NCBI GenBank assembly: GCA_947561715.1
Contig: OX387200.1
Coordinates: forward strand, 8,310,501 to 8,374,500
Direction of reading: 5' to 3'
Length of the DNA stretch: 64,000 nucleotides
From: Ascidia mentula
Taxonomy: Eukaryota > Chordata > Ascidiacea > Phlebobranchia > Ascidiidae
The notes under the pieces are model-generated. The model was not told where the DNA came from. It did no database searches and saw only the letters and a program-made list of their open reading frames with translations. The stretch's first letter is position 1; each line of letters begins with the position of its first letter. The translations under genes were made by a program, and so were the position numbers. This document shows positions 1 to 64,000 of this stretch, piece by piece.

Positions 1-3000
1 GAAACGGCGGCGAGATCGACTTCGGGAAATTTGGAGAGGTGTTGACTGAATCGAGGCAGGACTTGATGCAAAATTTCTTGCAACACGTACTGATCAGCCA
101 GAAGGCCCGACAAACCGTTGTGGTAATAATGGGCGGGGAAAAGCTTTTCGGTGACGGCAACTAGAAACCTTTAAAGACGAGTTGTGTTAAATGTGAAGTG
201 ACAGTTCTGTAACATGACGGTAGTGTGGAGTTTCAGTAACAAACGGAATTGAAAGAAATGACTACCTTGTTTTTTGTGTGGTAAGCCACTTGTAAAATTT
301 TTAATTCTTTCAAATACACCCAAAAAGGAACAAAAAAATCAAATCATGTCTATTTTGTCCAAAAAACAACTACGCAGACGAACAATACGCAAAGGAAATA
401 GAATGGCTTGGGCGCCAATAAAACCATAAAGGCTTTAAGTCAGGCGCACTGAACAAATAATTAAAACGCACAGCTAGTTACACTTAAAACTGGCTTGCTT
501 CAAACTGTTAGTGAAGTGTTCCTACTTACCAGAATGTATCCTCTTCTTCCAGAAACAAAAGGCATCCCCCGGCAAGAAAGTTGAATCCCTGACAGTATCC
601 GATCTTGGTGCAGTGCATGCAGAAGGCGATCAATACACGGGAGAGGCGTTCTTGTAGGGGAGAACCTTCCGACATGAAGTCCCGGTTATTTGGCATTGTA
701 CGAGGCACGTCCATTGCAATTTGCTTCAATGTTTTGGTGAACTCCTGTCCACATAAGTAATTGAGTTGATTAGATTATCATCCCGGTTAGAGCAACACAC
801 ACACATAGGGGAAAGCACTGGACTCGTTTTGGAGTTCTGCACAATTTGTCAATATATGCATAGTATTTTACTGCGTCTTGTCACATTTTTAAATGATTTT
901 TGGCTAAAACAATCAACCTTTACAATGGGGCGATCCCGCCTTGCTTTGCATAAGCATGGCATTACTTCTGCATTCAACCTTTACTGCACACGACTGGGAA
1001 TTAAACATCTGGTAATTTAAAATAGCAAACAAGAAAGAAACTGGATTTTTTTAGTTGAAAAATTGATAGTGTCCACCTTTGGTTTTACATTAGATGATAA
1101 CATAACTGAATTCCTCATGGAATTTCTACCTGTCATAAAGAAAATCAGATAAAGTTTGCTTTTAACCTTGTTATCTTTCATTACATCCTGGTGCTTTAGA
1201 AGGTCTTCAAAATAGCCAAATCCAGCAGCACTTTTTATGTCAGCAACATAATAGTTGATCATTTTTTGCCACACAAATGCTCTGTACTGGCCAGGTATTC
1301 CATTCAAAATCAGCTTCCGCAGATGAGTGCTTATGTCAAACTACATAGATTCAAGCAAATTATTAAATAAATGCAATAGACTATAAAGTGAGAACAACAG
1401 AATTGATTGAAAATAATTTCCGCTCCATTTTGTAAGAGCAACCGTACAGAGCCCATATATTCACATCTTTATATGTGTGCAAGAGTATATATTACACAAT
1501 AGTAAACTTTGTACTTTTAATATTTACATAATAATTTATAAAATTTGTTTAAAACCAGCAATATAGATTAACCATCATTTGTTTAATATTAAACAGGTTT
1601 CAAAAACCCCAAAACCAACCAAAAATATGTTACATTAGTTGTTAACTGCAATAATGATTTTTGATGCATTTTACTACCTGTTCAGAATGATCTTTCACAA
1701 ACGACCTCCACTTGCTTAAATTTTGTCGATTGTCTTCGTTGTTTTCCGTCAGGGCATCAAATGCATCCCGAATGTGTAAGGAAACATACTGGACTTGCAT
1801 GGCTTCATTGGGAAGGGTGCGGGTAAATCCGAATGCATCGACATGCTCTTGCTTACCTGTTGGCAGTGGTTTATACATATTATTGAAGGATAACAACCTC
1901 AATTAAAGAAACAAATTTCCAAAACAAAGAACAAAAATGCTGTAATATGACTTTAAGCGCTTGGAATGTCACTGTATAAATTTTGTGCATACTGCTTGTA
2001 AAAAATCATAAATTGCTTGTGAAGAAGTGTCGAAGTGTTAGTAAGAGAGTTTACGGTTAGTTTACAGAATTAATTTAGTTTGAACTAAGATTTTGTAAAG
2101 CAGATTTAATTTATTGTACAAGCGCCTGAAAAGGCCTGTTACTTCACAAATATTTACCAAGCGAAGGAACTGGACATCCCAATATGCGTCCATTGGTGGT
2201 TTTCATTTTGCGTGTAAGACTTTTCAAGGTGGCAATATGTTTTTCACGTTCGGTGACAACCAACCGTGCATCATCATCTGGTTCCACCAGGGGACGCTGT
2301 ACACAATTGGCCAACAAGCTCACATAGTCTCGCTGGCAGTGCTGCAGTTCTACAGATAGTTTATTGGCTTTCCTAAAAACAAGCATGTATATCAGTTATA
2401 TTCACTGTACAAGATTACTTCGTACAAGCTAATCTGAAAATAAAAGTTTGCCCCACAGTTTTTGGATTTGCGATATTAGTCATATACCTTTAGTGTCTGT
2501 GGTGATATTCACGAAGATGTATAAATAAATAACTGTGTTCACAAAATAATTTTTAATTTCTTTGTATCACTAAAGCCCAATCTGCTTTTGACAAGTAGAT
2601 TTGTTTAATTTCATGATGCAACATATACATCACTACAATAATATACCACTACAATATACACCATTTCCCTCATAAAAAAGAAACATTCATACTTTTCCTG
2701 CAGTTGAGCATTGCTCTGTGCTTTGTTGAACATTTCATGCAGCTTTAAAACCTCCTCATTAAGGAGCGCATTTTGATCTCTGTAGGATTTAAGTTGTTCC
2801 TCTAGTGACTTGTAAGCTTCAGTCTCCACCACAGGTACGCTGCAGGAATGTGGCAACAATAAACTTTGTTTGTATTTGTGGTGAAACCACAAGGATGGGG
2901 CTAACATCACATTCAGCATGTGTTACACATAACAAAATACTATTGAGGCTTTTGCAGAGTGGGTTGAGCACGAAAACACATTCTATATGTTTGCCATGTA

Positions 3001-5150
3001 GGATGTTTTTCGATTTTTTAACACAAAGTTAATGGCTTTGTGAAATTCAAAACAAAGAACTGATTATTTTTCCGTAGAAGCTGAATTTTCATTTTTTTAA
3101 CCAAAAACACTGTGAACATTTTAAATTTGCAAAAAGAAGTTACTGCTTTGCTATGTCTTATTTAATTACTTCATCAAATTATGGTCTAGCCCAATTGATT
3201 CATAGGTAGATATGTATAAGCCAACTCAGCACATACTATTTAGAATAGCATGTAATTAAACTACTACCACAAGTAAATGCCAGAATCATATTCAACTGAT
3301 ATAAATTAAAAATGCAGTGCTAAGATACAACTGCCCATCTTTTTGATGATTGCCACACACACAAAACGACGCTAGCACATTCGGCAAACAAACAGGGTCA
3401 GAAGTCCAACCTTTCATCCGGGTTCAGCTGATCTTGCATTTCAAATAGTTGTCGGTCTCGGGATGCTAACACTTCCTGGTAACTTGTAATCCTTTCCCGG
3501 CACTTTATTAAGTCTGCTTTGGCCTCGTTCAACTCTTTCCTGCAAGCAATTTTCGCAATTGGTATCACATGTCACTCAAAATAAACTTAATTTGGCAGGA
3601 TGTCTAAGAAATTATACTTTTAAAAATGGCATAACACCTTTATAGTATCGCTGCACAATACAATACTCTCAATTATAGCTGCACACAACAGTAAATTATT
3701 AGGTATCACTACATCCAGACCAGAAAAACATACCCAACACGCTACATGTACTACACCTACGTCAATGTGGTTATCTTGCCAAAGTTTTCCGCTGGTGACA
3801 ACATGTCACTATCCCATTCATACTCATCCATGGTGCTTGAAGACAAAGAGCATTTTGTTGAACGCAATGGGTCATCAAACACAGGAGCATCTGCACACAC
3901 AAATACAACCTACTTTAGCCACATAGAAAAAAAGAAAACCTTACTAACCCAATGTCAGTACAAAAACGCCTGACAAGAATAAAGTGAATCAATATCTACG
4001 AATTACAGTTCTGATTAAAATAGGTCAAAATTACAGAGGCATCCACAGTACAATTATTGTTTGGCACCAAAATTACTCAAAAAGGATTTTGTCAACACAA
4101 CTGCTTATGCATTTAAGAGATCTAAAATAACTGCTTAAGTAACAATGTTAACATTTTTGTACCTTGTGCCGCCTCGTTGTGCATATTAACTTCGCCATTT
4201 TTCTGCCAACTTTGCAGATTCAACTCGCCAATGTTTGGTTTCAGAAGTTTCTTTTTGTCGGCCTACAACATTTGTGCTTTATATTTAAACACTGTAATAC
4301 AGGATCTATTTCGTGTGTTACCAAACAACATGTCCACAAACACTTTGTCATATTAATTGCTGTAAAAAAATACACTGTTTTAAGTGGGTACCAACCGAAT
4401 GTCTTGTTAGAGCTCTTCTGCCAGCTTTGAGTTTTTCCTCTTGGCCTTGACTTATGGTTCTTTGAGCTTGTATTGATGAAACCCACTTAGCAACATCAGA
4501 TGATTTTTCAACGGTGAAAGTTACATGATCCCTGCATGAAACATAGGATATTTTCAATACACCCAAAACCAAAGATTGTTTTGTCAAAATTAACATATTG
4601 TTGACAAAACGATCTTTGTTACCCTCAACATTTTATAACAATAAAAAACTGTACACATGTAAACATTGTTGTGTTCATACACTAAAAAACAATAACACAT
4701 TATGCCACAGTTTGTTTGGTTTTTGCTTAACATACCTGCTTCTTTCCCCAATAAGTTCAAATTGCTTGGTTGTATCTTGACTGAAAACCACGGCAGAATG
4801 CTGAACGTTAAATGAAACTTCTGGGTGCTCATAATCAATATGGGATTCATCTCTGAAGCCAAGAATCAGGCATTTGTCAGTGAGGATGAAGAAGAGCTTA
4901 GGGTCTCGCAAGCCAGTAAGACGCCCAACCAACCCTAAAGAAAAAAAGAATATGGATTAGTAAAAAAAAATCAACAAGGCAAGTTCTCCTGTTTGGGTTC
5001 ACATTGCATTTCAACAAGTTGCATTGTTGTGTTTAGTTAATTACAACTTTTCTATAGGCTTATTTTGATTTGAAATACATTTTTACAAAATGTCCAACCC
5101 ACCTGCTTTTTGTCGGTAAAACATCCAGCCTTGCATGATGAAAGGTCCTG
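1..5150 (-). CDS. TBC1D2: TBC1D2-like Rab GTPase-activating protein (partial, 3' end beyond the window)
   Basis: Rab GAP with an N-terminal PH domain, a central coiled coil and a C-terminal TBC domain, which acts on membrane-bound Rabs. Reading down the minus strand, exons lie near 5104-5150, 4737-4935 and 4396-4532 (PH: LVGRLTGLRDPKLFFILTD, then FTVEKSSDVAKWVSSIQ). Charged coiled-coil exons follow near 4162-4262, 3770-3890, 3412-3540, 2694-2839, 2158-2372 and 1680-1857. TBC exons are near 1169-1340 (LILNGIPGQYRAFVWQKM), 530-744 and 1-160. The 530-744 exon has the arginine finger (IAMDVPRT) and glutamine finger (IGYCQGFNF), so the GAP should be active. The 1-160 exon continues the TBC domain and leaves the window. 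Most boundaries fit GT/AG; a few are approximate. An upstream 5' exon is possible, because the PH start near 5134 is only a candidate initiator. The order PH, coiled coil, TBC is that of the TBC1D2/Armus family. Confidence 0.8.
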
Positions 5151-5865
5151 TCTATGACAGGTGTTATCATATTAAGCAGGTATGTTGGGCCTAGAACACC
5201 TAAACAGGCACATAAAACATTTGCCATGGTAATTCATTTGCATTTGCTAACTATACTTATATCTAACAATATACCCCATGTATGCACCAAGCAAAGAAAA
5301 ACAACACATAGTGTTGTTAGCTGGCAAAACTCACAGAGCAAAAGCTTTATCAGAGTGTGGCAATAACTCATTTTTTGGGACATATACATATATATGTTTG
5401 CTACATAAAGCACACAAAAATTTTCTGGTGGTTCGTTGGATAAGTCAAAAACAATATTCGGTGACGAATGAAAAATACCAGTTTAATTTACCTTGCAAAT
5501 TTGATACTATTTAATACAATTTATATTACCAAGAGAAGTATTACATAAGCCCTTTTTAGGAACTTAATATATTAACACAGTTTCACATATATTATTTATA
5601 TTCAATCAATAAATACATATATTATTCTCAAAAAAAATGATACCCGAAGTTTGGCAATGTATGATTTACCAGTTGCAAGGCCATAATGTAGTTGCATGGG
5701 CCAAGATATCACAACAATTGCATCTTTAAGTACGTATGCATACACATATACGTTTCACAACAAACAGATGCAAGCTTTTACAAACGACATAATTGAAAAA
5801 AACTATTTTTGTCATTGAAAGCAAAAGAGGGTATTGCACAATATTCTTTTCCACTCGTATCCAAA

Positions 5866-8115
5866 TCAAGTGGAATTGGTTACTGGCAAAGCACGTGGAA
5901 GCTCAAAAATGGTGGGACACTTTTCCCAGTCCTGTTTCTCCTTGTGGGTCCAGTATTCTTTATCATAAGTGAACATCATTTCATGAGTGAGGTCACAGGA
6001 CTTCAAAGAAAACCATGTGGGCTGGTAAGTTTCACCAGGCTGGGTTTGCTCCCTTTTCTTTCTCCTGGCTCTTTGTGCATCCTCAAGACTCTGTTTCAGT
6101 TCATTGGCAACATCCCAGTTCCCATGTTCCATCATCCTCTGGTCAGGACGCAAGCGGGAATCAGTTGGAGCAATGCCATTCACTTCCTCATTAAGAGTAA
6201 CTGCAAGTTTTGAGAAAAAGTACATTTTTTCGGAACCAGGTGGAAGCGGTAAGGCCATCCAGAGATTCTTGGCAGGAAGGGTCTTGTACACAGGCTTGGC
6301 CTTGTTCGCATTGTTGACACTTACAATCTTGGCACTGTCAATGTGCGAATCCCATGTTCCACTGATAACATAGTGAGCTGTATCGTGCTTATCCATGACA
6401 ATGCCAGATACTTTTCTTGGTGTCTCCCGAGAAAAATAACTGTAAGGAAAGTACTTATGCTTGCAGTAATCCCCTGTGGTGTGATTTATCACTTCTGCAT
6501 CTCCAGATTGGTCAACCCACAGTTTCCCCACAATGATGTTGTGAATGGTGATTAAGGGCTTGCTCCAAGTGTAGTGGTGGCCGGTTTTATGGAATACAAC
6601 ATGTATTGTACCTCCAGGCTGGACATTTAAGTATTTGCCTCGAAATTTGCTTGACACTGTGATTTGAGTCCAGAAGCTCCATCCAGAATTATCACTCGCA
6701 TCTTTCGACTCGCCAAAAATTGAAGCGGAGGGAGGATGATGACTCACCTGCTCACAGATCAATCGCAAACCAAGGTCCTCTCTTCGGTCCATTTCATATG
6801 TCTCTCCGAGCAAAGGATTAAATGGCTTGCCAATTCTAAAAAGAGTTGTTGCATAACAGGACACTGAGAAAGCAACAACATGGGCCATTTGCTCCTGAGA
6901 AGAAGTACATTTAGCCGCTTTGTCCAAAATTGCAGAATATTCCAAATCTTCAGCAAGACGTTGCAACATTGACAAAGGCTCATTAAAATTGATTGGCATC
7001 GGTATTTTAGACAGATCACGGCCAATGCAGTTTTTCATAATGCTCCAAAGGTTGATGCTGTGGTTTGGCTTGTCAGGAATTTTGCTTCTCCATGTCCTTG
7101 TGCTCGAAGCCACTGGGGTTTCCATCTCATTCAGTGGAATCAATTCTTTAGATGACATTTCCGATTCATGTGATGTTTCACTTACATTACTGTTTGTCTT
7201 TCTGTGCTCTTTGACAAACTCAGTTGTGAAACCTTTATCTGAAGCATCAACAAATTCATCATCTTCTTCTTCCGACAAGTCACCTTTCATTGTGTCATTT
7301 TCACTAACACCAGGATCAGATCGCGGTGGGCCTGTGCCTGCATTAATGGCTCTCTCCAAGGTATTGTGTTGTTTTGCCAAAGTTTCAACTGTCTCCTCCA
7401 GACGAAGTCTTTGTTCCCGCTCATGAACAATTGCTTTGTGCCATTTTTTGCCTTGTGCCTGGGCCAATTGCAGAAAATCATTACACGCATTTATCATTGC
7501 AGTCGATGTAATGCGAAATAAAGTTGCTCTTTCATTCACAGTTTTAATTTTCATTGACAAGGTGTTCGGATCAGTAAGCTTTGCAACATTGTTTTCTGCC
7601 GTTTCTAGCTCTGTCAAGGCACGTTGCAAGGCACCACCATGCTTTGAAATGAGATCATTGCATGTAGCCAAATCATCCAGCTTGCTACCCAAAGTTCTCA
7701 GAGTTATGCGCAAGTCATTCCTCTCCACATCCATGCCTTGTAAATCCCTCACTAAGTTCTCTTCACCATCTTCATCGGATGATTCATCTGTGTCAATCAT
7801 TTTTGATGCGCGTACTTTGGCCAACTCTAGAGCAGTGATCCATCTTTGTCTTTCAACTTCTGAACTTGCTTTAAGATGGAAAGTCTGTGTACCACCATTA
7901 GATATCATGAAGTTGCATGAGTCCTCAGTGACAATGAATGCACCAGCTAGATTAATTGTTCCTCTACAAGTGTGTGCCATTTCTGCTTGTGACCTGTAGT
8001 ATGACAGCAGACCATTGGATAACACAAACCACCTCCGCTGATATCCCTTGATGTAGTTTGTCCATTTCCACAACCAACCTTTAAAATGGTCTGACTCAGC
8101 TGCTTTCTCAGTCAT
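5866..8115 (-). CDS. OSBP: Oxysterol-binding protein (OSBP), intronless CDS
   Basis: Lipid-transfer protein exchanging cholesterol and PI4P at ER-Golgi contacts. The 749-residue frame is uninterrupted. A PH domain covers residues about 8-100 (GWLWKWTNYIKGYQRRWFVL), followed by a helical region. A FFAT-like VAP-binding motif is visible in the acidic stretch (DDEFVDASD, about residue 278). The C-terminal OSBP-related domain carries the family fingerprint EQVSHHPPSAS and the lid and core blocks (KPFNPLLGETYE). Human OSBP is 807 aa; the difference is at the glycine/alanine-rich N terminus, which is absent here. The start is chosen because MTEKAAESDHFKGW leads directly into the PH domain. The absence of introns is notable, since most nearby genes are cut by many short introns. 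It could be a retrocopy that kept function, or lineage-specific intron loss. Confidence 0.93.
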   Translation of the reverse strand: MTEKAAESDHFKGWLWKWTNYIKGYQRRWFVLSNGLLSYYRSQAEMAHTCRGTINLAGAFIVTEDSCNFMISNGGTQTFHLKASSEVERQRWITALELAKVRASKMIDTDESSDEDGEENLVRDLQGMDVERNDLRITLRTLGSKLDDLATCNDLISKHGGALQRALTELETAENNVAKLTDPNTLSMKIKTVNERATLFRITSTAMINACNDFLQLAQAQGKKWHKAIVHEREQRLRLEETVETLAKQHNTLERAINAGTGPPRSDPGVSENDTMKGDLSEEEDDEFVDASDKGFTTEFVKEHRKTNSNVSETSHESEMSSKELIPLNEMETPVASSTRTWRSKIPDKPNHSINLWSIMKNCIGRDLSKIPMPINFNEPLSMLQRLAEDLEYSAILDKAAKCTSSQEQMAHVVAFSVSCYATTLFRIGKPFNPLLGETYEMDRREDLGLRLICEQVSHHPPSASIFGESKDASDNSGWSFWTQITVSSKFRGKYLNVQPGGTIHVVFHKTGHHYTWSKPLITIHNIIVGKLWVDQSGDAEVINHTTGDYCKHKYFPYSYFSRETPRKVSGIVMDKHDTAHYVISGTWDSHIDSAKIVSVNNANKAKPVYKTLPAKNLWMALPLPPGSEKMYFFSKLAVTLNEEVNGIAPTDSRLRPDQRMMEHGNWDVANELKQSLEDAQRARRKKREQTQPGETYQPTWFSLKSCDLTHEMMFTYDKEYWTHKEKQDWEKCPTIFELPRALPVTNST

Positions 8116-9817
8116 GTTGTCACTGATGTGTGGTGCTTAAATAACAGTTTTGTTCTACAACAGATAGTACATAAAGAGGTTAGTTAAATTATTGCCATCT
8201 GAATTAGGCAATCACGCTTTAAGTAGTATAAAATAGACACAAAATAAAAATCTAGGTAATCTCACACATAATTTGGTACAATTTTGTGTTTAAAGCCTTC
8301 AAAAGGGTCCACAGCCCCTGCAAGGCACACAAGTTTCTTTTGACTAATCGTGACACACCAGGCGCTGAATTCTTACCGCCGCACTGGGGAGGAATTTTTT
8401 ACCGGCCTTGCAGCGCATTATACCCATGAAAGTTTGCACCTAAGGAAAGTTTTAACAAAATATTTCAGCCGGAAGATCACCGACTTGCTTAGCATAGAAT
8501 ACACACGCTTTAACATTCACCTGTACTGCTATTACAAATGTTGCGTAATTCAAACCACTTTCTCTTCCACCACTACAAATTTCTTTTGGGCACAAAAAAA
8601 ACAATCATGCAAGCGGGATCAAGTGTCACTCTCCCTGTCGTTTTGCAAGATCACTATAGAAATCTTGCTAGCTAGGAGTAAACCAGTCATCCGCAGTCCA
8701 CGCTGCAATGCAATACATTTGTAAAGTAGACCGGGGATACCTCGGACACGGAGATACTTTGACACTGGGATACCTCGGACCAGGTGTTTTACGTTACAGT
8801 TAGGTGTTAAAAGACTTTTACAAAAGCCTTATGTCTCCATCACACGTATCGAAAACGTCAGCAAAAACAAGTGCAATTTGTATGTGTAAGGTTATATATC
8901 ATGTACAATTAATCAAAATATACAGTACTTGTTCGTTGATTTCATATTCAACTACGTATACTTGTATGGACCAATGATGATTTTGCATAATGTTCGGCCA
9001 TATTTTTATGTTATTTTTATGTCGTCACATGTTCGGGGATATTTCGGAACAAAGTCCATATGACTCTGCTTCGGAGTCCGGAATTGGTTTGGCCGCGAAA
9101 AATACGTCATCGGACGTAAAACGAACATTTGCCGAATTTTGGGTATATCTGAAATGTTTTGCCACATTGTAGAAAATGCAGTTCATTCTAAGCCAAATGT
9201 TCGTGCGTGGCGGGATTTTAGGAACGATTTGTACACAGCATAACATTCGCCTATATTTTGATGGTCATTTACAGCTTTTGCACCAAGAAATGTTTTTGGT
9301 ACAGTGGGATAGTTTGCTTTAAAACAATAGCCTACATAAATCGTGACGCTTCTTTTTCCGGTGAATTTCATGGTCATCATATAAAATTACTGATATATAC
9401 ATTTTACACCTGACGAAGCGAGGAAAAATCACGAAAGCTTGTGTACTGTTTTCATTACAAAAGTCAGTCTTTTACAAAAGGGTGCCAATCAGAGAAAGAA
9501 TTTGATATATACATGTATATATATATCTACCAAAATGTATAATGTCCAAAATTCCAGACTATTAAGCACTTTTTTCCATTTATTCTTCCTGACGCAGATT
9601 TGAACAACAGCATCCCGGAGATGTCAGGGAAAATTCAGGCGTATATTATGGCAACCTATTGATCGTTATGTATGCATAAGATTATTATAAAAAGTGCAGA
9701 TGTTTTAGCTAAAACTTAGGTTAGTGGTTCTCGACCGTTTTATAGTGTCTGGGCCAAACTCAAAACCTCAAGTTAAAAGAAGCCGCAAGTCATGGCCGGT
9801 CGTAATTAAAAAAATAT

Positions 9818-9922
9818 TATAGTGATGTACCGAATCGTCCAAATTCGGCTCTGGCCGAAACCAAAACTGCTGATTAGGCCAAATAAATTCGGCAAACCAA
9901 AGCTTCTCGGTACATCACTATA
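9818..9922. repeat. Short MITE with 16-bp perfect terminal inverted repeats
   Basis: The sequence begins TATAGTGATGTACCGA and ends with its exact reverse complement TCGGTACATCACTATA, 105 bp overall. The interior is imperfectly palindromic (AAATTCGG and GGCCGAA motifs on both arms). No coding capacity. The TAGTGATGT terminus is shared with the larger element at 49723-50558, which suggests a common family. I could not identify a clean 8-bp target duplication. The outermost TA on both sides may be a TA duplication instead. Confidence 0.65.
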
Positions 9923-10179
9923 AAATACGCAGGGTATAGGCCCGAATCATCCCATTAGTCTAAAATTAGTCGTTAGACAGCGCACGTTAGCTGACACAAT
10001 TAGCGATTTGAAGTGGGGAAATAGAACCTACTATCGCTCTATTGTTGGACGCTATCACTGTTTCGTATTCTATTTTGCTAATGGTCAACGGGCATATCTT
10101 TGGATGTGTATGCAATAATGATGACGATGAATAATACAGGATTAAAAGCCTCAAATATTACGTGGGAATGGCAAGTATT

Positions 10180-10313
10180 AGCCCGGGTCCACACTCACGC
10201 TTTGCGCCGGCGGATTCTTTGTTTGTTTGTCCCGAGCGTACGCCCGCACGCCGGCGTATAATAAAACAAACAAAGAATTCGCCGGCGCAAAGCGTTAGTG
10301 TGGGCCCGGCCTA
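10180..10313. repeat. Foldback element with about 48-bp GC-rich arms
   Basis: The left arm (about 10180-10230) contains CCACACTCACGCTTTGCGCC followed by a TTTGTTTG run. The right arm (about 10263-10313) is nearly its reverse complement (GGCGCAAAGCGTTAGTGTGG), leaving a loop of about 30 bp. The DNA is strikingly GC-rich for its surroundings. Non-autonomous PIF/Harbinger-like elements often begin with GGGCCCGG-type ends, but I cannot define a target duplication, so the class is open. Confidence 0.6.
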
Positions 10314-10844
10314 AGAGCGCATAAAATGGGTCACAAATACATGGTATTCTTATATTTAGGCTAGAACAAGCTATTGCTGTAAATTTGTTCACAACATTGA
10401 GATAGCTCTGATAATAATTCTGTTGATCTTCTGTACACAAGCACTTGAGCACCAAATAGAAAAGTTCTGGAAAAGTCGAAATAGGTAGGGGTTATAGTCA
10501 CAGCAGCATAGTTCAATTTAAAATTATTCATTTCCCTTAAACGCTCCTTATTTGAATTGGGTCATAATGTTTTTAAAATTGATTTATATAGGGTTTTGGT
10601 AACACGGCGGATACCATCAGATTGCGCATCCATGCATAACGAGGCATGGATTCTTCTGGACGTTTGCCGTTTGAAACAAACGTGCTGGTGTTGCTTTGGA
10701 GATGAAGTGTTGAAAAAATCGTAGAACCTTGCGCTGTTACTATCTTATTCTGTTTGTGTGCGTTTAAATAATATCATAACAATACATATTTTGTATGCGG
10801 TTAGGTTTATTTTTTTAGTAGTGTTTGTGGATCTGCTCATTAGT

Positions 10845-12761
10845 ATGAAGAAGCCCGGTATGAAAACAAGCAAGGCGCCAAAATCTGGCAGTGCTGGTCT
10901 TTTTAGGGACAAAGATAAGCCCATCCAAATTCGACAAAGCAATATCCAGGCTGCCAAAGCTGTAGCTGATTCCATTCGTACCAGTTTGGGCCCAAAAGGA
11001 ATGGACAAAATGATCCAGGATGAAAAGGGTGATGTTACAATTACTAATGATGGGGCAACGATTTTGAAGCAGATGAAGGTGCTGCACCCAGCTGCCAGAA
11101 TGTTGGTTGAATTATCAAAAGCTCAGGATGTGGAAGCTGGTGATGGCACTACGTCAGTTGTTGTTATTGCTGGAAGTCTTTTAAATGCAGCATCAAAACT
11201 TCTGGGACGTGGAATTCATCCTACCACTGTTTCAGATGCATTTCAAAGCTGCGCAGCCCAGTCTGTGGAAATTCTTGGCAAAATTGCTCATCCTGTGGAG
11301 TTGTCAGATCATGCCACACTTCTCAAAAGTGCCAATACTTCTTTAAATTCAAAAGTTGTCTCTCAGTATTCTGGTGTTTTGGGACCAATGGCAGTGGATG
11401 CAGTATTGAAGGTAGAATACCATACCAGTATTTTTTGTTGATCACTTTTAATGAAATTACTTTAACTATTCTACCACTTTATTCAGGTTGTGGATCCAGC
11501 AGAAGATGGTAATGTGGATCTTCGTGATATTAAAGTAATTCCAAAACTAGGTGGAACAGTGGAAGACACAGAGTTGGTTGAGGGTCTGGTACTTAGTCAG
11601 AAAACCGTTTCTGGATCTGCTGGAGGTCTTCGGCGAATGGAAAAAGCTCGAATTGGTTTAATTCAATTTTGTCTGTCTCCCCCAAAGACTGATATGGAAA
11701 ACCAGGTTGTTTTGTCTGATTACACACAAATGGATCGAGTTCTACGAGAAGAGCGTCAGTACACTCTCAATCTAGTCAAACAGATAAAGAAAGCTGGATG
11801 CAACGTTCTGCTCATTCAAAAATCTATTTTGCGAGATGCATTGAGCGATCTCGCTCTGCACTTTCTTAACAAAATGAAAATCCTTGTGGTTAAGGATATT
11901 GAACGAGAGGATATTGAGTTCATATGCAAGAGTACTGGCTGCAAGCCAATTGCAAGTATTGATCACTTCCAGCCAGATATGCTAGCAACAGCCGACTTGG
12001 TGGAGGAAGTTAATGTAGGCACTGGAAGAGTGGTGAAGGTAAGTAATAGAACTGGGTGCATTTTACCTTGTATAACTTGTATAATATCTGTGCCAATTTT
12101 TCCAGGTGTTATTTAAACAGTTAATTGTAAAACATAGTTGTAGTGTTAATTAAAAGATGTATACCTATTTTAAATTTTTGCTTAGGTCACTGGGTGTAGT
12201 GCTGGTGGCCGCACTGTGTCTATACTAGTTCGTGGCTCTAATAAGCTTGTACTCCATGAGGCTGACCGTTCTATTCATGATGCACTCTGCGTCATTCGCT
12301 GCTTGGTAAAAAAGAGGGCAATTATTGCTGGTGGTGGTGCACCAGAAACTGAATTGGCTGTTCAGTTAGCCCGATATGCACAAACCCTCAGTGGTATGGA
12401 AGCATACTGTTTTCAGGTAAGATTTATTGTTTTATTTTCCCAAAACCACTAACACTCTGCTATAAATATCTTAACTTTTCTGACACAATTTCAGGCATAT
12501 GCTGAAGCCTTGGAGGTGGTACCATACACATTATCAGAAAATGCTGGTCTAAATCCTATTGCTACTGTCACTGAGCTAAGAAACCACCATGCAAATGGGG
12601 ACTCCTCATCTGGCATAAATGTTAGAAAGGGTGGCATATCAGATATGAAGCAAGAAAATGTTCTTCAACCTCTTTTAGTGTCCACAAGTGCCATAGAGTT
12701 GGCAACAGAAACCGTTCGAAGCATTCTTAAAATTGATGATATTGTGAACACTCGTGGATGA
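10845..12761 (+). CDS. CCT4: T-complex protein 1 subunit delta (CCT4 chaperonin)
   Basis: One of eight subunits of the cytosolic TRiC/CCT chaperonin, which folds actin, tubulin and WD-repeat proteins using ATP. Four exons: 10845-11411, 11487-12038, 12186-12416 and 12495-12761, all joined in phase 0 with GT/AG introns. Group II chaperonin signatures are clear: [29 protein letters not shown], the catalytic GDGTTSVV, and near the C terminus [10 protein letters not shown] and ENAGLNPI. It ends [10 protein letters not shown], as expected. The start [10 protein letters not shown] is preferred over upstream in-frame codons because a pyrimidine-AG acceptor (TTTTTTTAG, about 10811-10819) lies just before it, so the upstream codons are probably intron or outron. 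It converges on neugrin with only 199 bp between stop codons. Confidence 0.97.
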
Positions 12762-12841
12762 GACTGTAATGATGTGTTTGTATGAAGTTCATTTGTTACA
12801 CGAGGTTGTGAAGTTGATGTAGTCATGTGTTTCCATAACCA

Positions 12842-12847
12842 AATAAA
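12842..12847 (+). terminator. CCT4 polyadenylation signal
   Basis: AATAAA 80 bp after the CCT4 stop codon is the only canonical hexamer in the short 3' region before the convergent gene. Confidence 0.6.
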
Positions 12848-12922
12848 TGGCATGTATAAACTTGTGGTGATCTATATTAGTTCTGGTAGAATTGAAAAAA
12901 AACGTCTATGTTACAACATTAG

Positions 12923-12928
12923 TTTATT
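12923..12928 (-). terminator. Neugrin polyadenylation signal
   Basis: TTTATT on the plus strand reads AATAAA on the minus strand, 33 bp past the neugrin stop. It and the CCT4 signal lie within 90 bp of each other, so the two convergent 3' UTRs are very short and may overlap. Confidence 0.5.
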
Positions 12929-12960
12929 TGAGGAAAAGTCAACTGTCAAAATCTGGGAAT

Positions 12961-14063
12961 TCACACGATTCTGTACACAAACATCCCATTTTTGTCATAA
13001 TAGTTTATGCCATCTTTTGTAACAACTTCAAAGTCAGTTTCTGCAAAAATGACTTCATCTGCATCTCGGTTGTGTTGAATACCTAGTTCATCATCATATA
13101 GCTCTTCTTCAATCTCTTCCGAGTCTGTAGGCTCCCCATACAAGATATTGGCATGGTCATCCAGTTCAGACAAGTCTGTATTCTCCATTTCTAAATCTTC
13201 GGGGAAAAATTCTTCCATGGGTTTAGTGAAGTTGTTTGGTATTTTTTCTTGAAATCCCATAAACCACGAGTTTTCAATAGTGGGTGATTTAGTCGTATCT
13301 ATTTTAGGCTCATTTCTAGTCTTATTTTCCTGATGAACTTCAGTTGATGGTTTGTATAATTGCAGTGAAGAACTGTTTGTATAGGTGTCTTTCGAGTCAT
13401 CTTGCAGGAGGTTTGTTATGTTCTTTTGTTTCAGAGCAGAAGCAACAACCTAAGGTTACAAAACATAAGTTAAAACGAAATACATAATCCTCAAATATTA
13501 CAATGCATTATATCTATATGAGTTACATCATAGTCCACATTTAGAGAAGCAGCAATTGCAGATTTGGTCCACTCTAATGGATTCTCTTCATGCAACAGTT
13601 TAATGTGGACAATTTGTTCCTTGGATAGCTTTATATTTGATTTCGGACGATCCACGTTCAAATGTTTCATACTCTTCTTCCATTCGTATATATTTCTCCG
13701 TCTTCGAGCTTCACTAAAACAAAATAGTTATTGGGTGAACCAATGACAAAAACAATGTTTTGTAGACAAAACAAAATATGTTTACCCAATTACTTTTTCC
13801 TTGTAATCTGGCACTTCATTGACTATGTTATTAACCAACGCATGGTTTTGCTTTCTTATAGTTTCGTCAACGAAGCCTGCATAAACGTCAGGGAGATTTT
13901 CCTTTTTAAAACGTTTAAAATATCGAAGACGGTTAAAATATTTTCCACCACGTCTTTGCTCGGTGATTGGCAAGATTTTAACTGCAACACACGTGTTGTG
14001 TTGTAGGGTTTGAAGATCGTTTTTAAAGAATGATAACGCAAGCCAAGCCCCACGTGCAGCCAT
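12961..14063 (-). CDS. NGRN: Neugrin (mitochondrial ribosome/16S rRNA-associated protein)
   Basis: Neugrin is a mitochondrial protein needed for mitoribosome large-subunit biogenesis in the pseudouridine-synthase module. Three exons: 13786-14063, 13527-13713 and 12961-13450. The N terminus (MAARGAWLALSFFKND) is basic and hydrophobic, as for a mitochondrial presequence. The middle exon has the helix-turn-helix-like core (KEQIVHIKLLHEENPLEW, then KSAIAASLNVDYDV), matching the vertebrate IRYLHEEFPESW block. The C terminus (INYYDKNGMFVYRIV) matches the diagnostic end EFFDSNGNFLYRI of vertebrate neugrin. The region between is acidic and poorly conserved. The start is the first ATG in frame. Confidence 0.85.
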
Positions 14064-14397
14064 TCTCAAACTTTGCTAACTTTGACAAGTGTCCACTGAA
14101 CTGAATTTGTGGCGAGAGAACTGGGGAAAAAAGGTTATGACGACTCACAAGTTTTTTGCGACTTTTCAGTGGGCGAGCAAGGACTTGTGCTGTTAATGTT
14201 TTGTGGATTGTGGTTGTGTTGTGGAACTGACTGGAGGTGAGCAGAGCGGAGGTAACCATTCTGAGTAGTAGCCTAGGTAATGTAGGTTATCGCTAGTTGT
14301 TAGCTCAATTGCGTTTTAGTTGTTTATATTTTCTGCAATATCAAAAAATATCTCTTTTTCGAAACTCTGTTCAAACATTTCATCACATAGACATAGG
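14064..14397. other. Intergenic, upstream of neugrin
   Basis: No coding signal is seen. It should hold the neugrin promoter, and its far end abuts a MITE and then the MULE. Confidence 0.4.
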
Positions 14398-14554
14398 CCA
14401 GATTGGAAAAAATGTCGTTGCGAAAATTTACCGATAATCCGCGCAATATTAATGAGCTAATGCATTAACAAACGAAAAAACGTTGCGATCGTCCGCGCAA
14501 TTAACGATCGCCGTAACGAAATTCTCCGCGCAAAAAACAAACTTTCCAATCTGG
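14398..14554. repeat. hAT-like MITE with perfect 8-bp target duplication
   Basis: A 157-bp element starting CCAGATTGGAAA and ending TTTCCAATCTGG (12-bp perfect inverted repeats). It is flanked on both sides by GACATAGG (14390-14397 and 14555-14562). An 8-bp duplication and short inverted repeats fit a non-autonomous hAT element. The interior contains several CCGCGCAA motifs and no open frame. Its right target duplication overlaps the left target duplication of the adjoining MULE. Confidence 0.85.
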
Positions 14555-14566
14555 GACATAGGGAGT

Positions 14567-14856
14567 GGTAGATGCTAAAGAACCACCCCACAGCTAGGTC
14601 GGCAATTGTGGTCATAGAAATCGTACAAATATGGGGTATATTGGTTTTGGGAAAGTGTAAACAAACACCTGTCAAATTAATTTGGTAGCATTATTTAAAT
14701 ATCAATTAATTTTTAATCATTTGCCGAACTAGCATCTGATGCCGAAATAACAGTAATACCTTGTAGGTCTCATGTAGGGATATCACGGAATGAACGGCGG
14801 GAAAGAAATCACGTGAACAAGGTCCTTTTTTGCAGCGTGCGATTGCGTTTGTGTGG
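14567..14856 (+). repeat. Left terminal inverted repeat of the MULE
   Basis: This 290-bp arm matches 23962-24251 in reverse, with one difference (A at 14625 against G). Near its inner end is a strong splice acceptor, CCTTTTTTGCAG, followed by CGTGCGATTGCG. A TATTTAAAT element lies about 130 bp earlier. Transcription of the microexon gene probably starts in or just inside this arm. Confidence 0.95.
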
Positions 14857-14932
14857 TTTCATAAGAAAAGTTATTTGTATAACTGTACGTTGTTAGTATT
14901 CTTTATTTAATAATGCTTTTGTTAATTTAGAA

Positions 14933-17900
14933 ATGGAGTTTAATTTTCACTCCGTACAATCGGTGGTGGTTAACCACCACCACCATCACCACCACCAGCA
15001 ACAACCCAAAAAGGTAGGTGGAGAATTACTTGCATATTTTTTGTTGAAAAAATATACGTTTGACATAATTTTATGTTCACAGAAATTTGCAACGCGAAAA
15101 AGGTAAGAATAACACTTCTTTATACTAAAATTTTGGACGGCTATTGTTATGACACTAATACATGGTGTCAGTGTCCGATAGTAACACCCCTGAATGCAAA
15201 GATGTGCATTGGGTAATTGTTGAGTGCACCAGATAAAATTTAAAACCTCATGCACAAGATAAAGTTGAAGACAAGCATAGTTTTATTTTTGTGGTGGTGT
15301 CCACTGATTACCCCTTTATTTTAACTGAATATATTTTATAGATTCCTCGAAAAGGAGGAATTTTGCCGGCTGCAATCGTAAGATACTTGTTATACATGTT
15401 GCGTTTATTAACCAAATCTTTATGATGCCCATTAAAAACAAGTAGAAAAGTGTTGGTCTTGTTGTTGGGTTCTTAAACTGTGCAAGTTATGCTCAAAAAT
15501 GAATTTTTTGGAAGAAATGCTGTCAATGAACAAGCCAATTCTGTGACCAATAATGTAATTGCCCTGATAGATTTTGAAATTGTGTGTCGCAAATGCCATG
15601 AGTGTTTGCAAGTGCATTACATCCAGAAATATTGGGAGCCAACTGAGATCGTAAACAAAGTATTGTTACTAAATTAATCACAGTTGAATCAAGTTTTTGC
15701 CAACCAACACACTTTTTTTAATTTAGTGAAAACAAGATCCCCAAAACATCGGAGTAAGTGGTGTCATTACTGTCATATAAAATAAGTTGACAAGTAAAGA
15801 ATTTTATCTCATTTAATTTTTTACAGATGGGTCCCAGAAGAAATTTTCTGGAAGAGACATGTAAAAATACTAATCTTTATACTTATATATAACACTATTT
15901 AGTACGTGCATAAACACTATTTAATTCTGGTTATTGTAAGTCTATGTAGTGTGCTATTGGCTAATAACTACTAATCAGTTTTGTTTCTGTTTTAGAGGCA
16001 GACAGAGAAAGGAGCAAGTGTGAGTGAATATTCTTTCCTATTATTGTAGCATACTAAGCTATTGGTTTATAAATACTAATCAGTTTGTTTCTGTTTTAGA
16101 GTCAGGCAGAGAAAGGAGCAAGTGTGAGTGAATATTCTTTCCTATTATTGTAGCATACTAAGCTATTGGTTTATAAATACTAATCAGTTTTGTTTCTGTT
16201 TTAGAGGCAGACAGAGAAAGAAGCAAGTGTGAGTGAATATTCTTTCCTATTATTGTAGCATACTAAGCTATTGGTTTATAAATACTAATCAGTTTGTTTC
16301 TGTTTTAGAGTCAGGCAGAGAAAGGAGCAAGTGTGAGTGAATATTCTTTCCTATTATTGTAGCATACTAAGCTATTGGTTTATAAATACTAATCAGTTTT
16401 GTTTCTGTTTTAGAGGCAGACAGAGAAAGAAGCAAGTGTGAGTGAATATTCTTTCCTATTATTGTAGCATACTAAGCTATTGGTTTATAAATACTAATCA
16501 GTTTGTTTCTGTTTTAGAGTCAGGCAGAGAAAGGAGCAAGTGTGAGTGAATATTCTTTCCTATTATTGTAGCATACTAAGCTATTGGTTTATAAATACTA
16601 ATCAGTTTGTTTCTGTTTTAGAGTCAGGCAGAGAAAGGAGCAAGTGTGAGTGAATATTCTTTCCTATTATTGTAGCATACTAAGCTATTGGTTTATAAAT
16701 ACTAATCAGTTTGTTTCTGTTTTAGAGTCAGGCAGAGAAAGGAGCAAGTGTGAGTGAATATTCTTTCCTATTATTGTAGCATACTAAGCTATTGGTTTAT
16801 AAATACTAATCAGTTTTGTTTCTGTTTTAGAGGCAGACAGAGAAAGAAGCAAGTGTGAGTGAATATTCTTTCCTATTATTGTAGCATACTAAGCTATTGG
16901 TTTATAAATACTAATCAGTTTGTTTCTGTTTTAGAGTCAGGCAGAGAAAGGAGCAAGTGTGAGTGAATATTCTTTCCTATTATTGTAGCATACTAAGCTA
17001 TTGGTTTATAAATACTAATCAGTTTTGTTTCTGTTTTAGAGGCAGACAGAGAAAGAAGCAAGTGTGAGTGAATATTCTTTCCTATTATTGTAGCATACTA
17101 AGCTATTGGTTTATAAATACTAATCAGTTTGTTTCTGTTTTAGAGTCAGGCAGAGAAAGGAGCAAGTGTGAGTGAATATTCTTTCCTATTATTGTAGCAT
17201 ACTAAGCTATTGGTTTATAAATACTAATCAGTTTTGTTTCTGTTTTAGAGGCAGACAGAGAAAGGAGCAAGTGTGAGTGAATATTCTTTCCTATTATTGT
17301 AGCATACTAAGCTATTGGTTTATAAATACTAATCAGTTTGTTTCTGTTTTAGAGTCAGGCAGAGAAAGGAGCAAGTGTGAGTGAATATTCTTTCCTATTA
17401 TTGTAGCATACTAAGCTATTGGTTTATAAATACTAATCAGTTTGTTTCTGTTTTAGAGTCAGGCAGAGAAAGGAGCAAGTGTGAGTGAATATTCTTTCCT
17501 ATTATTGTAGCATACTAAGCTATTGGTTTATAAATACTAATCAGTTTTGTTTCTGTTTTAGAGGCAGACAGAGAAAGAAGCAAGTGTGAGTGAATATTCT
17601 TTCCTATTATTGTAGCATACTAAGCTATTGGTTTATAAATACTAATCAGTTTGTTTCTGTTTTAGAGTCAGGCAGAGAAAGGAGCAAGTGTGAGTGAATA
17701 TTCTTTCCTATTATTGTAGCATACTAAGCTATTGGTTTATAAATACTAATCAGTTTTGTTTCTGTTTTAGAGGCAGACAGAGAAAGGAGCAAGTGTGAGT
17801 GAATATTCTTTCCTATTATTGTAGCATACTAAGCTATTGGTTTATAAATACTAATCAGTTTGTTTCTGTTTTAGAGTCAGGCAGAGAAAGGAGCAAGTGT

Positions 17901-18495
17901 GAGTGAATATTCTTTCCTATTATTGTAGCATACTAAGCTATTGGTTTATAAATACTAATCAGTTTGTTTCTGTTTTAGAGTCAGGCAGAGAAAGGAGCAA
18001 GTGTGAGTGAATATTCTTTCCTATTATTGTAGCATACTAAGCTATTGGTTTATAAATACTAATCAGTTTGTTTCTGTTTTAGAGTCAGGCAGAGAAAGGA
18101 GCAAGTGTGAGTGAATATTCTTTCCTGTTATTGTAGCGTAGTATATAAGATTTCCTTTTATTTCTAGAAAGATGCAACAAGACCTGTAAGTATAGAATGT
18201 GTATTTCTCAGTATGCATACACTATGAGCTTTGCATCCGTAAGCAATACTGTTAAACATATCCAACTGTGTTAATATTGTAGATAATAAGCCAGGAGTTT
18301 CTGCTGAATGTGCAGAAGTATGTCAAATTTCTGTCAAATAATTCTGCTGACTAATATTTTCTGTATTTTGTAGGAGGATGATCAGACAACTGTAAGTGCA
18401 ACAAACATTCTGCGAAGTTTTTGTGTTTTTTATTGGAAAAGTTCTCACATTTTTTTATTGTTTTACAGAAAAAAACATCAATAAATCAGATATGA
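14933..18495 (+). CDS. Transposon-borne microexon gene (about 30 exons, about 263 aa)
   Basis: I do not recognise the protein. Exon 1 (14933-15013, 81 nt) encodes MEFNFHSVQSVVVN, seven His, then QQQPKK; its ATG lies 2 nt after TTAATTTAG. Microexons follow, each with GT/AG borders: 15083-15102, 15342-15377, 15727-15753 and 15827-15860. They join in frame (KFATRK; FLEKEEFCRLQ; ENKIPKTS; WVPEEIFWKRH) and end in phase 0. Twenty-one 24-nt exons follow (first 15996-16019, last 18083-18106), each one octapeptide. The tail is 18168-18185 (KDATRP), an exon ending at 18317, 18374-18391 and 18469-18495. The exon ending at 18317 can begin at 18283 or 18291. The latter keeps phase 0 (PGVSAECAE, EDDQTT, KKTSINQI, stop); the former shifts frame and stops sooner. 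No stop interrupts the first 26 exons. The product would be hydrophilic and largely disordered. Its position matches that of mudrB in MuDR, but I see no sequence relation. Confidence 0.75.
15996..18106 (+). repeat. Tandem array of 21 microexon-plus-intron units (104/105 bp)
   Basis: Each unit is a 24-nt exon plus an 80- or 81-nt intron. The intron starts GTGAGTGAATATTC, has a perfect-looking branch site (ATACTAATC) and ends TTTCTGTTTTAG. Exon starts are 15996, 16100, 16205, 16309, 16414, 16518, 16622, 16726, 16831, 16935, 17040, 17144, 17249, 17353, 17457, 17562, 17666, 17771, 17875, 17979 and 18083. Three exon types occur: SQAEKGAS (13 copies), RQTEKEAS (5) and RQTEKGAS (3). The 81-nt introns, with one extra T before GTTTCTG, always precede the RQT types. 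The intron before the first unit is a diverged relative, and the intron after the last diverges from about base 21. Confidence 0.95.
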
Positions 18496-18899
18496 TTTAC
18501 TTATGGGTTGTGATTTGCAACTATTAAACAATATGTTAGTGTTAGTTAGTCGATGTTTGCACAGGATTTCCAACCACGGCTAAGGGAGCCATCCTGCATG
18601 TGGTCGTTGGGCATTTTTGATAACCCAGAAGCCTCGCCAGTAGCCATATCAAACTGGGTATTCAATGACCAGTTTGTTCACATAATTGCGTTTAAAAGCG
18701 AATAGGCTAATCGGCAACCACACAAAGCGTTAACGGTCAACCACATTCATACATAAGGGGAGTTTAATTTTAATCAGAAACTCAAACCCTGTGCAGAACG
18801 TTGAGCCTTTTCAGACTTATTTGGTTGGTTGACCACACTTGTGTTCAATAGGCCATTGCCCTTGCACAATAATTGATGTATTTATAAAAAAAATGATAT
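18496..18899. other. Spacer between the two convergent transposon genes
   Basis: About 400 bp separate the stop codons of the microexon gene and the transposase. No coding signal is visible. Both 3' UTRs and polyadenylation sites must lie here. Confidence 0.5.
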
Positions 18900-21800
18900 T
18901 TACACTGGACAAACAAAGTATTTATCGTCCTTCGCATATTCTAGTGAATAATCAATACACTTTATGTGAAACCATTGTTTGCATCGAGTGCATTCAATCC
19001 AAACAACTTCTGAAGAGTCAACACCTTCATCTTTGCATGATTTACAAATGCCTTTCTTTGTTGTATTATCAAGACATTTGCCAGCAATACAGTTTAGGAT
19101 TTGCAATCTATAACTTTGAACAGAACCATTTTGTTGTAAGCATTGTCCTGTTGCTAGCCGTTTTGCATACATACAAATCAAAACTCCACAACTAGATCCA
19201 TCTGGCTGCTGTTCTCTTTCAGGAGTCACCACAGAAGCAATATTCCAACCAAACTTGACAGCTAAAAGATAATTAACCATCTTTTTTGCAGTGGAAACAT
19301 AATGGTCATCCTTGCAAGGCATTGTCATTGGATTAATGTAAAGCAGTGTTCTCCTTTGGATATCAACCACTAGTAGTACCCAGTGACAACCATCAGGGTT
19401 CCAGGGAATGAAAATAACCTTTTTTTGCTGTAATTTAATACCTTCCCAAATCTTTTTAATTGAAACTCTTCTTTGCAATGCTTGAGCTACAGTTGAACAG
19501 ACATACATGGTGTGTTTATACATGCAAGTTAATTGCCATAGGTAACTGTTGATAATTTCATCGTACAGCCAACCTACATTAAATCGATTGTCATGCTTTT
19601 GCAAAACACACACTTCATGTGCAGGCAATGCATCATCAAGCGATTTCAATTCTAAAAATGAGCTTGAATGAGGTCCGTTTTTCAAAGGCTTCTTCATTGG
19701 ATTATAATTTTTAATAAAGCCAGTTATGCTCTTATTCCCACTGGTTTCAGGACACTGAGGCTCCTTCATCATAGGTGAATTGCAAAATGAGGACTGAAAT
19801 GTAAAACTTTCACTGTTTTTTTGTTTTTTCTTTTTGTCCTGATTACACACAGGAAAGAGTGTGCTAACTTGGTGCAACGGTTGCATCATATTTGCATACT
19901 TTCCCACACGAGAGGCAAATGGATTTGGTTTGGGTCGCTTACGCGGCAGTTCATCATGAGAACTTTGTGAAGGTATCGGTACTTTCCTTTTTCTTCTTAA
20001 GGATGTCAGTTTTGATGATTGTGTTATTCTCAAGCCAGCATCAATGGAACATGCCTTAGAAAACTCGTCAATAATTGCTTGAACATCTGAACATCCTTTT
20101 TCCAATACTTGCTCTGAAGTCACGTCATATGACACATCTGACAAAGATTTTATCAGGTCAACAAATTTTCTATGTGTTTGTTCGTAACTTTTAGGGTCAT
20201 CTATTTTCTTGTTGTTTTCAGAATCAACTTGCGAAGTAGGGCTGTTGACAGCGGGTACTTTTAATGTTGTTGGTGAGTCAACAATTTCTTTAACATGCAT
20301 ATCATGGGAACCAGTTTCCGGAGAGATTTGGTCCACAACAGCAGGATCCAAAACCATGTACACTGAGCTGTGGTACCACTCAGGTAGGCTATACCAACCA
20401 ACATCTGAAAACTTGTTAAAAACTGCAAACATGTGCTTGCATGGTAAAAAATGTAGTGTAAAATCAATGCATGTGCATTTTGGAAATTCACTACCACTAC
20501 CCAGTTTTACATTGTACACTTCACATGTGGAACTGCTCACCACAGTAAACACATTGTCTCCTATTCTACAAATTTTACTTTCCTCAACATTCACAGACTC
20601 TCCTATACGTTTAATACAATGTTGCACCACCTTCTTTGGTCGATTTTGTAGATAGGTGGGAATGTTTTTGTTGTAACTTCTGTAATTGCTTGATGACCGT
20701 AAATTTTCTTGTTTGTATCTACAAAATCAGTCTTGTGACTTAGGTTTAGTACTAAAACACAATAACTTACTTGTTCCAACCGTTTGGCAGAAATTCCTTG
20801 TGTAAAATAGTAATTAGGCCAGACAGGGACTTGTCGGTCCTAAATCTGACATGACATTCTTTCAAAACACGATTTTGTCTCTCCACACCATTGTTTGTGC
20901 GAATGAGAACCTTCAACTGATCGGCTCGATGCAACCACAACCATCGCTAAAATATGTTTTAGGTTTATTTTACATTTATTCTGCTTGTTGCCACATACCT
21001 TTTTTTCTTTTAGCCAAATATTAGTGAAGTACTTCTGCAGTTTTAAATTATTTTTCCAATGTGTACTTGACTGCAAGAGCCACAATGCTTTTTCGTAGCT
21101 CTCTTCACATTCAGCACTTGCTACATTTCTCATTAGTGAAAGCACTTCATCCTTATCTTGGCCAACATTATTGTCAGACTTTCTTACCCATCGTTCCCAT
21201 GCCTGTTCTCGATGGAAATCACAAATAAGGACATTTGTATCTGTAAGCACGCTTGTTTAGTATACATATTTATCTAAACATGCAATGCACAAACCTGCAA
21301 AGACACTTTCAATCGCATGTATTTCTGCTTCACATTTGTCAACCATAAAATAGTTTGGTTTCCAAGAAGGTGCCCAAGTTTTTAAAATGGACAATGCCTC
21401 CTCAATGTCCATTTGTCGCTCATTTTGTGTAATAAAGCTGGCCACAACTTGGTAACCAACATTTGATTTCACACAAAGAAAAAATAGTGGAAGAGCATAT
21501 TTGGATGTTTTGTAGGTAGCATCCAGTAAACAAATATCTTGCCCATATCGAATTAGTAAATTGCGCTGCCAGGCAAACTGGTGAACAAACAACAGAGTTT
21601 TTTCTGATTTAATTACTGGTGCTGATTCCCCATCACCAACAACATCGGGTTCATTGCCGGCAACATATGGACGAAAATAAATCTTGTCATCCAAATCACC
21701 ATCTCTATTCCATTCATCAACCAAACTTTGGACATTGGTTTGATCAATCTTTGCCAACCTGTATTTTGTAAAAGCTCGGTAGTAATGGTTTCGCACATCC

Positions 21801-23858
21801 TTTTTGGTAGGATAAAATCTCCTATTTGAAAGGTCGGGTCCATCTTCACTTTTGAAGAGTTCATGGGCTACGTAGTGTTTTAATACTCGCAAAATTTCCT
21901 CAACACTGTTTACCCCTTCGGTGACCAGTTCATCAATTTTGGCAATTAACCTTTGATCAATAGGTTGTAAAAATCCGGCAGCCTTAAAACAAATTGATTG
22001 AAAAAATTATGTCAATATTATTCATTATTCCAAAACTTGTACACACTTCCCCAATCACATGGCCTGAATGATCGTCATCCCTTGGAAAGAGAATGCTGCA
22101 AGCCAGTTCTTTCACCAACTGTACATCATTGATCATTAATAGATCTTTAATGATGATGCTTATCTTGCTCTTAATAAATTCATCTTTGATGGATGACTAT
22201 AAAGAAGGAATATGGATTATTGGATAGAAGTTGTTCTGTTTAAACACATTATACTGTTTAACAATGCAACATTGTTAAAAAACAACAAACCTGAAACTGC
22301 GGAAATTTCATAATTTCTTGAACAAATATAATTGCTTTGCAATTCTTTTTCTTCGTTCCTTGCACACACAACCTCTTTTTTAAAGGATTAGGGTGATCTT
22401 GCAACTTAACATAATCTGTTAGTATATCAAAAGTGCTTTGTCGTCACAAAATTTACTTGTTTAGGAACAGCTGAACACTTTTCTTTCTTCTGTTTGTTAT
22501 GATCTTTTCCCTGGTGACATTCTAAAGTCAAACTTCTTAAAATAATGTACGGAATTTGAGAACATTTGTCCCAAAATATTCGACTTTTGGATGTATCTGG
22601 AAAAAAGCACTTTCTTGCAATCACTAATTACATAATGGTTTTTGATACTTTCATCAACATACCATATTCTTTCCTTTTTTTTATAATAAACTTGGTTATT
22701 GTTGAAACCTCAAACTTTTCTATAAGTCTGTAAGCTTCATTCACTGAAGAAACCCACTGTGAGATTTCAGTATTAAAAATTATAGTACAAATAAAAATTC
22801 TAACTACCTATACCTTTCGCTTGCCACTGTTTAAACAGTCCAACTCATTGGTACTCGTAATCTAAAAACATAATGTACATCTGTAGTGGTGCCTACTTGA
22901 AAGTAGCAAGACAACTATGCAAACCATTTCATTAGCTGGTTTTTCCGTCTCAAATTTGACTTTAACAAGCTGTGTACAAAAACCTTCTTCCTGCAACAAA
23001 TCTGCATCTTTGGAAGAAAGGCGATTTCTAATCTCTTTGCTTGCCGTTGCAACTAGGAACTCTGTACCCTAGTATTATAAACACAAAAGCAGAGACGTGT
23101 ATGTACATACTATAAGTATCGTTAAATAAACAGACAAGTGAAATTTGTGTGTAGATATTAAGTTCATCAAATATTGCATATAATTTATACCATATTTTTG
23201 TACTCCTGTAAATGCAGTACATGTGAAATTGTCACTAAATACTGGCATTGAAAATGTTGGCAAACTGAAGTTCTGTCAAAATGCCAAGATGTTTTCCAGC
23301 ACTCCTCCTGAACAACTACATATGGAATGCCTGTAGTATCATTCCAATGTACATGCCATTTATGTGCATCTGCATTACAGGCAAAATTATCATTTGTATC
23401 ATGTGCTATTCTGGCCACCATTTCACTCTTGAGCATGACATTACATAGAAAATAACACAACATTGTAAATTAATTCCACAAGAAGAGGTCCTACTAAAAT
23501 GAACAATTAATATTGCCACAAACCAAAAACTTTGACTTTTGAATCCTTCAATTTCAGTTTTAAGGAATTTACAAAGTGTTGCATGGAGTTCCATGCCTCC
23601 TGCCTTGTCTGAAACCACTTAAGCCAGAACAAAAAAAATGGTTTAAACTTTTTTTAATGTACCCTACCTACATCATTGTTGACCAACCTTTATAACTGTG
23701 TTTGTAGACATAAAATCCGCCATTTTAAAGCCCATCACAGGTACATAGCTGTAACAAAGTTTACGGACATGCTTACAGGGGTTACAACATTTCAAAAAAT
23801 CCTTCGAAAAATCTCACCACGACTGTTTCATGCTTTCGTGAAAAATCTTCTTGGGCAT
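18900..23858 (-). CDS. MULE transposase with SWIM, Ulp1-like peptidase and PHD-like domains
   Basis: About 1,345 residues. The last five exons are firm: 21982-21295, 21240-20999, 20946-20771 and 20718-18900, plus one near 22198-22041. Upstream exons between 23858 and 22400 are less certain. The MULE catalytic triad is visible: Asp of LLDATYKT (21521-21523), Asp of YFMVDKCEAE (21338-21340) and Glu of TNNGVERQNRVLK (20881-20883). A SWIM zinc finger follows (CTCIDFTLHFLPCKH). After a basic linker comes a C48/Ulp1-like domain: GWLYDEIINSYL, His of GCHWVLLVVD (19383-19385), and Gln/Cys of QQPDGSSCGVL (Cys 19188-19190). The position expected to hold Asp is Asn (YINPM, 19332-19334). It ends in a PHD-like finger (CKSCKDEG, WIECTRCKQWFHIKC, YFVCPV) that lacks the last Cys. 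N-terminal exons contain a Cys/His-rich block, possibly DNA-binding. The start is probably MPKKIFHESM; an upstream ATG (23946-23948) encodes MDQV before a donor and is out of phase. Confidence 0.85.
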
Positions 23859-23961
23859 ATGAATACAGTTTCTGAAATGGCGTCTTTCCCTGGAATCAAA
23901 GCAATCAAACTCATTGAAAAAAAAATTTATACTTACAACTTGATCCATGACTCCAACAAAT

Positions 23962-24251
23962 CCACACAAACGCAATCGCACGCTGCAAAAAAGGACCTTG
24001 TTCACGTGATTTCTTTCCCGCCGTTCATTCCGTGATATCCCTACATGAGACCTACAAGGTATTACTGTTATTTCGGCATCAGATGCTAGTTCGGCAAATG
24101 ATTAAAAATTAATTGATATTTAAATAATGCTACCAAATTAATTTGACAGGTGTTTGTTTACACTTTCCCAAAACCAATATACCCCATATTTGCACGATTT
24201 CTATGACCACAATTGCCGACCTAGCTGTGGGGTGGTTCTTTAGCATCTACC
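23962..24251 (-). repeat. Right terminal inverted repeat of the MULE
   Basis: Mirror of the left arm. Read on the minus strand, its inner end has the same CCTTTTTTGCAG acceptor, followed within the element by the short ATGGATCAAGTT exon and a GTAAGT donor. The transposase transcript therefore begins in or beside this arm. Confidence 0.95.
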
Positions 24252-24452
24252 ATAGGGAGTGGGACAATAGTATTTAAACTTGATTTAGAATTTACCTTGA
24301 ACCATGCAAATGGGGTACATGTGCTTTACTGGATTCCTATTTGGGTGTTATTTAATACTTTGTTTCAAATAAAGTAAATTATTTACCTTTTTGAGTTTTT
24401 GTAAGTATAAGGGAAATTTATGTGCTAAAACAAGTGCTTATTACAAGAAACT

Positions 24453-25322
24453 ATGTCGTTGGGTCTGTCAATGTATGACAGTTCTAGCGAGTCAGATGAA
24501 GAAGCTACAAATACTCCAGTAAAGCCCACCAAACGAGAAAAGGTAAAAATTATTGTTCCCAAAATCAAGCATACCTCTTCAGATGAAGATGAGCCTGAGA
24601 CAAAGAGGGCAAAAACTTTTTCAGAACGGTCTTCCGAAAGATCCGGTTTGTTTTCAAAACTTCCAGCACCAAGAAATTCAATTGGTATGGGAAAGCAACC
24701 AAACAGACCATTGATCCCTCATGTTTTTAGCAAGCCCAAACCTGAAAAACAAACTCCATCAAAAACAGTCACAAATGACCAGAGTGATGACAGTGACCTG
24801 TCCGATTCAGAAACTAATTTTTTTTCCTATGTAAAGAAAGTTGAAGTTCCAGATGAGCTGGTGGAAGAACCAGAAGAGATAGCAAATACAATTAATCCAA
24901 CAGTGAATGAAATTTTGCTTGAGCCACCTCCTCCACCCCCACCTGAAGAACCTCATTCTACCCAAACTGTTGTTGCTGAAAACTTCCCACCTGGACCAAA
25001 CCAGCAATGGAGGCAGGATGAACAGTTTTTGAGGATTCAAGGAAAGAAAAACCGCAAGGAAAAGGTGGAATTTATTGATGTTAATGCAGACTCTGCTTTG
25101 GAAGGCAACAAGGAACTGCTTTTGAAGTCCATTTCAGAGGAAAAAAATTTGAACAGGATGTCGCATGGCAAAACGAAAGATGGGCCTTCAGCATTAAGCA
25201 AGCGAAAGCACCAAATGTCATACCTGATTCACCAAGCCCAGGCCAGAGAGATTGAATTGAAAAATGCTTGGGCATCAGGTAGAGAAGCAAGAAAAGCTGC
25301 AAGAATGAGATATGGATTTTGA
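24453..25322 (+). CDS. PRCC: PRCC-like spliceosome-associated protein
   Basis: PRCC is a nuclear proline-rich protein linked to pre-mRNA splicing and mitotic checkpoint control; the human gene is fused to TFE3 in papillary renal carcinoma. This 289-residue intronless frame has the family landmarks in order: a Ser/Asp/Glu-rich N terminus (MSLGLSMYDSSSESDEE), a GLFSKLPAPRNS block, PLIPHVFSKPK, FFSYVKK, and a run of seven prolines. The conserved C terminus follows (FLRIQGKKNRKEKVEFIDV, RKHQMSYLIHQAQAREIEL, ARMRYGF). Human PRCC is 491 aa; the difference lies in its long proline-rich N-terminal half, shortened here. The start is the first ATG and matches the human MSL start. Confidence 0.92.
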   Translation: MSLGLSMYDSSSESDEEATNTPVKPTKREKVKIIVPKIKHTSSDEDEPETKRAKTFSERSSERSGLFSKLPAPRNSIGMGKQPNRPLIPHVFSKPKPEKQTPSKTVTNDQSDDSDLSDSETNFFSYVKKVEVPDELVEEPEEIANTINPTVNEILLEPPPPPPPEEPHSTQTVVAENFPPGPNQQWRQDEQFLRIQGKKNRKEKVEFIDVNADSALEGNKELLLKSISEEKNLNRMSHGKTKDGPSALSKRKHQMSYLIHQAQAREIELKNAWASGREARKAARMRYGF

Positions 25323-25603
25323 TGATTCCTTTCTGTTGTTTTTCCACCCGATAAACTGTCAAAATGTGGCATTTGTATTTTACCAACATGCAACTGATTG
25401 TTATACATTTTATTTTAAACTATGTAATAGAATTTGAGCAGAAGTTGTGGGTTGTAATTGACCGTCTACTGCACCAGTGGAGGTGGAACAAATTTGTACT
25501 AATTGCACTTTGTTCACCATATTTTAAAATAAAAAGGTCATTTGATATTTCCAAAATATAACCAATTTCTAGTATATTCTATTGTTTTGTAACAACTGTT
25601 TAA

Positions 25604-26484
25604 ATGGAAGATGAAGGTAGCTTTCTGGAAACGTTTTCGGACCTGACATTTAATCCAAAAAAGAGAAGAGTTATCTGTTCTGGATGCAGGTACAATAATA
25701 TGCCATGCACATTGTGTGCACATATACAAGTGTTTTTTTTCAGGCGTCCCATCACTGTGTGTTTATGCGAGCATTTGCCAAAGGAACAATTAAACATTCG
25801 AAGAACATCGCTGTACATTTTACAGCACCCAAATGAGGAAAGTCGCCCCTTGAACACAGTTTCTATTTTGAATGCATGTTTGACAGATGGTACATGCACA
25901 GTCTACAAAGGCAAAAAGTTTACTGAGCAAAGCTACCCAGGATTACATGAAACTTTAAAAGAACACAATACATTCCTTCTTTTCCCAGTGGATGATGCAC
26001 AAAATATTGAGGACATTGTTACTAAAAGCAACCACTGTGACCAACATTATAACATTTTGTTACTGGATGGAACATGGAAGCAAGCTTCCTCTATTTATGC
26101 CCAAAATAAATTTTTGAAAAAACTGAAAAAGGTGTGATGCATTGAAATATCCAAAGAATATGTTGATTACTCCAGTAATGTTTTTTTAGGTTAAATTAAG
26201 GATTACCACAACCAGTGAATATGTAATACGGACGCAACCAAGTGATAGCAGCCTTTCTACATTGGAATGTGCTGCTATAGCACTGTCACACACTGAACAA
26301 AATGACAGCATTAAACAGGTATACAAATTGCATTAAACGAAATACACATTGTTTCCACATCTTGACACTTATTTCTTTGCAGGCTTTACTCAAACCATTG
26401 CGAGCTTTGTGCAAGTATCAGTTGGATCATGGAGCTGTTGTCCATCACAGTAAAGAATATGTTGCAAAATATGCCAATAGTTAA
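25604..26484 (+). CDS. DTWD2: DTW-domain tRNA-uridine aminocarboxypropyltransferase (DTWD2)
   Basis: DTWD2 transfers the 3-amino-3-carboxypropyl group of S-adenosylmethionine to uridine in the tRNA D-loop (acp3U20a). Four exons: 25604-25689, 25744-26131, 26190-26318 and 26383-26484, giving about 234 aa. The first intron is only 54 bp and splits the zinc motif, which joins as CSGCRRPITVCLC. Other hallmarks are YILQHPNEESRPLNT, the DTW-type catalytic motif ILLLDGTWKQA, and STLECAAIALS near the end. The protein lacks the basic C-terminal tail of human DTWD2 (298 aa). It resembles DTWD2 rather than DTWD1 by the RPxxVCLC zinc knuckle. It converges on NSA2 with 127 bp between stops. Confidence 0.93.
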
Positions 26485-26611
26485 ATACATCATGTGGATT
26501 TTATGTGGTGTTTAGTGGTACTCAACAAAACATTTTTGATTGTGCTGGTCTAGATTACCTCTTGAGACAAATTCGAAACAAGATGTAATTGCAATACTGT
26601 ATTTAAGTTTT

Positions 26612-27945
26612 CTAGACAAGTAAAACGGCATTAATGCAACCATCATTTTCTGGGTTGTTAGTCACTTGAGCAAACTTTCCCCAAATTACTTTTCCACCTT
26701 GTGTTACAAGTCCAAGTTCACTGACATTAACTTCAAGAACAGTTCCTTTGGTAATGACTCCAAGTGAAGTGTACATTGTTGAAGATGGATTCTTTTTTAC
26801 TCCGATAATTGGTAAACAAAATGTAGCTTTTAATTCCGGATGTGTGACATGAGCCTTTTTAAACCGCAGTGCCTACCAAAATGTTTGGTTAATGCAAAAG
26901 CTATTTATGGATCACAAGCAAGTTTTACCATTGGTCGAATAAATCTCTCATATTTTGGGGGTTTTCTTGTGAAGTTGTCAGGCACGTAACATACTTTGGT
27001 ACACATACGCTTCCATGCCTTCTCTGTAAAATTTAGTGTAAGTTTGATTCAAGTGGTTACAAGCCAATTATTTCCAAGCTTGCACAAAAATTCAAAAGTC
27101 GCCAGACAAATACAAACCATTTCACAGATGGGAATCAATGAACAGTCTTCACTTACTTTTTCTTTTTCCAGTTGTGATAACTCGAAACACTTCTGCTTCA
27201 CTCTGTGCTCTAACTTTTGGCAAGGGCACTTCCCATTTTCCCTGTTTATAAACATATCTTTTGTAAGTAAGAAACTTGGAGCAGAGCAAAGATAAAGACA
27301 GAAATGTAGCAACTTACAGCTTTTTCTTTTCGTTTTTGTTTGATCATATTTGAAAGAACTTTTGCTCGGCTCTGACCCTCACGATCCAGAAGGTACGCAG
27401 GAACTGCACCGTCTGGGGTTTTCTCATCATCTTTTTGTTTGGAATTTCGTTTTTCATGCATCTGATTTCAGGATGATTTAAAATTACAAAGTATTAGACG
27501 AGTACATAAATAACCATTTGTACCTTAATTGTTTTTTTCATTTGAATCTTTTCATGGTGCCGTTGTTTGTTAAATAGTTTGGCTTTAAGACCAATCAACT
27601 TCTTTGCTCGTTTAGCACGAATATGAGCACCTCTTGCCTCCTTTTTCCGTCTGTATTTTTTTTATGAAGAACGTCGGATTAGAATACTTATAGGCCTTGA
27701 GGCCTATTACACATAAGTTATGTACCTCCGGAGGTTACATCCATACAACAATAAACGCCTAACAATTGTAAGTCATACTTGCGTTCGTGGAAGTCCAATC
27801 GGTATCCATGTCGCTTGCGATGAAGTTCAATATGTTCGTTTTGCGGCTAAATCGTCAAACAAGACAGAAAATTATAAATCATAGTTTGTACAATTGGAAA
27901 GTATAATTGCTACCGTCAACGTCAAAAATCATGTGCACTTACCAT
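26612..27945 (-). CDS. NSA2: Ribosome biogenesis protein NSA2
   Basis: NSA2 is a nucleolar factor of pre-60S assembly, with a C-terminal eS8-like fold. Seven exons: 27943-27945 (the ATG only), 27782-27846, about 27523-27648, about 27318-27462, about 27155-27241, 26929-27023 and 26612-26872. The protein is close to human NSA2 throughout ([89 protein letters not shown]) and of the same length, about 260 aa. The first intron begins directly after the start codon (ATG then GTAAGT), so exon 1 contributes only Met. The intron before exon 3 has a nearly uninterrupted poly-T tract. Confidence 0.96.
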
Positions 27946-28886
27946 TATGTATTCTTCGCATTTACTTTTGCACGCCGACTTGGAAATTTACTCAAGATCT
28001 ACGGATCGGAAAATGCCAAATTCACATATGCGTGGAGCACGTTGTTCACATACACCGGGGTTAAATCTCCGACAAATCGCACTTATATATACGAAAAACG
28101 TTATGGGAATTTGTCATGCATTACGAAAAATTACCCACTGAAATGTATTAAACACCACATATACCAGGTGAAACATTTGTTTATCCTATGTCATACGATT
28201 TTTTGTTTCTCTGCAACACAAAAATCCTGCGTAGTGCTACAATACGAGGTCGATGCGACCCCCCAGACCAACGATTTATCGCTGTAGGTTCTGTTCGTCT
28301 ATTGTGCAGTTTAATGAACAAGACCCCTTTCATAAGTGTTAAAATTTCCAGCGACCCTTCCTGTTTGACAGCAATTGCAACATGACATGTGAAACAATCA
28401 ACGTCATGACCCAGCATACGTGTGTGGAGGCGGAGTTTGTTATATGTGTGACATTGGTAAACTTCTCGCGACCCAGAAAATTCGTCGTAAGACTCATCAC
28501 AGGGTTACTACCCCAGTTTGAGAAGCCCTGCACTACACCACCTGTCTGTTACATCGTAACAGCAACCTAGACTAGGCCAGTTGCGATCACCACAATATTT
28601 ATTCCTGACACTTATTTTGCACTGGTGTGTGGACACTGGACAGTATGTTTCTTTGTTCTCTTTCCAAAAACCCGTTGGGTTGCTTACAGTGATGGTTAAT
28701 TGTTAGAGCTATTTTGTTTAAGTTGGCAAACGTTTAGCGGTCTTTCCGTTTGACCTTTGTGCATTACTATTTTTTTTAGTGTAACGCCTGTACCGAAATA
28801 GAGCACAATGGCAACAACACACTCTTGAACTTGGGCGACCTTCTCCAAGACCTCCTTTTCAGTAAACTCCATTTCATTTCTTGTTT
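27946..28886. other. Intergenic between NSA2 and INO80B
   Basis: No convincing exon. One end resembles a hAT terminus (see 28512-28531). The left part should contain the NSA2 promoter. The right end is the INO80B 3' region. Confidence 0.4.
28512..28531. repeat. Single hAT-like transposon terminus
   Basis: CCCCAGTTTGAGAAGCCCTG reads CAGGGCTTCTCAAACTGGGG on the other strand, the classic form of a hAT terminal repeat. I find no matching partner within about 400 bp, so this is probably the remnant of a truncated element. Confidence 0.4.
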
Positions 28887-30152
28887 TCACTTGACCTTTA
28901 TGGGAGGATTAATCTGTGGCACATTTTTCATATCTAGGTTTTTCTTGTAACAGGTCAAACTGCAAAGAGCAACCCCTGTTTTCGAGCAATCATATTTTCT
29001 TCGGTTCCCACATATTGAACACGTCCTTGTCGGTGGAGGGGGTTCTGTCTTTCTTGGTTCAAGTGGATAATCCACCCCTTCAGGAAAAGACATGGTGGTC
29101 TCTGTTGCTGTACTGATATACTTTATCATGGCAACGCCGTTCAATGCTGATTTTCCTTTGTTTGAATCTTTGTTCAGTTTGTTGCTTTGAACCAGTCTTT
29201 CTATTGTTTGCTTCTTGCTCTCTTCTGCGCGTTTTACAGCCTGAAAATCATTTATATATTACTGAAAATTACCAGGAAATTTGTAAAACCCCAAATCAAG
29301 CATATGGCCGTTACCAGCAGTTCTGCTTCAGCATTACAATGATATAAGTCTCTTTTACAAATAAATTATCAAATTTATTGCTAAATACTGCCGATATCTT
29401 TGCTAGTACTCACTTGTAACTTTCGTTTTTTGTTCTTTTCATCTCTCTTCTTCAAGGCTTCTTCACTAAGTTCTTCTTTAGGAGTCGGAGAAACTTCCTC
29501 GCAACGGTTTGGGGTGCTTGTCCTGTCCAATTTTGCCCTCTGTCTTGCCGTTAGTAAGGACAGGTCCTTTGTTTTGGGTAAATCTCCATTGTCATCCAGT
29601 TCACCCTTTTCCAGAGCTTCCAACCATTTTTCTTCTTCATCAATATGTTCCTGAATATGCAAATAAAGAACATGCAGTAGTTTGTGTTTTCGAAAGCATA
29701 AATCAAGCACCTACTTCAGAAGGCTCATCTGAACTTGGTGTTGACTTGTCATTTTCTATATCCACTTGAATGAGTCTGTAATTGTAAACCCTATTAAATA
29801 ATGATCAAAAACTTCATAACAGCCCATTTCTATATACTAATCTATCCCAAACATTAGTGGACTTATATGTGTAAAACACAAAAAGTGTAACAATGGACTC
29901 ACTCTTTTTCTTTCACTTTGGGTGTCTTTGTTTTTGCCTTTTGCACTATTTTGGCAGCTTCTGTGGCATCATCATCAAAAAACTTTTTTCTCTTCTTTTG
30001 TCGATTGGAGCGTTTCACTGGGCCTGCATAAGGAAAAAGCAAAACATGTTTCCTTTACAGCCAACTACTTTAACAAAAAAAAAACATTTGAATAACAAAT
30101 CATTCTGAATATCCCCACCCGTTAAATCATCCTTTGCCTTTGATCCTTCCAT
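28887..30152 (-). CDS. INO80B: INO80 complex subunit B (PAPA-1 / HIT zinc-finger protein)
   Basis: INO80B is the Ies2-like subunit of the INO80 nucleosome remodeller. Five exons: 30119-30152, 29903-30023, 29715-29775, 29414-29650 and 28887-29240. The protein is highly basic at first (KRSNRQKKRKKFFDDD). It then has the PAPA-1 signature (EEEKWLEALEKGELDDNGDL, LLTARQRAKLDR, ALKKRDEKNKKRKLQ) and ends in a HIT-type zinc finger (CSICGNRRKYDCSKTG then ALCSLTCYKKNL). The start ATG (30150-30152) opens a 34-nt first exon (MEGSKAKDDLTG), and the phase matches exon 2. The final Cys/His pattern differs slightly from canonical HIT fingers, as in vertebrate INO80B. Confidence 0.92.
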
Positions 30153-30457
30153 CAGGCATAACAGTTAATTATGTTAACATACAACACAATCTAAATATGA
30201 AATAGAACAATTTGCAGTGAGAAATAGTGTTTAATAATAATATTAATGGAAAAGACAAAAAAATCACTGTAGAATTCATTTTCATTTGAAAAAAACTTTA
30301 TCTAACAGAAAAGTACATAAAAAACAATTTTGTTGGCAAAAAGATGATAAATGTAGTCCAGGTTGCATTGTGTGAGAAAACCCAGTCTCATTCATTGCTC
30401 TGCATCATATGTCACTGTGAAAGTTGGTTTTAAATTTCTTCATTCAGCAGAGACTTT

Positions 30458-30754
30458 TTATGCAATGACGGCTTGAGCAAGGTTCGGCTTTTTCACAATA
30501 TATATCTTCTCGTTACATACGGTTGCAAGCAGCATATGGTCAGAAAAGATTAAACTAAGTCTTGTGACAGGACTTTCCGAGGTTCCAAGCTTCACCTTCC
30601 AAGCAATTTGAACCATTCTCATCAAAACCTTAGCTGTTTTTGCATCGTTGCTCAAATCTCCATGCGATTCAAGTACATCACCATCTTCGTTTAAAACTAA
30701 ATACCCCAACTGATCTGGTACATCTTTCAGGTTATGCGACTGGTGAACAGACAT
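30458..30754 (-). CDS. LAMTOR4: Ragulator complex subunit LAMTOR4
   Basis: LAMTOR4 is a roadblock-like subunit of Ragulator, the lysosomal scaffold that anchors Rag GTPases and mTORC1. The 98-residue single-exon frame matches the 99-residue human protein in length and pattern: VPDQLGYLVLNEDGDVLES, GDLSNDAKTAKVLMRMV, SLIFSDHMLLATVCNEKIYI, VKKPN. The start at 30752-30754 is the first in-frame ATG and gives the family length. It lies upstream of INO80B on the same strand, with 305 bp between its stop and the INO80B start. Confidence 0.9.
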   Translation of the reverse strand: MSVHQSHNLKDVPDQLGYLVLNEDGDVLESHGDLSNDAKTAKVLMRMVQIAWKVKLGTSESPVTRLSLIFSDHMLLATVCNEKIYIVKKPNLAQAVIA

Positions 30755-31324
30755 TGTGTAAATTTCTGACCACCAATACTAGCGTGTTGCCTGTTTTAGG
30801 CACGGAAAACGTGGACTGGTTGACTGTATTTTACGCAACTGATACTATGCAGTATGTTGCGGACATACGTACTACGGCTTGGTTGCAAAAGTTCGATGTT
30901 GTTGTTATTCCGATCGCGCGCAGAGTGTCATGTGAGGTGGATGTTACTCCTTACCTCCACCTAAGGAATTGTTTGTTTTGTTCATGTCAGTTGTCAGGTG
31001 ACGCCAGAGAGTTGTGGTGCTATGTGAAGCTCCAAGCAATCGCGTGACGTGAATGAATAGTGCATGACTGCTTCTGTTCGTTGGAGAGAACGGTGAATTG
31101 CGGTGAGAGTGTGCCCTGTAGCAGTAGTGGCAGTAATGACACTGAGGCAAACGGTTTGTTGTTTCTTGTTTAAAACAGTCGTAGGTGTTAAGTGGTGAGT
31201 GTTTTTAAAACGTATATATCTAATATCTTTCTGGTTTATAATTTGGTCCACTTGTTACAGTATTTTTGTGTTTTTAATGCAGGTTGCCTTGGTGTTCTTT
31301 TTTTTCACTTGTAATTGCACAATT

Positions 31325-33295
31325 ATGGAAAAAGTGTCCAAACAGTTTATTCAGTTGTTGACCAATCAAACTGTAGGTGTGAAAACTGTTCCTCCTGTTG
31401 ATGGTGAGATTCTGTATTGTAAAAACAATGTTTGCATACATCCTCCAGGCTTGCTGTCCAACTCTATAACCCATCATGGGGGCTTCTTGAGTATATCTGC
31501 CAAAGTAGATGAAACTTCAACATCAGTGATGCTGAGTTGGAAACCAAGCAAGAAGTTTGGACCTTCTGACAATAATGCTGTTAATCTTCCTTCACATGAG
31601 AATACTGAGGTTGATGAACTACCATCTCCATCAAGTTCTTCAGCAACATCCGAATACAAATCTATTTCACCATCCGACACAGTCACATCGTTTAGTGACA
31701 TAGAACAAGATCCAACCTCAAATGAAGACACTTTGGACATTAAAGGGAATGAAACTATTGACCCACTGGAACATGATTCGACACTAGACTGCAGTGGAAA
31801 CAGTTTGGATATGTCCAAATCACCAATGGGAATTCACAACTTTCAGTTTCCAGAAAACTCAATACAGTATCAAAAAAAATCCACTGCTTTTAATGGCCAT
31901 GTAATAAGGCCACCTAAAGATTCAGCATTTGGTGCATTTAGTGTTGATTTGGCAGAGATGCGTTCCCTGAGAATTTTTTTCAGAAATGATAATTGTACCA
32001 ATGGTGAACTGGTTATTGCCAGTAAGGAATCTCAGTACAGGGTATTACATTTTCACTACGGTGGTCTCGACTGTGTGTATGCAGTTTTTAAGGAGTGGAA
32101 AGCCAACATAAATCAGGCTCAAAAGTCAGATGAACATTTGAGTATCAATCATTTTTCTTTCGTGCGGCCCCAACTGACTAATGAAGAAAGACACCCAGAG
32201 GAAGGGCTTTACCGAAGTCTAACTCCTGACACTTGGATGCTGTATACAGATGAGTTTGGAAGAATTCAAAATGAGCAAAATATACAAAAGGCTGTGTTCT
32301 TTGGAGGTGTGGAAAAGGAACTAAGACCAGAGGTATGGCCATTCCTACTTAAATACTACAATTTAAACACAACTGTGACTGAAAGAGAAGAAATTCGGAT
32401 GGAACGACACCATAAATATGTGGCAGTAAACTGTGAGCGAGAAGCTCTAATGAATGGAAATGAAGTATCAGATTTCCTAAAAAATGTTGCATGTTCAGTT
32501 GAAAAAGATGTGTTACGAACTGATAGGGGAAACCCGTTTTACCAGGGAGAGGACAATCCAAACCTTGCCACACTTGAAAGAATATTGCTGAATTATTCGG
32601 TCTACACTAATACCAGTTATACACAAGGCATGTCAGATCTACTTTCACCACTTTTGATTGAAATTCGGGAAGAAAGTGATGTATTTTGGTGCTTTGTTGG
32701 CCTAATGCAGCGTACCATTTTCATCAGCTCACCATCAGATTCAGATATGGAAAAGCAGCTGATGTATTTGAGAGAGCTTTTGCGCTTGCTGTTGCCTTCT
32801 TTTTATGAGAACCTTCTAAACTGTGGACCAGGTGCTATGGAACTGTTGTTCGCCCACAGATGGATTCTACTCTGTTTTAAGCGTGAGTTTACAGATTTTG
32901 AAGCACTACTGATATGGGAGTCTTGCTGGGCGCACTACCAGACCAATTACTTCCATCTGTTTATTTGTGTTGCAATTATTGCCTTGTACGGAGCAGATGT
33001 GTCTGACTTAAAGCTAGCCTCTGATGAAATGCTTCTCCATTTTTCCCACCTTTCAATGCAGATGAATGGGTCCCTTGTATTGCGGAAGGCACGGGGGCTC
33101 CTTCATGCCATGTTGTCGTCCAACAGCATTCCTTGCAGCTTGCATGACTTGTTTTGCATTCCCATCGCACAAGACAGCACTCAAACACCAAAGGTGAAAT
33201 GTAGTGGTGGAAGTCAGTGTGCAGGTGGTTGTTTGCATGGTGGAGAAATTGAAAGAAATCCCATAAAAAAGTTCAAATTGAGAAGGTTTTTTTAA
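31325..33295 (+). CDS. TBC1D16: TBC1 domain family member 16 (Rab4/Rab5-directed GAP)
   Basis: TBC1D16 is a Rab GAP acting on endosomal recycling. The 656-residue coding frame is uninterrupted. The N terminus matches the TBC1D16-specific block (DGEILYCKNNVCIHPPG). A Ser/Asp-rich linker and a PH-like block (VDLAEMRSLRIFFRNDNC, SKESQYRVLHFHYGGLD) follow. The TBC domain spans residues about 340-590, with the arginine finger VEKDVLRTDRG and glutamine finger YTQGMSDL, then KREFTDFEALLIWESCWAHY. The start MEKVSKQ (31325) is preferred because the region just upstream holds two pyrimidine-AG acceptors (near 31260 and 31282) and would translate as a non-conserved hydrophobic stretch. Human TBC1D16 is 767 aa; the linker is shorter here. 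Confidence 0.93.
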   Translation: MEKVSKQFIQLLTNQTVGVKTVPPVDGEILYCKNNVCIHPPGLLSNSITHHGGFLSISAKVDETSTSVMLSWKPSKKFGPSDNNAVNLPSHENTEVDELPSPSSSSATSEYKSISPSDTVTSFSDIEQDPTSNEDTLDIKGNETIDPLEHDSTLDCSGNSLDMSKSPMGIHNFQFPENSIQYQKKSTAFNGHVIRPPKDSAFGAFSVDLAEMRSLRIFFRNDNCTNGELVIASKESQYRVLHFHYGGLDCVYAVFKEWKANINQAQKSDEHLSINHFSFVRPQLTNEERHPEEGLYRSLTPDTWMLYTDEFGRIQNEQNIQKAVFFGGVEKELRPEVWPFLLKYYNLNTTVTEREEIRMERHHKYVAVNCEREALMNGNEVSDFLKNVACSVEKDVLRTDRGNPFYQGEDNPNLATLERILLNYSVYTNTSYTQGMSDLLSPLLIEIREESDVFWCFVGLMQRTIFISSPSDSDMEKQLMYLRELLRLLLPSFYENLLNCGPGAMELLFAHRWILLCFKREFTDFEALLIWESCWAHYQTNYFHLFICVAIIALYGADVSDLKLASDEMLLHFSHLSMQMNGSLVLRKARGLLHAMLSSNSIPCSLHDLFCIPIAQDSTQTPKVKCSGGSQCAGGCLHGGEIERNPIKKFKLRRFF

Positions 33296-34003
33296 CTGTG
33301 TGTATGCAAACTGGTGTCATAACGCTACATCTGGTATATCTTTTGTTTGTTTGTTTTGTGATATAATCATGAGTGAAAGCCTATACAGTGAACCTCAGCA
33401 TTTCTGTTGTTTAATTCTACAGCACTTACAACGTCATCAACAAAATTTAACATGGTGTTTTTTTAATTATGTCATTTGACCTTCATATGAAACCTTATAA
33501 TTGCCGTGCAATTTTTAAAATTTAAAATATATTTATAACATGCACTGGCATAAGACACATTGCACAAAGAAAATTTAAATAAGGTTATGAAGCATTTTTG
33601 TCACAGCAGCACATGCCAAACTTCTTTTCTTAAGTATATACTCTGATGCGTGGTTTGTGAACTTATGTAAAAAAAGAAACTATTTTTGTGTATCCTTCTG
33701 TGACCTCATTAATAGCACAATTTTAATTTTTGGCGATGAATGTATGAATACTGCAAAATTTAAAATATTTATTTATTTTTTGTTAGTGCAATTGTGGTTT
33801 GTCTCTTTTGTTGTTTGCTTCATATCCAATTATGTGTACCTACACAGTTCTTCACTAGGTGTTACTCTTTACTTGCCAGATATTGCACATTTTGTTTTTT
33901 GTAGCTTAGGTAAAAGACCTACATGTTATTTGTCACTGTATTGTTTCCTATTAACATGTGCTTCTTCTTGTAGGTTTGTGCCTTGTAACCGTTAGCTGCA
34001 AAA
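33296..34003 (+). other. TBC1D16 3' region and upstream region of GNPDA
   Basis: No coding signal. A strong acceptor (TTCTTCTTGTAG, near 33973) precedes the GNPDA start by about 30 bp. It is a candidate site for cis- or spliced-leader splicing. Confidence 0.4.
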
Positions 34004-35080
34004 ATGAGACTGGTCATATTGGATGATGTGGATAAAGTTAGCACATGGGCAGCCAAGTATATCCGAAACAAAATCCTGGCCTTTCAACCAGGCCCTGACA
34101 AATACTTTGTCCTTGGTTTGCCCACAGGCAGCACACCAATGGGAACATATAAAAAATTGATTGAGTTTCACAAGTCTGGAGTTTTATCATTTAAGTATAT
34201 CAAGACATTCAACATGGACGAATATGTTGGATTACCAAGAGACCACCCGGAGAGTTACCATTCTTTTATGTTTGATCACCTGTTTAAGCACATAGACATT
34301 GACCCCAACAATGTGCATATTCTTGATGGCAATGCTGAAGACTTGGTGGCTGAGTGTAATGACTTTGAGAAGAAGATTAAGGAAGCTGGTGGGGTAAATC
34401 TTTTTGTAGGTGGCATTGGTCCAGATGGACATATAGCCTTTAATGAACCAGGCTCTAGTCTGGTGTCTCGGACAAGAGTGAAGACATTGGCACAGGAAAC
34501 AATCTTGGCCAATGCAAGATTCTTCGACAATGACCTGTCAAAGGTGCCCACACAAGCTCTCACAGTAGGAGTGGGAACTGTTATGGATGCACAGGAGGTA
34601 AGTAGTTGATACATTACCTGTTGTGTCAACTCATTGCTGTGGCTTGTTCTTTAAAAGTAGAGGTGTGATGTATCTGGGTTTTAATGTTTGCATTAGATTA
34701 GAAAATATTGTTGCCAATGGTCTGTTCTCTTGTATTTTGTCAGTTCTGTCAAAAAATCTTTTTTTTTTTTTTATACATGGGAATTATCCAAGAAAGGATT
34801 TTTTAGGTTTAATAACTTTTTTTTTGTACAGGTTATGATCTTAATTACTGGTGCCCACAAAGCCTATGCCTTGCACAAGGCAATAGAAGGGGGTGTTAGT
34901 CACATGTGGACTGTGTCAGCATTCCAGCAACATCCAAAGTCTATTTTCATTTGTGATGAGAATGCAACTATGGAGTTGAAAGTGAAAACAGTGAAGTATT
35001 TTAAAGGTCTGATGGAACTTCACAATAAGCTTGTTGTGGATTCAGACCCTGGGGCAGATGCTAGAAAAGATATGAAATGA
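34004..35080 (+). CDS. GNPDA1: Glucosamine-6-phosphate deaminase
   Basis: Converts glucosamine-6-phosphate plus water to fructose-6-phosphate plus ammonia in amino-sugar catabolism; cytosolic, usually hexameric. Two exons, 34004-34597 and 34832-35080, give 280 aa, against 289 (GNPDA1) and 276 (GNPDA2) in human. The family motifs are complete: the phosphate loop [16 protein letters not shown], catalytic Asp in [20 protein letters not shown], and the Asp/His dyad of [37 protein letters not shown] follows in exon 2. The sequence does not decide between the GNPDA1 and GNPDA2 paralogues, and the tail is short and distinct. Confidence 0.95.
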
Positions 35081-36252
35081 GTTTTTTTGATAACAATTCA
35101 TTTGTATACACATTGTACGTCACAAATGCAATTTGGATGTTTTTGCCAAAACTTAACTACTGATGTAAATGCTTTTGTTGTAGCTCTGGTTGCTGTGCCT
35201 ACCCTGTTATGTTGTATAATTTGTGGAAAATGGTCATGTGTCAAAGGCATTGAACACAAGTGAAAATGGGCTTATTGATTTTTTTACATACAAAATCAAT
35301 TAATTTTTGTAGTTACTGATCAATACTTAAAGGTCAGTAGGTACCCATATTTTTTTTATGAATTTAAGTCATACAGGTTTTAATGAAGTTTGGAGAAAAT
35401 TGTTTAATTGTGCCAAAAGTATATGGATGTTATCATTGTTTTACCTAAAACAGAAGTTCAGTTAATAATAAAGTTTATAAGCAGTGACCACAGCTAGTAA
35501 AGCTTGTATTGCCCATATAATGTATTATAATCATATTTGAGTTCAAATATTCTTTGAAGTTCTGGAAGCAACAGTTTCAAACAAATTCATCATGTAGTAG
35601 TTCACTGAAATGTACACTATTGTGCTCACACAGTGGAAATGCACTGTTAATAACCATAAAAGGTACATATAAATTTACAAAACTGTAGTTGTGGTACATA
35701 TTTTGCCCGAAGTTAAAAAGCACTTTGCTTATCTTAAAAAGCACTGTTTAAGTTTATGCATGTTTGTTTACACATTACATGACTCTGGTGCAATCTTTTG
35801 AACTTAGCAAAGAATAAAACTCTTTCATGCACATTTGGTGTTTTTGTGACTGTAATCATATAGAAAACTCCAGTAGTACATGCTGTAACCAACGTGGGAT
35901 ATGTGGTCCTAAGAAAATAACTAAAAGTATTTTGTCAAGTTCCAAAAAACCTTATTAGCTCCTTTTTTTAAGACTGCTAGTTTATTTTGTTGCGGTGCGC
36001 TCATTTGATGCCACTTCCGATAAAATTGAGACTGAAATGACGGTTTGATCAACGGCTTTCCTTAAAAACGTACATTAACTGGCAATTATGTGCTTCAGTT
36101 CACAGGAATGTAATGTTGTATAATAGTGTTGCGGGGCTTATTTCTTTTGGACTTGTGTTAGTGCACCTATTAACACAATAATGAATCAATCAATCTTGTT
36201 TGATTAACTTTAAGGGCACGCCGTTGACAAAAAGCTTTGCGATATTCAAGTT
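35081..36252. other. GNPDA 3' region and intergenic sequence
   Basis: AT-rich, with candidate polyadenylation hexamers near 35468 and 35813. No convincing exon is seen. Confidence 0.4.
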
Positions 36253-36600
36253 TTATTTCACATTAATATAGCGTTTAAAATTAGCATCCCCCATTGGAAG
36301 AAACTGTGACGACATGAAGAGCTTGCTTTTTTCTGCGAATAAATCTTCTCTCAGCCAAGCCCCTGTGATACCACGAGCACTGGATGAACCGATGGTCCGA
36401 ATGACGTACAGCTTCACATGCGCTGAGCAAATTGCTGAAATGCATACATGACACAGGACTGTGAAAAATTGGGGTCACTTGTCGACGTCACATGACGAAG
36501 GCTTTGTATCAGCCTTCCTGTTGGCGGAAATGTTACCTCGGTAACTAATTAGCGCGGTTGATCACGGAATTAACTGGCTTCCACCAAAAACTATGAAACA

Positions 36601-37007
36601 CAGGGTTCGAATTAGCAGTTCGCAATTCGCAAATTGCGAACCGTTTTTGGAGTTGTTGCGACCCGTTTTTGAGATTATTGCGATGCAACACGCAGCAGAT
36701 TATAAGGCGCCGCATTCTTCTTTATCTATTTATTCGTACACGCAACAAGCGCTGATGCAAACAACGTTGTTAACGTTTCTTGACAATGTCAACGACTATT
36801 TTCTTTCAATGCTCTTATTTTTTCAAGCCACTATTGCGCAAGTCAATGAAACGATGGCGATGTATGACGAACCAAATATTAAATCAACGAGTTTAAAACA
36901 GCAGGTTTTAAGGTGATGCACAATCGCGTACGAAGCAAAATTTAAGTATTGGAATTTAAGTTGTAACGTTTTTGCGATACGTTTTTTTACCGCTAATTCG
37001 AACCCTG
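36601..37007. repeat. 407-bp MITE with 16-bp perfect inverted repeats
   Basis: Begins CAGGGTTCGAATTAGC and ends with its exact complement GCTAATTCGAACCCTG. AAACA directly abuts both ends (36596-36600 and 37008-37012), a possible 5-bp target duplication. The subterminal regions carry further TTGCGA inverted motifs (AATTCGCAAATTGCGAA on the left, TTTTTGCGATACG on the right). It has no coding capacity of its own, but a host-gene frame runs into it from the right. Confidence 0.8.
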
Positions 37008-38225
37008 AAACAAGAGTCTGCCCCACCCAGTAGCTGCTTAACAAAATAAAGTCGTAACAAAGAAAAGACTTCGGAGTCCTCAAAACTGTGAATCGACGCT
37101 TATATAACTGACAAGCAAATGAGATTATTCATGTTAACCGACCGAAGCTTACCAATAAAGCTCCCAATACGTAAAATCTGTTTTGAGATATGCGCAATTG
37201 CCTATCAAACAATATGCAATACCTAAACACGACACGAAAAGATCTTGGTCCCTGCTGCGTCATGCTTTCGATTTCACCAAATCCACGAAGATATTCTATG
37301 GCCTTCGGAAAAATGATCTGCTTGCTCAGAAAAACAACAACAGTAGATAACGGGGCTTGTGCTTGAAGGTTACGTGTTCTTTGGTGGTCCACCTCGTTTA
37401 ACACTTTTCCACCTACAACACGAACAAATTTCTAAAAAAGTTGATTGTATAGTGAAAATTTACCTTGCAGTGATGTAAGCACATGACTAGGCTTTGGACT
37501 GTAGTACGACATACACGGTGGCTCCCGATACCTCTCGTGCATGTGGTGACATGGCATTGTGGGCATCTGGAATTTTGTTGCGAAGAGTCAGTTTGTCAGT
37601 TGATTTGTTATTGCTAATATTTTGTTTGTTTAATGCTTAACTTTTACACAGTAGTTTAGAGGTCTTGCGAGGTCATTTTAATTCTTTATCTCAGAAAATC
37701 GATACTAATGAAGTATATACACTCCTACAATTAATATGCTCCAGTTGAGCGCTTTTGCGACACCCTGTGGTAAGGCAACGAAACATGGATTTGTTGGTAG
37801 TTGCGTCACAAATACATACACTTAATTTATTTTGGGATTCAAGTAGCCTAGTAAACGAACCCGTCTAATACTGAAAATACCTTATCAGGAAATCGTTCTT
37901 TAACTTCTTCAAACAGCATCCTTGACATCGGATTGGGCAAAAGTCCAACCGCCCTACAAACTCTGTTAAATTCGTACCGCAGTCCCGAAAAGTTGTCTTG
38001 TTTATGCCTGCGGATGAAATGATTCGCGTTTCCACATTGCTCCAGCCTATGCAAGTGTTGGACACCATGACGATGCCAGTTGCAGGAATCGCACTTCTCA
38101 CTAGGCCCCAAATTGGTTGAAAGACTTCTTGACCTTGGTCCGGTTTGTTGCTCCAAGTTACTTTCAATACGCTTGAAACCATAAGGGGCTACGACATTTA
38201 TAACGCTCTGCAAGTCACGCGGCAT
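36823..38225 (-). CDS. Unrecognised protein with Cys/His-rich block and RRM-like segment; 3' end uncertain
   Basis: I do not recognise this gene. Exons with consistent phase are 37881-38225 (115 codons, start MPRDLQSVINVVAPYGFKR), 37464-37566, 37223-37412, 37153-37201 and one starting at 37107. The first exon has a Cys/His cluster (CDSCNWHRHGVQHLHRLEQC) that could bind zinc. The third has a beta-alpha-beta pattern (VVVFLS, FPKAIEYLRGFGEI, FRVVFR) reminiscent of an RRM-like fold, but no RNP signature is certain. Read straight on, the last exon enters the MITE at 37007 and stops at 36823. Alternatively it splices to 36253-36434, which encodes HVKLYVIRTIGSSSARG, AWLREDLFAEKSKL and a stop. That segment looks like genuine protein, but no donor of matching phase and good consensus was found. 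Confidence 0.55.
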
Positions 38226-38842
38226 TTTTATGCAACAAAAAGATAATGCCGAATGGAAACAACACAAGTTGGTTATTGTGTGATTGTTACGCAAATCAAT
38301 TGTTCGGAATATAAATAGTCTTGCAAGGCATAAAAATACAAAAGATGGCTACAAACAACCTTTTAGCCATCGAAGTATTATTTATGGGTATTTTGTGACA
38401 AATGTAAAGAATGTTTTGAACATTTTATTTTTTTCAATGCTGCAGATTTGGATTGTTACAATACTGGCCTTATGACGTCACAATTAAAACTTTGTACGTT
38501 GACTTTAAGTTGTAACTTACTTCTTGTGCTCATTTTAATTGTGTATCAGCTGATAGACAAGACCAGTGCAGATTTGAGAACTAGATCATTCTTGCAAAGC
38601 TGCAGACAGGGTGTGTACACGCACTGTTTCGACCTGTGAGGTCTCATCAGTGCAGCTGTTGAGTGGCACTGTGCTAGCTTTCACACTAGCAAAAAGTTTT
38701 ATTTAAACTAGCAATGTAAGCACTAATCAAAAAATATATACGTTTCATTTGTCCAAAATGCTACTTTTACACGAAATTCATTCAATGTATGTTTTCACGG
38801 GACAAATTACAGAACAAACCATGCCTTGCCCTTGGATCTCAT
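38226..38842. other. Intergenic
   Basis: No exon is recognised. It should contain the promoter of the upstream minus-strand gene. Confidence 0.35.
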
Positions 38843-39070
38843 TCACAGTGAAAATAAATTCCGATTTTGAAAACGCTCAAAAAATTGATATATCCCCGCA
38901 TCAGTTAAGGTGAAATTTAAATGTGGTCTTTGGATGAATTTTTTCTTGTCCAGACGTTTGACGTGCTTATTCGATTCCAGTAATTTGACAGATGGTCGCT
39001 GACCCGTTCGACGTTCTTGCCCCATGAGATTAAACGCACGTTCAGCATTGCCGCTAAATACGTACGTTCC
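38843..39070 (-). pseudogene. Probable hAT transposase C-terminal fragment
   Basis: A short frame reads FSGNAERAFNLMGQERRTG then PSVKLLESNKHVK. It resembles the hAT C-terminal dimerisation segment (S-x-N-A-x-x-E-R-x-F-S/N, then a basic and leucine-rich helix). Nothing upstream on the same strand continues it, so it appears to be a truncated copy. The likeness rests on this one motif. Confidence 0.35.
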
Positions 39071-39411
39071 TTTTAATTATTTATGACAGCACGTCACGAG
39101 GAATCTGTCATACATTTGCCTTTTCCTTTTATTAAACACCGACAACATTATGGGTGGGAAGAAAATCTCCAGTAATCACAAGAAACAAACAAAAACACGG
39201 TAACAATAACCGCAAGGAACTAAAGATAAATGTCCTTTAATACACAAAGCAAACCGCTTCAATGCAAAACACACACGGAAACCAAAAACATCACTAAAGT
39301 TAGAACCCGAATGTGTTTTGGCCATTTAGTAAGGGAGTTTATGACATAATCAAACCAAAACGTTTTAAAACGACGAGCTACATATTGATGTCAAACAATG
39401 TATAGTGTGGA

Positions 39412-39690
39412 CCTGGGGTAGGAAACCTTTTTGACTAAGGGCGCCATGAAAGCTACATATTCTTTAATTGTATTTTTGTGGAGGCAATATAATATTTTTT
39501 CAACAAGTTCAAGCGTCCGAAATAACGCCTGGCATTGCTTACCACGATTGTTACGCTATAGAAAATTACAGAAAAAGTTGTATTTGTAACAATCGTGCTG
39601 ATAAATGCCAACTTCGATTTATCTGCGAGCCAAATGCCGACATCAAACGATCCACATCTGTCTCGCGAGCCATAGATTCCCGACCTCTGG
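39412..39690. repeat. hAT-like non-autonomous element (about 280 bp)
   Basis: The left end CCTGGGGTAGGAAACCTTTT and the right end, read in reverse as CCAGAGGTCGGGAATCTATG, are imperfect inverted repeats of the form seen at many hAT termini. No convincing 8-bp target duplication was found, so the borders are approximate. Confidence 0.4.
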
Positions 39691-40711
39691 GGTTGACCAA
39701 CAAAAAAGCACACAAAATATTAACGTATAAAAATGGCGATTTCAAAGAAGTGCAGGACCTTGTACTGCTGGAGGAAAGGTGGTCGTTCCTGCATGCGTAA
39801 CTCAAGAGACGTTCTACTCGAATATGTGTACATACTACCACACTTAACGAGAGTGACGATTCATAACAGCATAAAGTGGATAACGACAATAAAGTGTACC
39901 AGCTAACATGGAAAAATAGTCACATGCAGCGACTTTTTGCTGGTAACGCTTCAATAAAAAACACCTATTTAAATCAGACGTATTGAAACAATTCTGTTTT
40001 GACATCAATCATATAGCAATGTACAAAGTGGGAAAAAGTGTTATTTGGCAGATTGTGCAGCAAGTGTGCTTAATACCAGTGGTCTTTTTAAGTGCAGTAA
40101 AAATTTAAATGGGACAAGGAAATAACAAACCGGAATAGAACAACTTGAATAAAAATACTCCTCATTGCACAAATGGAACAAAAACTATGGCAAGGCGTGG
40201 TTTGTAAAAAGGTTTTGACAAACTTAATTTTTCTTATACTGGTGCAAATACACATGCACGACCAAAATATTGTTGTATGTCGGCATATACTGCAGAGGAT
40301 GTTGGGTTAAAAAAACAAAACAATATATATTTACTTGGAAATGCAGGTTGTAGGTAAAAAGGAATGTTACAAAACAGTGTGTTTTTCTGCATCAAAACGC
40401 ACGAATAAAATCCCAACCAATCTAAGAAAACGCATGGCTCCATCAGCTATAGATAGAACGAACCAAAGGAAATGACACAAATATTTTCACTAAACTTAAC
40501 CACGTCACTTTGACGAATTTTAAACGAAAACAGTACAACTAAAAATACAGTTTGGATTTCCTTGATGCAATTGAGCTTTTACGCGTACCGATAAACCTCC
40601 TACAGAAATCATAACAAAAAACAGCACAACAACCATCCGACAGCTTACAAATTCGTTAACATCACAAATATACATTGTGTACTAGCAATCGAAGTAGTAA
40701 TAACATGTTAT

Positions 40712-43700
40712 TTATTCCGCTTGTCTCTCATCGTGGGCCTCCTTCGCCACATAATCGTTGGTGCTGATCTCTGGTTCTTCGTCGGTTGCCACGTCTTCAT
40801 CGTCCTCAATTGTTTTCACTCTAAGCAGGAAGGTTGTCAACTATTTGTTTGTAAAGCAACAACACCAAACCCATTTACTAAATATGCATCTCGTTGACAA
40901 CGGTCATATACGAAACGTCCAGCAACCGTTCATACAAGTTTACAAACGTAATTGTGTCCGATAAATAAGGAAAAAAGAGTTTATTAAGTGAGCGGTATTA
41001 TTTTTAGGATTAAATTCATATAGCTGAAAATACACAAAAACTTCTGCTCATTTTAATACTTATGAACTACATCATTCCTAAAAAATTAGTCATGTTTCGA
41101 TGCAGGGCGTGACAACGGTAAGATAAGCTTCAAACTTTAAACGAATAAAAGAGCATAGTGCATTAATGCTAAGGCAGTGGCTTCTCAAATGTCAGTCCCG
41201 ATTCGTGGTTTTAAGTTCATTACTAATTTAAAAAGGTCAACCTTTCAAAGCCTTGCTGTTCGGGATTCGATTTATTGAAGAATTTGCCCAGATTCAGTTT
41301 ACCGGTGACTGGCATAAACGATTTGTTCTGCGTCACGTCCATCTTTTCGTCAGCCAGGAAATCTAAACATAGAGCGAATTGCATCGTCAAAAAGGTATCT
41401 ACGATGGTCGTGTTTGTTTTATCACCTTGCAGGTAATATACATAGACGTTAGTACCCAAAAATAAAACCTTTCTGAAAATATTTTAATCAAGTTGCACAT
41501 TCTTGTTCCAACATATTGACTAAGAATTTTATGAAAAAATTATTTATGCATGTACCTTGATATTTCTTGAGACGACGCGTGCGAGATCTTACATAGCAAA
41601 TTCCAAGGAAGAAAAGAATGACGGGAATCAACAGTAAAACGACAACCAGAGCAGTTGTGACGGTTCTGGAAATGCCCTTTATAGCCAAGAATACATGGTG
41701 ATTTTTGGCGCTTTGGGCATGAGGCATTTATTTTTGTTTGTGCCGCAAGCTGTTTAACGAACTTTATTTAAACGTTGTGTAAGTCACGATTTTACAAAAA
41801 TGCAGCAATGCGGATTAGTTCATTGCTCTTTTCGTTATAATTTGGCAATTTACCGTAATGTAATTTTAAGTTTAATTACACAGCAGCAATTGGAATTGGA
41901 AATACCTCACTCTTGGTCTTTAGCACAAATCTTTCATCTGGGCTGGTAATCATTGCGCTTTCACTTTCTCCAGCGGCAACAGCGGCAACATCGGCCTCAA
42001 TCACATCGTTGTCGGAAGTAATTGGTGCTGACGATGGGAGCTCATTTTCAGCAGTTGTTGGGTTCTCAGCCGCTGCAAAATTAGACTGGTCTTTTATTTG
42101 TCCGGGAATCATCTCTCTTCCAACGCTTTCTGGCATGTTGGCATTGGCGTTGTCAGCGGGTCGTTTGATTTCTTCCAAATTTTCACGGCCTTGACTTTCG
42201 TGTGGCATGTTATTGATGGCGTTTTCGTTGTCGTGTTTTTTCGCTGCAACCCTTTGTGAGGCACTTTGTCGGGTCGGCGATGTTAATTTGAACTGGTAAA
42301 CCCAGTGCGGCGATAGTTGTCCCACATACAACTGAAAAAATATGGTACTATTTTGTCGGGGTCGAAATTAACATTTGTTGCGTTAAAAACATCAACCTTT
42401 AACACTATATTTTTACTTATTTTAAAAACAATACCTCGTCCGCAAAAGGAGAAATGGCAATGTCATGAGGTGAGGAAAGACCAGTTGATTTGGACGGTTC
42501 CCAAATATCCAAAACTTGATTGGTTTCGTAGTCAATAGTAAAACCCGCTGTTCTTATTCCGTTCGAAGGAGGCCCGTTCACTGCAAACATCACATCTTCG
42601 CAAAAAAAAGAGAAATTCAATCACGTTTTGCCTCAACAAGAAATGAAAACAGGTACCGTCGTCCTCGTCGTAAGCTATGGCGTAAATTGCATTTCCGATA
42701 ACGGTGAGGTCCTGGATTATTTTGATGAGTTCGCCTTGCTTTGTAAAGCATTGCACGCGCCCATTTTCACGATCAGCAACGCAAACATGTTGTTCGTTTT
42801 TGACTAATTTAATGCTGTGGGCCACGCTGAACGTTCCAGGTGTTGGGTCGATTACTGTTACCAGAAAACAAATTACATCAAATGTATAAGGACCTAGACC
42901 GCGGCTACATACCTTTGTTGGACATTCTACCCCAAGAAGTAATGTATTTTCCATTGGCATTAAATTTTACCACTCGGCCATTGCAGTAGCCGTCCGATAC
43001 GTATATTGTTCCTGAAAAGCATAACAATGTTTATTATTTGTTTTGAGTAATATTGTTCAAAGATTTGAAGGGTTTGGACAAAAACAAAATGAATGTCACT
43101 CCAACCAACTGTTTAAATTATTTCTTATCTCCTTTACAAAAAAAAAATATATCCAGCATGTTCATAAAGCACATAATCAACTTGCCATCTTTCTCAACAG
43201 CAACATCTGTAGGCTTGCAGAAATGAGACTTGTCATTTCCGGGTATCATTTTGGTCCCCAGAGTCAACGAAGCTTCCCGACTACCTCCATATTGATATTT
43301 AAAAACCTGCATATCAGAAACACAGTGAAGGCCAAATGCCTGGGATGGCAATCCACAAGTTGCAATAGGTGCAGGAAAAGAAAAGAGCAATAAAAACATA
43401 AACTTGCATGATAACAGCCACAAGTAAGTTAAATCAGTGGTTGTTGTGGAAAATAACACGCATGCAAATAGACAGTTCCACAAACCTGGTGCATTGCAAC
43501 ATCGGTCAACCAAATATTATCATGATGATCAAAACTTGCACCATGAGGCATAAAAAATGTGTTATTTCCCCACTGATGTATTAAAGTTCCATCTGCTGGG
43601 TCATAAACATAGACAGTATTTGCAGTGATCGGCTTGTTTGGAAGAGTAAAGCGGTTTTTGTAATCAAAGGATGTTGCATCCCATCTGGAAAACAAATACA

Positions 43701-46700
43701 ATGTAAAGGTGATCTAAATTATTAATTGGATCATCAAGAATTCTTTCACAGTTCCATGGAGACATTCCATCATGTTACCAGTTTTCAATTGACAGTAATA
43801 TTTCAAGGTGATTAATATTTTATGTCGCAGTACATACGGATTCTTCGTTGTGATTTTTGTAGTATATACAGTAACAAAATCTTTGGGCAAACTATTTCAG
43901 TTTCATAAATTTACAAAAACTGATGATTAATAATAAGTTAAATTGATGATACGTCTATAATTTCCCTCAGAAATGAAAAAACTTGTAAAAAGTTGGGATT
44001 TGAAAACAAACTATTCACCTTCTGTATGCACGATGGAAAACATGAACAAAACCTCCAGAATCAACTGCCACACCTCCCACTTGCCCCAATGTGGACAAAG
44101 ATGCTTGGCTGGACCATTTCATGTTGCAGACTACAAATGAACATGAATGACAAATGTAATTTTAGGTCTTTTGATTGTCAGGGAACCACAACTACAACAT
44201 GCCAGTGGGTTGGACTGTCCCAGTTACAAAAGGCTAGTAAACAACACACTCGTATAGCAAATTTAAAACCTGGGAATCTAAGTAAAGTTTGATTCTGATA
44301 TCCTGCTATCATGAAAAAAAACTTGTCTGGTATCAGTTTTAGTTTAGTTGTGAAGGCCACAATAGATATGTGTTTTTAAGATGAATTGGTATTTATTTGA
44401 TGATATGTTTTCAAGAAGATGAAATTGGTGCCACACGATACACATTTAAACATATATACACAAAAGAAAGTGAGCAATATAACTGTTGTCAGTTTTCAGT
44501 AGCAAGTACAATTGCACAAATGATATGAACACAACTCATGTGAAAACATCATATCATGTATTCTGCAATTGATTTTTAACAGTCTGTCTGTTCAGTTTGT
44601 TTAATGCCTTGAAAACAACCAGGCACTTCTTTACAGTCGTCTACAGAGATACAACTAATCATGCAAGGTAATTCTACTTGCTTGTTATAAGGAGAATTAG
44701 CATGCAAGTTATCTGCACATTATTAATGTGCTCCACCCACTACAACACTCTTCCTAACCAGTGTGTATTTGGCTGTCATCTTGGGGTGAGTTATTCGATG
44801 GTTCACTTTGAGTATTTTCTTCGGCAGAATTCATATGGTGATGGTGACTGTGCATCTCTGGTACTGATGGAATGGGCACTCTTCCACTTGAAATGGCCAC
44901 CATGGAATCTATTTAAAAATGTAATCTGTAATATCTTAAAAACACAGGTCAGGGTATAAACAATTCCCTCCTACAAGTGGACAAAGCTTTTTAAATGTTT
45001 CTCCTCACCTAATTAGCAACTTGGTTACAATGCTGTCTCAGGAAAAGTAAAAAAAATAAATAATGAGTGATTGTGCCCACAAGGGTATATCCTGCTTCCA
45101 AGGGAAAGCACTAAAAATTTACATATTCTTTGTGATACAAATTGTCTGTGGGTTTGGGTTGAATTAGAATGTTACATCCACACACAAAGCATTAAAGAGC
45201 ATAAGTTTATGTAAGATGGTACCCAGAATGAACCAAACCACATGGATTGATCAGCTCCGTACAGAATAGACACACTGTATTTTTATAGAAACGCCTTTAT
45301 ATTTTTTTGCCAAGGTAAAAACTAAGTTTTTGGTTAAAAAAAAAACAACCACTAGAAATGCCACACCTTCTCCAGCAAAACCTGGAAATGGTGCCAAATC
45401 ATCAGCTCCATTTGGAAACCTGGTTTGTAAGTTATTTCCCCAACAACTTAATGCAGCATTGGCAACGTCACTGCTTTCTGTGTAGAACATCATATAAAAG
45501 TTGCACATCTCATCATTTCCCCCCATGCTGCAAAATTCAAAGAAACATTGTGTTGAAAGAATTACTTTAAATATGTCATAACGATTTGCCTATAAATACA
45601 AAATTGCTTTCATATCACCATAAAAACAAAATAATATGCAACAAGCTTTAAATAGCTAAACACTTTTGCTGCCGATGGTTTTTGTAAAACTTGTATGTGG
45701 TAATGTTGTAAGTCCACCAGTTACCAGAAAGAACTCTAAAATTTGGCAAAGTCTTTTTGAAATTACATGTATGAATACATATATTTTGACTTTGGCCTAA
45801 AGACCAAATAAAGTCACAAAACAACTATGGAGTAAAAACTTTGTGTGAGGTATTGAATTTTCTATTGTGTTCTCCCGATGAATTTGAAAGCGTTTTGTTA
45901 CTTGCCGCACTGTACAACAAGCACCACTTACCCAGCAATTGTCACTGTGTCTCTGTTACTGTCGTAATTGCAACGAGCCAAAAGTGTGTCTCCATTTTCC
46001 AAGTCAATTGTTCCGCCAACTCGAGTGTAAAATGCATGTGGCCATTTAGGGTTTCCTTTTCCAATCATCTTGTAATTACCATTTCGCACTCGATATCCAC
46101 TTATTACAGTTCCTGGAATTAAAGTATTTGAACTATAATTGGTGCTTCTTGCCATATTGCAAGCATAATTAGGCCATGAAAAATGCAAGGCAGTGGAAAG
46201 TATATATTTAACAGCTACAGGAATCCACACTTATTCTTACTTATTCTCAAATATTCTTACCCAAACTATGAGCATGAGTTCGAAATGCAAACACATGCAG
46301 GGTTGATGGAACATAGTTATGGCAGCTAACATCAGCTGTTGAGTTGGAATGTGGTGGGATGTTGATGAATGGAGCCCCAAGTAAAAATATTCCAGCAAGG
46401 TACCTTTGCCTGCAATAATTCATGATATTTTTAAGTTCTGTAATATTTTAAAGTAAAACTCTTTACTTACGGTTTAAGAGTGGCCTTAACGGTAACACCA
46501 GAGCAGTCATAGCTGCCTGGTGGAAGCCTCCTGGAGTAGTGCATTTGTACTACTATGAAGTTTGTTCGAGCTTCATTTCCAATCCTTAACATAATGATGT
46601 TTGTACAATAAAGTATTTTACATACATAGCAAGATTTTCTAAAATTAGCTGCAGTCATTGCAATAAATGCTTTATGAGGAGTTTAGTTATGTACATTATG

Positions 46701-48439
46701 ACCAGAACTATACTTTTACTAGCACTGATAACAAATCCAAAACAATATTGTTTATAACTTAATTTCACCTGTATCCAATATCATGTGGCATCTTCAAGGG
46801 AGGAGCATTTCTGGCCCAAGCCCAAATGGTGTTCTGTTGACCATTGCACACTTGTCCCATTCCACAACGCCTGAAGCAATACTGGAATTAAGCAAAAACA
46901 TCCTTAACAAAACAGCTGGGTAAAGTTACAAACCAATAAGGTTTCTGGGAATAAGGAGTGCTGCACCCAAATACAAGCATGTGGTGTGATGCGTTCATGG
47001 AAGCTTGCGGCGTAAATCCAACTGCACAAAGAATGTGGACATAAAACCTATTGGATTCACAGCTGTGCCACTAAATAAATTAAAACACTTACCAACATAA
47101 CTAGTTTCACCATTGAAGGGCACAGGGTGGGCTGTGCACAAATATTCATCGTCCTGGAAACACAAAGGTCATGTGAATAAACTACATTACTCATTATTTT
47201 GTTTTCTATTTTTACCACCACATAAAAACTTCCCAAAGGTCTAAACCAAGCACCGCAAATGGTGGGTCACAACCCAATTTTGGGTCGTAAGACCATGTAT
47301 TTTGAGTCAAGAAAAATGTAAATATGACTTTAGTCAAGTTTTTGAAGTAAACAGGCAGGTTAACAATGTTCAAGAGTCTGGTTACCTACAATCATTGCTT
47401 ACATGGCAGTGAAACCAACATTTATCAGCTCATGACCCACTTTTGATTGAAACATGTATGTAGAAAATTGTTGTCACCAGGGTGTCGATTTATGCCATTC
47501 TAAGTGTTCGACATGCGACGACACTGGCGGCGTGAATAAATGTTAAGTTACCGGTATACAGTACCACGAACAGACCATTGCTATCTACCAAAGTCCATAA
47601 CTTAATTAAGCCTAACGTATCGGTTACGCCAATCTTGCAACATTTACATCGATCTTGCTAGTTTTCTTTTTTTCGAAGATTGTACGGCAACGATTTTCCT
47701 ATTTACATGTAGTTTTTTGTCATACATGCTGGTGGTAAAAGTGGTTCGAAGGCGTTGTTACCAGTATAAGTCGTTTAATTGCAAACCGCAAACAATTTCT
47801 TGGAAAGAAATTTGTATTTCGAGTCTCTATCAAACAACATTTAAATGATGGTTACATAGTGTTGAAAACTTAATGGTACCATCGTTTGGGATCCCCAACC
47901 CAAAAAAATTGACGCCCTGGTTATCACTATCGAATTTGTCTTCACATGGAATGCTCTTACAGTGAGCAACTTTGCCTACCCATGGGATATGACATTAACA
48001 GTTGGGATTCTGGCCTATCAATATGGTAACATTGTCTGCAGTCATCCTGAAAGGACTTCCTGGCCCACCAGTGGAATGCACAGGTCCAAACTTCATATAT
48101 AAAGCGCAGAAGTGGTTCCCATTAAAAGATTTTAAATCTACTATATGTTTTAACATATCAACTTACATTTTGGACACGTGCTTTTGGAAACCTGATGTCC
48201 ACAACTACATTGCTATCGTCAGAATATGCTTCAGTACTTTTGCTGCAAGTGTCAGCCTTTTGTTGTTGTGATACACCTGGGCGTTTATAGGTGCTACGGT
48301 GAGATCGCAATTGTAGCATCCGGTATTCATTGTCATACTCCAACTCTTTTGCAGCCACATAGTTCAAATAGTCCAAAAAGGACTGACAATGTGCCAGTGC
48401 CACAATGGAGGATAACAAGACATATGTAAAATACCTCAT
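40712..48439 (-). CDS. PAM: Peptidylglycine alpha-amidating monooxygenase (bifunctional PHM-PAL, membrane form)
   Basis: PAM amidates neuropeptide C termini in secretory granules. PHM hydroxylates the glycine (copper, ascorbate) and PAL cleaves it. Exon 1 (48167-48439) holds a signal peptide ([18 protein letters not shown]). PHM exons lie near 47093-47155, 46950-47030, 46780-46880, 46467-46590, 46270-46410, 45930-46112 and 45351-45526. All copper ligands are seen: [28 protein letters not shown] and [15 protein letters not shown] exons lie near 44026-44130, 43496-43686, 43180-43310, 42912-43012, 42650-42858 and 42440-42598, with [16 protein letters not shown] and [15 protein letters not shown] Ser/Asn/Ala-rich linker follows (41908-42332), then a transmembrane exon ([19 protein letters not shown], about 41560-41690), then the cytosolic tail ([14 protein letters not shown], about 41230-41361). 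The last exon is acidic, near 40820, and stops at 40712. Some boundaries are approximate. Confidence 0.93.
47478..47919. repeat. 442-bp hAT-like MITE inside a PAM intron
   Basis: Termini CAGGGTGTCGATTT and AAATTGACGCCCTG form inverted repeats (two mismatches). They are flanked by GTTGTCAC (47470-47477) and GTTATCAC (47920-47927), an 8-bp duplication with one change. The element lies in the first intron of PAM and disrupts no exon. A separate repetitive-looking stretch with GGGTCACAACCC and TTTTGGGTCG motifs lies at 47260-47300. Confidence 0.75.
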
Positions 48440-48625
48440 TATGTGTGCTACTTAAGTAAAAAATGTAGCTAGCAGCATTGGCAGAGATTACATACAAACC
48501 TAAAAGGAAGAAAATTGATTTTGAATTTAAAATTTGTTTCCAGATTAATACAAATCCAATGTAAGTTTAAGCAATTTTGGAAACACAATCAGATGAAACA
48601 CAACTAAGAAGATTTTGACAGAAGT

Positions 48626-49081
48626 CTAAACTACAGTTTTGTCTTTCATGAACCTTCGGTCTGTAAGTACTTCATGGTGGCTACGTATCTTTTCAATTCC
48701 CGCCCTTTCTGCGAGTTCAACAAGCCTTTCAAATGTCTGTGGTTCATACATGGACAAAATTGTTAGCATTCGACTATTAAGGCCAACTCCAGAGTTTCTT
48801 AATCCCTCTTGAAACCTTTTTGGTGTTGTGGCATGCTCTTGACAAGCTGCATCCATACGTTCTCTTTGAAGTTTTTGTCTTGCATACACTTTTAATGCTC
48901 TGCCTCTGGTCTGATGCAGAAATGACTTGCGCAGGCTATTATACCCAAGTCCACACCGTGCCTTTAAACTCCTTTTTTTATAGTGCAAACATTGCTCTTT
49001 CATGCGTCGAATCTTCCACCATCTGTCAACAGTGTGAGCACGTAGTCTTTGATATGCCATATTTATCACAGTCAAAAACAT
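48626..49081 (-). CDS. MRPL20: Mitochondrial large ribosomal subunit protein bL20m
   Basis: A 151-residue single-exon frame (human 149 aa). It is strongly basic in the first half, with the bL20 pattern: RAHTVDRWWKIRRMKEQC, KKRSLKARCGLGYNSLRKSF, a long basic helix, then SGVGLNSRMLTILSMYEPQTF followed by LVELAER. The globular end LNRKxLxxLAIYEPxTF of human MRPL20 is closely matched. The start MFLTVINMAYQRL is the first ATG in frame and corresponds to human MVFLTAQLWLRNR. It lies 186 bp upstream of the PAM start on the same strand. Confidence 0.87.
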   Translation of the reverse strand: MFLTVINMAYQRLRAHTVDRWWKIRRMKEQCLHYKKRSLKARCGLGYNSLRKSFLHQTRGRALKVYARQKLQRERMDAACQEHATTPKRFQEGLRNSGVGLNSRMLTILSMYEPQTFERLVELAERAGIEKIRSHHEVLTDRRFMKDKTVV

Positions 49082-52000
49082 CTTGCAGTGTTCCGTACTT
49101 TAGAAAAAATGCATTTACAGGAACTTAACAGTACACACCCTGCGAACAAAATTTTCACAGTAACAGTATGTGTGGTCCAGCCCATTCAAAAACAAACAAG
49201 ACCCAATGATAAAATGAACCTTACTACTTTTATTTATTGAAACGAAATCTAAAATTACCCTAGAATATTTTAGGAACGATTTTCAATGTATTGTTAATTA
49301 CAAAACTGTTTTTAATTTCAACTAGGCCTGTCTTATAAAAATACTATACTCTTAGTGGAAACTAATCCTTAACTTACACTGGAGTTCCAATTTCAACCCT
49401 AGCATAATGGCTGAACGTTTAATTGCTGTCCAAGTTATGTAAAATAGTCGGTTTTATTTTATGATAAATAAATCTAAAATAAATTATACCCCGGGGGTAT
49501 ATCTTTCCGAGATGCCAACACAATACAGTCTGCAAACACGCCACCGCTACACGAGTGCGCTGCTGGTGGTAACATCTGCATTTCAATCAAGAAACAATGG
49601 ACCTAATAGGTAGAATAGTTTTTTTTTAATTTATAAATTTCAAAATTATTTCTTAAACAAGTATTTCGACTTTGCGTCAACAATAGGCCTGACGTCACAA
49701 TGCTGTGGGTAAAGATTTAGATTAGTGATGTTCCCAGTTCTAAATTATCCGTCCCGGCCGGATCCGGATAGTTATCAATCAAATCCGGCCGGATAATTTG
49801 GATCCGGCAGTTTGTTTACACCGATTCGTGTATTTTATCGGTATGACAAAAATGTTTGATTGCCAAACAGAATGATCAATGATATGTTAAGGTAAGCTTA
49901 TCATGAGCGTAAAAAATATACGCGGGCATTTATTAACCCTATATCGACATTTGTAAGAAATTGGTAACGTTTAGAATACATGCATCAAACACCCCCCTAA
50001 TAAACGTTTTTTGAGCGCTAGTCAAGAATATCTCATTCGTTACGTTTCAAAGAACGACAATTTTGCCATTGGAAACACTGTTATGGTAAACTCCGATAGT
50101 GGGAACGGCGGTAGTTTTCGAAAACTGTGTTTTGGTAAATGGCTGTTAGTTGTAGGTTTGCGGTTGTACTTTGAATGCTTTACTTTTAAGTTAGTGAGTT
50201 GAAAAAATCATGCATGTGGGCGTAGATGTAGGAAGTAAATACCAACGATTTTTGGTCAAATATAATTTTTTATGATCTTATGGAAATTTTTGTAAACGTA
50301 ACAAATTTGATGACACGGTCCATTAGGTAATATTTTGTAATGGATATGAAAATAATGGTATAACACGTCACGAAAAACCTTTATAACAAACAACAGAAAA
50401 ATCGGAAGTCGGCGAGTATTACAGACTGGGTCCTCAAAACGAGTAATTGCGAAATGTTTGTCCGTTTTTAGGACAAAATGCTTTCCCAACTATCCGGTAA
50501 AATTCCGGCCAGGTCCGGGTATTGAAAATTGGTCATTATCCGGCGCAAGACATCACTAGATAGGAGTTTTTCAGTAAAACGCATGTAGCGCAGCGAAAAC
50601 TCCTTTTACGGGAAAATGCTACGTTTAAGCAAAGCAGAAAATGTCGAAGAATATGAGTACCAAGCACAAAGAACAAAATTTTTCGTTTAGGCGAAGAAAA
50701 ATGTGTGGAATTAACGGCAAATAGCGCGTCTAGCAGTTACTTTGGTGTTCCCTTTTATGACGGCCATTCATTCTTGATCGCATGGAAAATAACAGCAGAG
50801 AGACACTAAAGTTTATCTGTTGGGATTTTTTGTCAATGCGTGCAATAAAAAAGTTATAAATATTAATATCTTATGCAAGTTTTCTAAACTGACCCACAGA
50901 GAATTTGGAAAACACGTTTAATAATTGATTTATTGTTTTAACGAGTTTTAATGAGACTTAGAAGAGAACCCCAAAGCCACGTAACAGCCAGATTTGCCAG
51001 TCGCCGAAAAAAGTTTCTCGTAAGTAGGACAGAATAGTGGTTGAATTCTTACCGGGACGGCGTTTACGGCCTCTATCAGCACCGGTAAGCATACTCGCAC
51101 TGCTCAACCAGATTGTAGGCCTACTCTTTCATGAAAAAATGTCCAAATTTCTTCAATATCTTTATTGAAAATTCGTTTGTACTGTACCTTTGTATTTACA
51201 AACACATTTGAGTCGTTCTACAAAGCAAAACCGAAAATAAGGATGTTTTTAACTTAAATTACCTAATACAACTCTTAAAACATGTATGGGAATCTCCTGA
51301 CAGTCTTATGGCAACGCAGACTTGATATCTGATTTTATAACAAGTTACAGCAAACCTAAGTCCTTTATCTTTCCATTGTTTTTGATATATATATATTTCG
51401 CCTATAATTCGGCATCATCAGTATCACTTATTCTATTTAAATGTAATATAACTTTTTAAATATCCTATATTCAATTCTACAATGCATTGCAAACACGAAG
51501 TCCGTATTTAAAGAACCTTACCGTGTATGCCTGTGCTTATGGTCATCACTCGAGTTCTTGCTACATAGCAATATGACCGCGTTTGTACCTCGCCGTCATG
51601 AGGTTCTTAGTTATCGATCGGCTCATATTAAAAATTCACGTGGTCACTGACGTGTTATTTTCACGAGGACAGCGGTAGGTGATAAATTGTACGAAGCGCA
51701 AAATCAATCGAAAATGATTGATCCCTCGGTAGCTTAATTCCGAAGCAACAAACCCAAGCTGCATAAAGACTCGGTGTGAGCAGGGCAACTAATTATTCCA
51801 AAAATAATGTACAAGAGCGTGCAAGTGCCCATGCAACAGCGAAAACGTCCATCTGTTTTCCCTTCGCCAGGTGCCCAAAATTTGACAATTTACGATTGTG
51901 AATCGATATCGACGCTGCTCTGACAGGTGCAAATATTGATTAACTGAAATAACCAAGCTTACCGCAAAAATAAGCTTGCCAAAGGAACAAAGCATGCCAA

Positions 52001-52346
52001 ATAAACAAGCTACATTTTCAACAGTCAAAATGTAAACTAGTTTGACGCTACAGGTATGAGCGTGACTGAGTTGCTGTTATTTTTCATATTTAACGGGCAG
52101 CAAATTGCCATTTTTACGTGCTGTTTATTCACAATGATTATATACCATCGTGGAGTTTGAACAGTTATTGAACAGTAAAGCAACCTATACAAAATACGAA
52201 ATAATTAAACACGTAACATAACAAACAACCTCTTCAAAGCATATACCAAGTTGCTGGGTTAAATAATGCTCTCATTCTTAATAGTTCGTTTAAAATTAAA
52301 AAAGGCAATAAAACAGCATCACTGGAAATATTGCAGCCACGCCAAA
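49082..52346. other. Gene-poor stretch with one large MITE
   Basis: Apart from the element at 49723-50558, no exon is convincing. A palindrome (TATACCCCGGGGGTATA, near 49485) and scattered AT-rich runs are present. A frame at 51789-52028 lacks family resemblance. Confidence 0.4.
49723..50558. repeat. Candidate non-autonomous hAT-like element (836 bp)
   Basis: Left end TAGTGATGTTCCCAG, right end ACATCACTA. Subterminal CCGGCCGGAT and TTATCCGG motifs occur on both sides in inverted orientation. The left terminus matches the short element at 9818-9922 for its first nine bases. A clean 8-bp target duplication is not visible, so the insertion may be old or the borders a few bases off. Confidence 0.5.
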
Positions 52347-53092
52347 TCAGCTTTTAGTTTGTTGATGCTTTTTTTGAAGGTCTGTATCTTCGTCCGGCTT
52401 CGTCACCGGGACCTTGCGTCCAATGAGGTTAGAATATTTTTCCTTTTCGAGTTTTATCTTTTTGTCCATGTTGCAGTCTCCCAGAATGCATGGCAATACA
52501 AACTTCTCTGGAAGAACCAATCTCTGAAGATAGGCAAACGCTTTGTTGACGTAATCAACCACTTTGTCAATGAGTGTTTTTTCTCGATTCTCGAAGCGGA
52601 TTTCTTGCAACAAGTCCTTGTCCAAATCAAGCGTCATTTTTAGTTTCGGTTTTGTCTTTTGAACCGGGGTGGTTGGTTTGTTCGCCTGTTCACACTGAAG
52701 TACATCTTTAAACCATTTTGGGAGTGTGTCGAATTTGCTAAAGAAAATTAATCGAAGACATCAATTCTCAAATCAAAGTGTACTAAAGAAGTAGATAAGA
52801 TTAACTCCATAATGCTGCAAAGAACGAAGTTTTTACAATAAAATATACGAAAAGTGATTCTCTTAAAGGTTACAAGGAATAACTTATGTGTACATGTATA
52901 AATTTATTTGTGTAATTTTGCGTTACATAAACGTGTCACATATAGCCCATCTTTATACCATGCGTCCGATATCTCCACTTTCTTTGAAATAATTCCTGCT
53001 TCTATCATCGTGTTCTGCAGGATGTGGTTCAGCTGACCTCCAACCAGAACGACGATTACAGCCCAGATTGACAGCTTTACGATAGTGTCCAT
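52347..53092 (-). CDS. Unrecognised protein with N-terminal membrane segment
   Basis: Two exons join in frame: 52959-53092 (start MDTIVKLSIWAVIVVLVGG, a single hydrophobic segment at residues about 5-24) and 52347-52737. The junction phase (2 then 1) fits, and the splice sites are GCATG|GTATAAAG and TTTCTTTAG|CAAA. The predicted product is about 174 aa: a signal anchor or uncleaved signal, then KFDTLPKWFKDVLQ, a Pro/Lys-rich linker, an amphipathic segment (LIDKVVDYVNKAFAYLQRLV) and a charged tail ending KKHQQTKS. I see no known domain. It could be a type II membrane protein, or two unrelated short genes if the splice is wrong. Confidence 0.45.
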
Positions 53093-55068
53093 TCTTACTG
53101 AAGACTTTTTGTACACGAGATTTATTGTAATACTGCATGGACTCAAGGTAACAGTAGCGACCTTTATGTGAGCCGTATGATGGAATAGGACACGTTTCTT
53201 TGCATAATGACGAAACAAGACACTTCAGATGGGACTGGAGTAGCCACTCCGAATGTCACAAGTGAGCACGAATGCATGTTCAGCCGCTAAAACAACTTAT
53301 TCTCCTCTGAGTTTGTTGATGACGTGTTGTGAAGAATTTTCGAGAATCGATTGTTGTAATGTTGGTATCTGGTTATAGTGTCTGTCCTATTGCATCAGAA
53401 AATGCAATGAGCAATAGATAAATGAATAACAAACAGCTTAATGGAGTATTATGTAGTCACATTAAAATATAACTTAGGTCTTTCAAATCCTACATTTAAA
53501 TTAAAACAACAAACCAATAAAAAATGAAAAAATAATGGTGTGTTTACGATGGTAATAGTGTGTAACAAAAATTTGTTCAAATTTTCGGAAAATTAGGATC
53601 TATAAACCTGAAATAATTTTTTTAACTGCAGTTCGAATGTATGATCTTCAAATGTCATATGCGGATTTCACTTTAAACGGTAAAGCCTCTGCCAATGATT
53701 TGATGCTGGTATAGTTGGCTATCGGTGTGACAGTTCATCATGTTTCACGCGTACCTGACGTCTGACCATGACCCACTCTAGAGGGCGCTATGCGCCTAAC
53801 CCATATTGTCGTCAAAGCGACACCTAGCGGATTAGTAACGAACGTGCAGGGTTTATCCTATTAAAATTGCGCGTACGTTAGGTTGTCGGATGATGCCATA
53901 CACTTGGCGCCTTTTTACGGTATTTTGTACAACAAAAATACTTATATTATACTTACAAAACAACAAAAATACTTATACTAAATAGGTATATCAGCGTGCG
54001 TTTGGCTGGGCTGGCCGAAAGATTATTCCACCCAACAGCCGAAATGGTCGAACCCCTGCTTGTTATACGGATTCAGTTCCGTTTCGTGATGTTTTAAAAA
54101 TTACTTTGCTCGACTCGTAAAATTTATGACTGGTTCAGAAAGCAATCGTTTAAAGACGTCGAAACATGTTCAGTTCCGGTTCGGGTTCACTTTGCAGATC
54201 CATTTTAAATACAAAATTCCATTACAAAACAAGAGTATTGTTCATTAATAACTTATTTAGGCCCGGGACTCAAGGTTTGAAAGATGCGGTTTTGTAGAAA
54301 AATATTAAATAAAAGCGCGCCAAACAGGTGCTGACGCAACTATTTTTTACTGGCGACCACTGCACGGCGGCAATGGTTTGTTTTGTTTGTGGTGTGAGTG
54401 AAAAGATTTGAGAGGATTTCAGTTACCGTGCAAGTAAGCCCTAGTAAGATTCCATTATAGTCCTGTATTTGTATAGTCGTTAATAGGACATTTGTATACC
54501 TGTAATTTAGTAGTTTTAGTACCAAAACACTTCTGCATTTTTGTGCATTTACAATAAGGACAAGTTACATTAAAAGTTAATATAAAAAATATGGAGTGGG
54601 TCCTGTGTGCAAAACAAACAAACAAAAAACAACAATATTTTCATGAAAAATTTTCTTTGTGTTTTTTTTTGGAAAGAAGGGTTTTATTTAAACGAAGTTT
54701 TGCCCATAAGCTATGCAATAACTGCATATCAGATGAGAATAGATGACGTCAAATTTCACATATATATATAAATTTTTTTTTGCTCAGAAAAAAATAACGA
54801 ATATACTAATAAACAAAAAAAATTGATTAGTCTGTGCACAATCAACGTTTGGTGAAACCAGTGCTCCTTGAAAGTTATGAACTTTCCAATCTGGCCTGCA
54901 TGTGGGAAGCTTGGAACTTAAATATCTCTGAAGATGTTGCAAAAGCAAAGCTCTATAAATGTACCAGCACCATTCTTGTAATTGTGTTTTGTATTACCAG
55001 TTTTAGTCGACATCATCATTGTGGTAACGTCATATTGTACTGTATATGTTCAGTAAATTAGTGTTGCA
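53093..55068. other. Intergenic upstream of the BTB zinc-finger gene
   Basis: AT-rich with no convincing exon. Short tandem similarity (AAAATACTTATA, near 53936 and 53967) and a TATATATA run near 54761 are the only features noted. The last 200 bp should include the BTB gene promoter or 5' UTR. Confidence 0.4.
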
Positions 55069-56896
55069 ATGATTCAAAACAATGATGCTAGTACGGTATG
55101 CCAAGAAAGGCTGCTCGCTCTCTATCAGCAGCATCTTGACCAAGAGTACTGTGATGTTGCAGTGAAAATTGAAGATGAAACATTTTATGTCCATGCCTGT
55201 ATATTGGCGGCATCCTGCCCTAAACTTCACAAACTTATAAAAGCTGCACCCAACAAGAGGAAAACCAAATATCGAAACCCATCAACAGAGTTATGTTTAT
55301 CAATGTTTTCCCCAACAAGCTTCCTGTCGCTATTACCATATTTCTATACCGGAGTAATGAATTTTGATGAGCTGTCTGTTGCAGATTTAAAGGCCTTGCA
55401 GAAGGCAGCAAAATGGTGCATGTTTGAGGAGGTATGTGTTTTATCCAGAGCTTGTTTTATCAACTTTCATCAATGTATTTGGTTTGTCAGGTTGTTCTAA
55501 AGTGCGCAAACTTGATTGAATCAAAAGGTCAATTTACATCAATATCTGTGGAATCAAATGAAAACATGTTAAAATGTGAAGTTTGCAACATTAAGTTTGA
55601 AGATTCACAACTGCTTCAAAAACACATGTTTGAAGATTCATGTGACAAAAGCACAAAGTTAGAAGTTGCGTCATTAAAATCACTTGTGCCGCAAATGGAC
55701 ACTTCTTTACCCCTGCCGACAAGTTCTGATAGTGCAGAGATTGAAGACAATAACCAAAGCTCCGTGCAGTCAACCATCATCTTGCAGTTTTCTCCTGATT
55801 CGGAAACTGGGTAGGAAAATGCATTTTGATATACTAACACTTATACGTATTGGTTTTAAAAACAGGTCTATTTCTAAAACGAATTTTTTTACCAGGTATT
55901 CATTAAAAGAAAGGAGCAATGATGATATAGGTGATGTGGATGAAGTTTCAATTGTGTGTGAGTTCATGGATGATGACATTGAAATTGAACCAACCAGGTC
56001 CCGGCGAAAACCTAGAAAATCCAAGCCATTTAGATTGGAAAAGAAAAACACCCCAAAATCAAGAACGCCCACAAAAACATGGACATGCCTTCTTTGCCCC
56101 GATGAAATTTTTTACAGAAAGCGAGATCAAGTTGTACATGTAAAAGAAAACCATGGGGTTATTAAAGCACATGCCTGTAAATATTGTGATAAAGATTTCA
56201 CAGTAAGACTGCAGTTAACTGCTCTGTAGTTCATAATATAACCTAAGAGCTTTTCTTAATCTTGCAGGCTGCTAGCTTGCTAAAGACCCACATGCGAACA
56301 CACACGAAGGAAAGAACAGATGTTTGTGTTGAATGCGGCAAGTGTTTTGCTGACAAAAAAACCTTAAAAGATCACCTGAGAAAGCATAGCGGAGAGAAAC
56401 CTTTTCTTTGCACAGAATGTGGAAAGGCATTTACATTCAGGTTTGAAAATAGTTTTACTTGCATTCAAGTTCACGCAACTCAGGCATAACAACCTATTAA
56501 GTAACTGAAAGATTGCGCATATAACTGAAAGATGATTTGCCTGTAGGTTTTTGTTGTAATCATTGATGGCATGGTAACCAGAATATGTTAATCTATATTT
56601 GCAAGTATAATCTTAAATATACTGAAATCTTACATACAGAACCCCTCTTTTAGTAATAATCCTAATTTTTTTATAGACAATCTCTGTATCGACACATGAA
56701 ATTTCACCAGGGACAAAAAATGCACAACTGTGACATTTGTGGGAAAGGGTTTGTTCTTAAACACAACCTAAGGGAACATGTGGCCAGACATGAAAAGCAA
56801 TCCAACATATCTTGCAAACAATGTCAGATGAAATTTCTCACTATGGAAGCATGTTCTGCCCATTTGAAGAATTGCAAAATGTATCTTGAGGAATAA
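55069..56896 (+). CDS. BTB/POZ and C2H2 zinc-finger transcription factor
   Basis: Five exons: 55069-55431, 55491-55810, 55896-56202, 56268-56440 and 56677-56896, all in consistent phase, giving 460 aa. An N-terminal BTB domain (residues about 12-125: HLDQEYCDVAVKIEDETFYV, HACILAASCP, YFYTGVMNFDEL) mediates dimerisation or corepressor binding. An atypical C2HC finger (CEVCNIKFEDSQLLQKH) and an acidic linker with a basic patch (RSRRKPRKSKPF) follow. The C-terminal part has six more fingers, several with the TGEK-like linker HSGEKPF, for example CVECGKCFADKKTLKDH and CDICGKGFVLKHNLREH. The last finger is CCHC-like (ends HLKNC). The domain order fits ZBTB-type nuclear factors, but I cannot name the orthologue. 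Short introns of 59-236 bp split the finger array. Confidence 0.88.
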
Positions 56897-57125
56897 TCTG
56901 ACAGTCCATTGCATGTTTTCCTGATGCTTACATTGAGGCAGTTTTGTTTTAGTTGCCTGTAACACCAGCATGTTTTTTTAAAATTGCAGAAATTTTAGTT
57001 GTACAATAAATTCCACCTTTAAACTGAAGAAATGTGCACATGCAATCTACTTTAGAAGCACTTTTTTTTTATTGTGAATTTTATTGTCACTGGAAAGCAT
57101 TGAACACAACAGAAAAGCAATATTT

Positions 57126-57881
57126 TTAAAGAATCTCTTCTCTTTCTTCCACATCTTTTAGATTTAAAACTTCCACCTTGCCCTTTCCTCTGGTTTCTTT
57201 ACTAACTACTTCATCAATTTGTCGGTAGCAGCCAGGATCAACCAGGCAAACCATTTCAAGTCCCGATGAAAATTCCTCATTCTCTACAGTCTTAATTAAC
57301 GGTTTCAGTTTTTCTTTTGTCTTCTTTGAGTCTTTTCCAGGGAGAAAAAACTTCAATCTCATTTCGGCTCGGTTTATCGGAATCTTCTCCTTGAGAAGCT
57401 TGATCACCTGCAGGGCCTGTTGTTTGGCATTTCGGTTCGGATTCACAGAGTAGTGAATGTCCTCCTTCATAGTTCTTTCTATTACAGTTACTGTGTAGGG
57501 GCGTTTGGTGTCTGGATTCACGCACTTCTCGGCAACGATGGTAGCGATGTCACGAAACATGGACTCAAGTTGGTCGTTGCGTTCTTTCTCGGAAACCTGC
57601 AGTTCTCCCTTTGTTAATATCACCAAACAAACTTCCGTTTGATTGTCCGTCCCAAAGGCGCTCACGAGATCTTGTTTCTTTGCCATCTGTCCTTTAGACA
57701 CATTGGTAAAAACGTTATGAGTTTGTAACACTTCATCAATATCCTTTTCGGTTTTGTTCCGCCATGACATCACCTTATTCTTGTAGCAGGCAATTTCAAA
57801 ACGCTTTCCTCCTTTCTTCATGCGTACAATGGCGACGTTAGTCAAACGAACTTGGTTTGTTGGTGTGAATATTAAGGACAT
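57126..57881 (-). CDS. SBDS: Ribosome maturation protein SBDS
   Basis: SBDS, with the GTPase EFL1, removes eIF6 from nascent 60S subunits; human mutations cause Shwachman-Diamond syndrome. The 251-residue single-exon frame matches the human length of 250. The FYSH domain comes first ([54 protein letters not shown]), then a central helical domain ([20 protein letters not shown]) and the C-terminal ferredoxin-like domain ([35 protein letters not shown]). The tail is more charged than usual. It is convergent with the BTB gene (229 bp between stops). Confidence 0.97.
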
Positions 57882-58499
57882 TGTTGAGGAATTTTCACAT
57901 TGCCCTTAACAGCAGCACAATTGTAGTCAATTTATCTGCAACAATCTTCGCTTCGGCCCGAAGCTCTCAAATTGGACTCGCCGCATAGCGAGCATGCAAA
58001 ACAAAACGAGAGAAACAAAAGTTTACGAGACTATGCAGTTTTTACTAATTGCTTAAATTGTTCAATTGTAGCACGTTATTGATGTTGCATTGTACTGCAA
58101 ATATGGCCTATTTATTGTTACATTTTGTGGAGTTTAACGTGGTTTTTTAAAACTTTATTTAAAAAAAACGCGTAATATTATTTATGTTAAGAGCTGTAAT
58201 GGTGCGGATTAAATAGATTTCACAATATCAAATCATCCATCGGAAAAACAGGAACAGCTGCAAAACATTACGTTTATATATTAGGGGTGGATGTTTTAGC
58301 AAAAGAAGTCATTTAAAAAGCTAGCAAGAAATTTCAGGAATGTGCTTCATACCTTATGAGGCGATTGTTTTTATAACTGAACAAACTTTTGTTAACAATT
58401 TATCTTGTGCTAAAAATAGATTTGTTTATTTTTAAGATTACACTTAGCTTCAATGCATTGTAACAAACATTAGACGGACACGCACGGGTACCGTCAAGA
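57882..58499. other. Shared upstream region of SBDS and the heat-shock factor
   Basis: About 620 bp between divergent genes, presumably holding both promoters. I did not find a clear array of inverted nGAAn heat-shock elements. Confidence 0.4.
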
Positions 58500-60116
58500 A
58501 TGACACTAAAATCTGAAAAGGTGGAAATGAAGGTAGGATATGTCAATATGATATATAATATTTTATGACTTTATTGATTTGTTTATGATAGAGTGTAAAA
58601 TAATGTTCCTAGAGAAAAAATGAATTGTATTTTAGATTTGAACTATCTAAAATAAACTTTATTAGATTTAAACTAAATTCAGGTGAAGAACTACAAGCTT
58701 AGTGTTATTGCTATATTCTTACATTTTTAGATACCAACAATGCCCATTTCCAGCATAACTGGTTATGCAAATCTTACACCAACATTTCTCTTGAAATTGG
58801 TTAATCTCTTGCAAGAACCAGAATTCGCGAAATATGTTTCATGGAGTGAAGATGGGCAGTCCTTTGTTGTGCATGATCAGGCTGGGTTTTCAAAGTATGT
58901 TTTGCCCAAATATTTTAAACACAACAAGTTTGCAAGTTTTGTGAGGCAACTAAATATGTACGGTTTTCGGAAAGTAACCACCATACAACAGGGAAGTCTG
59001 GATCTTCAACATGAGTCAATTGAATTCTTGCACCCTTTTTTCAAGCGAGGAGAGGAAGGACTGTTACAATACATCAAGCGAAAAGTGACCCAAAGTAATA
59101 AAACTGAGGAACTGTCAACTGTACTTGAAGATGTGACAGATATAAAAAATACACAGACAACCATCTCTGTCCAGTTGTCTGATATAAAACGAGAAAATGA
59201 GGACCTCTGGAGAGAGGTTGTATCCCTTCGACAAAAGCATGCCCATCAACAAAAGGTGGTTAATCGCCTGATACAGTTTCTTGTCTCTCTTGTACAGCAT
59301 CATGGTGGTGTTGGATTAAAAAGAGCCCTCCCCTTAATGATTGAATCAGGCAGTGGTGATGGACCTCCTTTTCCAAAGCTCCCACGAAATGAGTTGGAAA
59401 CAGAAAAACTGTCTCAACCTGAAACCTCTGCTTTATCTCCAGAAGGCCCACTCATCACAGAACTCTTAGCCACAAACCCAGGTGCCATGGTTTTAGATGC
59501 AAACCAGCTTGCTCAAAAATTTAACCAAACTGATGAACTTCCAACCAGTCACAACAATGACAATTCCTCCATTGGAAGTTTATCTCTCGAAAATCAGGCA
59601 AACATGTTGGGCCAAATTCAACAGAACACTGATAGCAATACACCCCAAGGTGAAGGACCTAGTTTGGTTGATGGTTTTTTGCCAAGCAGTTCATTCGATA
59701 ACATTCAGGACCATACAGTAGAAGACTTGCTCAAGGGAATTGTAAACACTACTGATGACTCTGGTGGTGTAGTTTTGGGTGCATCAGCAAGCCCTGTTTC
59801 CAATCAACTGGCAATTGCCAATTCACCACAAGATATTAATTCAAACATAGACCTGATACAAAACAATTTGCACAGTATTAAGCGAAGGCTTTCTAATAAC
59901 CAGCAGGTAAAACTAGACTATGACCTGATCCAAGAACTGTTTAATAACTCTGTTGACATTACCCCATCCCCGAATGTATTTGAACCATCTACCAACCTGG
60001 AACCCAGTGGAAACGAGCTGGTACAATACACTGGTGGCGAGTTTCTTCCATCAACTGAACCTGATGACGAAAATATGCAAGATTTGGACCATTTTCTTAC
60101 TCTCCTAAAAGATTAA
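58500..60116 (+). CDS. HSF1: Heat-shock transcription factor (HSF1-type)
   Basis: Stress-activated trimeric factor that binds nGAAn arrays. Two exons: 58500-58532 (MTLKSEKVEMK) and 58731-60116, joined in phase 0 (K then IPTMPISSITG), giving 472 aa. The second exon alone, from ATG 58740, also gives a complete factor of 458 aa. Which start is used is uncertain, since a pyrimidine-AG acceptor lies 9 nt before the second ATG. The DNA-binding domain is full length (TFLLKLVNLL, VSWSEDGQSFVVHD, KYFKHNKFASFVRQLNMYGF). The HR-A/B coiled coil follows (residues about 125-200 of the shorter form). The C-terminal half is Ser/Asn/Asp-rich with a hydrophobic-acidic end (DLDHFLTLLKD) as in activation domains. 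A clear HR-C is not obvious, nor is a canonical phospho-sumoyl motif. Assignment to HSF1 rather than HSF2 or HSF4 is tentative. Confidence 0.92.
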
Positions 60117-60426
60117 ATGTCATGACATTTTCATTGTCATGCTTCCCCTGTAGCGAATATCAAACCGCAAGTTTCAATATCCTTCTGTTCCACCATCTGA
60201 CACTTCAGTTTTGTCTTATTGTTAGTTGTAAGTGTTCTATTGAAACCCTGTTTGTAAATATTTAATTCTCTGCAAGGCCTTAAAATACAACTCGCACAAT
60301 ATAATGGCCAAACATCATGCACTGCATGTCAACGTAAATTTTGTGTATTGCGACTCCTAACCAAACACGACCAACAGCAAAAACATCCCAAACGGTGCAA
60401 AGGCAACACATGCGAAATTTACATAA
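60117..60426. other. Convergent 3' regions of HSF and the astacin-like gene
   Basis: 310 bp between two stop codons on opposite strands. No coding signal is seen. Confidence 0.4.
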
Positions 60427-63400
60427 CTACTGGGGTGCATATACGTTGAAGTACACCTCCCGAAACCTGTTCACATCCGAGTTGCCACATATGAAGTCAA
60501 CCTTTCCGTCTCCATTCAAATCACTGAGGGTGGCTACGTCATCGTTGACGCACGAGGGGAAATTCCCTGTCCAGTCCAGCTGGTTTGAGAAGAATTCAAC
60601 CGAGCGCAACGTGATCTCCACAGAACTGAAAGGATATTGTTACACATGAGCGTTGCTGCAGCGTGTTATCTCGTGTTTTTTGTATGTACAGCCAACTGTT
60701 TACTTTTTGTGTTTATAGCTGCGCTCAGAGTTGTTTCTGCACCACAAATAAAATTTCGATTAAAGTATGTATCGCAGTGCGAGTGGATACGCAGGGTAAG
60801 GCAAGATCGCCCAACTGTGCAAGCCCGTTATACTTGCGGTATTGTGTTTCGATCAATAGGCGCACTGACATCGCAGCCAACCTGGATCATTCAATTTCTT
60901 TGGAACAATACCTACCCATCTCTTTTACGACAAATGAGGTCATCAAAACCGTCTCCGTTCACGTCACCAACCAACCTCTGACCAGGGGTTTCGACGAACA
61001 AACAGAAGCGAGTTTGTCCTTCCCAACTCAAACGCTTGTACTTTCCATCGAAGGATGCCATAAACAGACGACTGAAAGATAAAAAAACGGTTAAGTGTCA
61101 AACCCACCCCCACGATTTGCGCCATGTGGTGATTAGGACAGCTGTCAGTCTGTGCCGTGGATATAATCACACAATTATAAATATAAAGCATTCTGAAATA
61201 ACGCGCAATGCGGCGTCTTCTGTTTGCAAGACGACATTGAACTGGTAAACCTGCAACTCTTAAACATAAAATCTGCAACTAACCATAAGAGCATTTTTTG
61301 GACCTTAATGGGGGAATGCTAATAAAGACAGTGAACCACAAGCAATATAGAATTACTTCATAACTGTTTCAAACAAAGAACTTCCTATGACAAATCACTT
61401 ACATCCACCCGTCTGGGTAAACACAAGCGATGTCGTCCCTTCGGTCTCTGTTGAATTTTCCGGTGATTAGTTCCCCGTTCATACACATGTAGTCGTTCAG
61501 ATAGTTGGTGGCGCCAAACATCCCGGGAGCGAAACGGCCAGAAGCTGATCAGATCGCCGGCACATAACATGATGTTTGGAAGTTAGTACAAAAAAATTAT
61601 GAAATTCTTGTTAAAATCATTAGCCGCGATTGGATGAGCAGTAGATTGAAAAATCCTCCAGAAACCGTAACGGTCAAAATCTTTTAACTCTATGGCTATA
61701 TGCTAATTCGTAATAGTAATCTTGTCAGATGTGCTACTTTTCCTCACAGCAAATTTATAACTTACAGTGAACAACAAGTGTACTTTAATATATCGGTTGA
61801 ACATGGTGAAAGCTTGCTGGGTTAATGGAGATGTATAAGCGGTAACCAATGAGTTTGTACTTTAAATAACCGTCTTCTAAAGGAAGTTTGCTTGATTCTG
61901 ACCTTCTCTTCCCGTCGCATCGTCACCTCTGCAACCCACATCTGTGACGTCGACCTCAATACTGTCACCCTCACACCCGACCGAGTTGCGCTGTTTCGAG
62001 TTTAGGCATTTTCGAGTTCGAGTGCAAAGTTCTTTCTCCACGTCCTTCGACCATTCACTCCATTGTGTCCAATTGTTTCCGTTCACTGCAAAAAAAATAC
62101 CAAGGATGTATTCCGACAAAAACGGTTATCGACGTCAATAACGAGGTTCACAAATCTTAACCTATTTACAAATGTGTACATGGTAAAACTTCAAAGGAAC
62201 TTTTACGGCACGTTAAAATCATATGCTAAAACAGTAATAAGTAGAATATAAACAGATTGATAAAAAACAGCAATCGAAAGCCAAGGCAAATATAAATGCA
62301 CTTCGCTAACCATTCATTGTGAAAGTTGGTGCTATCCACTTGTTTTTGGGGACCGCAGACCGGCGGTAAAAAAAAATTGGTCGAAACGACTGAAACTCTC
62401 GCATGTAGCGGAAGAACACATAAACATAAACTTTGAAGCCAATCCTGCTCTAAAACACCGAAAACTTACGTTCATAACCGGAACAACGATATCTTCGGTT
62501 GATAAGCAGTTTGTCGGTGTCTTGAAGTCCCATAAACAGATCATCAGCATTTTCTCCCCTAATTGTCAGTCCTCCTTTGCCAGTTATGGTGGCGAGATTT
62601 TCGTCCACTGAGAATGCGTTGAACGCAAAGTGCATCACCGACTTAGGGTTGTAATCAACTCCAAGATCGAGTGCTTCGGCGTTGCTGAGTTTTGCGAATG
62701 CAGCTTCGTAGCCTAAAAGTGTGGATGTTTACTTGCAAACAGTTGTTCAGTGCTTTCGCTCAGGATGTTATTATAACAGAACATATTGCATTTGGATATT
62801 CGGCACTGCATAAGTTCTATACAAGGATACTTATAGGCTCCAGGTAACTCTTAATTTGCGGTAATGTATTCAAGTTTTTTTAAGAATAAGCTTCGAAATT
62901 CGTCTTGTTTAACAATAAATTAGTACAATCTCAAACAAATATAACATGACAATCAGCACCCTTACTACATCGCCAAGGCAAATGCAATATTACTATCAGT
63001 TATCTAATGCAAAGGGCCTGCAAAAGTTGGGTCGCCAGACTCTCCATTTTGGGACGCGAAAAATTTAAAAACAACAAATATGTTGAAAAATTTAAATATA
63101 ACGAAGTTTTCCGCCGCTTGCATTGGGTTGTTGTTACACAATAATTATTACAAAACTGTTTTATTGTTACGTCACAATTATACTGCATTGAGATTGTCGC
63201 GAGGTAATGATAGGCAGTAAATATTGCATAAGCTCTTACTTGGGCCACGAGACATTATGAATATACTTGTTGGTGGCGCCAAAAACCAATTACGGAACCC
63301 TGACCTTAATTGATGGTGCTCACTAAGTGTATTTTGTATGCGAATAGCTTATTTTCCAAAAATCCAAAAAGTACTGCGGCACACCTATAAGAATCCATAG

Positions 63401-64000
63401 CGGGACTTAAGTTAAGAACCACTGCTCTAAGTTATAGTAAAAGTAGCTCCCACCTGGCCTAATGTTTTTTGTGTTGATTGTTACGTACAGATCGCGGTCA
63501 GGTCGCGCTTGTTCGTGATGGAATCCCAACGCGTGCATGAATAGATGTTGAACGGTTGGCCCACCAGTGCAGAGAGTCGAGTGAATATTAACCGTGTTCT
63601 TATCCGGGTTGCGGCCGAACGAAGCACTGAACATAAAAAAACATCAATATCTAATTTTGCAAGTGAGACGTTTGGTATGCAAGCCTTAATTACATCACAA
63701 AACGCTCGCATTTCGTATGTTTATAAAAACATATTTCAATCAAATAAAAAACATCCTCAATTATATCAGGACTAATGTTTTGTTGCATAAACCTCGGGTA
63801 TACCTTTTGTCACCAGGGTTTACATGTACGATATCCCAACCAACGCAATGTTATCACGAACCTGCATTTGGACGCATTCATAATTTCAATGTATTGGGCT
63901 TCGAAGCTTGCATCGATAAAATCAAGGCAAGTTTCTCCAGAAATTTCAGTCAGTGCCCCGCGGACCAGTTGCCTTGCGTTGTCACCTTCGTTAAATTCAT
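60427..64000 (-). CDS. Secreted astacin-like protein with TSP1 and FG-GAP repeats; catalytic Glu missing (partial, 5' end outside window)
   Basis: Exons read: 63862-64000 (astacin core, EISGETCLDFIDASFEAQYI), 63454-63626 (zinc motif), 62471-62712 (YNPKSVMHFAFNAFS, the Met-turn and Tyr region), 61903-62085 (TSP1-like: NWTQWSEWSKDVEKELCTRT), 61403-61549 (ELITGKFNRDRRDDIACV), about 60917-61074 (LVGDVNGDGFDDLICRKRDG) and 60427 to about 60625 (LSDLNGDGKVDFICG). The last three are FG-GAP/VCBS-type calcium-loop repeats. A further small exon probably lies between 60740 and 60890. The zinc site reads HLFMHALGFHHEQARPDRD, whereas active astacins have HExxHxxGFxHE; the glutamate that polarises water is Leu here. 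The three His ligands remain, so the domain may bind zinc without proteolysis. Upstream parts (signal peptide, propeptide) lie beyond the right edge. Confidence 0.8.

What the first reader, a model, noticed from the sequence alone, without database searches (positions are those of the whole stretch)
14933..18495. A gene made of about 30 microexons, carried inside a DNA transposon
After an 81-nt first exon every coding exon is 18-36 nt, each bordered by good GT/AG sites. Five upstream exons of unequal length (81, 20, 36, 27, 34 nt) join without a stop and arrive in phase 0 exactly at an array of 24-nt exons. Such an agreement is unlikely by chance. Microexon genes are known as schistosome MEGs and aphid bicycle genes, both secreted effectors. 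I know of none described as cargo of a Mutator-type transposon, and the encoded protein resembles nothing I recognise. It may be a helper protein, a regulator or a selfish effector.
Basis: partly seen in the sequence, partly recalled or inferred. Interest (0 to 1): 0.95.

Follow-up and report, generated by a model that had tools for sequence, protein, structure and literature searches.

The report
Transposon gene built from tiny exons
A jumping gene in a sea squirt appears to carry, beside its transposase, a second gene chopped into about thirty tiny exons, most of them copies of one 24-base exon, and distant relatives of the same jumping gene keep this odd gene too.

Summary
A 9,685-bp Mutator-like transposon (14567-24251; 293-bp TIRs, 9-bp TSD) in an ascidian genome carries a minus-strand transposase (MULE, SWIM, C48 protease, PHD) and, convergent to it, a plus-strand chain of 30 exons: 81, 20, 36, 27, 34 nt, 21 tandem 24-nt units, then 18, 35, 18 and a last exon. 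It reads as one 262-aa frame, ending at TAA 18484 rather than 18495.

It is not chance. Four transposon families (A-D) carry the gene convergent to a transposase. A spliced-profile search scores family C 76, controls at most 40. Two exon patterns hit 19 and 18 sites, controls none. The core peptide is conserved (12-19 of 29 residues) while synonymous change is high or saturated. Carriers lie on both sides of the transposase tree.

Against it: no transcript was seen, exon DNA is no more conserved than intron DNA, several copies are decayed, function is unproven.

Best reading: an accessory gene placed like maize mudrB, whose tail length varies freely because each repeat is a frame-neutral exon. 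The secreted-effector idea is not supported. The element resembles Rehavkus, whose "minisatellite" may sometimes be such exons.

The parts
14558..14566 (.). left target-site duplication ATAGGGAGT
   Evidence: flank printed; sequence
14567..14859 (+). left TIR
   Evidence: (arms 14566-14859 and 23959-24252, 99% complementary), trimmed to GGTAGATGC by the TSDs of five copies
14933..15013 (+). microexon gene E1, 81 nt
15083..15102 (+). E2, 20 nt; no counterpart seen in family B, 23 nt in C and 20 nt in D (by eye)
15342..15377 (+). E3, 36 nt in the A, B, C and D copies read; (R/G)(F/Y)L...EF..LQ
15727..15753 (+). E4, 27 nt
15827..15860 (+). E5, 34 nt, W(V/A)P...F
15996..18106 (+). array of 21 symmetric phase-0 24-nt exons (SQAEKGAS, RQTEKGAS, RQTEKEAS), period 104-105, repeats with GTGAGT, TACTAAT and TTTTAG
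18168..18185 (+). 18-nt exon KDATRP (21 nt KEVKRKV in B)
18283..18317 (+). 35-nt exon that shifts the phase
18374..18391 (+). 18-nt exon
18469..18484 (+). last coding exon, TAA at 18482-18484
18560..18665 (.). conserved noncoding stretch between the convergent genes
18900..20630 (-). transposase C-terminal coding region: SWIM, Peptidase_C48, PHD
21257..21892 (-). transposase exon region with the MULE DDE domain
23959..24251 (-). right TIR
24252..24260 (.). right target-site duplication ATAGGGAGT

Best explanation
The plus-strand gene is a genuine, ancestral second gene of an ascidian MULE lineage, convergent to the transposase and starting just inside one TIR, as mudrB does in maize MuDR (recalled). 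Its pre-mRNA is spliced from about thirty tiny exons into a small basic protein without an apparent signal peptide: a His/Gln- or Pro-rich start, a K/R cluster, a conserved core (F/Y)L...EF..LQ...K.xK...W(V/A)P...F, a repetitive charged tail of 8-aa units and, in A and B, a basic C-terminal segment. I infer a nuclear accessory protein acting with or on the transposase (binding, integration or anti-silencing). The tail units are symmetric 24-nt exons, each with its own splice signals. Minisatellite-type gain or loss of whole repeats, or exon skipping, therefore changes the tail length without breaking the frame. Shown: anatomy, conservation of frame and core, position and strand, variable unit number. 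Inferred: expression, nuclear location, function.
For: Exon chain in frame. Same exon order and core in B, C and D. Spliced-profile score of C 76.1 against a control maximum of 40.0. E3 pattern: 19 hits, 0 control hits; 8 of the 19 have a MULE hit on the expected side and opposite strand within 8 kb, by my arithmetic. Equal-length A/B exon blocks: in-frame dN 0.29 and dS 1.76, shifted frames 0.44/0.35 and 0.39/0.46. E3-E5 in six family pairs: dN 0.27-0.54, dS above 1 in two and not computable (taken as saturated) in four. Unit number 21, 8, 6, 4 and 3 among close copies, 42 of 42 units 24 nt. Carriers lie on both sides of the deepest split of the MULE-exon tree. Predicted pI 9.65 for A, 8.78 for B.
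Against: No RNA evidence. Exon DNA (67% A/B identity over 174 nt) is not more conserved than introns (87-91% of aligned bases, 20-88% of the longer intron, in the three introns compared); the codon-position excess in these blocks alone is weak (15, 17, 25; p = 0.23). In the 29-codon core, in-frame identity barely exceeds shifted frames for B/C (12 against 9 and 10) and C/D (14 against 11 and 10). L029 against L038: exons differ at 12 of 173 sites, introns at 6 of 184. Many copies are decayed: L014 and L034 have a 16-nt loss in E5 and a merged 47-nt array exon, L038 a 76-nt E1 that breaks the frame, the C copy one 23-nt unit, and the D copy lacks the usual E4 donor. L053 shows no such gene, and none was recognised in the 3 kb fetched of L056. 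No homolog of known function. Function rests on position and composition only.
Confidence: 0.6

Rival explanations
1. The array is an ordinary noncoding minisatellite, as described for Rehavkus and aphid Phantom elements, and the exon-like units are incidental.
For: Period 104-105, 97-98% matches; copy number 3-21. Minisatellites are described in such elements (passages of PMC6446971). Introns are as conserved as exons.
Against: Unique exons on both sides join the array in frame. Families B, C and D have other unit sequences, yet 24-nt phase-0 exons with splice signals again. The core peptide is conserved across families.
Confidence: 0.12
2. It is a captured host gene fragment (Pack-MULE style), cargo without a role in transposition.
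For: MULEs often acquire host sequence (abstract and passages of PMC6446971). Not every genomic hit was read: the D-like places C67:3712843 and C71:17273875 and C69:1251962 have no listed MULE hit near them, so a host copy is not excluded.
Against: By their letters 18 of 18 E4 hits and 18 of 19 E3 hits are of the four families' types; no separate host parent was recognised. The gene is on both sides of the transposase tree.
Confidence: 0.12
3. It is a secreted effector like schistosome MEGs or aphid bicycle proteins.
For: Many tiny symmetric exons and changing units: all four variable sites in the family A 24-nt exon are nonsynonymous; in L029 one of three is synonymous.
Against: No apparent signal peptide in A-C. 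Phase 0, not phase 2. Basic composition. Resident in a transposon.
Confidence: 0.04
4. The array acts mainly at RNA level: many splice sites regulate the transcript (tissue-limited splicing, antisense control of the convergent transposase mRNA), and the peptide tail matters little.
For: Convergent genes, very regular introns; introns at least as conserved as exons.
Against: Frame and core peptide are kept across families; the exon units differ between families while staying 24 nt.
Confidence: 0.14

Closest known systems
Rehavkus-type MULE relatives (Dupeyron et al. 2019, PMC6446971; abstract and passages seen)
   Same: PHD finger in the transposase, 9-bp TSD, TIR within 26-400 bp, minisatellite before the 3' TIR.
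   Different: Reported from arthropods and annelids with one ORF; here an ascidian, and the minisatellite is an array of exons of a second gene. In Tribolium Rehavkus-1_TC a 164-bp repeat lies in the inverted termini instead (passage of PMC10218199). Clade membership not tested.
MuDR of maize with mudrB, and other two-gene MULEs (mutB, vanB/vanC; passage of PMC6446971)
   Same: Second gene beside the transposase. That mudrA and mudrB are convergent and start in the TIRs is recalled, not from a call.
   Different: No similarity to MURB tested or claimed; microexon architecture.
Schistosome MEGs (passage of PMC4671649)
   Same: Central run of microexons of about 36 nt or less, mostly symmetric.
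   Different: MEGs have long flanking exons and a signal peptide; those described there are not said to lie in transposons; different phylum.
Aphid bicycle genes (passages of PMC9168663)
   Same: Many small internal exons of one phase.
   Different: Phase 2 rather than 0; putative gall effectors; no sequence comparison was made here.

Membership tests
MULE superfamily | MULE DDE domain | tested here: met
   PF10551 E 1.2e-9 in window:21257-21892
MULE superfamily | TSD of 8-11 bp | tested here: met
   9-bp TSDs read from the flanks of the window copy and L009, L010, L011, L012
Rehavkus | PHD finger in transposase | tested here: met
   PF00628 E 8.8e-7
Rehavkus | minisatellite before the 3' TIR | tested here: met
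   15953-18137, between transposase 3' end and the left TIR
Rehavkus | TIR 26-400 bp and 9-bp TSD | tested here: met
Rehavkus | DDE domain groups with known Rehavkus transposases | not testable with these tools
   no Rehavkus sequences are held here
mudrB-like accessory gene | second gene convergent to the transposase, starting just inside a TIR | tested here: met
   ATG 14933, 73 bp after the TIR end at 14859; convergent arrangement also in L029 and L055
mudrB-like accessory gene | sequence homology to MURB or need in transposition | not tested
   no MURB sequence compared; no experiment
Schistosome MEG | central symmetric microexons of 36 nt or less | tested here: met
   21 of 21 array units 24 nt
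Schistosome MEG | signal peptide in the 5' exon | tested here: not met
   longest hydrophobic run 3 residues in the first 40 aa of A, B and C; no signal-peptide program was available
Aphid bicycle gene | almost all internal exons in phase 2 | tested here: not met
   array units phase 0 in A, B and C

The most novel reading that the evidence does not exclude
A whole lineage of animal MULE (Rehavkus-like) transposons carries an ancestral second gene whose protein tail is written as a hypermutable minisatellite of symmetric microexons. Splicing makes every gain, loss or skip of a unit frame-neutral, and the minisatellites reported in such elements elsewhere are partly coding exon arrays that were overlooked.
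Probability: 0.4. Interest if true: 0.87.

Novelty: new variant of a known kind. Interest (0 to 1): 0.75.

Why it matters
It would show how a repeat array can be both a minisatellite and a coding region by hiding each repeat behind its own splice sites. It gives a two-gene animal MULE comparable with maize MuDR, and a simple test for the unexplained minisatellites in related transposons. Such genes are easily missed by annotation and translated searches, because single exons of 18-36 nt are too short to score.

Tried and rejected
Pfam scans of the spliced proteins gave no significant family. A profile search of solved structures gave only a weak match to the WVPHEL region of mariner Mos1 transposase (E 0.048, stretch E 0.11), kept as a lead. 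A similarity to Crypton/QRICH1-type N-termini was my recollection; no Pfam match supports it. Rfam found nothing reliable in 14400-24400 (one match, E 0.98, below its cut-off). Viral contigs gave no relatives of the transposase. L053 carries a 57-bp array largely open in one frame, 19-aa repeats, but no microexon gene by the profile search; in the 3 kb of L056 none was found either. Structure prediction was not tried, because the spliced protein is not a contiguous translation. One search was a mis-specified alignment and was not used. In one search two of the four tail exons were set one base off and the last was cut one base short; corrected coordinates are. One search counted 2 units in L012 because its third has a GTAAGT donor; one search corrects this to 3, so the 41 units are 42. 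An earlier count gave the element ends two bases off; 14567-24251 is right. In one search an in-place array bug gave L055 68.8; the corrected program gave 76.1. On rechecking I raised the host-capture rival from 0.10 to 0.12, because several pattern hits were not read, and replaced 'very basic' by 'basic' (pI 9.65).

Full report
Setting. The window is part of a 196-Mb genome in 79 contigs. Its mitochondrial cox1 reads AGA and AGG as glycine at conserved places (MIGGFGNW), the ascidian mitochondrial code, so the host is a sea squirt; no species name was available.

The element. Inverted arms of about 293 bp, 99% complementary, lie at the two ends. The window copy and four others (L009, L010, L011, L012) are each flanked by a 9-bp direct repeat if the TIR begins GGTAGATGC (flanks printed), which places the element at 14567-24251. 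The minus strand encodes the transposase in several exons; Pfam finds MULE, a ZSWIM1/3 RNase H-like domain, CARF-like ALS2CR8 (below cut-off), SWIM, Peptidase_C48 and PHD. The two long coding stretches checked (249 and 606-608 codons) are open in all three full-length copies of this family, the window, L009 and L012. The rest of the transposase was not modelled.

The exon chain. From the 35-nt exon on, I follow the frame supported by family B: ISQEFLLNVQKRMIRQLK in A against ICQGFLQNMQKRMIRPLK in B. This ends the protein at TAA 18484, 30 exons and 262 aa. Array introns are 80-81 nt in the window, and the repeats carry GTGAGT, TACTAAT and TTTTAG.

Close copies. L009, L010, L011 and L012 (97-99% identical to the window element at DNA level) keep E1-E5 with the same splice borders; L011 has a 12-nt in-frame loss in the His run of E1. 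The unit number is 21, 8, 6, 4 and 3 in the window, L009, L010, L011 and L012, and 42 of 42 units are 24 nt. Among the 41 units, four sites vary in the 24-nt exon, all nonsynonymous, against three sites in introns of the commonest length, plus lengths of 79-81 nt. The numbers are small; in the 8 units of L029 one of three variable sites is synonymous. L010 and L011 are short derivatives that lost the transposase but kept the 5' part of this gene. L014 and L034 are decayed: the 5' exons are missing or broken, E5 lost 16 nt and the first array exon is a merged 47-nt one.

Distant families. Family B (L029 and relatives, about 70% identical to the window element in this region) has the same chain, with E2 absent, E3 36, E4 27, E5 34, 8 units of 24 nt in L029 (RQVEKEDD, last one RQVQKEDN), then 21, 35 and 18 nt. 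Family C (L055), for which blastn finds no match to the window's microexon gene, has E1, 23, 36, 27, 31 and 27 nt, then 11 units of which 10 are 24 nt and one 23. A spliced-profile search built on A and B alone finds it at 76.1; the best of 100 shuffles is 40.0, and the best of 5 stretches of the rest of the window, both strands, is 35.1. Family D (L057, a 901-bp piece about 4 kb from a MULE hit on the opposite strand, that hit with one stop codon inside) has the same core, followed by 21-, 24- and 24-nt exons with other sequences. Its E4 and E5 read in frame only with shifted borders (31 and 36 nt), because the usual E4 donor, kept at two D-like places, is lost there. Thus the 24-nt exon series seems older than the present arrays.

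Genome-wide. The E3 pattern gave 19 hits and the E4 pattern 18, with none for the read-backwards control. By my arithmetic, 8 of the 19 E3 hits have a MULE hit on the expected side and strand within 8 kb; an even spread of MULE hits would give about 0.02, though MULE hits are clustered. The other 11 include short derivatives, fragments and places without a listed MULE hit. C69:1251962 may be a chance hit and was not read; the D-like places C67:3712843 and C71:17273875 were not read either, so a host copy of the gene is not excluded.

Selection. Equal-length A/B exon blocks give dN 0.29 and dS 1.76 in frame, against 0.44/0.35 and 0.39/0.46 in shifted frames. The 29-codon core gives dN 0.27-0.54 over six family pairs, with dS above 1 in two and not computable (taken as saturated) in four; amino-acid identity is 12-19 of 29, but for B/C and C/D it barely exceeds that of shifted frames. 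Against this reading, exon DNA is not more conserved than intron DNA between A and B nor between L029 and L038. The case for coding rests on frame, phase, peptide core and position, not on overall exon conservation. One possible reason is that the microexons' introns are themselves constrained.

Ancestry. In the tree of 12 MULE exons, carriers are on both sides of the deepest split (C on one, A and B on the other; midpoint root). L053, in which no such gene was found, sits on the A/B side. The simplest history is one ancestral gene with later loss. In four of the 12 rows (L044, L047, L050, L051) the presence of the gene was not determined.

How it may work. The gene starts 73 bp inside its TIR and runs towards the transposase, as mudrB does in maize (recalled). 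No signal peptide is apparent, and the predicted pI is 9.65 for A and 8.78 for B; with K/R clusters this suggests a nuclear protein. I propose an accessory factor for transposition or for escape from silencing, with a repetitive tail whose length is free to drift because each unit is a symmetric exon. Expression, localisation and function are not shown.

Known systems. The PHD finger, 9-bp TSD, TIR length and minisatellite before the 3' TIR match the description of Rehavkus (passages of PMC6446971). That paper describes extra MULE ORFs (mudrB, mutB, vanB, vanC) and minisatellites, and the passages seen say nothing of microexons. In Tribolium, Rehavkus-1_TC has its 164-bp repeats in the inverted termini (passage of PMC10218199), so the coding-array reading need not hold there. 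A 2026 survey of arthropod MULEs uses Rehavkus as outgroup; a search of its text found no mention of a second ORF, introns or satellites (PMC13359780, passages). Library searches for microexon, transposon and Mutator together gave 0 papers, and a second search gave only a schistosome paper without such a link. These cover open-access papers only.

Noticed in passing
window 18560-18665: A roughly 105-bp noncoding stretch between the two convergent genes is 96% identical between families A and B (L029), where the region around it is near 71%, and persists in L053 and L056 (84-86%). A weak hairpin with 3 of 10 pairs showing a two-sided change was predicted; no Rfam family. It may be a shared 3'-end, regulatory or RNA element.
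   Followed up: partly
L053:2280-3343: A related MULE without a recognised microexon gene has a 57-bp tandem array largely open in one frame (19-aa unit MWVGPRFQLWCSVEALNTL), in a comparable position.
   Followed up: partly
window 14923-14933 and the same place in L029: A TTTAG/TTTAAAG-type acceptor lies directly before the ATG; it could be a 5'-UTR intron or a spliced-leader trans-splicing site, as ascidians use trans-splicing (recalled).
   Followed up: no
L015-L018, L020, L021: Short derivatives with large internal deletions keep pieces of the microexon gene's 3' end but little of the transposase; the conserved noncoding stretch was found in five of these six, not in L020.
   Followed up: partly
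spliced protein core, W(V/A)P...F: The core resembles the WVPHEL linker of mariner transposases (Mos1, E 0.048, not significant).
   Followed up: partly
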